Below are positions 1 to 64,000 of a DNA stretch of 64,000 nucleotides, piece by piece (position 1 is the first letter of the stretch; every line of letters begins with the position of its first letter). The DNA is from Apostichopus japonicus (lineage: Eukaryota; Echinodermata; Holothuroidea; Aspidochirotida; Stichopodidae): NCBI RefSeq assembly GCF_037975245.1, contig NC_092562.1, positions 24,233,554-24,297,553 of the forward strand, given 5' to 3'. A program made the translations under genes and the position numbers. The notes below the pieces were generated by a model. That model ran no database searches. It worked only from the letters and a program-made list of their open reading frames with translations, and had not been told where the DNA came from.

Positions 1-319
1 TCAGTCTAAATATCGATGAAAACGAGAAGTATCAAGTTCGGTGTTAATGATATTCGTCCTAATTGTTCAGTTAAGTTGTTTAAGTGATAGTGACAAGCAG
101 ATAATTTTAAGTTATTTCTTTCAGTGGTCTTTGGCTGTGCATATTCATATGTGCATGGTAGGCTCTAAGTCAGTCAACAGTCCAACAGATGATCATAGGC
201 ATAGTTGTCTGGGATTTTAACTCACCCTCAGGGATTCATACCTTGCACTCAATTTATTTTGAGAATCTAGAAAAGATGCCAGTATAAGATGAAGTACTTT
301 AATTCACTTGTACTTGTAT

Positions 320-724
320 CAGTGGCGGAGCTAGGGGTATTGGTCGGGGGGGAGGGGGGGGAGCAAGAATGGTCTGTAGGGGCACTTTCGACACTATCTA
401 AGCGGAGCGCCAACACAGGTTTGTGCGGAGCGTACAGAAATTTTTTGAGTAAAGATACTCCCTAGATCGCAGGCAATGACCCTTTCCGGGCCTTGCTAAT
501 TTGCAGATAAACGAAGAATAAATAGGTGTCATCGCCATTTTGTCACAAAATTACACCAACAAAATGTTACAAATGCCAATAGGTAGATGAGAGCGCAATA
601 AAAAAGTCAATAATCGCGAATAAGTAAAAAGTAGTTAAAAGCTGAAAGGGGCGCCAACAGTCCATTTGAGTCTGTCAGGGGGGGGGGGCATCCGCCCCCT
701 GACTCTTTGGACCCTCCGCCTCTG
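320..724. mobile_element. hAT-type miniature element, copy 1
   Basis: Starts CAGTGGCGGAGCTAGGGG and ends CTCCGCCTCTG, giving degraded terminal inverted repeats of the CAGTGGCGGA type. The interior is collinear with the better-preserved copies at 9365-9752 and 63072-63451 and contains no transposase. The flanking 8-mers match at only about 5 of 8 positions, so this copy is old or its right end is altered. It lies in the intron upstream of the first visible phosphatase exon. Apart from it I see nothing in 1-906. Confidence 0.75.
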
Positions 725-906
725 GCTTTAATCCTTGTACCAGCACAGGGAAATCTACTGCTCTGGTACAAAGCATATAGATTGCTGCAAGAAAATGTCA
801 ACTTTATTTGTCAATATTTTTCAGGTTTTTTGAAGATCAAGGATTTTTTCCAGGTTGTGATTATGATGTTATCTAATTCAGTGATTTCTGAAACCTCTCT
901 TTTCAG

Positions 907-3900
907 TTCCTCCTCAATTGGAGGTCCCCGTATCTCCGTTTGGAAATTTATCTTCGATTCAAGTGAAATGGACGCCTCCGAGGCCACCACATGGGATGAT
1001 TATTCAGTACGACATATGCTATCAGCCGGTGGATGAAAGTCAAAATGAAACCATTTTGGAATGGAATTTATCACAGAGCTCGACTGAAGAATTGACTTAT
1101 CTGATAACAGACTTGGCCCCAAACTCTAACTACTCAGTTAAGGTAAGCATTACATCTGACCCTATTAAGGTTACCATTAGGTTTTACCCCATGAAGGTAA
1201 TTAGCATTACATTTGACTCCATTAAGGTAGGCATTACATCTGACCCTATTAGTATATAAGCACTATGCTTGACCCCATTGAGGTAACCACTATGTCTGTC
1301 CCCAAGCACTATGTCTGACCCCAAGCACTATGTCTGACCCCATTGAGGTAACCCCTATGTCCTATCCAAAGCACTATGTCTGGCTCCATTGAGGTAACCA
1401 CTATATCTTACCCCAAGCACTATGCTTGACCCCATTGAGGTAACCACTATGTCTGTCCCCAAGCACTATGTCTGACCCCAAGCACTATGTCTGGCTCCAT
1501 TGAGGTAACCCCTATGTCTGACACAAGCGTTACGTCATAATTGCAGAATATGTCTTTACCATTCAGTCGCTAAGTTTCTCTACCGTAATATCTACGATCA
1601 TTTACAAAGCTGCATGTAAAATATTTCCAAGAATATTAAACACTTAATCCATCACAATTTGTGGACAGTAAGTCTTATGAACTCATTAAAATTTGCTGCT
1701 GCAATTTGCTGACTGGTTACGAGTGAAATGGGTACCTCATGAGTTTTACAGTCTTCTTGCCAGTCAATGAAATATGAATATTTCTCATCATCAAAGGTTC
1801 GTGCGTATACGTCAGTTGGTTCCGGAGTGTGGAGTCTACCATTGCACAGAATAACAGCCGAAGGAGGTATGTCTGACTTTGTTCAAGATAAAAAATGTAT
1901 TATTTCTTCCCTAATCACCCAAGCTTTGTCATGGTAGACAATGGAGGTTGTTGATTCAACGGTGATCTGAAATTTGATACCAAATCAGTTTTTGGGGGGT
2001 GTGAGAGTGCAATTTGCATATCATCCTAAAATCAGTTTGGGGAGAGTGATTTTTCACGGTCCTCAAAGTGATTTTTTGGCATAGCTATATAACTGCTTGC
2101 ACCCTACATCAGGACGAGGAGCACTTCATGGCATAGTTTTACCAATATTAATCGGGTTTGGTGTAAGCTTAGATCCATTCATTTATATTATATCTGGAGA
2201 CTGGTGGCCAAAAGCCAACAATTGCTTGCAATAGCAATGCTTTCAGTTGACCTCATGAATATGCAGATATGAATATTTCCTTATTCTACAGTGCCTGGTC
2301 CTCCGTCGAACCTCAGAGTGGAAGAAGGAGGATTGACCCACGTGACCATACTATGGGACGTCCCAAGGAAACCTCAAGGGAACATTGGGAGCTACAAGGT
2401 AGGGAAGGGTTGGGGAGGTACGACATTTTCTTTAGCAGTGTGTTATACCCGCATCAGCAAAGAAAAAGCTAAGGTTCGTGGATTATACATAACGTGGTTG
2501 AAAGGGTATAAATACAAGCCTACTGAAATTGTCGTAATTATGTTAAAAGGGTCACAGTAAAAGCTGCGCCTAGAAGTATTACAGAACAGTATTACTGATA
2601 ATTTTGATGAGATGTTTACTGGCATCCTATACATTACATACACAATTTCATGTTACAACCATATCTCGACAGTATGTTGCAGCTACGGAAACCACATTCT
2701 AAGAGGGAATTTCTTGTGATTCTGATTTCCTTTTTCAGACTTATTGTGCTAACAGCTAGTGTTGTAGTACTCAAAAACTACTCGGTACTAGTAGTACACG
2801 AGTACCCCCTTTTTGCAAGTTCTCTGTATACTTGCACACGGTCAAAGCACTCACATGTCAGTACTCGTACTTGTCGTTTAGTAATTGCACTTGGATGCGT
2901 TAAAGTATTGGTTATGGTACTGGATTGTAAGTTCATGGTACGCTTGCTTATGTAAAAAACTGAAATTACAACAGGAAGCTGCATATTAATTTTTTCATCT
3001 CTTTTGGCATTTCTGTACAGTTCTGTGTGATAGTACCATACTCTTGTGTCTCTATTCCAGCAGTATCACACATGTAGTCAAGTACATTGACCAAATACAG
3101 TACACATAGGCTGTACATACTCTACATAGATGAAGAATGCTTGAGTGTTGTACACTGCTAACATACAGAATGATTCGAAGCAGGATTTTGGAAAAGGACT
3201 TGGACGAAAAAGTACTTAAGTGCTGCCCTCAGACACTGGTATTCGGAATATATGTGGTTCTTAAGTACTCGGAACTGAAGTGCTTGGTACTTGATTAAAA
3301 GTAAAATAGACTACAACACAGCTTATAGCAAAATGTATTTTGTTTTTTAATTAGGATAGTCACAATTGCTCAGGACTTAAACAGTCCAAATAAAGAAAGA
3401 GGAAAACAATGAAATCTTTTTTTTCTTTCATTTTCCACTGAAATAAAATATATTGTTAGTGTCTAATTGGCATGTTGGCTGAAAAAAAATAAGAGGTGTT
3501 CCTTCAATGCCTTCATTTGATCAATTGCCATGATATACCTCTTCTGGCAACTGCTTGTTAAATTTGTTAAATTATCACTACAACAAGAAAAAATGTTGTT
3601 TGAATCATTTTAGGATTAATGGAAGAGATTCAACATGCAGTTGTTCTAACCAGTGAAAGTATCTAGTTAAAACCGCTGAGAAAATATTTTATGCAAAGTC
3701 ACACTAACAAATGTTGTTGTCTTGTCCAAAACCATACCATGAAGTTGTCATTGGTCTTGACAGTTCATAACAAGAGCAAATTTAATCGTAAAAGCAGAGG
3801 TTAGACTTAAGCCCGAGCCTATCCAAGCATGATCACAACATCGACATTTAGTTGAAATGCATTCACCTGATGTTTCTCCAGCCTGTTGTGGTCCCAGCCA

Positions 3901-6900
3901 TAAAATAACTTAGCAACCAAATTTGAAATCGATAAACGTTGATGTTGTATGTATGTATGTATTTTACATCCTCCTGCAAGCAGGAACTCGCAAAGAAGCC
4001 TCATTGGCTTATCAAAGCCGCAAGCTGACCGAAGTCAGTCTCTTACATTCATATTTAACGTCCATGATTATGAATTGTCAATTGTCAACAACTCTGTAAC
4101 TGGACGACATACATTAATCTTGGAGTGACGCGAACCGGGGACCTTATGATTGGAAGGCACCGGCGTTAACCACTGAGCTAACACTCCTAGAGTTATTGCC
4201 AACAATGTTATTACTAACTTGATCTCTGTCTTTCCTTCCTTAGATTGAATATAGAGCTGTTTACAGACCCTACGAATCATCACCTTGCGGAAGAAACTGT
4301 GAGCCTCTGCCGGAGATTACAATAGACGATATTAAACTCATGAATAGTCATCAACTGAACGGATTAGATCCTTCGACAATCTACGAGATCAAGGTACGAG
4401 CCTCTACCAGTGCGGGTTATGGAGAACCGGCTGTGATCAACGCAACCACTCAGGTGTTTACAGGTGAGAGATTATCCTTGTAGCAAACTTTTTGCTAATT
4501 ATCTTTCTAAAATTCTTTCTTTTGAAAAGAGGAATAGCGCTAAGTAGTGTTTGTCCAACATTTGTGTTTATGTCGTGGTATTAGCAGACATGATTACAAA
4601 CAAAACAGAAATAAGGAAACTATCTCTTTTTTGGGGGATATGAAATGTAAAAATTGACTAAAATTGGTTCAGCTGTCTGGAAAAGTATATGCAAAATACA
4701 GAAGCTTCCCAAAAGTGGGGGGCACAACATCAGAGGGGCACTTTCTCATTCCCAAAACCACCACTAGTTATGCTATAAACTGATACACACCGGCCATATC
4801 AATTAAATATATATGATGTGTTAGTTTAAATGCTATCAATACTATTTATTGAGATTTTTTATTGTAATGCGTGCTACAAAAAGATATGGGATGCCATTTT
4901 AAGAATAATATGTACAGACTAAAAATAAATAATTTAAAATAAAATATGAAAATTAACAAAGGTTTAAGATATCCAATAGACATTTCTTTATCAAAGGGGC
5001 ACATTTTATTTGTCAGTAGGGCACATTTGCTGTTTTGCAAAAAAGTGGGGGGCATGTGCCCTCAGTGCCCCCCAGCTCCTACCCCCCTGCACCCTACCCA
5101 ACCCTTTCAAGTATTTCTCTGTTTATGAGTGGTGGAGGGCTTTATGAACCAGTTGCTATCTTCAATCGTATCTCGTACACAGATCTCCAACCAGCAAATG
5201 TGGACAACATTGATCCTGAAAGAGAGGGATCAACTGCGGTGATAAGCCTGCCTCCACTAGAACAGACTTATGCTACGTGAGTAGACAAATAATGTTCCAT
5301 TTTATACCAATAATGTTCTAGTTTACTTGTTCTTGTCAAGATTTCTATCTTTATTCCCAACTCTTCATTTTTTGTATGTTTGTGATGGATAACAAAAAGA
5401 AGGGGTAAAAAAAAATAACATTGCATAAGAATAACAACACACATGTATATAAAAGCCCAAAAAATGTTTGAAGGTGAGGGACACATATTCATGGATTTGA
5501 GTACCAGTTTCAACAGTTAGCTGGTGCTACCGTTGTTACATCAAAGGGTCATTTATTAGCTATTTTGCCTGACATAAACAGTCCAAAATTTGCCAAAAAA
5601 TTGGAAGCAGCCAGCTAGTTATTAAGGGGCAGCTTTTTATGATTTTGGTGAATAATTCATCATTTGATTTTTATACAAAAACTGATGTAATATTAACTAA
5701 AAGAAGTCGCTTTAAACTGATTGACCTAGATTTTTCACCAACTAAACATGATCATTAATAAATTAATATTCCATTCCATATCAAAATTATTTTTGGAGCT
5801 CAGACACACTTTTTTTATGTTACTATTTGATTTCATTACAAATGCCTACCCCCCCCCAAAAAAACAAAATAAATATTTATGTTTTCTTTCTCATTATTTG
5901 AAATAATTCTGACACTATTCAACTTTTGAGTTGAATTGTGATGGTACTCAAGGTGATAAATATGAGCTCTGTACATTATGTAATATCCCTCTACATACTA
6001 TTAAAAGTCTTCTCGCTTGTGTATTAAATTGCAATTATTCAGTTAAGTTTCAAAGTAAAAGTCGGAGCTGGCTAAACCTGTTCAGGTGAAACCTGCCCTT
6101 TAAGTAACCCAATTATAGTCATATATAATTGTTTGGGGGGAATGTCGATTTTATCATTTCCAGAGGGTACCTGGTAAGGGTGAAGCTGGCACCGGCTAAG
6201 AGGAGAAGAGCTGCAGACGAATTTGAGTCCTTTGCTGACAACAGCGTCGATTACATCGCAGCCGAATTAGTGAAATCGGAAGAGACCACGGTATTCACAG
6301 TTGGAGACAACAAGACCTACGGGAGGTTCCATAATGCACCCCTGATGGGAAACAAAAGCTATGAGCTTTACATTCTTACTGTCAGCTCTGTGAATGGGGT
6401 AAGATAATGATTTAAGCATCCAGTCGAAATAATGAAATAAACCCCCCAAAAATTTGAACATGAGCAATCTGTACAATTTCATAGCCTTTATATGAAGCTT
6501 CTTGACATATTCACATGAAATTTCTTGAACTAATATTTAAAAATTTTCTATGAGGAAAAAATTGTGTGTTAGCCAACCGTCTATCTATAAAAGGGGAAAA
6601 ATTTGCTTTTATGGACAGGTTTCCTAAAGAGAAGAGCATTGTTTTAGGTTTTTTGGTAGGTATAATTATTTTAATTTGTTTGTAGTTTGTAGTTTTTGTT
6701 GAATGAATTTAAAGAAATTTATTTTTAGGTAAAAAGAGATCCATTAACTTGTTGTTTTGTAGCTCTAGCTGTGCATGTCATATTATATTTTTTGTCTTTA
6801 TCGGTGAAATTTATCAAAGGTACAAGGAGTATTGGAAAAGATCCGTATTTTTTACCCTTCTTTCTCTCTTTATCATTCTTGCTAATGTTTTATGATAAAC

Positions 6901-8081
6901 GTAATATTTAAGATGCCAATTATGTCTCTAGCAGACACCAAAAAAAAGGGAAAATAATTTTTTTTTAAAGCATTTCTGCATTTTGGTAATCAAAACTTGG
7001 ATCGAAATTTTAAAGAATGCCATTTATAAAACCTGTTTCCATTTAGTTTGTGTTTGATAATCAGGTATGCATTATTTTTGCAACAAACTGTACTTTAAGG
7101 TTATATGTATCGTTTTGTTAATTTACTTTTTTCTTTCATGGACACTGTGTTGGTATAAAGTTCTGGACAATCATGTGTTTTCTCAACTTACTGGCTTCAA
7201 AACCATTTGCAAATTACAGGGTCTAGTTTCCAGAAGGCATTTTATAATTTTGGAAACAGTTTAGTTTGTCAATATACAGCAGAGGGATTTGATGTGCGAA
7301 CGTGAAGGGGGGGGGGGAGGACTTGGGGAAGGGGTCTTTGAAAAAAAAAAAAAATCTTTTTTAAGCCCATAGATGTAATATTGTGCAATATTTCTAGGTT
7401 ATATCCCAGTACTAGTAGTGTCTTTGAAAACGTAATTATGCTATCTGCATAAAAGTGTTGCCTGATTTATTGGGTTACATAAAAAGTAACAAAGGGATTT
7501 AAACAAGAATCGTCACTACGGGTCGATCTGTTTTACAGCCTGTTTAATGACATTATGAATAAAGTATCAAAGTATCACAGAGTAGTCAGTATTTCTGTGG
7601 CATAACCAACCAAATTACGTTACTGACTGAATTGGATACAAAAGCCAACTCAACGTCCGGGAAAAAGTGGGGGGGGGGTGGGGGGTTGGGCATTCCCCTT
7701 GTCCTTTCCCCCCACCTATTATTCCTCCTATGTTGATATATAAAGATCAGACAAAAAGCTAGATTTTGTATGAAACTTCCTCGTTCCCTGTTCATTTTAG
7801 GTTCCATCAATATCGGTCACAGGTTGCATATTATATTAAAGTCCTCCACTCTTGTGACTTTTAACTGGTAGTGAGAGCAATGACATGCTTAAAAGGAGAA
7901 ATCGTACCAGGCAACAATGTTTGGCTGGATAGCTAGCTCAGTTTTTTTTATTTTTTTTTTATTTCCTTGTGACAAAATGTGATTGGAATTCAGTTTAGGT
8001 CAGTAATTTCTTTCCAATTTTCTTTCTCACAGACCATGGCAACAGTATCAGGTCCTGCTATAATCTTAGTTGCTATCAAAG
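907..8081 (+). CDS. RPTP ectodomain exons: FN3 repeats and cleavage region
   Basis: Exons 907-1142 plus 1797-1866 form one FN3 domain ([11 protein letters not shown] early, [20 protein letters not shown] late). Exons 2292-2398 plus 4244-4463 form a second ([19 protein letters not shown], then [20 protein letters not shown]). Entry and exit of the FN3 units are in phase 1, as is usual for this domain. Exons 5183-5276, 6164-6398 and 8033-8081 make the membrane-proximal module: [45 protein letters not shown] and [10 protein letters not shown]. It matches the order of the equivalent vertebrate R2B region, where a basic furin-type site (here KRRRA) cuts the receptor into two non-covalently joined chains. 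Exon 5183 was preferred over an upstream AG at 5128-5129 because only 5183 keeps phase with the phase-1 donor at 4464. Confidence 0.88.
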
Positions 8082-11000
8082 GTATTGGATGTTTCTATTT
8101 TATTGTATTTTGCTCAGAACTTGTGTATCTTCTCGCTTCATTTTTTTAAAAGACCTATTCATTTGAATACATATAGACTATTAGTAAATAGAGCAACAAT
8201 GTCCATAAAGTGACTGCGTTTTGAAATGATACATTCCCTGAAATATCACATTAATTTTTTTAATGAGTTGTGTTATAATAATAATAATAATAATAATATT
8301 AGGAATTTATCGTAAAATGCAAGAGCCTCTAAGCGTTATTGTCGGATTGCAGTGTTGGTTGCACGAATGGTGTTGAGGAGTTGATTGCATATTATTCAAT
8401 ACTTTTGAAAATAATGACATCACGTTCATGTTCTCTCTGTCCATGTAACCTGATATATTCTTTTCAAGACATGTTTTGTAATCTTTGCATATCTAAATTC
8501 TCGCTACCAATCATTTAATAGAAGAAAATCCATCTCAGCTAGTATTACCTTCCAAATTGTTTCGGGGTTCTAGTTTATATATCAGTTTGTCCTGTAAGGG
8601 CTCTTTGGTGATTTGGACAAGTACCAACGATGACTCTATTCTGTCCCAGGGACTGATTTATCAAGTATCGCATAGCAAACTGTGATACGAGGAGTGCACA
8701 GATGTATCATTGTTTCTGAAGACATGAACAATAGAATTTTATAGGAGACAAAAGCAGGGCCTTCAACATTGCTACACAAACTTTGAATGCTAAATTATTA
8801 TTAAATATTTCATCCATGTCCCAAACAATACTGATACGACAAGCCATAACCTCAACAATTCGTTGATGAAACAGTGGCCTTATTTCATTAACTTCAACCT
8901 GAAGGAATTATATCTCTAATTACCAATTCTATAAGGGTATACAATGCAGGATATTATGGAAATCTAACAGAAAAATAAATTTAGCAGCATGTATGACGGG
9001 TGATTATACACACCTAATTTGTCAATTTCCGTTTTGGTCATATTACTGAAATTTCTTGCATTTTTTTTGGGGGGGGGGGGAGGGAGGTATGAGATAGTTT
9101 CTCTCATGGTTACTATTGTTACTGTCCTGTCATTTGTTATGCAGACAGGTTCTGAAGGTTATTACAACTGCTAAGAGATATAAACATGATTCTGTTTCCT
9201 TGACTGGGATAGTTTTGATTGCTTTTACAGATGTAGTTAACCCTGGCGGTCCTGCTTTTGTTATCATCCTAACCATTCTGGTTGTACTCGTTGTGGTGTG
9301 TGTTCTGGTCATTGTTATCTATAAAAGGTTTGTCTTTACTCGTAATATTTTCTTTCATGTAGCGCAGTGGCGCAGCTAGGGGTATTGGTCAGGGGGGCGA
9401 GAATGGTCTGTAGGGGCGCTTTCGACACTATCTAAGCGGAGCGCCACCACAGGATGGCGCGAAGCGTACCAAATTGTTTTGAGTAAAGATACTCCCTAGA
9501 TCGCCGAAAATGACCCTTTCCGGGCCTTGCTAATTTGCAGATAAACGAAGAATAAATAGGTGTCATTGCCATTTTGTCAGAAAATTACACCAACAAAATG
9601 TGACAAATGTCAATAGGTATTTGAGAGCGCAATAAAAAAGTCAATCGCGAATAAGTAAAAAGTGGTAAAAAGCTGAAAAGGGCGCCAGCAGTCTATTTGA
9701 GACCGTCAGGGGGGCATCCGCCCCCTCTGACTGTATGGACACTCCGCCACTAATGTAGCGTCTAACTCATAATTTCAAAGTGCCAAGGCCTTACTGGAAA
9801 CTGCTCCCAGCTTGTCGGGACGATTTCCTAACGCTAATACCACCCTATACTGTCCTCCCAAATCATTGCTTCCAAGCGCTCATGTCTGACGGTATGAACA
9901 GTCCAGAACCTTTCTCTGATAGACAGATGATATGCAAACTGCACATCCTGTCAATGTGAGTGCTTTGAAGGTTGGACATGAATACACAGTATCTAGAGAG
10001 AATTGCCCCAAAAGGGTGAATTGTTTCAGTCTTTAATTTGCATATTTAATCAACCGTTTGATGCTGATTATTAAAACCTGTTATAGAGAAAACTCTCCAA
10101 ATTTGTCGATTTGAGTTAACAAAACAATTAGACTAAGTTTTGACCCGTAAATACTTTCAATATATATTTTTTTCATTTTTTTAAGAAAATAATTGATTAT
10201 AGTTGCACAGATGTCATGTTTTTATTACAAGCAAACTTCCCACCCCCCCCTCCTCCAAATCTTTAGATATTTATTCTCTTTATTATTGAAATTTGGTTTA
10301 ATTTGCATCATTTCAGGAAAAACATTAAGAGATGGAGAGAGTCCAAGGCAGGTGAAAGAGGTAAATTTTTGGAACTCTATTCAAGTGACTCTTCTACTTA
10401 GTTTGAAGTGAAATTTTAAGGTTTCACAGTCTGGTACAGGGCCCAGGCCTTCTCACATGACTTTAACATTTGGTCATTGGTAATTTAATTGTCACACAGC
10501 AACACCTAAGAGATCACATTTCAAACAGTACTACCAACTGTGGCACTACAGCTCACCACATCACTTCCCCATAGGGCAAACACAACTATATTTGTTGACC
10601 ATTTATTCCTGGGGATAACGAGTCAATGGAGATTATTAGGTGTCTTGCTCAAGGGCGCAACATATTGAAAATTGACGACATACATTAATCTTGGAGTGAC
10701 TGGAACTGGGGACCTTATGATTGAAAGGCACCAGCGTTAACCACTGAGCTAACACTCCTTAAAGGGAGTAATGTCTTGGAGGGGTAATGTAACTAATAAT
10801 CCAACGGATATCAATGCCTAATCTCTGTCCTTGATGTTTGCACAAAAGAATAATGTGCCTCACTACTAACCGCTCTCATTTGAAAACTTTAAATATAGCC
10901 AGTTGTTTTTCTGTTGCCATTAAAATCTAGTGGCCATCATTATATACCTGCGCACAAGATCATGGACGAGATCAAAATCTATAATTACTGATATAGCCAA

Positions 11001-14000
11001 AAAAGAAAAATGAGGTTTCATTGGGAAGGTTACTATAAGTGATCTTTTCAGCAAACAAAATTATTTTGTTGTTTTCGTCTCAAGTTTTGATTGTGCGATA
11101 TCATTCTGGTGTTTTAAAGACTCTCATATTTTTTTTCTCTGTTGTTTACATAAAAGTTCCAGAACAAAATGGTGCTAAAAATGGGAAATTTGATGATATA
11201 AACCTGGAGATGAGTGCATCTGCATCGCTAGACAACTTAGCAAATTCTTCTGCGAGAGAGGCGCTCCCGTCAGAGAAACCATCGAAGAAGAAATCAGTCA
11301 AAAAATCACAAAAAGCGATCAATCTCGCAGATTTAGCCGCTTACGTCAAAACGAAGAAATCGAGCCGAAAGGATACACTGGCGCAAGAATACGAGGTTTG
11401 TTCCGAGACTTCTTTCGTCAAAATAATTTCTAATAAAATCATTCTTTTTTGTCTATTGTGATTGTGTATTAAGTATACAGATAAATTGTCAGTCACGGAA
11501 ATTGAGAACCAACGGAAGAAAAATGCGCACTGCCATGAAATCGATTTGTTGCGATATATGTTGTATTTCAACATCCATGTCGAGCATTGTACTCTGCAAA
11601 AATAAATTTGTTTAGGTTATCATAATGGATTTTCTGATTTTTCTGATTTCCTCAACATTAATTTCTAGATGTTAACAGACGGTCAACTCTTCAGCTGTGA
11701 TGTCGCATCTAAGCCAGAGAATAAGACCAAAAATCGCTATGGAAACATAATACCATGTAAGTGCATGTTTATATCCTAATTCTAGCTAAGTAATGAAGAC
11801 ACTGAGATGACTCAGAGAATAATTCATATCGGGTTATTGTAAACACACAAGATGCTAAATGACCAACTTGCTGTACCAGTGAAAACAAATTGGTTGCAGT
11901 TTATTTACTGCACTCTACCTCTACTGAGTACAGAGATCTTGGGTAGCCATTTGGGCAATAACTTTAAAGCCTTCAAAAACTGCTACACAAAAGTTTGAAT
12001 TCTTAATTATTCAATTTAGTTAAGTTTTTTGTTTAGTGTTTTGATGATCATGCATGTATTAATTCTACATTATAAGATGAAAACGTTGAACTGATGCATG
12101 AGGTTAAAATAATAAGAGAACTCCTTTTCAAAGATGATACTCGATATTATACTCGTACCGATCTCTCTCTCGTCACTTTGTTCGCAGATGATCACTCTCG
12201 TGTCGTCTTGGCAACCATAAATAATGATCCCCACTCGGACTATATCAGTGCCTCCTACATTGATGTAAGTAAAATGTTTGTTTTCTCTGTATATAATTAC
12301 AATGTGTTATCTACCTAACTGCTTGTTCCCCCACTCCCCCTCTGCATGTTTTGTAGTTTTATACCTATTCTAACTATTTCATAGTCATATCATTCCCCCC
12401 CCCCCCCCATCGACTTCCCTCTCTTTTGTACACCTTTCTCCTGGTATGAAAGCTATTATCTTCTATATCTTGTTAAACTCATTTCAGTCTATTCCAGTCA
12501 CTTCCTTGACAGATTATCAAACTGTAAATTGTAAGTGTTAGTTATTACTTGGATGGAGTAATTCATACCGAAAAACAACTCTTACTGAATTTGCTGATAA
12601 ATGAGTGATATAGGTATCAAGTATTATAATTGTCAGTGATCTTAGACTTTGATAACACATTTTGCTCTGGCAACATATAAACTAACCGTCTGTTCTGTTG
12701 AATGAACACGAAGAAAATTTCTGACTTCTAAATTTGGGCTTGAATGTGGTTTTACATACCTTTAACGAAAGAATTTCTTTTGACAAAATTCATTAAATTA
12801 TCAAGTGAGTGATCCCAAGTAGATGATGAACATAATGAATATTTCTTAACCTTTTCATCTATTTCCAAATGTTTTCAGGGGTACAAATCTCCACGGAAAT
12901 ACATTGCTTGCCATGGTATGTACTTGAGGATTTAGAGATAGTAGGCTATATATTGGAGATGTGTTTTTTTTGTATATAGTAGGAAGATTTATAAATTTTT
13001 GATTAGTAACATATCCCAAGGCTGTGCATGTGGACACATGTACAGCTACATAGATGACAGCCCTGGGAATGTATATGCCAGTAGTTTAATACAGAACTGT
13101 ATAGTATAATATGTGTAGTATTCCACATAGAAAAAAGTACTATGGTATATGTGTGTATGTGTTAGATACATGTTGGTGTACGAGGTGTACTCATGGTGGC
13201 AGTTGAATTGTTTGTATGACAGGAAAAAATAGATGAAAGTACTAGCCAGTTGAATGTGATAAATGTTCTGAGAGTTATTACCTCAAACGATGAGTGTTCA
13301 TAGCCAACTGTTGGTATATATATATGTGTGTGTGTTAGTTAGGTTAGATGTATGTAGGATATATACAGTTGCTGTGGAAATAGGTAGTTGCTATGGTAAT
13401 TAATATTTGATTGAGAGATATAGCACAGGAAATGTACAGTATATAGAGACAGTTGTTGGTAAGCGACAGTAAAAGCAGATGACTGTAATATGCAGTTGCT
13501 ATGGTATGTTGGATATATATAGCACAGATGAAGTATCAGCTTAGTGGTGGAAATAGTGTGTAAGTGCTCCTCGAAGAAAAGACGTGACTCAACGGAATTA
13601 CATAATCCTCGATTGGTTGTTTTCTTCCTCATTGAACTTTAGAAACCTATTATTAAACCTTCTCCAGACTGATCGTCCTTTAAAGTTCTTTTAATCTCCC
13701 ATCAGCTTCTGCTCATGCTCTTCCTGTTTCCTGTACCTATACTTCCTGTACCTATACTTCCTGTTTCCTGTACCTCTACCCACTCTGTCCTTCCATTGTG
13801 TGACTTGTTGTGCTGTATAACCTAAATAATGTCATACTGTAGTTCAGCTGGAAATTATATTGAAAAATGTTACATATTTATTTAAGATTTATTTTATACA
13901 TTGCTTCTGAAATGATCGGTCTCTAATTTGTAATAACTTGCATGCTGCATCAGTATGTGTTATTTATTGTTAACACTGTAACCATGCATAGGCCTATATA

Positions 14001-17000
14001 ACCAACCCAGTAGGCTACTTGTACTGGTAGGCTGACCTCTATCTTCCATCTCCCAACCCTAACTGATTTGACCTTTATTATCATTTCACTTTATCGTTAT
14101 TTATAACAATTGCATGATTTATAAATTGTGGTATAAATTTCACAATATATCTAGCTGGAAGTCTTGAAAAATGTGGGAAAAAAGAAACTTAATACTTTGT
14201 GTAGTCCTTACTTGTATATAGCAGATGTGGATATCCTAGCCTGCTTTACATACAGGAATTGTCATTAATTCTCAATAATTTACATAAATAAATTAGCAGC
14301 TTACTTTTTGGGCCCAACTTGAATATAAGTATAAATACAGACTTTATTTAGACCACTGCATTAGCCATTTCAGTGTGAACCTGTGCTGAAAAGTGAAATA
14401 TTGTTTTTAAGTACATTATGCTGATAATTTACCTTACCTATGGTTTTCTTTTTCTTGGTCACAAATAGTTTCATGCAGATTTATTTTGATTTTGTGGAAA
14501 GAGCCATTTTTTTGCTTTTTATAATGTGTCCCTCAGGAAGGTCTATTGTCAGGCATAGCTGATAACTGAATAGTGTTTTCATCAGACTTCATTCTTTTTA
14601 CGTTTGTAAATTATTTTGCATTTTTGTAATTTTTTAATTAATTTTAATTAATTTTTTTTTGGGGGGGGGCGGAGTTATAGACTATATTACTAATTGTGTC
14701 TTCTTAAATATACTCAGGTCCAAACAAGGCATCGGTTAAGGATTTCTGGAGGATGGTGTGGCAAGAGAACTGTGGAATAATTGTGATGTTAACAAACGTA
14801 TCCGAAGGAGGAAAGGTCAGTAGTTTGTTATCTCCAACGATAAAGATATAATTTGCTTTTCTTTGCCTTACCGATATTGCATTTTTGCAGGGGAAAAAAT
14901 TAGGAGTGGGGGGAGGGGTGTAACAAAGAATGGTAGCTTTGTTCGAGAAGGAATGATATATATATATAGATTGATCTCAAATCTTAATATAAAGATGATT
15001 GGCATATTTTAGAAGCATATGCAGTTAAGTACAATTTTAATATGGTGATTTATGCAATGCTGTAAAGACTTACCATATCTGACAAAATATGGGAACTGAT
15101 CGCTGAATTGCAGTAAACGTAAGAATAATTTTTGATGGAAAATGGAATTTTTTGACGACTTTCAATGTCGATTTTCACTGTTAAAGGAGGAAATCTCAAA
15201 ATTGTATGGAAAGATTTGCCCACATGATTTGAATGTGGTGTAGCACAGAAATAGAAATTTATAATTGAAAAAAGAAAATTGTCGAAGTAGTACTTTCATT
15301 ACTGAAGATATATGTCGTTTATCTGTTAATATCGTACTACACCTAAAGCTCATAAACAGAAGCACAAAAATGATGATGATTTTTCTGTTTCTTTAATACA
15401 GGGGTTAGATATATATGTATATATTTTTTTCTTTTAATTACCTTTTCAGCGAAAATGTGAAAAGTACTGGCCCGATGATAATCTCAAGTACGGTCATTTG
15501 AAAGTGGACTGTACTAGTTCTGTGGTCTACACTTCATATACAATCAGTACATTCTCTCTCAGCCAGGTAAATCTATAAATATTTATAAAACGTTATACAA
15601 ATAAATCTGTCCATGGCTCATCATAGCTGAGCAAGGGGGTGATGCAAACATTTCAAAAGCATCATGTATTCATTTAGAACACAAGTAACTTTAGGCATGT
15701 TCCATTTTTCAAGAAGAAAAGCTGCAGCAGCTGTTGAATCCCATGCAGCCAGGCTGCGAATCAATGTCAAGCACTAGATGCAAATGCAACGCCTATTGTG
15801 GGAAATGTGGAGCACTATATAATGTACCCTTTGTTTCTATCTCCTCCCCCTTCTTCCTTACCCTGCACCTAGCCCCATCCCACCCCCTCCCCCACCCCCA
15901 AGGTAAGTAGGCTGGCTGCCCTTTTGAAATATTACAACTACACTTTCCCATCGACTAAGTTTCACTGACCTTAAATATGTGATTATTTCTGGAATTGTAG
16001 TGAGCCTACCTCATCCCATTAGTTCTTAAGTATAAACTTGTATTCCTTTCTACTAATGTTAAAAAAAGAAGCAGCTATGTTTGCTGTAGTTGGGATAATT
16101 TTATCATTGACCAAGATAAATGTAAGTTGAGTAGAACAGCTCACTCCGTTAAAAAGAAACTTTTGTGAGTTGCAAATTATGTATTTTTCCCTCTTGATAT
16201 AGGTTGATGATGTGGACCAGAAAATTAAAACTGTAACACATTACCATTTCACTGCTTGGCCAGATATGAAAGTACCAGAGTTTGCTGGACCCATTCTCGA
16301 CCTCCTGCACATGGTCCGAGACAAACAAGCGGAATGGGTCGCCGAGGGTCCTATCGTGGTCCACTGCAGGTAAATACAAGGCACTCTGACAGCTGTGCTA
16401 ATATGTGGGTCTTTAATGATAAATGAGAACCAAATGATTCCTCTCCTAATAGCTGATATGTACAAGGTGGTAAGTTTTAACTATTAGCTATCCAAAACAT
16501 GTCTTGTTGGACTTTATTGATGATTGTATTTGTTTGGTGCTGTAAATGTAATGTATATATCACCATATATGCTTTACCTGTCTCCTTCAACATATTATTT
16601 TCTCATTCTGTAGCTGTTGGGATATAGCATGGCTAGTGTTCATATAAGTCTAATTCAAAATGAGTTCCAGGATACACAAGGACTGAAGGAAATTTTTAGC
16701 TATTTCTATTCTCTGTGGTTAGTGTGATATATACTGTAGACAGAATATAAAAAATAAACAAAAGTTTCTTGAGCATTTGGGTAAATAACGAAAGCACCAT
16801 ACAAGGTGTTTATGTTTAGTCAGATGTAGTTATTAATGTTGGATCTATTAACATGTATTAGAGCATCCTTTATGTTTATGTTTAGTTCATGTTTATGTTA
16901 TGTATGTGTTTATGTTTATTCAAATGTAATTATTAATGTTGGATCTATTAACATGTATTAGAGTATCCTTTATGTTTATGTTTAGTTCATGTTTATGTTA

Positions 17001-20000
17001 TGTATGTGTTTATGTCTATTCAAATGTAATTATTAATGTTGGATCTATTGACATGTATTAGAGCATCCTTTATGTTTATGTTTAGTTTATGTTTATGTTA
17101 TGTATGTGTTTATGTTTATTCAAATGTAATTATTAATGTTGGATCTATTAACATGTATTAGAGTATCCTTTATGTTTATGTTTAGTTTATGTTTATGTTA
17201 TGTATGTGTTTATGTTTATTCAAATGTAATTATTAATGTTGGATCTATTAACATGTATTAGAGCATCCTTTCCCTCAGTCATAATTGAGTGTGTTGTTAT
17301 TCTTTTGGTGGTATTATTATTTTGTGTCATCAGTGCTGGAGTAGGTAGAACTGGGACCTTCATTACTCTGGACGCCATGTTGGATATGGCGGCAGCGGAG
17401 AATAAGATCAACGTGCCTCAGTTTGTCAATCAAATGAGAAAGAACAGAGTCAAGATGGTTCAAGTTGTGGTAAGAATTAAAACCTATAGCCTTAAAAACT
17501 ATCTTTGTTTTCAACTGCTTTTCGAGAGTCACTTAATTTTTCAAATGTGTCTTTGTGATATTTTGAAAGTTTATGCTCTAGAGCTGCAAGTGAAATTGTA
17601 GAAATAACGCTTGTTGTGCTCAACTTTAATTATCGTTATATCGAAGTGTTTTTATAAAATTTGAGGCATTATCTCTGTGTAAATACAGCAGCTTGTTGCA
17701 TGTACAAATTAACTCAACTGATATATATAAACACATCTCAATTTAATATTCACATCAGAAGAAACAAGTCAAAGACTGAAGTGCAATGTTATATGCAAAT
17801 ACTAATAGTAGTTTCACTTGGGCAAACTCCTGGTTGCTATAGCAACCAGGGAAAGATAAAAACGTCTGCCCCGTTTCTTATATGTTAAGTAGGCTTTGTC
17901 TGTTACATTGACCCCAGCTTCATGTTATCGGAAGATCTTTTTTTTTCTTCATTTGATAGCTGACTTTTTCTAGGATGTAAAGCAGAAGTTAAGACAATAA
18001 TGAATTCCAAAGACTAGTAATTAGCTTGAACTTTTTTCTTTTTTTGTTTGTGTTTTTGTTAGCTTGCCATCACTAAAGATAACTGTAGAAAAAATGGCTG
18101 GAAGAATGAATGAACGTATTATCGATAAATACTCTTTGTGTTTTTTTTCCTTCTCTTCATTTTAGGAACAGTACCAGTTTATTTATGACGCACTGGTAGA
18201 ATATTTTGTAATAGGAGTCACTGCCATCCCGGTAGACGAGTTGTCTACCAAAGTCAGCGAACTTAAATCCATTAACAGTGACACTGGCAAGACCCACCTG
18301 CAACAACAGTATGAGGTATGTGTTCTGAAGGAGTGAATTTGCACTAATTTGCACATAACGGGTTAAGGTTTTGGCATAATTAAGAAGAGTCAATGGATGT
18401 TTGACCTAGACAATTAGGCATTAATTTTGGCATATTCGATGCACCTAGCAATTAGTATTATTCTTAATTATCTCTTTGTTTTTTGTTAGCATGTTGACCT
18501 TGTAATCCATGTTTATGATAATCCCACCCCCCCAACACCACACCCTCCCATTTGGAGGGTTGCCATTTGGCACCCAAAATTACAAATTTGGCATTTTTCA
18601 AATTTCACTGGCTGGAGAAGAGTGAATGCTCTGGCCAATCATAACTCCAGGTTGTATATAGGCCTACGTGTCTATATTAAACATTTGACATATTTTACCA
18701 TGTTTAACTCCCCAATTCCGACGAATTCCAAACCCACACAATTCCTACCCAGATACAGGGTCAATTGTCATTAAATAACAATTAATTTGTTTTGGATGAT
18801 TTTTTCACCCAGCTTGGGTCGGTTGCGTCACTGAAAAATTGGCAACCCTGCCTAATATCATGAAAGGACTGCTTACCTGGACTTGTATCTTTGAAGCATT
18901 TGAATAACATAGACTATATTTCCTTTTCAATTATTTTTTTTGGGACAGACCTTAGAACTTGTCACTATCACCCCTCCTGCTGAAAAATTTACAGGCGGAA
19001 ATACAGCGGAGAACAAATGCAAAAATCGATTTCAACACATTTTGCCAGGTAATTAGACCTCGGTCTGGCTTCTTCATGAGAAATGGGTATATGAGTGTGT
19101 GTGTGACTATAATGAAGGTTAGCCATGCTTGCTTTAGGTATCTGCATTGTCTTAGATGTAAATCTTTAATCACTGGCAATGCAAACAAAAGATTTTATTT
19201 GACATAAAGTAGTCAGCTGGTATTCTGCATAGCTTTCTGAGTTCAAAGTGTTTATCTCTCACACATTATATAACAATTTTTTTTTTTTTATATTTTCTAA
19301 AAGAAAAATTTTCTGACAAATATTTTCTTAGGGGGGTGGGGCCAGCCCCCCTCCCCCCGGCCAACTGTCCACATCTTCATGTAAGAAATGCTTTATAATA
19401 TCAACTTCATTCAGGTGGCTATCCATGTTACATTTTAAGCTCATTTTGATACACTGTCACCATAATTGTGTTGATATTCATATTTTAAAAAAATTCAACA
19501 ATGCCATCAACTATTATCTGGCTTCTGTTTATCAAATACATGGATAAATTAATAAAAGTTTCTTTACATGTATGCATGATTGTAAAGCACATCATGGTGA
19601 ACAAGATAAGAGTATACTCCTGTCTATTATGCTGTATAATTTAATTTTGTAATTTAGTCAATTACTTTTGGCGAAATTGATCTGACCACTTCCACAATTT
19701 TGGGGAGAATTGCTGTGACAATACGAGTGCAATTCGAATGAGCATAGCAAAAAAGTGTGATTTTGCTTAATATGTTTTGATTAACTGTTTAATTTATATA
19801 TTCAGTGGACACATACAGACCATACCTTATGACTGATGTCGGAGACAGAGGAAATAATTACATTAATGCTTCATTTTTGAGTGTGAGTTTCACTGTCATT
19901 AAATTTAAATTTTTTTCTTTCTTTCTCTTTTCTGTTTGTTTTTAAATATAATTCCTTTAAAAGACCATAAAACCATTTTGGATTTGCAGTTAAGTAGTGT

Positions 20001-23000
20001 GGTGCCTCCCAGTTTAACCCCTGTTTGTTCATATTTTTATATACAGGTGTGGTTTATTATGTGTCACTGTTTGTGAATGACTGAGAATATGTCTTGTTAA
20101 TGCTATCTAGAAAAGCTAAGATCTATGGGAGGGTGCATGTTGGATGAAAACTTCAAAACTGTATTAGTGTAATTAAGAATGAGTGTTTCATTACTAAATT
20201 GTCCTTTAGACAATTTCTGCAGAATTTTACTGGCATCATGTACTGTTTTTCTCTTTTTTTTTCAAGGAGAAATCTTACAAATTGATTTAGGATAAAGTTA
20301 ATTGTCTGGATTTTCTTTCACAATCGTTTTCAAGAAATCATCCTGTAAATGTGTAGCTGTCCAAGATCATGTTTTTCGATCGACACATTCTATATCTGTC
20401 CATCTGGCATTAATAATAATAATAAGTAATATTTATGTAGCGCATAATCAGTAAAGCTGCTCAAAGCGCTTTACAAATGTAAAACCTAATAACAAATAGT
20501 AACAAAGACTTAAATATTAAATATATAGAACCAATAAGGCATTAATATTACAATTTTTTTGTCACCTTGTTTACAGGGTTTCCAGAAAAAGGACATGTTT
20601 CTTGGGACACAGATGCCCTTGGAGAGTACAATTATTGACTTCTGGAGGATGGTTTGGGACTACAACTCGCCCACCATTATCATGCTGAATAAATTGACCG
20701 TGCAGGTACAAGGAAACCATAAATAAACAGTTGCTATATTGTGTGGACCATTCGGCATTGGTTTTTAAAGTTGACGGTAAACTCGGTCCAAACTTCTTGA
20801 ATGATGATATCCTTATTCCGATGTTACATGTTAGCATGCCCTGATGTAGTGGCTTTTTAATATCGATAATAATAATTTAACATGGTGTAAAATATACTTT
20901 TTAGCAAGACACTCACTGTTATTAAAATGGTGCTCCCAGCTGTTGGCACAAATAAGAGGGGCTACGTTTCCACACTGCTCCCTCATTTTATTGCACAAAA
21001 ATTAAAAGGAGACAACCCCTCATATGAGTTTGTAATATAGAAAGATTGTTACAAGCAGCCTGTTTATGAAGTACACCATTTGTAACCTATTATTTCTTCT
21101 GTAGATGTCCCAGTATTGGCCGGATTCAGACCCTATCACCTGTGGACCTTTCACTATCTCTGTCTTGTCGTGTAAAGATCAAGGACATGTCAGAATTCGT
21201 CAGTTCCATGTGACCAACGCTTCTCAAACGGTGAGGAATCCTTTTTTACAAGTTTTGAAGAGAGTGACTGACATTGAAAAAGCATTCATTTTATCAATTA
21301 ATTGCAAGTTTCCCTGAATAATTTTTGGGAAGGTTTGGTAAAGTTCCAAACATTGAACGGTGCTTAAAGCCCACAACAAACTGCCCGACTGATCATAAAT
21401 CGACTCGGTGACCTCGTAGGGTATCTTCATAAAGAAGACCAATAGAAGACTGGCCGATTCATGCAGCGATCGCAATGACGGTTTGCTGTTATGACCGGAG
21501 CTCGTTTAAGGTCACCTTCAAATTTATTACCCTGTGATTGGTTACATTAGCTAACACTGTACACTTTTACTCGCAAATCACTTCACACTCCTGACTGCCA
21601 GTCGGAAAAGTCCACAGAGGCGGCTTAAAACTGGCAATATCTTGATCTGTGGTAGTCTTAAAGTAAGCACACACCCGCTGCCTGACTATTCATGATTTCC
21701 ATGTTACGACGGTTGAGTTAAGTCAGTTAAGTCCTATGTGATCAGTCTAACAGTGTACAGGGAAGGGTGGGGGGGGGGGGGGTTTGCTATGAGTATGTCA
21801 CCTGCTTTGTTCTAACATTACAGGTGCAGGTAGATCGTTTCATATATTGTGTGTGTTCTCTAATGTTATCATTGTCCTATTTGTTAATTGCATATCGGTT
21901 CAACCTATCAAGTATGCATCCTCAATAGCCCCTCAACTGTTGAGTAATTGCTGTGCTTCCAAATGTAGACATTTTTACCATATGTTAGTTCATCAACGTC
22001 ATTAATTTCATATCTACATCTCTAATGCTTAATATTGAAACAGTACGCTAACGAAGGACATGTCAAGATTTAAACCCTTGAAAGTTTTTTCAAAAGAATG
22101 GTTTAACACATCTGGATTTGACGATAAATTGTGTTTAGTGTGATATCATTCAAAACCTTTAATAGCTAGTAATAACTATATTTGGCTATGATGCTACATA
22201 CCTTAATTGTCATCACAATCCTGTAGTTGAAAGTTAAATAGAGCAGAGAGAAGCCAAAATGATTATTCCTCACAAATTTGAACGTAGCGATATCTTACTT
22301 TTTTACTCTTCTTTTACGGTGTAGTTGGAAGAGGCAAAATCTGTTAGTCATCTTCAGTGCCTGGAATGGCCAGAAGAAACCGAGTCACCAGAGAAAGTAC
22401 TTCTTGTTACAAAAATACTGAACCAGCTACTGCAGAATCAACCAGATGGCCCACTAGTAGTGCATTGCATGTAAGTGACATATATAGCTATAATACATTG
22501 GAGTTGGAATGTTTGTTAGCGGTGCATCACCCTCTGAACGGTGTCAGCCGTTTTATTCTTGTTTGTGTCACTGTTGATGCCACCCCAGTTAATTCTTTAA
22601 TATAAACAGTTATTCTTACAGCAGTATCACTGGAGGTGGCATGGTGTCGGTGGTGCACTATTCACCGAATGGTGTCAGAAGTGTTTTCAGGGTTGTGTCA
22701 CTGTTGATAACACTCCAGTTATTTTTTTAATAGAGACAGATATTCTTACATATAATTGACATGCAGCAATATCACTGGGTGTGGAATGGTGTTGGCGGTG
22801 CATCATTTACCCAATGGTGTCAGAATTGTTAGTCAGGGTCGTGCCCCTATCAATGTCAGCCTGGTTTAAAATTTTAATATTGAAAGATACGTCAACATAT
22901 AACTGACGTAGCTCCATCACTGGGAGGGCTAAGATAAAGTCAGCTTTACGTGACTTAGCAAATAGAGTCATCAAAATTTTGCCTGGTTGTGTCACTGCTG

Positions 23001-25028
23001 TTGATGCCACCCAAGTTAACAGTTTAATATTGTTATATGTAACTGACATATAGCTGTATCACTGGAGGTGGAATGGTGTCAGTGTTTCATCACACTCTGA
23101 TTGGTGTCAGCGGTTTATTCGTAGTTGTGTCACTGTTGATGTCAGTCTCTTAACATTTGAATATTATAAAAGATATGTGTACATTTTAAGGCATGTTCTG
23201 TTTATAGACTGTGCATATTTTCATTTATAGGAAAGTTAGAAACTTAAATCTTTCAACAGCCCTCTCATGTTTCATAGCAACTACAGAATCATTACCTGAA
23301 ATAAATTTACAGTTCAGGTTATTTGACTAAGAGAAATATAGCAAAGTTGAATCATATTTGAATTAATTAGTTATTAGATTAATTTAGCCAATTGGCTCTC
23401 TAGTCTTTTTCAAAAGTGTGAAGAAAAATGTTTGTGCAACCTGTGGGTAGTTTATTACAGTTCATTTTTGTTTTCATGATTGATGATTGTGTTTATTTAC
23501 AGTGATGGAGTTGGCAGAACTGGCATGTTCTGTAGTCTCCTTTCGGCAATGGAACAAATAAACAAAGAGAAAGTTGTCGACGTCTTTCAACTTGTCAACA
23601 AAATGAGAAGTTGCCAGCCTAGCATACTTCAAAACTTTGTGAGTTTAATTTCTTGTTTTTTCCCGGTCATTTTCAATTTCAAGAGGTCCTGAGGAATGGA
23701 ACGCCGTACTGACGGAAATTTGAAGATTTACTTAACCCCCTCACTCCCCTATCACCTCACAACAACCGCACTCTTATTCTACCATGTCTTGACCACTTAG
23801 TAAACTTCCTTTCATAGCAGACCATTTGGTGGAGATCCTTCCACAGAGGCCCAAAATGGTAATAATCACAAAGCTACGGACGGCTGCCCAATCTTCTGCT
23901 CAGTAATCCAAATGCTGTGTTACTCAGTTAGTCATCCTAGGGAACAGGAATTGTTATATGAGTAAATGAAATGTTCCAAAACTGATTGGAAAATACCAGG
24001 CATTGAAAAAGAGTGAGGAAATTTATAGCTAGAATGGGATTCAAACTATGAGTGACCTTTGGGTTACAAGCCCAGGGCTGTATCAACTGAACCATCCAGC
24101 CCTTAGTCGGTGGCGATCCCTCTATACTGCAGCCATTCCTTTGCTGGGCCGGGGCACCATTCAGAACCCACAGTTTCTTGCATACCACGAACCCACGGAG
24201 AGTGGCCCAGTTTCATATGATACAACCTGGGAGAAAGTGGGAGGGACGGAAAAAGAGAGAAATTTGGTTCTTCAATATATAAAAATATAAGTTTAACGAA
24301 ATATCAGAAAACCGACCAGGAAGTTGTAGACAATGGTAAAAGAGCAAAGAAATTGATGGCGAGAAAAGGGATTAGAACCAGTGAATAGAATTGTTATCTG
24401 AAATTCAATATCAAATATTAGTTAATGCCAAACTGAAGCAAAGCCAAATGTGAATAAACCTGCTGTTGGGTAATCAAAAGGAATGGAAGTACCATATTAC
24501 TTTATACTTTGAATGTAGTTCATTATTTCTGTAGGGTGAAAGATTTATTCATGTAAGACCATGTTGTCATATCTCCTGTCTTGTTTTTAGTGATCTACGG
24601 GCTTGCCCCTCAATACGTCACTGACCTTCTTACTCCTTTTGCGTCGGTCAACTATAGTTAAGCTTCGCTCTTCCTATCATGCGCATTTGCAATTAACTCC
24701 TGGTCCACGTACCGGTACTCGTTATGGCGATCGTGCCTTCCTTTGGAAGGAAATCCCATTTCACGTTTGTGACTCTCCCTCCCTCTGTATTTTCAAGAGA
24801 TAACTTAAAGCATTTCTGTTTGGTTCCTAGTTTCTTGGTTTCCTTTGTCGCTTTCCTACTTTGTAAAGCGTTTTTAAACGCTGTATGAAGCGCTATATAA
24901 ATGTAATTTATTATTATTATGTATATTTTGTTTTGTTTCCATCGCAGGAACAATACCAATTCATCTACGACGCTCTGTTGGCCCACCTGGACGATGATGA
25001 CAACATCTACGAGAATTATGTGGGATAA
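907..25028 (+). CDS. Receptor-type tyrosine phosphatase, R2B (kappa/mu)-like, 5' partial
   Basis: A single-pass membrane receptor expected to dephosphorylate phosphotyrosine in proteins under the plasma membrane, often at cell contacts in this family. Twenty-five exons join in phase: 907-1142, 1797-1866, 2292-2398, 4244-4463, 5183-5276, 6164-6398, 8033-8081, 9231-9327, 10317-10360, 11157-11395, 11669-11756, 12188-12264, 12879-12915, 14718-14815, 15450-15566, 16203-16369, 17334-17469, 18166-18315, 18949-19048, 19806-19882, 20577-20705, 21105-21230, 22325-22470, 23503-23638 and 24948-25028 (stop TAA). The visible part is about 1017 residues: two FN3 domains, a membrane-proximal region with a basic site, a membrane span, and phosphatase domains D1 and D2. 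The start lies upstream of the window, so any MAM or Ig domain cannot be seen. The R2B assignment rests on the membrane-proximal TVGDNKTY segment and the domain order. The ortholog within kappa/mu/T/U cannot be decided. Confidence 0.93.
1143..1530 (+). repeat. Minisatellite starting at the splice donor of exon 907-1142
   Basis: Degenerate units of about 27-30 bp run from the exon boundary into the intron. Early units have the form AAGGTAAGCATTACATCTGA; later ones read CACTATGTCTGACCCCATTG followed by AGGTAACC. Many units contain an AG/GT donor-like junction. The first four junctions fall at 1143, 1170, 1197 and 1227 and keep one reading frame, until a stop at 1257-1259. Confidence 0.85.
4122..4188 (-). 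mobile_element. tRNA-like head of a SINE
   Basis: The reverse strand reads GTTAGCTCAGTGGTTAACGC (A-box-like) and then CCCCGGTTCGCGTCACTCC (B-box-like), spaced as in a tRNA gene. A close relative is at 10693-10759 in the same orientation, and both share flanking sequence to the left (GACGACATACATTAATCTTG). Two dispersed copies with Pol III boxes indicate a tRNA-derived SINE and not a tRNA gene. It ends about 55 bp before phosphatase exon 4244-4463. The 3' limit of the element is not clear. Confidence 0.7.
4640..5112. mobile_element. Possible DNA transposon remnant
   Basis: The sequence AAAGTGGGGGGCA occurs near 4713 and again near 5043, and the right edge is a C-rich stretch (CCCCCCAGCTCCTACCCCCCTG) of the kind that ends other elements in this window. 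No clear target duplication was found. It ends about 70 bp before phosphatase exon 5183-5276. Confidence 0.3.
9231..10360 (+). CDS. RPTP transmembrane and juxtamembrane exons
   Basis: Exon 9231-9327 encodes [10 protein letters not shown] followed by about 23 hydrophobic residues ([20 protein letters not shown]) and the stop-transfer residues YKR. The 44-nt exon 10317-10360 continues with the basic stretch [14 protein letters not shown] on the cytoplasmic side. Phases 1, 2 and 1 fit the neighbouring exons. A hAT-type miniature element (9365-9752) lies in the intron only 37 bp after the donor at 9328. Confidence 0.9.
9365..9752. mobile_element. hAT-type miniature element, copy 2, with 8-bp target duplication
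   Basis: The termini are CAGTGGCGCAGC and CTCCGCCACTA, inverted repeats of the hAT CAGTGGCGGA class. The 8-mer ATGTAGCG occurs immediately before (9357-9364) and after (9753-9760), a perfect target-site duplication. The 388-bp interior has no coding capacity. It contains the recurrent GC-rich module (from 9427) found in several other elements here. Confidence 0.92.
10480..10765 (-). mobile_element. tRNA-derived SINE copy
   Basis: The tRNA-like head is at 10693-10759 on the reverse strand (GTTAGCTCAGTGGTTAACGC, then a B-box-like stretch with one change). To its left are the SINE body sequence GACGACATACATTAATCTTG, shared with the copy at 4102-4188, and TCTTGCTCAAGGGCGCAAC. The left boundary is approximate. 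It lies in the intron between juxtamembrane exons 10317-10360 and 11157-11395. Confidence 0.65.
11157..18315 (+). CDS. RPTP membrane-proximal phosphatase domain D1 (catalytic)
   Basis: Nine exons encode D1. A Lys/Ser-rich juxtamembrane segment leads to [10 protein letters not shown] and LAQEYE. The phosphotyrosine loop is [15 protein letters not shown] (11669-11756 joined to 12188-12264). [14 protein letters not shown] follows, then a 37-nt micro-exon (12879-12915, [13 protein letters not shown]), [20 protein letters not shown], and YWPDD. The WPD loop is [12 protein letters not shown] in 16203-16369. The signature [10 protein letters not shown] is split by an intron after HC (16369/17334). 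The Q loop and [15 protein letters not shown] follow. The catalytic Cys, Arg, Asp and Gln are all present, so D1 should be active. Odd points: ACHG replaces the usual ATQG, and Met-Lys replaces the usual residue plus Gly after WPD. Confidence 0.93.
16802..17272 (+). repeat. 100-bp tandem repeat upstream of the D1 catalytic exon
   Basis: GTTGGATCTATTAACATG recurs with an exact 100-bp spacing (GGATCTATT at 16841, 16941, 17041, 17141 and 17241), giving about 4.7 copies that differ at only a few positions, such as TTCATG or TTTATG. The array ends about 60 bp before the acceptor of exon 17334-17469, which carries the catalytic loop. Confidence 0.95.
17829..17850. promoter_or_regulatory. Perfect palindrome resembling an RFX X-box
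   Basis: Twenty-two bases form a perfect palindrome with core GTTGCTATAGCAAC, which fits the RFX half-sites (GTTGCY, 2-nt gap, RGCAAC). It lies in the intron after the D1 catalytic exon. Regulatory use is inference. Confidence 0.4.
18555..18850. mobile_element. Possible inverted-repeat miniature element
   Basis: AGGGTTGCCA (18556) and its reverse complement TGGCAACCCT (ending 18849) bracket about 295 bp in the intron before D2. The terminal CAGGGTTGCCA-like sequence suggests hAT, but I see no matching flanking 8-mers. Confidence 0.4.
18949..25028 (+). CDS. RPTP membrane-distal phosphatase domain D2 (degenerate)
   Basis: Seven exons encode D2, which in most receptor phosphatases is weak or inactive and serves regulation and partner binding. 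[11 protein letters not shown] leads to [26 protein letters not shown]; the usual Tyr-Asp-His-Ser-Arg stretch is lost here. [38 protein letters not shown] and YWPD follow. The WPD loop is [11 protein letters not shown], with Glu in place of the catalytic Asp. The signature is HCIDGVGRTG: Cys and Arg are kept and the Ser-Ala pair is replaced. The last exon repeats [11 protein letters not shown] and ends with an acidic tail, ENYVG, then TAA at 25026-25028. The lost acid and altered loops suggest a pseudo-phosphatase domain; this is inference from known D2 domains. Confidence 0.92.
20405..20485 (-). mobile_element. 3' end of a LINE or SINE with an ATT-type tail
   Basis: A TAATAATAATAATAA microsatellite is followed by TATTTATGTAGCGC and AAAGCGCTTTACAAATG. 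Read on the reverse strand this is a 3' end with (ATT)n tail, like those of CR1/L2-type retroelements. A related tail (AAGCGCTATATAAATG, then TTATTATTAT) closes the fragment at 24590-24925. It lies in the intron before exon 20577-20705. Confidence 0.55.
22475..23160 (+). repeat. Degenerate tandem repeat of about 140 bp in the D2 intron
   Basis: Four to five units each contain ATCACTGGAGGTGGAATGGTG, then a GGTGTCAG segment, then GTTGTGTCACTGTTGATG, with many substitutions and small gaps. The array starts just after the donor at 22471. The intron is the D2 counterpart of the D1 intron that holds the 100-bp array at 16802-17272. Confidence 0.75.
24036..24102 (-). mobile_element. tRNA-Thr-like SINE head
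   Basis: The reverse strand reads GGATGGTTCAGTTGATACAG (A box), then a TGGG/CCCA anticodon stem with loop CTTGTAA (anticodon TGT), then TAGTTTGAATCCC (B box). A tRNA-Thr(TGT) origin is likely. The acceptor stem does not pair, so this is a SINE head or tRNA relic and not a working tRNA gene. It lies in the intron between 23503-23638 and 24948-25028. Confidence 0.6.
24590..24925 (+). pseudogene. LINE (CR1/L2-like) ORF2 C-terminal fragment
   Basis: The translation gives [19 protein letters not shown], an in-frame stop, and in a second frame [20 protein letters not shown] and SLCIFKR. This order is typical of the C-terminus of CR1/L2/Rex-type reverse transcriptase ORFs. It is followed by AAGCGCTATATAAATG and an ATT-type tail (to about 24920). 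It is frameshifted and 5' truncated. It ends about 20 bp before the acceptor region of the last phosphatase exon. Confidence 0.75.
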
Positions 25029-25463
25029 TTAGGACCACCATACCTCAGTTTAGTCTCTACTTTGTATCCTGTCAGCGTGAGTTTTAACATTTATAGCTAT
25101 ATATGTCTGACCCTTGGAGAAAGCTGAGATGAGTAATTTGATTTCTTAATAACATTACGTCGTGGCGTAATATCGAATCCTAATACACGACAGTGTCAAC
25201 TGACACCGTGAGGTTCTTCTTGATCAACGATGTCATGGCCAAAGTCACACGCAATGTTTCATATCTTTCACTGCGATCCAAATTTTTTTTTCCACAGGGG
25301 AAGCATATGTATTGTAATATTTTGTCATTAAGTTATACTTGTGTGTTTCCTCTACTGAGCTGGTGAATATATTTTTATAGTGAGGAATTCAAGATTTTAG
25401 CTGTACTTATATACTTATATAGCCGTACTTATATAGTTCCATCTTGTTTTAAAAGTGACCGGC

Positions 25464-25700
25464 ATACTTTAGATCATTTGAATTGATATATAGTGTTTAA
25501 CCATTCTGTGTAGTGGGTAGTACTCATTATAGTATAGAGTATTTTGTAACAAGTACTTTTATTCAGATGTAATTAAGTTAATATACTTTAGATCATTTGA
25601 ATTGATATATAGTGTTTAACCATTCTGTGTAGTGGGTAGTACTCATTATAGTATAGAGTATTTTGTAACCAGTACTTTTATTCAGATGTAATTAAGTTAA
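25464..25700 (+). repeat. 119-bp tandem duplication in the phosphatase 3' region
   Basis: ATACTTTAGATCATTTGAAT starts at 25464 and again at 25583. The two 119-bp units are almost identical (for example AACAAGTACT versus AACCAGTACT). It lies about 440 bp after the stop codon, in the probable 3' UTR. Confidence 0.93.
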
Positions 25701-25969
25701 TACCCTAAATGCTAATGTGTTTTAAATTGATTGAATACAGTAAGTTCATGCATTCCTTCTTCTAGTTACTATTTAAATTCCCTTGTCATAATTCCTAAAA
25801 TACTATTGCCTAATGTTTGTACTGAGAGTCACCGTACTGGTTAGTAAACCCACAACTAGTAACCATTTACCACCCCTTTTATTGACTCATTTGACATTTA
25901 TACAAATAGACACGATAATTTTGCGAGTTCTTTAGTATTACAATACAACTCAATCATTGCCTATAAATT

Positions 25970-26575
25970 TATTATTTTCTTATTTAGTTTTAATAGTACA
26001 TAACAATATCAATACAGTGCAACCGCGGAGACAAAAACGGACAATAATACTATTCAAATATAACGATCGCGACTTGCACAACATTTGAAAAGCAAAACAT
26101 TACGAAGAAGAAATACTAAACAGGAAACCAAACAAGCAATGCAATCCTATAAAAAGAGCGCTAACTGCAAATGAAATCCTTCTTACTAAAAGCAGTTTTA
26201 AATTCTTGAAGAGAGATCGGAGGATTAGGCTTATTCTTACATAGATAATATTCAATTTGTAAGTCGAACTTAAATTTAGTGAGGAAATCTATATCCTTAG
26301 GAATACTACCCAGAGTTTTCTGTTGAAATATTTCGCATGAAAAATGAGAAAGTTATAGGGATGTTTGAGAGTAAGTTTATAACTAAACAAAAACTCTTGT
26401 TTGGAAGAACAAAACTGTCTCCCAAATAGTGCCTGCTCAACATCAAGAATGACTCAGAAATAAGAAGAAGCTTTACATTCCCAGAAAATATGTTCAAGTA
26501 TTTCATCTTTTTCTCCAAAAAAAGTACACCTAGGATATTCCTCCTTCCCCATGCGAAATAAAAGATAACCATAGT
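25970..26575 (-). pseudogene. LINE C-terminal remnant with zinc-binding (zf-RVT-like) motif
   Basis: Read on the reverse strand from about 26573, one frame gives GYLLFRMGKEEYPR, CTFFGEKDEILEHIFWEC and KASSYF, then a stop. The C..(C changed to F)..H..C pattern resembles the zinc-binding end of LINE reverse-transcriptase ORFs. Further interrupted coding sequence continues to about 25970. It is antisense to the phosphatase gene and lies before the AATAAA at 26869, so it may be transcribed within a long 3' UTR. Confidence 0.6.
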
Positions 26576-26868
26576 AACTTGCTTTGCACGTAACTTCCTT
26601 TTCCCTGTGTTGTTTTGCTGTCCTGTAGTCGGTACTTAAAACTACTTTGGTACATTACACAAGTATTTCAGTGTATGGTGTGCAGAATGAGGGGGTACTT
26701 GCTCTAATATTCTGAGTATAATTACTCAATATTCAAATTAGACTAAAAGCTGGCTGCTGCCTAATTCATTTATGTTGTACTTTGTTCTGCCATCCTACAG
26801 TACTTCAAGTTGCCTTGTTTAAGTTTTATTTATATCCCAATGTCATTATGTTGTACTTGAGTGTATAT

Positions 26869-26874
26869 AATAAA
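26869..26874 (+). promoter_or_regulatory. Candidate polyadenylation signal of the phosphatase gene
   Basis: AATAAA in TATATAATAAAGTTGAC, about 1.84 kb after the stop. I saw no closer canonical signal, but a variant hexamer could be used. Confidence 0.5.
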
Positions 26875-27059
26875 GTTGACTTTTTGAAATGTCATCTTGT
26901 AATTGCTGTAATTACCCGAGTCAGTCTCAATTAGGTGGTTATTTCAAATTCCTCCAGCATAATTTGTACATATTTGATCTTTATCTTTATTTGTAATGTG
27001 CTGCTACCTTTTATATCAGCTGTTACCTTTTCTAAGTCTTCCATAATTGGTTTAAAAAT

Positions 27060-29035
27060 CTCATTGTGTGGTTGAAGAGTGACATTGTACCTGATAGAGT
27101 AGCATTTACTGCCATTTAATCATGTATAAATCATGTATAAATCATACATTGTGTGAATATAGAGTGGCATTGTACTTGATAGAGTAGTATTTACTGTCAT
27201 TAAATCATGTATTAATCATGTATATATCATACACTGTGATTATAAAGTGACATTGTACTTGATAGAGTAGTGTTTACTGTCTTTTAATCATGTATAATTC
27301 ATGTGTAAAACGTACATTGTCTGGTTATAGAGTGGCACTGTACTTGATAGAGTAGTGTTTACTGTCATTTAATCATGTATAATTCATGTGTAAAACGTAC
27401 ATTGTCTGGTTATAGAGTGGTACTGTACTTGATAGAGTAGTGTTTACTGTCATTTAATCATGTATAATTCATGTGTAAAACGTACATTGTCTGGTTATAG
27501 AGTGGCACTGTACTTGATAGAGTAGTGTTTACTGTCTTTAATCATGTATAATTCATGTGTAAAACGTACATTGTCTGGTTATAGAGTGATATTGTACTTG
27601 ATAGAGTTTACTGTCATTTAATCATGTATAAATCATACCCTGTGATTATAGAGTGACATTGTACTTGATAGAGTAGTGTTTACTGTCACAGGGGCATATC
27701 CAGGGGGGGCGCAACAGGTGTGCGCCCCCCTATTGGCCGTCACCAAAAAAAAAAGTTTAGCAAAAAAAAAAAAAAATTGATGACGACCTTTATGTGAGAT
27801 GTCGGTGATCGCTCAACCCCCCCCCCCCCTCCCGTATGCTTTATTTTTTGTTTGCCAAAAAAAGGTTCTGGCGAAGTTCGGCGGCATAATAGTTTTAGAA
27901 ACATAGATGGTAATTGTGTTTGTATTATCGCGTAGCACAGGGCGTGTATAAGGCCTCTGGGCTGCCTGAGGGAAGCCCATAATAGCTCCGTGCATAACAT
28001 GTGAGGTTACTCTATCGAGGCAAAAATTTTGACTTGTCCATTCACGAAATTTATTTCTGCTGACCTTTTATGCCTCAAATTTTTTGTGTACAATTTTTCT
28101 TGACCTCGATTTTCAAATTACTAATCATACTTTGCTAACACGATAAGACGTTATTATAGTATTATAGTATTTAATTTTTAGGCAGCGTCAAAACCTCAAA
28201 GATTTTAAATATCTTGCAGATAAAAGCATTCATTATGCCTATGTTATAAATATTTAAGTCATACAATTTTTGTACATTTTTTCCAGATAATAATTAAATA
28301 CGTTAAATTATTTTTTGATAATTGATTGACAGATAATTTTCAGACCATTTTGCTATTGTTGCCAAACTTCATGTTGTAAATCATTGATAAACTAAAGTAA
28401 AATTCATAAATTTCTTAAAGGCTTTGATGGTCAAACTTGGCAATCACCAGATTTCCCAGTCGGTCACAAGTTTTACAAACACTAAGTGACATGCCAGCCA
28501 TACTAAATTGTGCATTTTGTGTCCATTTTTACTGGAAATGTTGCTTATTATTAAGGTCGAAAAATGGATCACATATGGCACCATTTTGCATTTCAGCCCT
28601 TCTTCGAAAGCAAAAATTGTCCACCCCCCATTAGACCCATCCCCCAGGACGGCGATCATTCATGCCTGACGCCCCCCCCTAGTGGAAAATCCTGGATAAG
28701 CCCCTGCTGTCATTTAATCATGTATAATTCATATGTAAAACGTACATTGTGTGATTATAGAGCGACATTGTACCTGATAGAGTAGTATTTACTGTCATTA
28801 AATCATGTATAAATCATGTTTAAATCATACACTGTGTGATTATAGAGTGGCATTGTACTTGATAGATAAGTATTTACTACCATTAAATCATGTATAAATC
28901 ATACACTGTGATTATAGAGTGGCATTGTTCTTGACAGAGTAGTATTTACTGTCATTAAATCATGTTTAAATCATACACTGTGATTATAGAGTGATATTGT
29001 ACTTGATTAGTGTTTATTAATGTCATTTAATCATA
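27060..29035 (+). repeat. 85-bp minisatellite array, split by an insertion
   Basis: Units of about 85 bp contain GTACTTGATAGAGTAGTGTT, TACTGTCATTTAATCATG and a TATAAATCAT or TATAATTCAT segment. GATAGAGTAG-type anchors occur at 27093, 27178, 27261, 27346, 27431, 27516, 27600 and 27666, and after the inserted element at 28776, 28861, 28933 and about 29004. That is about 12 units. The central copies (27300-27600) are the most alike. Confidence 0.92.
27689..28706. mobile_element. 1-kb inverted-repeat element inside the minisatellite
   Basis: The left end is CAGGGGCATATCCAGG. The right end reads CCTGGATAAGCCCCTG, whose reverse complement is CAGGGGCTTATCCAGG, so the 16-bp termini match at 15 positions. 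CTGTCA lies immediately outside both ends (27683-27688 and 28707-28712). Array sequence resumes cleanly after the element. No transposase ORF is seen. The termini suggest a non-autonomous hAT-like element, although the visible duplication is 6 bp and not 8. Confidence 0.85.
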
Positions 29036-29039
29036 CCAG

Positions 29040-30650
29040 TTTGGTATTATTAATGTAGCACCAGTTTGTTTTATTAATGTCGATCGTTGCACTTTTGGGT
29101 AATGCCAAGGTCAATTGTTGACTCCAAAATTGTAACTGCAAAATTTTAAACCTGCGACTTGCCCACATGTAGGTGTATATTAGCTACCATACACTTCTGG
29201 AAACTTTTGAGAAATTCAGGTAGCTGAAATTTGTGGAGAGACAAAGATCAACTTTTTTTTTATGCGTTAGCATTAACGTAAGGTCTAGTTCCATAATTTA
29301 CTCTACAGTTCTTTCACAGACAGTCTTGGTAAAATGCTTGAAATCAATTGCTGTAATATGTTTTGTTCAGTTATGTAAATAACATATATGCCTGTGTGAT
29401 TTATTGTGATCATCTTCATATTTTGGTTTATTTTCAAATTATCAAGATAAAACAAATTTATATATATTTTAGTATGCACTTGCCATTGATATATATACCT
29501 GCAAAATAATTTTGTTTTTCATGAAATTTTCATAAATTTTTGAATTTGACATGACTAAGAGCTATGTATTTTTTTATATATTTTTTTTTTGGTACTGTTG
29601 ATGTAATATGCAGATAGATGTAGAACTGATTAAAATGAAAGAATAACAGGAATTGTTTTTTCTCATTTTGAATATCAACATAGTGTTGGTTATGCCTAAT
29701 AATGATATAATATTTAATGTCTTCATCCCTCAACTAATATTTATGCCCATGGCAGGAAGATGAGGGGGCTGTTTGGTGCTGTGTACATCTGCCATACAAA
29801 CAATTTCAAAATAGTTGTAAGCATAACATTGTGTATAGACTTTAGGCCTGTGAGAGGGTGCTCACAGACCCCCACCCCACCCCACCCACCCAACCCCACC
29901 CCTACATTGGGAGATGACTTTAATCGCCCCAGGGTCACACCCACACCTTTTTAAAGGTGCTCACGATAGTTTCATGCAGAGTCACAGACGAAACAGACAA
30001 ATGAGGACGATCGTCCAATTATAAGATGAACTAACAACCACCAAATTATTAGGAAAGCAAACTATTTGATGATTATTACGTCATCGATAGTCTAGCCCTC
30101 ATTCGAGAATATTACATGATTTCAACAATATACGACGATGAGTGGGGGAGGGGGTGGGGAGAGAAAGAAAGTTTGGAGTCAGGTAATCATGTAAAAACCC
30201 AACATTTATATAAGCAAACTATAAAGACAAGACAAATTGAATCGATATATAAGCAGAAAACTATTTCAAATTATTGATAATTATCATATCAAAACATATA
30301 GATCTTGTCAGTTGAAAAGTGAACCAGAAAAAATACACGAACAAACATAATTATGTTATATTCAAAAGATTCGGCAAATTGGCTTCATGAAGCTGTGGGA
30401 GTATATAGCCTACGTCGTAACGTGGACAATTATTGTCGCTAGTCAGGCAGCGTACGCGTGTGCTTACTACTAGCACGTACTAGGGCTGATTAAGATTAAG
30501 TCTGTTTTAAATCGATAGCGTCTGTTTACGTCGGGGAACCTATAGTGCGCAACGGTTCCTGGCTGCCATGACATACGGGCGTCTGTCCTGCAGTGTGTCA
30601 CGGTTCTCGTCTGCAACTTTCGACTTGCGGCAAATCCAACCAATCACGGG
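29040..30650. other. Intergenic stretch without a recognised gene
   Basis: AT-rich sequence with a C-rich strip at 29868-29905. Near 30410-30640 it becomes richer in CpG and holds a CCAAT-like AACCAATCACG. This could be the 5' flank of the LINE that follows or an old promoter. No exon with a supporting protein match was seen. Confidence 0.4.
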
Positions 30651-30699
30651 GAAATAATTTTGCATGTGATCAAAACGCACACCACTCATAAATATAAAA

Positions 30700-32560
30700 C
30701 AGTGTGCGTTCAGTGCGGGGGGTCAGGAATCAGCACTTATTCTTTAATTGATAAAAAGGGGAACCAAATTCAAAACCCCAAAGAACAAACTAAACTCTTC
30801 GCAACTACCTTTAAAAATATCTTTACTGTCCCGACTGACTAATTTCAATAACCTCATTAAAGAAGAAATAGACAACTTTGTCCAAAGAAATGCCAATAAC
30901 CTTCTCCCATCCCTCAATGGAATTTTGGATGACCAAAACCCCCTTACCAAACCGATTAACCATAACGAATGGAAAAGGGCAATAAATAAATCAAAAAATA
31001 TTTCCTCTCCTGGGAAAGATAGGGTAATGTACATAATGCTAAAAACTGCCCAGATAACTTTATCAAACTAACTTTACATCTCTTTAACGAGACACTCAGA
31101 ACAGGCTATTTTCCAAAGCCATGGAACATGTGCTTACAATACTGTTACAGTGTTAGTTAAACCAAACAAACCCGAACAAACCCAGAAAACTACAGACCGA
31201 TAAGCCTACTTTCAGCATAGGAAAAATATTCGAAAAATATAATGGGATAACAGAATAAGAACCCACCTAGAAAGCAGTAACCTCTTTAATACCTCCCAAT
31301 CCGGTTTCAGGACAATTAAATCTTCATTAAACCCCATTGCTAGATTAACTGAAGAAATCAAAATAGGATTTAAAAGTAAACTAAACAAAACGGCAGTCTT
31401 CCTTTATGCACAAAAGGAATTCGATAAAACCTGGCATACTGGTCTTAAATACAAATTATTCAAGTTCAACCTCCCAGAAAATATCACCAGGCTCCTTTCT
31501 TCTTATTTAACTAACCGGTTTATGTAAATTAAGTACAATTCAATCCATTCTGATCCTTTCATTCTAGAAGCTGGCACTCCCCAAGGCTCAGTACTAAGTC
31601 CTCTACTATATACTCATATGTAAACGACCTACCCACTAATAAAGTCAGTAATACCAAAATTAGCTTCTCGGCTTTTGCCTAAGGTCATGTGTAGTATCTG
31701 TTCCCTTTCGAGGGGAATGGTAATGCACGCCCGACGATGATCACACAGTCACAGTCCCCGATGCAAGGGGACTGGGGTTGAGAGCGGATCCGAGTCGTTT
31801 GGTAGTTTGGTTTTCGTCCCCAGGTTCTTTCCTGGGCGATTTTTTCTTAAAAAGTAGTACTACCAAAATTAGCCAATTCGCCGACGATATAGCAATGTCA
31901 TGGAACACTTGTAAAACAGACGTTAAATTATCTGCAAAACTCAACTTATATAATAGAAGAGTGGTGTTACCAATGGCGAATAAAAATAAACCCAATTAAG
32001 AATAAATTCATGATTTTCGAATACCTTTTTTGTAGAAACAAAATAAAAACCAAGGCAATCAACTTTTTAATCATACAATAACTAATAGTAATGAAGCTAC
32101 TTTTCTAGGCGTAACAACTGATACAGAACTAAAATATAAAACTCATATATATAAAGTTGCGGGGATAGCATTGAGAACCCTTAAGACCCTAAGAATATTA
32201 AGCAATATAAACATATTAAGGGCCGAAACTCTCCTCAAAATCTACCACGCCAAAATCAAACCTATTCCTTTGTATGGTAGTTTCGCTTTTATTAGCTCTC
32301 CGTATTTTAAAAAAAAATAGCACATAACTCTGCCTACCGTATCTGCCTCAAACCCAAAGATTTACTTCCAATAAAGAACTCTACGAAATTGGCAAAACAC
32401 CCAGCATTAATATTACTATCAAAATCTTGAACACCAAACTCCTAAAAAATAACATGACCCTCTAATCAAAAATCTGCTCTTCGATCATTTAATCTCTATA
32501 TACTACCCATTCTAAAATTAAATCAAGTATAATTATAAGTACCCTGGATATCCTTAAGTT
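30700..32560 (+). pseudogene. Decayed non-LTR retrotransposon reverse transcriptase
   Basis: Pieces of one reverse-transcriptase ORF appear in order across several frames: LIDKKGNQIQNPKEQTKLFA (about 30745), a SSPGKDRVMY segment (about 31005), FNETLRTGYFPKPW, ENYRPISLLS (about 31190), QSGFR, AGTPQGSVLSPLLY (31570-31615), VNDLP, and the catalytic FADD box (QFADDIAMSW, about 31876). Stops and frameshifts are frequent, so it is not functional. The style is that of a Jockey/I-like element, but the clade is a guess. A SINE-like insertion (31663-31850) separates VNDLP from FADD. Confidence 0.88.
31663..31850 (+). mobile_element. SINE-like insertion with a U2 snRNA-derived head
   Basis: Bases 31663-31702 match the first 45 or so nucleotides of U2 snRNA (GCTTCTCGGCTTTTGCC, then GTGTAGTATCTGTTC), with about five differences and one missing base. 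The following 140 bp are unrelated to U2 and include the hairpins AGTCCCC/GGGGACT and CCCAGG/CCTGGG. The 3' end is T-rich. The insertion is flanked by a direct repeat of about 23 bp (31641-31664 and 31851-31873, both ending TACCAAAATTAGC) and interrupts the LINE reading frame exactly between TKIS and the FADD box. A LINE-mobilised SINE with an snRNA head explains all of this; such SINEs are known in other animals. Confidence 0.85.
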
Positions 32561-33202
32561 TAATTCGTGGAAGGAGGCCTCGGCCTTAGCAGAGGGGAGA
32601 TGGGGGGGGGGGGCTGGTGGCCCCTAAGCCCTACAGAAAAATAAGAACCCGGTGGCTATGCTTGTGAGCTATACAGCACAGCCACCTGGTGACCGGGAGG
32701 GTACGTTCTGAATGCTCCTTAATTCTCTTTAAAGTACTCCAGCCAGGGCAGGGGCAGCTATAGCTTCCACCTCCATACCGCCTTTCCACATTTTCTCTTA
32801 TTATTACTTTAAAAAAAAAGAAGCTCATCTTTATACACAAATTCTTTCCTGTCTACTTAGCATGCCTTATAGTTATATAGTTAATTTCCCACATTCTGCA
32901 CTGAGGAGCTGGGCTCTGCCCAGTTCGATCAGATTACACACACTTTTCACGACACTGCGGGGGTCAACGTTCATATGTCGATTTCTTTCACACATGAAAC
33001 TTTCACCCAGTCAAGATTTTCACTATTTCACTATTAAGCAGACGAAATAGGCTAGTATGTTAATGTATGTATGTATGTTAAAAAAAATTTCCGTTCCGCC
33101 GCGCCTGGGCATTTCGATTACGTAATCAAAAAACTTTCCTAGCTATAGCGTGCTATAATTGGAGCCAATTAATAAATCAGATATAATATAATGATTCACA
33201 GT
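32560..33202. other. Intergenic sequence, no gene recognised
   Basis: A G-rich strip (32600-32615) and the sequence up to about 32840 may be the 3' tail of the LINE. After that there is AT-rich sequence with a short TATG repeat near 33063. I see no supported exon. Confidence 0.4.
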
Positions 33203-33210
33203 CACTTAGT

Positions 33211-34486
33211 CAGGCGCGGCGGAACGGGAAAATTATTGGGGGGGGGGGGGGCTAATATGTGCAGACTATCTAAGCGGAGCGCCACCATCGGTTGGCGCGG
33301 AGCGTACAAGAAAATTTTGGGTTTTTTCAAACCCCCCAGATGGCCGGAAACGGCACTTCCCGAGTGTTTTATGCTGCGAATACCTAGCCCTAAAACATGG
33401 GTCTCAAGCCTGCAATTTCTCAGATTGCACGTAAAAATCTGTAAAAACATTGTAATTTGTATATTCGATGGTGTTTTAAGAGAGTAGCTATTACTCGACG
33501 TGTACTCGCAAAGACGTTTTTGAGTGTAGTAAATTACTACTTGCAATTAAATGCAATAATTACAACGGCGTCGGAAGCTATTTTTGATTGGTACGGCGGT
33601 TCAGAGTGTGGCCAACTATCATAATTATCGGGGGACGTTTGGTAGGTCAAACTACGCTACGCGCCACCATGATTGGCGCGTAGCGTAATGGAGAAATTTT
33701 GAAAATATGCCTCCCAGATTGCAGGAAATAGCACTTCCCGAGCTTGAAAACAAGACCCCTGCCATGCCAGAGTAGTCACATTTAGCCTACTTGCCGTCAT
33801 CATTATTGAAAATTATTGAAACATATACCTCCGAGATTTTTTTTTTCCATTTTTTAGTCCTACTTTTTTTTTTTTTTGCGTCGTGAATTTTGGTCCGGCG
33901 TTCGCCGTACCTGCCCGTACCGGCTCCGACGCCCCTGAATTAAATAAATGTCATAAGAAAAAACAGAAAGCATTTCTTAATGTCAACAAATGGGTCATTC
34001 CAAAACCATGTGCAGTTGCCAACAAATTTCTATGACCTAGCACTGTCATCATGTCATGAATGCATGTACCCTATACAGTACAGGTGAAATGCTAATATTG
34101 TGTTTTTGTTCGTTTAATAATTGATTGCGTTTAAACATAAAGCCATGTTCCACGCCTTGCGTGTACTAGTAGTGTAAACGCAAATGTTGGTGAGTGTAGC
34201 GTTTAGCTTATTACCCTCTTATTTAAAACACTAATATTCGATGAGGTATGATACAGACAATCAATTATCATATTTAATTATTACACCTATATAGTATATC
34301 ATATCGTATGATACGTGTGCATCGGACAGATCGACAAGTATGCATTAAAAAATGGGCAGATGCACGTTTCGGAGCCTTGGTAAATATTGGGGGGGGCTTA
34401 TCATGCATTTGCCCCCTCAACCTTTTTCATTGGGGGGGGGGGGGCTGAGCCCCCCAAGCCCCCCCCCCCCGGTTCCGCCGCCACTG
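33211..34486. mobile_element. hAT-type element A with 8-bp target duplication
   Basis: The ends are CAGGCGCGGCGGAACGGG and GGTTCCGCCGCCACTG, inverted repeats of the CAG(N)GGCGGCGGAAC type. CACTTAGT (33203-33210) and CACTCAGT (34487-34494) are an 8-bp duplication with one mismatch. The content is collinear with element B (49893-50803) in reverse orientation, apart from a nested insertion at 33563-33937. No transposase is encoded. It lies just upstream of SREK1IP1. Confidence 0.9.
33563..33937. mobile_element. Element nested in hAT element A
   Basis: This block is missing from the matching position of element B, where GCAATACTTAAATAAATGTC is continuous on the reverse strand. It starts CAACGGCGTCGGAAGC and ends GGCTCCGACGCCCCTG, imperfect inverted termini. 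The target duplication is unclear. It has its own version of the GC-rich module (33651-33750, TACGCGCCACC with TTGGCGCGTAGCGTA-like partner). Confidence 0.75.
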
Positions 34487-34866
34487 CACTCAGTATCTCA
34501 TGAATACTTGAACACCGTATTATACGTAGTAAAACTAACTCAACGCCCCCACTATAGGGACAACCTTACCAGAAATCTTCCCAACACCTCACCCTCCCTT
34601 CCCCAAAGAAAGAGTGAAGCCGATTTTGTAATGTCGCAAAGGCGTGAGTGTGGACTGTACTTTATATCATACAATTTCTATAACTAATATACAGTACTTC
34701 CAAATAAGCCGTCATCTAAATAGGCATGGTTGTTCTAGCGGATGTTCATGATCACCGCTTTTTAAATTACATTCACCATATCCATATAGGGTTAGGGATA
34801 TATGTAGAAACGCAGAACGGCTGGGTCAACTGGTCACAACCACAGTCAGACTGTGCCGTTCGCAAA

Positions 34867-38754
<3,888 letters not shown>

Positions 38755-38780
<26 letters not shown>

Positions 38781-38960
38781 TGCCTGTAAGAGACCTGAGA
38801 CAAATAGAGACACAGGAAGACAGGTAGAGACCCAGGAGGTCTAGCAGCTATTCTGACTGATGCCTGTAAGAGACCTGAGACAAATAGAGCCACAGAAAGC
38901 AAGAGTCACTGGAGGTAAAGCAGCTCTTCTGACTGATGCCTGTCAAAGACCTAAGATGAA
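38755..38960 (+). repeat. Tandem repeat of about 80 bp across the SREK1IP1 stop codon
   Basis: GGAGGTCAAGCAGCTATTCT starts at 38755 inside the last coding exon and holds the stop codon. Near copies follow at about 38836 (GGAGGTCTAGCAGC) and 38911 (GGAGGTAAAGCAGC), each continuing with GACTGATGCCTGT and GACCT. The unit also contains the GACA/AGAGACACAG sequence that encodes the RDRQRETQKDR part of the tail, so the protein tail and the 3' UTR share one repeat. Confidence 0.85.
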
Positions 38961-39099
38961 GTGTGAAGCAGAAAGTGACACTCTATTTGGACAGAATCTT
39001 TGGTGGACTTCACCAGAGTGGAGACTAGGAGAGACTAAATATTTAAAGGCAATAAGGAACAGGGTAGTTCTCTCATTGAATTTTGATTGATGGCCTTTT

Positions 39100-41006
39100 A
39101 GCAGATGATGATATCAAGGAGAGAGACCTCAGACGTAAGAAGATGGACACTGGCTGCTGCTCTGTCTAAACCTGGAACAAGGGACTGGCTGCCCTGACTG
39201 AATGTTGATTAACAGTCACTTTACAAAGACTGAGACCAGGAGAGACCACAGATATGGAAAGACATGAACTGACTTGTTTGACTGACTCTCAATTTAAATA
39301 GTCTCACAAACAAAAACACACATCAGCTGGACAGTAAAAAGGCTTCGAGACTGAGAGAGGTACAGGGGGGGTTGGTGGTGGTGGAAAGGGGCATTTAATG
39401 ATTAAGAATGAGACAGAGATAAATGTTGGCTTTCTTAGTGAGTTATTTGGATCTTGATTCTGATTAGGGATCATAGTTAAGGCCATTTTAGGTGGGTTTC
39501 TTTCGGTGTCCTTCATGGCAAGGATGAAGGTGAAAGATGTGCTTTCATGAAAAGTGCTATCCATACATTAAAACTTTTAGTGTATGGAAAATTAAAAGGA
39601 ACACTAAGTTTTGTTTTATGAAGTTGTTATGCCAGGGACCATTTTATTAGATGAACACTTCTTTCCTCCAATGAAGTTTAAACTTGTTTCTCATAAGTCT
39701 ACTGTATATTTTTCTTTTTATGTATGCAACAGATTCTGTTAGATTTCACACAACTGATTTCTTGTCTTTATTTTCTTGCATTTCTATAGTATCTTAGTCA
39801 TTACATGAATAATCTCAAACTTGGGAACCATGTCACAGACCTGACAACCCTGCTACCACCCCATCCCTCCCCACAAAAGATTTTACAAATCGTTATAAAG
39901 TCGAATGAAACTTGTTTATGTAAAAATTATCCACAACTCAGTGCAACTAACCTGCTTTACTTTGTTCTACCGGCTTGAAGATTATTTTGCTTGAGATTTG
40001 GAGATCTCATCGTGAGTCAATACATATACATGTGAGTCTGTCAGTTAGGTAAGCAGTGAAAGTTAGCAGATAGCCGTGTTTTCTGTATGGTTTTGTCATT
40101 GCCAGTATCCAAGATGGCTGCTTTGAAACCAAACAGTAGTAAAACATTTTTCCCAGAGGAAATTATTACAGCAAAGGAAAGTAACCACACCAAGCTGTGA
40201 ACCTCCCTCTTCCCTTCTCCTCCCTTCCCCCTCTCCACTACTGTCCCCTCCTTATCATGTCTGTCCCTTCCCACACCCCACCCTCTCCCCTCCCTCCAGT
40301 AAGAAGGATAACCTATTACCGCTTCTATCCCTGTATTAATAAACACTTCATCTTAAACAATTACTCCAATGCGTTCTCCTCTCCGTGCAATACAATACAA
40401 GATCTACTATCTCTTCTTAGTTTCGAAAGATAAACATTTACTTCTGCTAGAACTTAGTTTTTTCACAGCAACATTTGAGAAGGTCAAGTTCGGTATACCA
40501 GACATTGGTAAGTCTACGTGCACACAGGCAGATATACCCATAGATGGTATCTCATGGATACTTTGCACAGCTGGTGTAGTCTTACATGATCTCATTACGG
40601 TTTAGTACTGACCCTGAATTGGCTGTCCGTTGTAGTTTGTCTTTCTAAAGTGTTACGTTATATTGTGTTGTCTCGGTACTAATGCTAGTGAATATGCATT
40701 CAGTTATCGCCGTGTTCAATTCTGAACTCTTAAGTTTGAGAAGAAAGGTTTCTATACTATTCCTTTAGTGCAACACGGGATATATATTTTGCTGACATGC
40801 ATAATAAGCTATGCCCGGATTCTTATATATGTTAAAATTTGTAAATATAGCATCATTTTGCATCTAATCACCTAGCCATTTACCAAAATTTCTCAAAGGA
40901 AGGGGAGGGGTGAAACTCACATACGTAAGCTTGCTTAGAATACCGCAAAGAATGTCGATACCCGGTAACGTGTTTGTCACCGGGCTCCCTTTGCATTATA
41001 ACGTTC

Positions 41007-41077
<71 letters not shown>

Positions 41078-41539
41078 ATATTTATAATGTATATTTTTCA
41101 ATATGTAACTTCAATTGAAAGCAGAATTAGTTTTCTGATTACTCATTGTCAAAAGATAACATATCAGACATGTATAAACAATAAACATATTGTCATATTC
41201 ACATCGCGCTTTGCTATAACTACGGTATAGTTGGTGTTACTTATCGAATCGATTATCTTAGTGCGAAAGCAGCCCAACACCAATGCCCACTAAGCTAAAG
41301 GGCCGTTATATAATTTCTATCAATAATGAGCCAAAGTAGGGCCAACATAGTTGCCCAGTTACGTGAAGGACATTCCAGAACATTGAATAGTGTAAATTTG
41401 AAAGTATTAGTCTAAACCAGAAGACGCATAACTTCGATTCTTTTGTTCCTCCGTGTTACAATTTATTAGAGATGGTAGAAATTGGCTACCATAGTACTAC
41501 ATTTATCAATATCTAAGCTGATAGACAGCCCCCATTAGT
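39100..41539. other. SREK1IP1 3' UTR and intergenic sequence
   Basis: No further exon was recognised. A possible polyadenylation signal AATAAA is at 40338-40343 (GTATTAATAAACAC), which would mean a 1.5-kb 3' UTR. A C/T-rich strip is at 40200-40300 and a perfect TA dinucleotide run at 41010-41074. The promoter of the FG-GAP gene should lie in the last few hundred bases; I see no obvious TATA box. Confidence 0.4.
41010..41074. repeat. TA dinucleotide microsatellite
   Basis: About 32 uninterrupted TA units roughly 500 bp upstream of the FG-GAP gene start. Confidence 0.98.
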
Positions 41540-41572
41540 ATGTGTCATTCACTATTCTTTCACTCGTACACA

Positions 41573-47580
<6,008 letters not shown>

Positions 47581-47654
47581 AGCTTCTTAATTAATTGTTC
47601 TTCCGCTCATCATTGAAGACATTTTGATTTTTTCCGTAATGGCTTAAAATTTAA

Positions 47655-47660
47655 AATAAA
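47655..47660 (+). promoter_or_regulatory. Polyadenylation signal of the FG-GAP gene
   Basis: AATAAA in TTTAAAATAAAATATAAAA, 75 bp after the stop codon. Confidence 0.65.
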
Positions 47661-47669
47661 ATATAAAAA

Positions 47670-49892
47670 ATAAGGTAATATTTTACATTAACACTTTCCA
47701 TATTAACAAAATTAACAAAATGTAAGGAAAGTGATGTATTTACCAACCACCCTTTCCTTTCCGCTATCCGCACAGGTTTTGTGAAAAGTAAACTCGAAAA
47801 TAATATATTCATGCTTTTGAACTCGAGAATAATTCCGCTTCCAAAGCTGGAGGTTTTCAGCTTCATAAGAGTTAGAGGTCCTTTTCTCGTTCAGTAAACA
47901 TCCTATTATGTAAACTTGTGCAGCACACCCAGCCGAATATATGCGATTCCATGCACATAATCTCTTCATGATATGATATATTGTACACATAATGTATACA
48001 TTAATGAATAATTAAAACTTGGATTTACTAGTAAATTATAACGACCGCTTTTCCGTTATTTGTTTTATCATGTTCGATTTTCAGAAGATCAACCATGCAT
48101 TTTCCTTCCTCCCACCCTTCCCCATGCAACTTCCCCTGTCCAAACTATACACACAACATTACCCCATATGACCCGCCCAATAACCACCTTACTGGCTCAC
48201 TCCGTACACCATTACTGCACCTCCGATAATCCCGCTCTATCCCGACTCACCTTGCACGTTCGTTTTCCGAATCTGACCCAACCAGCTCCCAAACACACTG
48301 CCATAGTCGATCCCACTGCATGAGAGTGTAGACCATCATATAGGCCCACAGCACAATCAAATCAAATGAAAACTGGCTATCTGTAAGTTTAATATAAACA
48401 GATATAGGCCTATTAAATCTGTCAACGAATTCCATTTTATCTTCAGGAATAATTTGTGAACTATTATACGTTTTTGGTTAACTTAGGAGAACAATGAAAC
48501 CTCTTTAGACTTTGAAATGAGCAAATTCCTCTACGCCCCCCCCCCCCCAACCCTTCCGCTATCAACAGCTCTAAATTAATTCATTAGCTAGCTAGAGTAG
48601 GTGTTCTTAACTGACTTCCTTTCATGCACCAGAGAGAAACATGGATTGGAGCAGTGAGAATATATGCATAGTTTTTGCAACCCTTTCTCCCTTCCCGTCG
48701 TAGCATGAGCGTGGTGCCTCTCGTGAGCAAAATACTCTGATTACGGAACTTGGGACTGGTTTAAATAATCCTCCAGTCATCACGAATCGATAAAAGAACA
48801 TTTTCAGTATTGGCCCCAAATTTCAACGTGTTTAAATTCAATTTGCTAAAAGTTGTTAAAAGAACTTTCTGGGCAGTTCTGTCTCTGCTAATTATTAACA
48901 GACTTTGGGGAAGGGATCAATTAGACAATTAAATATCCTAGTAAGAACAAATCAACATTTTTGGAGGGTGGCAGTGAACATGGGCGCAGATCAGTCTTGG
49001 ATAATGGTGGGGACGCGTGTCTGTTCTCTGATACTATCTAAGCGGAGCGCGACCATGGGTTCGCGCGAAGCGCACAAGAATTTACCTCCAATATACCTCC
49101 AAGATCGCCGGAAATAACACTTTCCAGACCCAATGATGCTCCCAAACCTCCTTAAGTTTGAGATCTCATGGCTTAGAAATTTAGTTTGGGGAAATAAATG
49201 GGCGTCTGCAGAAAAAAAATCAGGGGATAAATAATCCAAGTAGACTTTTGTATACGATGGTTCTGTGGTCCTCTCCCAGAAAACAATTATAGACTGCCGC
49301 AAATGCGATTTCCGTCCTATATTTAACAACTGTGGATAAATATAATAAAATGAGAACTAGTGATAATTTAAGTTACATCGACTTATATGAATACTGCTCC
49401 TGCATGCTCGTATATTCATCTTAGAAAGCTCATTCGTCTCACAGTACGATGAAAAGTGTACTATAGTGTAGCAGGTTGTAAGGCCCAGTTTAGTATTACT
49501 TCAGAGACATATAATTAGAAACATCCAAATACTCCCAAAATTTTATCTTCTCAAAATATTTCCCGAAATTGACCAAAACTTCAGGTAATTCAACTGAAAG
49601 TGGAAACACCGCAGGACGTGAAGCTATAGCTCAAATTGCCAACACACAGTGTGAGTTGTTAACGATTGTTTTGTTCGCACTCAGTCCGTTTTGCTGACCA
49701 CAATTTACCAGTCTCGTGTATAGATTATGTTTAACATGATTGAATGTGTTAATACTTCAGCGGAGAAGTCACGCCTAACAACGTCAATAGTAATCATTCT
49801 CGTTTTTTATAGCATGTCATTTGCACAATGCTGGATCAAACTGCGCCAAAGTTCAATACAGGGGAATTTGAAATGCAACGTTTGGTCAAGAC
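47670..49892. other. Intergenic sequence with an old transposon fragment
   Basis: No gene was recognised. At 49034-49130 there is one copy of the recurrent GC-rich module (ATCTAAGCGGAGCGCGACC, GTTCGCGCGAAGCGCAC, then ATCGCCGGAAATAACAC), part of a degraded element whose ends I cannot place. Confidence 0.45.
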
Positions 49893-50803
49893 CAGTGGCG
49901 GCGGAACCGGGGGGGGGGGGGGCTTGGGGGGGGCTCAGCCCGCAATGAAAAAGCTGAGGGGGCAAATGCATGATAAGCCCCCCCCCCCCCCAATATTTAC
50001 CAAGGCTCCGAAACGTGCATCTGCCCATTTTTCAATGCATACTTGTCGATCTGTCCGATGCACACGTATACTATATAGGTGTAATAATTTTAGTAAATGC
50101 TGGGGGACCCTTGGCCCGTCCCCTGGCTATAGACCACATTGATTGTCTGTATCATGTCTCATCGAATATTAGTGTTTTAAATAAGAGTGTAATAAGCTAA
50201 ACGCTACACTCATTAAAATTTGCGTTTACACTACGAGTACACGCAAGGCGTGGAATATGGCTCTATGTTTAAACGCAATCAATTATGAAACGAACAAAAA
50301 CACAATATTAGCATTGCACCTGTACTGTATAGGGTACATGCATTCGTGACAGTGCTTGGTTCATAGAAATTTGTTGGCAACTGCACATGGTTTTGGAATT
50401 ACCCATTTGTTGACATTAAGAAATGCTTTCTGTTTTTTCTTATGACATTTATTTAAGTATTGCATTTAATTACAAGTAGTAATTTATACTACACTCAAAA
50501 ACGTCTTTGCGAGTACACTACTAGTAATAGCTACTCTCTTAAAACACCATCGAATATACAAATTACAATGTTTTTACAAATTTTTACGTGCATTCTGAGA
50601 AATTGCAGGCTTGAGACCCATATTTTAAGGCTAGGTATTCGCAGCATAAGACACTCGGGAAGTGCCGTTTCCGGCCATCTAGGGGTTTGAAAAACCCACA
50701 ATTTACTTGTACGCTCCGCGCCAACCGATGGTGGCGCTCCGCTTAGATAGTCTCCACACATTAGCCCCCCCCCCCCAATCATTTTCCCGTTCCGCCGCGC
50801 CTG
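49893..50803. mobile_element. hAT-type element B with perfect 8-bp target duplication
   Basis: The ends are CAGTGGCGGCGGAACCGG and CCGTTCCGCCGCGCCTG. GTCAAGAC flanks both sides (49885-49892 and 50804-50811). The 911-bp interior matches element A (33211-34486) in inverted orientation, including a shared ORF-like stretch, without the nested insertion but with about 40 extra bases near 50095. No transposase is present. It ends about 345 bp before the ZRANB2 start codon, so it may contribute to that gene's 5' flank. Confidence 0.93.
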
Positions 50804-51148
50804 GTCAAGACAAATTGGTGGGGGCACGGTATATCATGTTGGGAATTGGTGATATTGGTCCCGCCATGGACATGGAACAAATAGAGGGCGACAATCTTGT
50901 CGTTTTGATGATGAACGTCGTAATGTTATCAATATGCATATGTGATCTTGCACCATAGACTCGTAACGGGAGCTGTTGCTGTTTTGTGACGTTCACTACT
51001 ACTTACTCCGAGTAAAGGCATCTATTCGTTTGTACAAACTTTATGCCCCCAGTCTAATCCAGCCTTTGAAGACCTTTGCCTACAACGCAAAATCCAGTAG
51101 GCTGCAGTACGAATTGCAACGCAGTACTTACACAGAAAACTGTGAAAA

Positions 51149-54100
51149 ATGTCTGTAAGGCATGTCAGCGAAGGGGACTGGGTGTGCGACAACGAAAAGT
51201 GTGTTTATACCCTTGACATTTCCAATGTCGCGTGAAATAACGAATGAGACCGACTGAGGCTAGGTTTAACAGTTGAGTTAGGCCTAAGTTAGGCTAGCGT
51301 AATACTTATAGCAATGGCATGGTCAAGTACTATTACCTTCCTGTAACTTGTAAGCTACAGTCTAGGGCCTAGGCTACTGTACTGTAGCCTCTGTAAGTTA
51401 CACTTGCTAGGTGAATTTGGCTAGGGCTAATATTAGGCCTAGGCTAGGCCATGATAGGTGTATTTGAATTATGGGAACTCTGACATTGCTAATAAACATG
51501 GCCTAACGCTCACATTTCTTTCTTTGAAGTTCAAACATTGGCCTAGGCAAGACGTAACATTAGGCCTAGGCCTAAATATCTCACTGTGGTATCTGTGTTC
51601 AGCTATTTGCCAATTAGGGCCATGATGGGGAGACTTGATTATTGTTGTCATTTGATCAGGCCTTAATTTAACTTTCCCTCCCTCTATGAAGAAAACATGT
51701 AGGCCTAAGCCAAATGGACAATTATTTCAAAATTCTGCCATGAGAAGGGGAGTAGTACACAGCAAAGGTCAAAATCTCAGATGATGTTAATTTTTTTTCT
51801 GTTTCTGCTGACAGGTGCGGCAATGTGAATTTTGCTAGGAGGACACATTGCAATAGATGTGGTACAGGTAAGACTTATTATACTACTGAAATTAACTTTT
51901 CAAACTGCCCTAGAAATGTACCTTTCATATTGATTAATTACAGTAAATGAAATATTTAGTATCAGGAGGGCTGCTACAATAATGTGGTTATTGTCTCCAT
52001 GTGACAGTGTAAATGTAAAAAGAATGGCTTTATCCAATGATGGAAAATGCAGGTTTTGAATATATGGTAGCTAGTTTTCAAGTACATGATAGTTAAAGGT
52101 ATACATGCTCTATTGGCCCCATATATGCTAGATATTCAAATATGGTCACCGTTTGCCAAAATTCTTAAACTTTCTTTTATTACAACCTTTCAGGACATTT
52201 TCCTCACTGGGACATTCAGTCATCTTGTGTTTTCCTTAAAAATGTCAAGAACAATTTGGAGAGTAAAGACCTCCAGGAAATTACTTTTTGAAAACTTCTA
52301 GCAATTATAGCGTGCAATAACTTGGGGCCTATACAGACTACCTTTAAATGCCCCGTTCCTCTCCCCCTTCCCTCCTCTCTATCAATGCCATTACTGCTGG
52401 TTTGCAATCTGAATCGGATCTGACAGATAGCTTATGATACACATGAAGTGACACTTTAAGTGACCATTTAAGCAGACGACAATTAATGAGATTTATTAAT
52501 TCCTTTCGTGTTGTGTTGCAGGGAAGTCACGTAGCAAAATTAAAGCCATGGGAGTGCCCATTGGCAAGCAAATGGCCGAGAAAAGTCATGGTCTCTTCAG
52601 TGCTGATGACTGGCAGTGCAAAACGTAAGTAAAAAGTTAGGACGGATAATTTTCATAGCAACATAATGCATTCTCCTTCATAGTTGAAGAGACTAGAAAG
52701 GAAGTTTTATGGCGACGGTGAAATAAGTTAATATTCTTCTCACGTCACTGCAGATGCGGAAACGTTAACTGGGCTAGAAGAGGAGAGTGTAACCTTTGCA
52801 AAATGCCAAAAGTGGGGAAAGTTGAGTCCAGAACAGGTAAGTCAGCAGATTAGAAGAAAGTGTTGTAAAATGTAGATCTACAGTATGTAACAATGTGTTC
52901 TGTACATCTGCACAGTAAAATTTGTTAAGTTATAGCATGCCATAATTTTTTGATTTGTGAAATAATCATATGATTTGCTGAATAATGTAAGTTTTGTTGC
53001 GCTGCTCATTGGTGTGATTTTTACGGTAAGTCTTTTCTATTAGTCCTATGTTGCTCTCTTTGCAGAGCAGATCATTAATTCATTTTCTTTGTTCTGTTTG
53101 GTCAAATGCCTTAGGTATACTTAATCCCATTGACCAGTATATTTATTTACTTTCCGAACCCTCGACTATCCCTCTCTAATATCGTGTTATAGCATGTGTC
53201 ATCAGACAAGCGTTACACAAATGCAACTAAAATCAAAGTATCTCATGGAGTTTTGTCCATTCTGCATTACAAGTATTAAACAACATCACGGAATACTCCC
53301 CCAGTAAACACAATATGCAAGGTAGTAAGTACTGTTTGCTTCAAACTGGTACTCCAGAGAAAGAAATGCAAAAACGGAAGGAAAATAGGATTATCACATA
53401 CAAACATACTTTAGGGCTAGATATTTGGTCAGAAAAGCACAGAACTTGTATTCAGCACTAATTGGTTCAAATCCTGCTTTAGCCAATAATTCCTTCATAT
53501 GTTCCTTCAAAGTTGATTTCTTATTTTATTTTCCCAGGTAGTTTACTGTCCTTTGATTTTATATGTAGTCAAAAGGCAGCATCTCTCAGTAGATTTTTAA
53601 TCTTTGAAAATGATTTAGAGAGTCCATCCGTTTCCCCGTTCTGATTGCTTTCACAGGTTATGGCGGTGGCTTCAACGAGAGGGAGAATGTGGAATATAAC
53701 AAAAAGCAGGATTCAGATTCGGATGATGAATTTGATGAGGTTTGTGTCTTGTCTCTCTGTTTCCCGCAATCATTTAAGAAAATTTGAGAATATTTTTCTG
53801 TTTTGGGTGTTTTTTTTAGTTCATGAATATTAACTACTTAAAGGCATTGAAGACTTGCCCCAACCGCGCTCTGAAAAAGTTAACTTTCCATTGCTTGCAA
53901 GTGAAGTTTTCTTCTTGTCGCTACAATAAGCAGACAGTAATGAAATGTGATACCTTGTTACCTTTAGCTGGACCTGAGATGTCCATCGCTGTATCGTTTG
54001 TACACTGTGCTGTGGGTATTGACCGTAGCTGTATGTACTGACTTTACACTAGTGTCTAATTACCGATGGTAGCAAGCTGTGTGTGCATTTTCTGGGATCG

Positions 54101-57100
54101 ATGGTGGTGTCCAACACTTCTGTTACACCTCATTCGAAACTAGGTCAGATTACTGGCATAAGACATTTCTTTTTGCACCAATCTTCACACCCTTTAATGA
54201 CTTGATGACTTGTTACATGCCATCGGGATAATGTCATGTCTAGGCAGCCTGCCATATTTGAAATAACATTGTAAAATATTGAAAAGTTTTTAATGTTATC
54301 CAATTTTCTCTGTGTGTACAGTGATTAATACCAGAACGAAACAGTAAGGGAATCAAATTCACTACTATGTCGGTGGTAGGTTAAACCCCACGAATGGTGG
54401 AAACCTCCTAGGTGGGTGCAAGGAAAGATAATACCACCAGTGTTACATCACAAAATGGTCAAATTGTTATATATTTGTGTAACAGGTTTGAACGTTGTCA
54501 GATGCATCTCCTATGATAGTACGGTTTCCGTGTGTAAACCTGAAATTATTCCGTCCCCTTTGTTGCATTGTTGAGGTCTACTTCATTTAATGTACCAGCA
54601 CCCATACTTTGTCATGACTTTGACATGCTTTACCAATTTAAGCAAAGACCCACTTTCATTTCATTTCATTTATTCAATCCAGTATAAATATAAAATATTT
54701 ATAAAAAAGGAGTACAAACATAAAATATGTTAATAAACAATGGTAACATGTTATAAGATGTTAAGATGATATAAGATTAAAAAATAAAATTACTCTAAAT
54801 CAAAGGATCCAAAAGCTTAGATTGTAAGAATATTGCAGCATGATAGATAAATGAGTTTCTAAAGAGATTTATTCTATATTTTGGCAAGATGTGTCGATTT
54901 CTTAGATTTCTGCAAGATTTTGTTATCATACTATTTAATGAAGAATACAGAGGATGGTTTGGTCTGCTTTAATTGTGTTTGCCGTCCGAACGAACTCGTT
55001 TCTAGCAGTCGCATTTACAGTGTCTAATAGGAAGTTCAAGTCTTAACTCAAAATTTTAGAAGCATACACCAAAAACTTTGTTATTCTTAGGTTGTCTTTT
55101 TGCGCTATATAGTGATACCATACTGGCACAGCGTAAGTCATATGTGGCAGAACCATAGAATTTAAAAACATTTCTCTTAACGTCACCATTCACTATTGCA
55201 CTAATGCAAATATTTCTCTATCCAGTTTGGTCGTAAGAAGAAAAAGTTCAGGGGTAAGTTGCCAACGATCCCTCTAGTTACAGAAGCCCACAGTGAAGTT
55301 CAAGCAAAGAAAAATTCAGACAAGGATAACGTTGATGATGATGACGACGAGGATGAGGATGATGGTGACCTAAATGCATACAAGCTTGATTCTGATGAGG
55401 TATGTGCATGGTAAAACATTAAAGGATACCTCATATGGAAGGAGGGTTGGAAAAAGGGGTTTAGTATGACTTTGAACTGTATATAGTATTCGATGCTCAC
55501 AGCCCTGTTTTAGTCAGCTGGTTTTATTTCACTTTCATTTTGGTGCTGAATACATTGGCACCTCTCTTTTTGGTGCTGAAAATACACCTGAATACACCGT
55601 ACAACAGTTACTGGTTGTGTTAGGGTTAGCAGTGAAACAGTTTTTGTGTTTTACTTAAAAGAGTTGTTCGCTAGTCTTCAAAACAATGCATGGATGCTTT
55701 ACAATAGGTCTGAAGAGTTTTTATGGTAGCAAATGTGTCCAGTGCTATTGTACAATCCAGGGTGACAGTAAGTGTTTGACTATTTGTTCATGAGATGCGG
55801 GTCCTGATTCTAAGACCTGCCTTCACCATTTGAGTGTAACTGTAGAACCCTATTCAAGCTTGATACCAGCATTGACATTCATTGTACACTACAATAAATC
55901 ATTGATGATGAACTGAACCTGGTTCCACCAAAAAGCTGTCAACTTGGAACTGCTTTCTATCTCCATGTCCCCCAAAAGTGTCATTTTACCTCTGCCCCCA
56001 CAATGGATGTAATATTCTAGGCTATATTCTAGTTTCGAAGTAGTTATTGTCTCCAAGCCAATTTATATGCTGGTTGCTTTAGTCTGGAATAGGAAATTTC
56101 TACAACATTTAGTTATTCAACATTGTCCTATTGTCTCAAACAAACTCCTCACCTCCCCCAACCCTCACCCCCCTAGTTTTCCCAGTGTAAAGTTTATTGA
56201 CATGGTTGTATATACTGGTGGTAGTGTAATGTAACCATTGACTTCAATGCAACTTTGTTTGCGTGTGCTTTTGATGAGACAAGGCCTTTGAAGATGATCC
56301 TGCTAGGAGAAGATCCTGCTAGGATTGGAACTTCAGGCCAACTTACTTTCTTGTCTATGTCAGGCCAACTTACTTTTACACATTCTCTTACACAAGCTCT
56401 CTAGTGGATAAGCTGCTTGCTAACAGTTTGATTTTATTTTGCTTTTGTTAAGGACGAGGAAGAAGGCGGTGACCTGAACAAGTATGATCTCAGCAGTGAC
56501 GAAGATGAGAAGAAACCAGAGGCGACCGTGACCTCTAAAGCGTCTCCTCCATCCTCCCGATCGTCCAGCTCTGGATCAAGAGACAGCTCCTCCTCCTCTT
56601 CATCGGAAGGATCGAGATCTTCGTCTGCCAAACGTTCCAAGTCACCGAGGAGGTCCTCTTCCTCTAGTAGCAGGTCTAGGTCAAGGTAACAGGGCCAGGG
56701 TCCCTCTGAGCTCGTTGAGCTGCTAAAGAGTGTGTTGAAGTGTGAGAAGGTGAGGAGAGCACTATAGGCCTACTCTCATTTTACAGGACTGTGAACCTCA
56801 GCAGCCTGTTTTTCTGTTGCCTCTTGGTTCAGGCATGAGCTTCTTCCCCGAATTCGCGGAATATCCGGGGGTTTTTTTCTACCTTTGGGACAAAAACTAT
56901 TATCCTAACACACTGTAGCATACGCAAACTGGAGCCTATACCGCAATATTTGCAAAGTTCCGTGATTTTTTTTTACCCCAGGCTCATCCCTGTTGGTTAC
57001 TATGATTAATGTCAGTGTGTTTTCAAAACATGCCATATCATGTGACTATAAACTGCACACGAAGATGAAATACACCGATAGCGACCTCCTCAGTGTAGTG

Positions 57101-57422
57101 TCTTTTGAAACAATATCATTTTTTACCCGCACAATGTGCAGCTTAAAGTCTATGCAGACTGTTATGAACAGAAGGAAGTGAAAGATGAAGAAACATGTCT
57201 CTCAACCTAGATCAGGTAGAAAAGATGTAATTCGTGGTTTTGAATTCCGAATGCATCGCCGTCCTTTTTCTTAATTTTTTTACTTTTATTACTTTGTGAA
57301 GGTCGGGAAGTAGATCGGACTCCAGGTCACGGAAGAGGCGACACTCCTCGACTCCCTCCAGGTCGCGATCCCGCTCGGGATCAGGATCACCAGACCAATA
57401 CGAACCAAAGAAGCGCCGCTGA
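51149..57422 (+). CDS. ZRANB2: ZRANB2, RanBP2-type zinc finger splicing factor
   Basis: A nuclear SR-related protein whose zinc fingers bind single-stranded RNA with GGU motifs and which influences splice-site choice. Eight exons join in phase: 51149-51198, 51815-51867, 52522-52624, 52754-52836, 53657-53739, 55226-55399, 56453-56685 and 57302-57422 (TGA). They give 299 residues (human about 320-330). Finger 1 is [24 protein letters not shown]; the linker has IGKQMAEKSHGLFS; finger 2 is DDWQCKTCGNVNWARRGECNLC. Then come RTGYGGGFNERENVEY and DEFGRKKKKFRGK, both near-identical to vertebrate ZRANB2. The rest is acidic DLNAYKLDSDE and DLNKYDLSSDE repeats and a Ser/Arg tail ending PDQYEPKKRR. Exon 1 donor is GTGTGT. 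Reading past the exon 7 donor gives an immediate stop, so intron retention would end the tail early. Confidence 0.96.
51260..51720 (+). repeat. Cluster of AGGCCTAGGC-type motifs in ZRANB2 intron 1
   Basis: Short palindromic words (TTAGGCCTAGGC, GGCCTAGGCTA, TAGGCTAGGCC) recur at least eight times in about 450 bp. The array has no fixed period and looks like degenerate simple sequence. Confidence 0.5.
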
Positions 57423-57757
57423 AGGTTGATCTCTTCGGTTAAAGGTTTGGCGGTAACACAGTACATGACTGTATCAGATTGTTATACAACCAATTTTAAC
57501 TGATTAAAGATGCTCTTAGCCATTTCTATTCAACTCGCTGTTAGTGTTCCTTGGAGATGCACTGTTTGCACTGTTGCTGATAGGTTTATGTTAAGGAATG
57601 GTTCACAGTGGGGTCACTTTCATACTTCAACCATCAAGTTTTCAAAATGGTGGATAAGGAGAGAGGAGACTCTACCGAGCTATTTAACCAATGAAAATCT
57701 ATTCCTGTCTAAATTGACGAACAAGTAGTATATCAGGCAGACACATCCTTGTTGAAT

Positions 57758-57763
57758 AATAAA
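57758..57763 (+). promoter_or_regulatory. Polyadenylation signal of ZRANB2
   Basis: AATAAA in TTGAATAATAAAAGTGA, about 335 bp after the stop codon. Confidence 0.65.
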
Positions 57764-57769
57764 AGTGAT

Positions 57770-59479
57770 TGATTTAGACCTACTTCTCTATCCTCTCTCA
57801 CAAGTATCATTTTCATTTGTCTTCCATTGTCGTATTTGAGAAAAACAGACCTTTGGCAACATTGGTATCATCTGTACCTCAAATGAAACCTTTCCAAATT
57901 TTGGTTTGATTAAACACCTACAAACTAGAATTGTTTGATGATTAGTAATTTAGTACCAGCTGGTCTCCAAATTTGCACATGATTTGAGAATCTCTTTGAT
58001 TCGTCTCAAAATAATAAAAACTATTATAAAGTAATCCCTGACACAGGATCACGTTTATTTACTGACCGTTCCATTGCTTTACAATTTTTGACGATATCAT
58101 CGGGAAGAGAGAAAAAAAGACATTAGAAATAGATGTGGAAACTTGGAAATGGTGTTGAAAGGTTGAAGGAGTTGGCTTTTGTAAATGTTAATTTTGCATA
58201 TACTTGTACACTTGAATGTTTTTTACCCAGAGTTTGATATTAGAGGAGGCACAATACTGTAACTATCATTATTGGTCTATCTGATAGAGAGATTCTGTCA
58301 ATATATTGGCATTATGGTTGTTATTAGCAGCAGAATATCCCTTTTCACTGTGCAAAAATATAGAAATTCTGCAGCAGTAATGCTCTAGTTGTCTACAGTA
58401 TCTGATAGAGATAACTTCCCCTAGCAGATAAGAGATGTCTTATTCCATTTGGGAGATATCACAGATTTAATGTTCCTTCATACAGTATACAAGGCTGAAG
58501 ACTTGATTTTAGTCAAAACAAGACATGTCATGTTTTAGTCAAAACAAAACAAGTCAAAACAAAACAAGCCACATGCGCTTCATTTTTTTTTCATCAATTC
58601 TCTGTTTTTTTCTGTATCCAAAGAAGTCGTATGAAGTTTCAGGCACATGTTTTGGTTGAATTGATAGAATTCCTGAAAACTATGGGTGAACATTAACATT
58701 TGACGCTGCATTGAGGAGGTGACATTCTTATTTCATTTAGCCCTTAAAGAAGAACTCCAGAGCTTTAACATATTTTAGAAAGCTGAATATCTCAAAGATC
58801 AGAATTGCCAATTTGGAAACATTACTAAGCAGTGCACACAATTGTTTTCTTATAACGACTATAACGTAAAATGACTATAAATTTCTACCTAATTTAATTA
58901 GAATCGTTGGGGATTACCTCACCGAGCCCCACCTTTTGTACTTTTGTTGGTAATCGATTCAATTTCTTTACTAACCTTCTAATTTCTCTCCATTTCTGTC
59001 TTTACAGGTCCGTTGGTTAATCTGCTCGAGTAAGTACAAGGGCAAGAAGTAAGTTTCTAGTGCTGCAAAAAAGCATAAATGTGAAAAATAACGAATTCTC
59101 AAATACCATTCTTCAACATTTTTAAGCATAGTTATTCTCATTCGATGTCTTAAATGCTGTATAGAAAATTTAATTTTGATTGAATTTTTATTTCGTTCCA
59201 AAGTTGCTTTGCCAACTGGTAATCGAGATCTGTACGCTAATTATTTATAACATGATATTTGAAGTTTGCATTTTTCTGATCCCATTTTCAAATATTTGCA
59301 AAAGGAAGGCATGAACCTAAATTTCTATCTCTGGCATTATGTGACCCGTTGCATCAACAGTTAGCTCTTCCTCAACCCCACACCCCTTATCTCTCCCCCC
59401 ACCCCCCTCAGAGACAAAACAAAACACTCCACTTTGGATAGTTTGACACTCCAATGTGTTATGAAAAGTGCCTCTAAGA
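57770..59479. other. Downstream of ZRANB2, no certain gene
   Basis: AT-rich sequence. One weak exon-like block at 59008-59047 follows TTTCTGTCTTTACAG and is followed by GTAAGT. It would add only a few residues before a stop if joined to ZRANB2 exon 7. Nothing else was seen. Confidence 0.35.
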
Positions 59480-59880
59480 CAGGGTTGTCCAACCTACGGC
59501 CCGCGGGCCACAATCCGGCCCGCCGCAGGGTTGCGTCCGGCCCGCCAGAGATGCTCTACGGTGCGAAATTTTAGTGAGCAGATTTGTTGATAACAATTTG
59601 GAGCTATATAATCAATCATTCGAACCTTCTGGGTCCAAAAAACTGCATACAGGTCAGTTTGTGTGACACTCTCTCAGCGGAGGGGGGGGGGCGGCAGAAC
59701 TTTATTCATCTGTTTTATCAGGAAGGAAAATAAATCAGTGCGCTCCGCGCGCAGTGCTCACATTTTGTTACCTTGGGCTTCGGGCAAAAATCGGAAAATC
59801 GAGCATAGGGTTCATGCGGCCCCCTCCTTCATCCTAATCATTCCATGTGGCCCTCCTCTGTAAAAGGTTGGACAACCCTG
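59480..59880. mobile_element. hAT-type miniature element with perfect target duplication
   Basis: The ends are CAGGGTTGTCCAACC and GGTTGGACAACCCTG, a perfect 15-bp inverted repeat. CTCTAAGA flanks both sides (59472-59479 and 59881-59888). The interior begins CTACGGCCCGCGGGCCACA and includes GCGGCCCCCTCC near the right end, a pattern seen in many animal hAT elements. It is 401 bp and has no transposase. Confidence 0.96.
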
Positions 59881-61952
59881 CTCTAAGAGGTGAAATCTCT
59901 TTCCTTTAACTTTTCTTTTTAAAGGGTTTGCATGACATTGGTACACTTTGACAATTAAAATGATTGGCATTAGTATTTTTCGTTTCATAAGGTTAATTCT
60001 AAAGAGATGTTTTGGTGGAAACAATATTCTAGAAGCACCACTGTTAAACATAAAAAACTGGTGACTCTGTGATGTCATATTTAGACTTGCTCAATGTCGA
60101 GTTTCTTTTGCATATTAACATCAACATTTGCAACAATGTTTTTATTTTGGCTTAGTTTATTTGGTAGATCACTGCTATGTAGTTCACTGTTAACTTTCTA
60201 ACACAGTACGGATATGGTTAGGGTGTTCTTCTGGAATGTCCCAGTAGATCTTTTCCTTTTGAAAGTATCTATCTGGTCACTCGTTGCAGTCGCCCGAAAA
60301 TAAAATTGCAAATGCATAATATCGGCTGAAGTCAGGGAAATACTTTCCACTCTCGAAATATTAAGGTTTTCTTAATTGTTTTTCGTTTTATTAAATACTG
60401 TCCTGTCCTAATTGATACACAACTGTTGGGGCTTGACTATTGTTTTTTAATTACCAGGGGACATATTGAAGATTTATGCAAAATCTGAATGGTGTAAGGC
60501 TATTAAATGTCATTTTATATGCACTAAGTATTATATGTTTACCCTTGTATGCTATAAAATTTGTGAACATGAGATATAAAGAGTGGAAAAGGAGGGGGGG
60601 GGGGAGAATGGGGGTTGGAGAGGGGTCAGAAAGAAGGACATTGATAGTGTTTGTGATGTTTTTGCAAGTGATATTTTGTGCTGTAAGTTAATACAATACT
60701 CTCATATTTTTTTGGTAGTATCAAACTGGGACATTTTCAAGATTTTTTTGTTTATGTAGTTTTAAATGGTTGTGTCAAGAGCATAGAGGGTAAGAAAGAA
60801 GATATGTAAGAGAGAAGTGGAACCTGCATGTTTATAGCTCTTTTGTTGCTGATAAACCCTGTTTGTAAAAGTTATCATTTTCACTAAATCTAGAGACATG
60901 ATTCGAAAAAAATAAGTGGTAATATGTTTAGTCATTTTTGTTTGAAAAACATATCATTTTAAGGTGGGGGGGGGGGGAACAATAATCTTTTGGAAAATGG
61001 ATAAGTTGCTGTAGGCTACGGCAGTGATGTAGAGAAAAACAACATTAGAGCATAGGGCAGCAGAATGGCTTCAACACCATTTAAATTGGGGTGGGGTTTT
61101 ATTGGAACTTTTGGAGGAGGGGGCAGGGTACAATTGGGCATCATAGCAGTTATTGGCTTAAAGTTCATTTATTGATAAGATGTGATTGACCTGTTCAGAG
61201 AGAGAGAGACAGAACCAGAATGTGAGCTTTGGTGACAGAATTTACCTACCGGTACTGAAATGAAAGCTGATGGACATCTTTATCACACAGTGACTTCTCA
61301 AAGATGTTAGGGCCAAATTTTGCTTTTAACCTTGAGCCAATCTGTACATTTTTTTCTTAAGAGAAACTTTTCTTAAGACAAAATTGGTTTGGCCTATATT
61401 AAAGGGACCATATCGTGATTTTAAATGGATCCTTGAGGGTATTAAAATTCCATGTATTCCTGGGCCCCTTTATTGACCTTGGCTTGTTTGTAATATTTCA
61501 AGAAATGTTGGCTTATGTACAAAGTTGGAGGATTACTGAATGGTCACTTTATTCAGAGCAGCAACTTTTTGATGCTTCCCAAAAGTACTGCGAGTAAAAG
61601 AGAATACTTACAGCAGAAATGTTTATTTCATGTTGAGGTGGTGGACTCAAGGCTTGTATCGTCACATGTGAAATCACATTCCATAAAATTTTTAATTTTC
61701 TCCTTCTTTTGGAATGTGTTATTTCAGTGACCAATAGGGGTTACACAAAGTGCTATGAAAAAATGTTGACGTATGAAATCGTATTTTTTGATCGATGGTT
61801 TTTCAGTTTTGAAAGAAATGTTTGTTACATGACCAAAATATGAATGCAGCTACTGAAAAAAAAGGAAATCACTGATTTTTTTGTCTTTCTTGATGTCGAT
61901 CTGATTGCCATGTGCATTATTACTGCAGGATTGATTTAGGCTGTACCATTTG

Positions 61953-62713
61953 CAGGTGCGTATCCAGGGGGGGGCGTTGGGGGCGCGCGCCCCCCGGGTA
62001 AGAAAAAGAGAAGAGAAAAAAAAGAGAAGAAAAAAGGAAAAAAGAGGGGGGAAAAGGAGAAGGAGAGGAAGGAAGGGAAAAGAAAAAGAAGAAAGAGAGA
62101 AAAAGGAGAAAAAGAGGGAGTAAAAGCAAAACGCGAAGACACCGGGAAGAGAAAGAGGAACAGTGACATCATTACAGCGCTGAAGGGTAGCTAGTGACGG
62201 ATCAATGATTTCGTAAAAGTGTGACTCACCTTACCCCTACACCGACAACTCCATTTTTTGACGTTTCCATTTTCCTCTCTCACTAATGATCTATATATAT
62301 ACTATATATGGTCTATCATAACGCGTGTGTAGAATTGTGCTATGAAACCAACTGTGGCTGGTCTCGAACTCGACCGTGTCGTCGGGGAACATGACGCATT
62401 TTAGGATGGGGGCGACCGCCCGCCCCCCCCCCCAGCATTTTTTAAATGATATCGCTAAGTAATTTCAAAATAGAAAGTGCTTAGAGGCAACTTACAAGGC
62501 CTGGGAAGTGTCATTTCCAGCGATCTGGGAGACATTTTCGGCCAAAATTTGCTTGTACGCTTCGCGCTAACAAATGGTCCTGGGTAGTGCCATTTCCAGC
62601 GATCTGGGAGGCAAAATTTTCTTGTACGCTTCGCGCCAACCTATGGTGGCGCTACGCTTAGATAATTTGCCTACAGGCTTCGCACCTCCCTTGGCAAATT
62701 CCTCGCTACGCGC
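61953..62713. mobile_element. Composite transposon-derived region
   Basis: Starts CAGGTGCGTATCCAGGGG and ends near 62713 with GCTACGCGCCTG (reverse complement CAGGCGCGTAGC), so the ends are weakly inverted. No target duplication was found. Inside are a GA-rich strand bias (61997-62170) and two tandem reverse-strand copies of the recurrent GC-rich module (62501-62576 and 62580-62675). It is probably several elements merged. Confidence 0.5.
61997..62170 (+). repeat. Purine-rich (GA) tract
   Basis: About 150 bp of almost only A and G (AAAAAGAGAAGAGAAAA, GGAGAAGGAGAGGAAGG), directly after GCGCGCGCCCCCCGGG. Confidence 0.9.
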
Positions 62714-63071
62714 CTGTTCGAATTTGTAACGCAAACAGCAGATATCACATCATATCAGTGAGCATGAAAATGGCGTTCCAGGATGAAAAGCCTCAAAACT
62801 GTCCGACTTGCCTGAAAAAATAACCAAAAATTTTCGCGCGCAAAGCGCGCGTTCAACGTGTTCATGCCAATATCATATAAGCAAGCATCGGTTATTACAT
62901 CGCATGCCATCATGTACCGTACGGTCCGTTCAAATTGCGCAGTATACCGCGGGATGCTAATGTAAACAACGACATGTCTCATGTAGATGTATAAAAAGCA
63001 TGGAGGTCCAATTATGTCAAAACTCTCTTTTACATTAGTAATGGCGAATTAGGGCCTGCACCCCCGCCGCG

Positions 63072-63451
63072 CAGTGGCGGAGCGTCCATATGGTCAGGGG
63101 GGGCGGATGCCTCCCCCCAGACGGACTCAAATGGACTGCTGGCGCCTTTTCAGCTCTTTACCACTTTTTACTTATTCTAGATTATTGACTTTTTTATTGC
63201 GCTCTCATCTACTTATTGACATTTGTCACATTTTCTTGGTGTAATTTGGCGATGACACCTTATTCTTCGTTTATCTGCAAATTACCCAGGCCCGGAAAGG
63301 GTCATTTCCTGCGATCTAGGGAGTATCTTTACTCAAAAATTTTCTGTACGCTACGCGCCAACCAGTGGTGGCGCTCCGCTTAGATAGTGTCGAAAGCGCC
63401 CCTTCAGACCATTCTCGCCACTCCTGACCAATACCCCTAGCTCCGCCACTG
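63072..63451. mobile_element. hAT-type miniature element, copy 3, reverse orientation
   Basis: The ends are CAGTGGCGGAGCGT and CTAGCTCCGCCACTG. CCGCCGCG flanks both sides (63064-63071 and 63452-63459), a perfect 8-bp duplication. It is 380 bp and matches the reverse complement of the copies at 320-724 and 9365-9752. The flanks (CACCCCCGCCGCG, CGCCTCCTACGCC) look like the end of another element, so this copy may be nested. Confidence 0.94.
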
Positions 63452-63459
63452 CCGCCGCG

Positions 63460-64000
63460 CCTCCTACGCCTATGTGTGTAGTGTTCGGTTGAAGGAAATA
63501 TCTGCTATTTTTTCATTTCCTTCAACCAAGTTTTATAATAGCCGTTATAACAGGTTGCAATATTTCTACACCAATAAATTAACTGTGTCTGAATTTTCCA
63601 AAATTTCTGACCAACATTCTACATCACACTTCCCTCTACTCGTGCAATTTTGACCGGTCTCTTAGGGGTTGAAGGAAGTTTTTTCTATATTGGTTGTCCA
63701 TAGATGAAATTTTGTACAAGATTATGGGTATGTTTTCAAGTGAGTTTATTCACGAGAAATGTGAATTTTCAAATTCTGAACATATATGGGGCTTAAAACC
63801 TTGAAAAGTGGGGCTGACGGGTATTGTGGGCCGCGACGTAGAATCACCTACAAAAGCAAAGACCCACAGGAGATGCGATCAGGTCGAACATGATGTGTGC
63901 CGGGTTGACAATCTTCAAAAAGGTTATGGATGGAAAAAAAAAAAACTGTTAGGAAATACTTGGTTCTCAGGCAAAAAGTGTACATCTGGTTGGTCATTTC
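63460..64000. other. Window end, no gene recognised
   Basis: An inverted repeat GGTTGAAGGAAAT (63487-63499) and ATTTCCTTCAACC (63515-63527) has a 15-bp loop, and GGTTGAAGGAAGT recurs near 63667. This may be the end of an element that continues past the window. Confidence 0.35.

What the first reader, a model, noticed from the sequence alone, without database searches (positions are those of the whole stretch)
31641..31873. SINE with a U2 snRNA-derived head inserted into a LINE reverse-transcriptase gene
Forty bases (31663-31702) match the 5' end of U2 snRNA, including the branch-site-pairing GTGTAGTATCTGTTC. They are fused to about 140 bp of unrelated, hairpin-rich sequence and flanked by a target duplication of about 23 bp. 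Removing the insert plus one duplicate restores continuity between VNDLP...TKIS and QFADDIAMSW of the LINE. SINEs with snRNA heads are rare compared with tRNA- or 7SL-headed ones, so this may be a new family in this lineage.
Basis: partly seen in the sequence, partly recalled or inferred. Interest (0 to 1): 0.75.

Follow-up and report, generated by a model that had tools for sequence, protein, structure and literature searches.

The report
U2-headed SINE in sea cucumber
A short jumping element whose front end is copied from the U2 splicing RNA is present in more than a thousand copies in what is almost certainly the Japanese sea cucumber genome, probably a separate origin of a rare class of elements described earlier in crocodilians.

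Summary
Window 31660-31856 carries the 5' end of U2 snRNA fused to ~150 nt of unrelated, hairpin-rich sequence, with a 17/18 target duplication, inside a decayed LINE gene. Matches lie on each of contigs C1-C23. In two selected sets, copies average 1.6-4.4% from consensus (by set and region), many have their own duplications (24 of 36 and 10 of 20; re-paired-flank controls 3-4%), nearly all end in one non-poly(A) tail, and linked sites show subfamilies. The consensus head equals the host's U2 from nt 4 to 45. Assembly figures point to Apostichopus japonicus. So it is a real SINE family with a U2-derived head. The kind is known (SINEU, Kojima 2015, not held); the listings I saw show none in an invertebrate. 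Not found: the partner LINE, the body's origin, a Pol III promoter above chance. Side effect: 14 of 20 copies tested reach Rfam's U2 cut-off, so U2 gene counts here may be inflated.

The parts
31647..31664 (+). 5' target site duplication (gapped version starts at 31641); its last bases ATTAGC resemble the U2 5' end (AT.GC), possibly a 5' microhomology
   Evidence: 17/18 to 31856-31873
31660..31703 (+). U2 snRNA-derived head: stem I and the branch-site-recognition stretch GTGTAGTATCTGTTC
   Evidence: Rfam U2, 32.1 bits; family consensus identical to host U2 nt 4-45; here the window copy has a 1-base deletion, G>C and A>G
31703..31715 (+). junction hairpin CCCTTTCGAGGGG; head-body boundary at 31703/31704
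   Evidence: junction motif 1,223 times in the genome; fold of the consensus
31704..31818 (+). SINE body, no Rfam match at a family's cut-off and no U2 similarity
   Evidence: body of the family copies
31819..31856 (+). 3' tail: stem-loop CCCAGG-TTCTTT-CCTGGG, then CGATTTTTTCTTAAAAAGTA (family consensus CGACTTTTTCTTAAAAAGTA); not poly(A)
   Evidence: tail-only insertion with its own long duplication at L086
31856..31873 (+). 3' target site duplication (its first A is shared with the tail)
31243..31664 (+). decayed LINE reverse-transcriptase gene upstream of the insert (target)
   Evidence: RVT_1 E 3.3e-6, 27.4 bits, below the curated 29.6; reading frames with stops
31874..32310 (+). continuation of the LINE gene after the insert (QFADDIAMSW...)
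   Evidence: reading frames; no Pfam match of its own

Best explanation
This is one copy of a SINE family of 192-195 bp in what is almost certainly the sea cucumber Apostichopus japonicus. Its 5' head is the 5' end of the host's own U2 snRNA (to nt 45), joined to a structured body and to a 3' tail made of a stem-loop plus ACTTTTTCTTAAAAAGTA. Shown: a multi-copy family, a common head-body junction, separate target duplications, 5'-truncated copies, subfamilies, and apparent insertion into older copies of itself. Inferred: an RNA that starts at the U2 +1 site is copied by target-primed reverse transcription with the protein of a LINE that recognises the stem-loop tail. The source copies themselves change and spread, because linked diagnostic sites are inherited. 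The U2 head was probably gained when a reverse transcriptase switched template from the body RNA to the 5' end of U2, or through RNA ligation. How the RNA is transcribed is open: no U2 upstream sequence was seen next to the copies compared, and no Pol III boxes stand out.
For: 1,223 junction matches against 0 in the reversed-pattern control. Target duplications: 29 of 41 rows score 9 or more against 13 of 397 re-paired flanks; without the five rows whose match is the tail of a neighbouring copy, 24 of 36; leaving aside also five whose match lies 10 or more bases from a junction, 19 of 36. Second set: 10 of 20 (8 of 20 by that stricter reading) against 14 of 375. Target base before the duplication is A in 27 of 29 (56 loci given, 34 passed, 5 with extra bases dropped; partly shared with the tail's last base). 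Head identical to host U2 nt 4-45, including the host's CAT where the Rfam consensus has CAA. Linked sites 116/136, Fisher p 8.8e-07, and 116/173, p 0.0018, of ten site pairs tested. Tail-only insertion L086 with a 26-base match holding one mismatch, of which TA and CCCA are also element ends. RNA fold z -4.30, 0 of 200 shuffles as stable. Host: 671,581,487 bases, 35 contigs, echinoderm mitochondrial code, against 671.6 Mb, 34 scaffolds, 23 chromosomes of 18.21-46.02 Mb in PMC10344927 (passages).
Against: No LINE with the same tail was found: the 15 hits of the hairpin pattern are SINE copies or tail-only pieces (their upstream ORFs were printed for eight loci but not searched against Pfam), and the terminal-tail pattern gave fewer hits than its control (179 against 261; 100 listed, none fetched). 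Box A and box B scans are not above shuffles (1868-1995 of 2000 base shuffles do as well). Twelve of 41 rows and half of the second sample lack a duplication of score 9 or more. Transcription was not tested. The first set holds the best matches to the window copy and the second was chosen for an exact junction, so both understate divergence.
Confidence: 0.95

Rival explanations
1. One-off chimeric retropseudogene: a single event in which a LINE switched template from some RNA to U2.
For: Such chimeras exist: LINE-1 fusions with U1-U6 snRNAs in mammals (passages of PMC13174262). No other copy lies in the window.
Against: 1,223 genomic places share the junction within three mismatches, with linked subfamily sites.
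Confidence: 0.01
2. Many independent U2 fusions to the same abundant body RNA, so that the copies are parallel retropseudogenes and not a self-perpetuating SINE lineage.
For: U2-like 5' ends with other junctions exist: 193 hits against 5 in the control, though many listed are true U2 genes or SINE variants. Of five fetched, three (L138-L140) have another junction, GTTCTTTCAGGG, on the same body, L137 has a diverged body, and L141 only a U2-like stretch.
Against: The dominant junction is shared by over a thousand copies and linked diagnostic sites are inherited. Of eight inspected of 37 body hits with an unusual junction, five are U2-headed and three have unrelated, mutually different upstream sequence, which I read as 5' truncation.
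Confidence: 0.06
3. A diverged U2 snRNA gene or pseudogene family.
For: 14 of 20 copies tested (of 39 loci fetched from the best matches) reach Rfam's U2 cut-off of 46 bits.
Against: Similarity to host U2 stops at nt 45; the remaining ~150 nt are unrelated. The 46 U2 places scored lie in a C16 tandem array (42) and at four C15 places. None of 117 loci compared (L002-L008 repeat L009-L015) carries U2 upstream sequence.
Confidence: 0.02
4. Satellite or non-autonomous DNA element that spreads by duplication or transposase.
For: Head-to-tail arrays exist (L027, L028, L042, L079), as does a run of eight same-strand copies on C5.
Against: Most listed copies are dispersed singles with duplications of varied length, and the 5' end varies while the tail is kept; at L029 the duplication is the tail of the neighbouring copy, as if one had inserted into the other. 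No inverted repeat of 10 bases or more was found in the window copy.
Confidence: 0.02

Closest known systems
SINEU (snRNA-headed SINEs; Kojima 2015, Genome Biol Evol 7:1702; paper not held, known here through passages of citing papers; crocodilian host and details recalled)
   Same: Head from the 5' part of a U1/U2 snRNA joined to an unrelated body, short, dispersed.
   Different: Host is an echinoderm; no crocodilian sequence was at hand to compare bodies. Recalled: the crocodilian families were linked to Tx1 LINEs and a Mariner target preference; here the only target signal seen is an A before the duplication and the partner is unknown. PMC8010984 words the hosts of snRNA- and 28S-headed SINEs together as avian, crocodilian and mammalian.
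snRNA-LINE-1 chimeric retrocopies (mammals; PMC13174262, passages)
   Same: snRNA fused to another sequence in one retrotransposition event with target duplications.
   Different: U6/LINE-1 fusions are described there as independent events that usually do not spread further; here one junction is shared by over a thousand copies.
tRNA-, 7SL- and 5S-headed SINEs (SINE2, SINE1, SINE3)
   Same: Head-body-tail plan; LINE dependence inferred here.
   Different: SINE heads are said to serve mainly as internal Pol III promoters (PMC7245038, passage); no box A/B above chance was seen here.
Utopia LINEs (U2-gene-targeting; PMC4640811, abstract start, passages)
   Same: Also joins non-LTR retrotransposons to U2.
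   Different: Utopia inserts into U2 genes; this element carries U2 sequence and lies at dispersed sites.

Membership tests
SINE | Short dispersed family with a common 5' end and tail | tested here: met
   matches on each of C1-C23; in the second set 18 of 20 alignments reach the last consensus position, the others stop at 185 and 136
SINE | Copies flanked by their own target duplication | tested here: met
   29 of 41 rows (24 of 36 without tandem rows) and 10 of 20, against 13 of 397 and 14 of 375 re-paired flanks; the rest not recognisable at this score
SINE | Tail shared with a partner LINE | tested here: inconclusive
   no LINE found with patterns that exclude intact SINE copies; diverged tails would be missed
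SINE | Pol III internal promoter and transcript | tested here: inconclusive
   motif scan not above shuffles; no RNA data
SINEU (snRNA-headed class) | Head derived from the 5' end of U1 or U2 snRNA | tested here: met
   consensus identical to host U2 over nt 4-45, 42 of 42; the ATC before it is the commonest reading and was prepended by me
SINEU (snRNA-headed class) | Common descent with crocodilian SINEU families | not testable with these tools
   no crocodilian sequence at hand; the head carries the host's own CAT variant, which suggests a separate origin
SINEU (snRNA-headed class) | Mobilisation by Tx1 LINE with Mariner target preference (recalled) | not tested
   partner unknown; A precedes the duplication in 27 of 29
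U2 snRNA gene (RF00004) | Full U2 sequence and structure | tested here: not met
   no clear similarity after nt 45, although 14 of 20 copies pass the family cut-off

The most novel reading that the evidence does not exclude
snRNA-headed SINEs arose a second time, in echinoderms, from the host's own U2 gene, and the U2 5' end is kept for a function in mobilisation (for example a U2-like start site, cap or snRNP contact) and not as a Pol III promoter. An older layer with a junction further into U2 (L137-L140) would mean that the lineage has changed its head-body junction over time.
Probability: 0.35. Interest if true: 0.7.

Novelty: new member of a known kind. Interest (0 to 1): 0.5.

Why it matters
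snRNA-headed SINEs are a rare class, described from crocodilians. A young-looking, abundant U2-headed family in an echinoderm would show that the class can arise repeatedly, and it gives a tractable case for asking how a SINE without an evident Pol III promoter is transcribed. In practice, 14 of 20 tested copies pass Rfam's U2 cut-off, so U2 gene counts in this genome may be inflated by a transposon: PMC10344927 reports 996 splicing snRNAs found with Rfam, and a SINE total of 159,644 bp, less than this family alone would occupy if its 1,223 junction copies are near full length (1,223 x 192 = about 235 kb).

Tried and rejected
LINE partner: patterns that demand non-SINE letters upstream of the tail (15 hits, which on inspection are SINE copies with indels or tail-only pieces; 179 hits against 261 in the control). 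Other heads on the same body (37 hits; of eight inspected, five are U2-headed and three have unrelated, mutually different upstream sequence, read as 5' truncation; 29 not inspected). A master copy behind a U2 promoter: the C15-type promoter occurs at only four places, all U2 genes, and 117 loci show no U2 upstream sequence; the C16-type promoter was not searched genome-wide. Pol III boxes. Plasmid records and viral contigs (no match). Other U2-like fusions. A search with L137 (45 matches, 40 of 949 candidates scored) shows relatives of its body at 72-86%, of which those near 77-80% over 120-230 are probably ordinary copies; I could not fetch them, so an older layer is only suggested. Seven rows (L029_662, L028_176, L027_551, L027_229, L042_301, L042_497, L042_686) of 48 were dropped before the counts; L042_301 is nearly full-length, the others are partial or tandem. 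L002-L008 were left out as duplicates of L009-L015. One search failed half-way through a script error and was redone.

Full report
What is in the window. At 31660-31703 the sequence follows U2 snRNA from its first positions to GTGTAGTATCTGTTC, with one gap (Rfam U2, 32.1 bits, E 9.1e-5 in a 501-base search; below the curated cut-off of 46). It is followed by ~115 nt of unrelated sequence and by a tail with a 6-bp stem-loop and TTTTTTCTTAAAAAGTA. An 18-bp repeat (17/18) flanks it. Taking out the insert and one repeat rejoins a reading frame (VNDLPTNKVSNTKIS-QFADDIAMSW) of a LINE gene with many stops. One of three peptides tested matches RVT_1 with E 3.3e-6, 27.4 bits against a curated 29.6; the peptide across the join matches nothing in Pfam. 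There is no second copy in the window.

Family. The window lies at C2:24233554-24297553 of a 671,581,487-base genome in 35 contigs. A search with the element gave 46 matches (40 candidates scored of 1,967 in a first look), 39 of them besides the window's own at 92-94% and nearly full length. Matches to the element or its body are listed on each of C1-C23 over. The pattern GTGTAGTATCTGTTC|CCTTTCGAGGGGAATGG with up to three mismatches occurs 615 + 608 times, and 0 + 0 times read backwards. Thirty-nine loci were fetched; with the window copy they gave 48 rows, of which seven were dropped and 41 aligned. The 41 differ from the consensus by 1-18 substitutions in 192 positions; the window copy has 15 plus three gap columns, second highest. 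A second set of 20 copies with an exact junction (16 of the 17 C1 places and the first 4 of 10 C6 places listed) lies at 2.4-4.4% from the consensus by region, against 1.6-2.5% for 40 loci of the best-matching set. Both sets are selected, so neither is an unbiased age.

Target duplications. A duplication score of 9 or more was reached by 29 of 41 rows, against 13 of 397 re-paired flanks. In five of these rows (L027 two, L028 two, L029 one) the match is the tail of a neighbouring copy; without them it is 24 of 36. In five more (L011, L015, L019, L035, L046) the match lies 10 or more bases from one junction; without counting those it is 19 of 36. In the second set it is 10 of 20 against 14 of 375; two of the ten (L090, L095) lie 10 or more bases off, and six others have 7-8 bases at the right place. 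The base before the duplication is A in 27 of 29 (56 loci given, 34 passed, five with extra bases dropped), which cannot be told apart from the tail's last A. A copy with only the last 38 nt (L086) has a 26-base match with one mismatch, of which TA and CCCA are also ends of the element; L075 shares its upstream sequence and is probably the same insertion duplicated.

Head. The 46 host U2 places scored (of 40,968 first-look candidates) lie in a tandem array on C16 (42 places, 31.015-31.156 Mb, often 645 bp apart) and at four places on C15. The SINE consensus equals host U2 from nt 4 to 45 (42 of 42), including AAGATCATGTG where the Rfam consensus has AAGATCAAGTG, and has no clear similarity beyond nt 45. 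The ATC that completes nt 1-3 is the commonest reading in the alignment but falls below the consensus threshold; I prepended it. So the head comes from this lineage's own U2. Of 20 copies scanned (of 39 loci fetched), all 20 match Rfam U2 at E below 1e-4 and 14 reach the cut-off of 46 bits.

Subfamilies and history. Sites 116 and 136 are linked (31/10/1/16, p 8.8e-07), and 116 and 173 (p 0.0018), of ten site pairs tested. A pattern for U2 5' ends not followed by CCTTTC gave 193 hits against 5 in the control; many of the 100 listed are SINE variants or true U2 genes. Of five fetched, three (L138-L140) are the same SINE with junction GTTCTTTCAGGG, which follows U2 a few bases further; one (L137) is a diverged relative with U2 similarity to nt 54; one (L141) has only a U2-like stretch. 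An older layer is therefore suggested, not shown.

How it works. Shown: copying with target duplications, 5' truncation, a constant 3' tail, subfamilies, and apparent insertion into older copies. Inferred: target-primed reverse transcription by a LINE protein that recognises the tail, and head gain by template switching or RNA ligation, the two routes discussed for U6-LINE-1 chimeras (PMC13174262, passages). The consensus RNA folds far better than shuffles (-75.8 kcal/mol, z -4.30). Not found: the partner LINE, Pol III boxes above chance, or a copy behind a U2 promoter.

Host. COX1 on the 16,099-base contig C35 reads TGA as W and fits the echinoderm code (MNLSRWLFSTNHKDIG). Contig lengths (C16 46.04 Mb, C23 18.20 Mb, C4 29.64 Mb) and the total agree closely, though not to the base, with the A. 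japonicus assembly of PMC10344927: 671.6 Mb, 34 scaffolds, 23 chromosomes of 18.21-46.02 Mb, N50 29.65 Mb (passages). The identification is an inference.

Known or new. SINEs with snRNA heads are a named class (SINEU; passages of PMC5753468, PMC8010984 and PMC7245038). Kojima 2015 itself was not held, so the crocodilian details are recalled; PMC8010984 words the hosts of snRNA- and 28S-headed SINEs together as avian, crocodilian and mammalian. Ten literature searches of open-licence PMC papers, several with capped listings (25 of 436, 15 of 550, 20 of 115), showed no title or abstract start on an snRNA-headed SINE in an invertebrate or on a SINE family of A. japonicus; Repbase and subscription papers were not searched. 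I file it as a new member of a known kind, probably of separate origin.

Noticed in passing
genome-wide; L009-L026, L030, L031: Copies of this SINE reach Rfam's U2 cut-off (14 of 20 tested), so U2 gene counts in this assembly (996 splicing snRNAs reported in PMC10344927) may be inflated.
   Followed up: partly
L079 444-2247; L027; L028; L042: Head-to-tail arrays of whole and truncated SINE units, some looking like insertions into the tail of an earlier copy; nine separate matches in L079.
   Followed up: partly
G000:C5:11042410-11066015: Eight same-strand SINE copies 3-4 kb apart, probably a tandem segmental duplication.
   Followed up: no
G000:C16:31015207-31155899: Host U2 genes in a tandem array with many 645-bp steps; C15 holds four more with a different upstream region.
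   Followed up: partly
L137 26-258: Diverged relative of the SINE with U2 similarity to nt 54 and a different middle; may mark an older family.
   Followed up: partly
G000:C29:14745-31219: Broken and repeated COX1 pieces on another contig, either nuclear copies of mitochondrial DNA or a misassembled mitochondrial contig.
   Followed up: no
window 918-1259, 17236-17601, 35835-36200: Exon-like ORFs with fibronectin III, protein-tyrosine phosphatase and zinc-knuckle matches (three of five peptides tested); the first two may belong to one receptor phosphatase gene.
   Followed up: no
window 27062-27688 and 28707-29034; 16806-17271: Tandem arrays of about 85-bp and 100-bp units.
   Followed up: no
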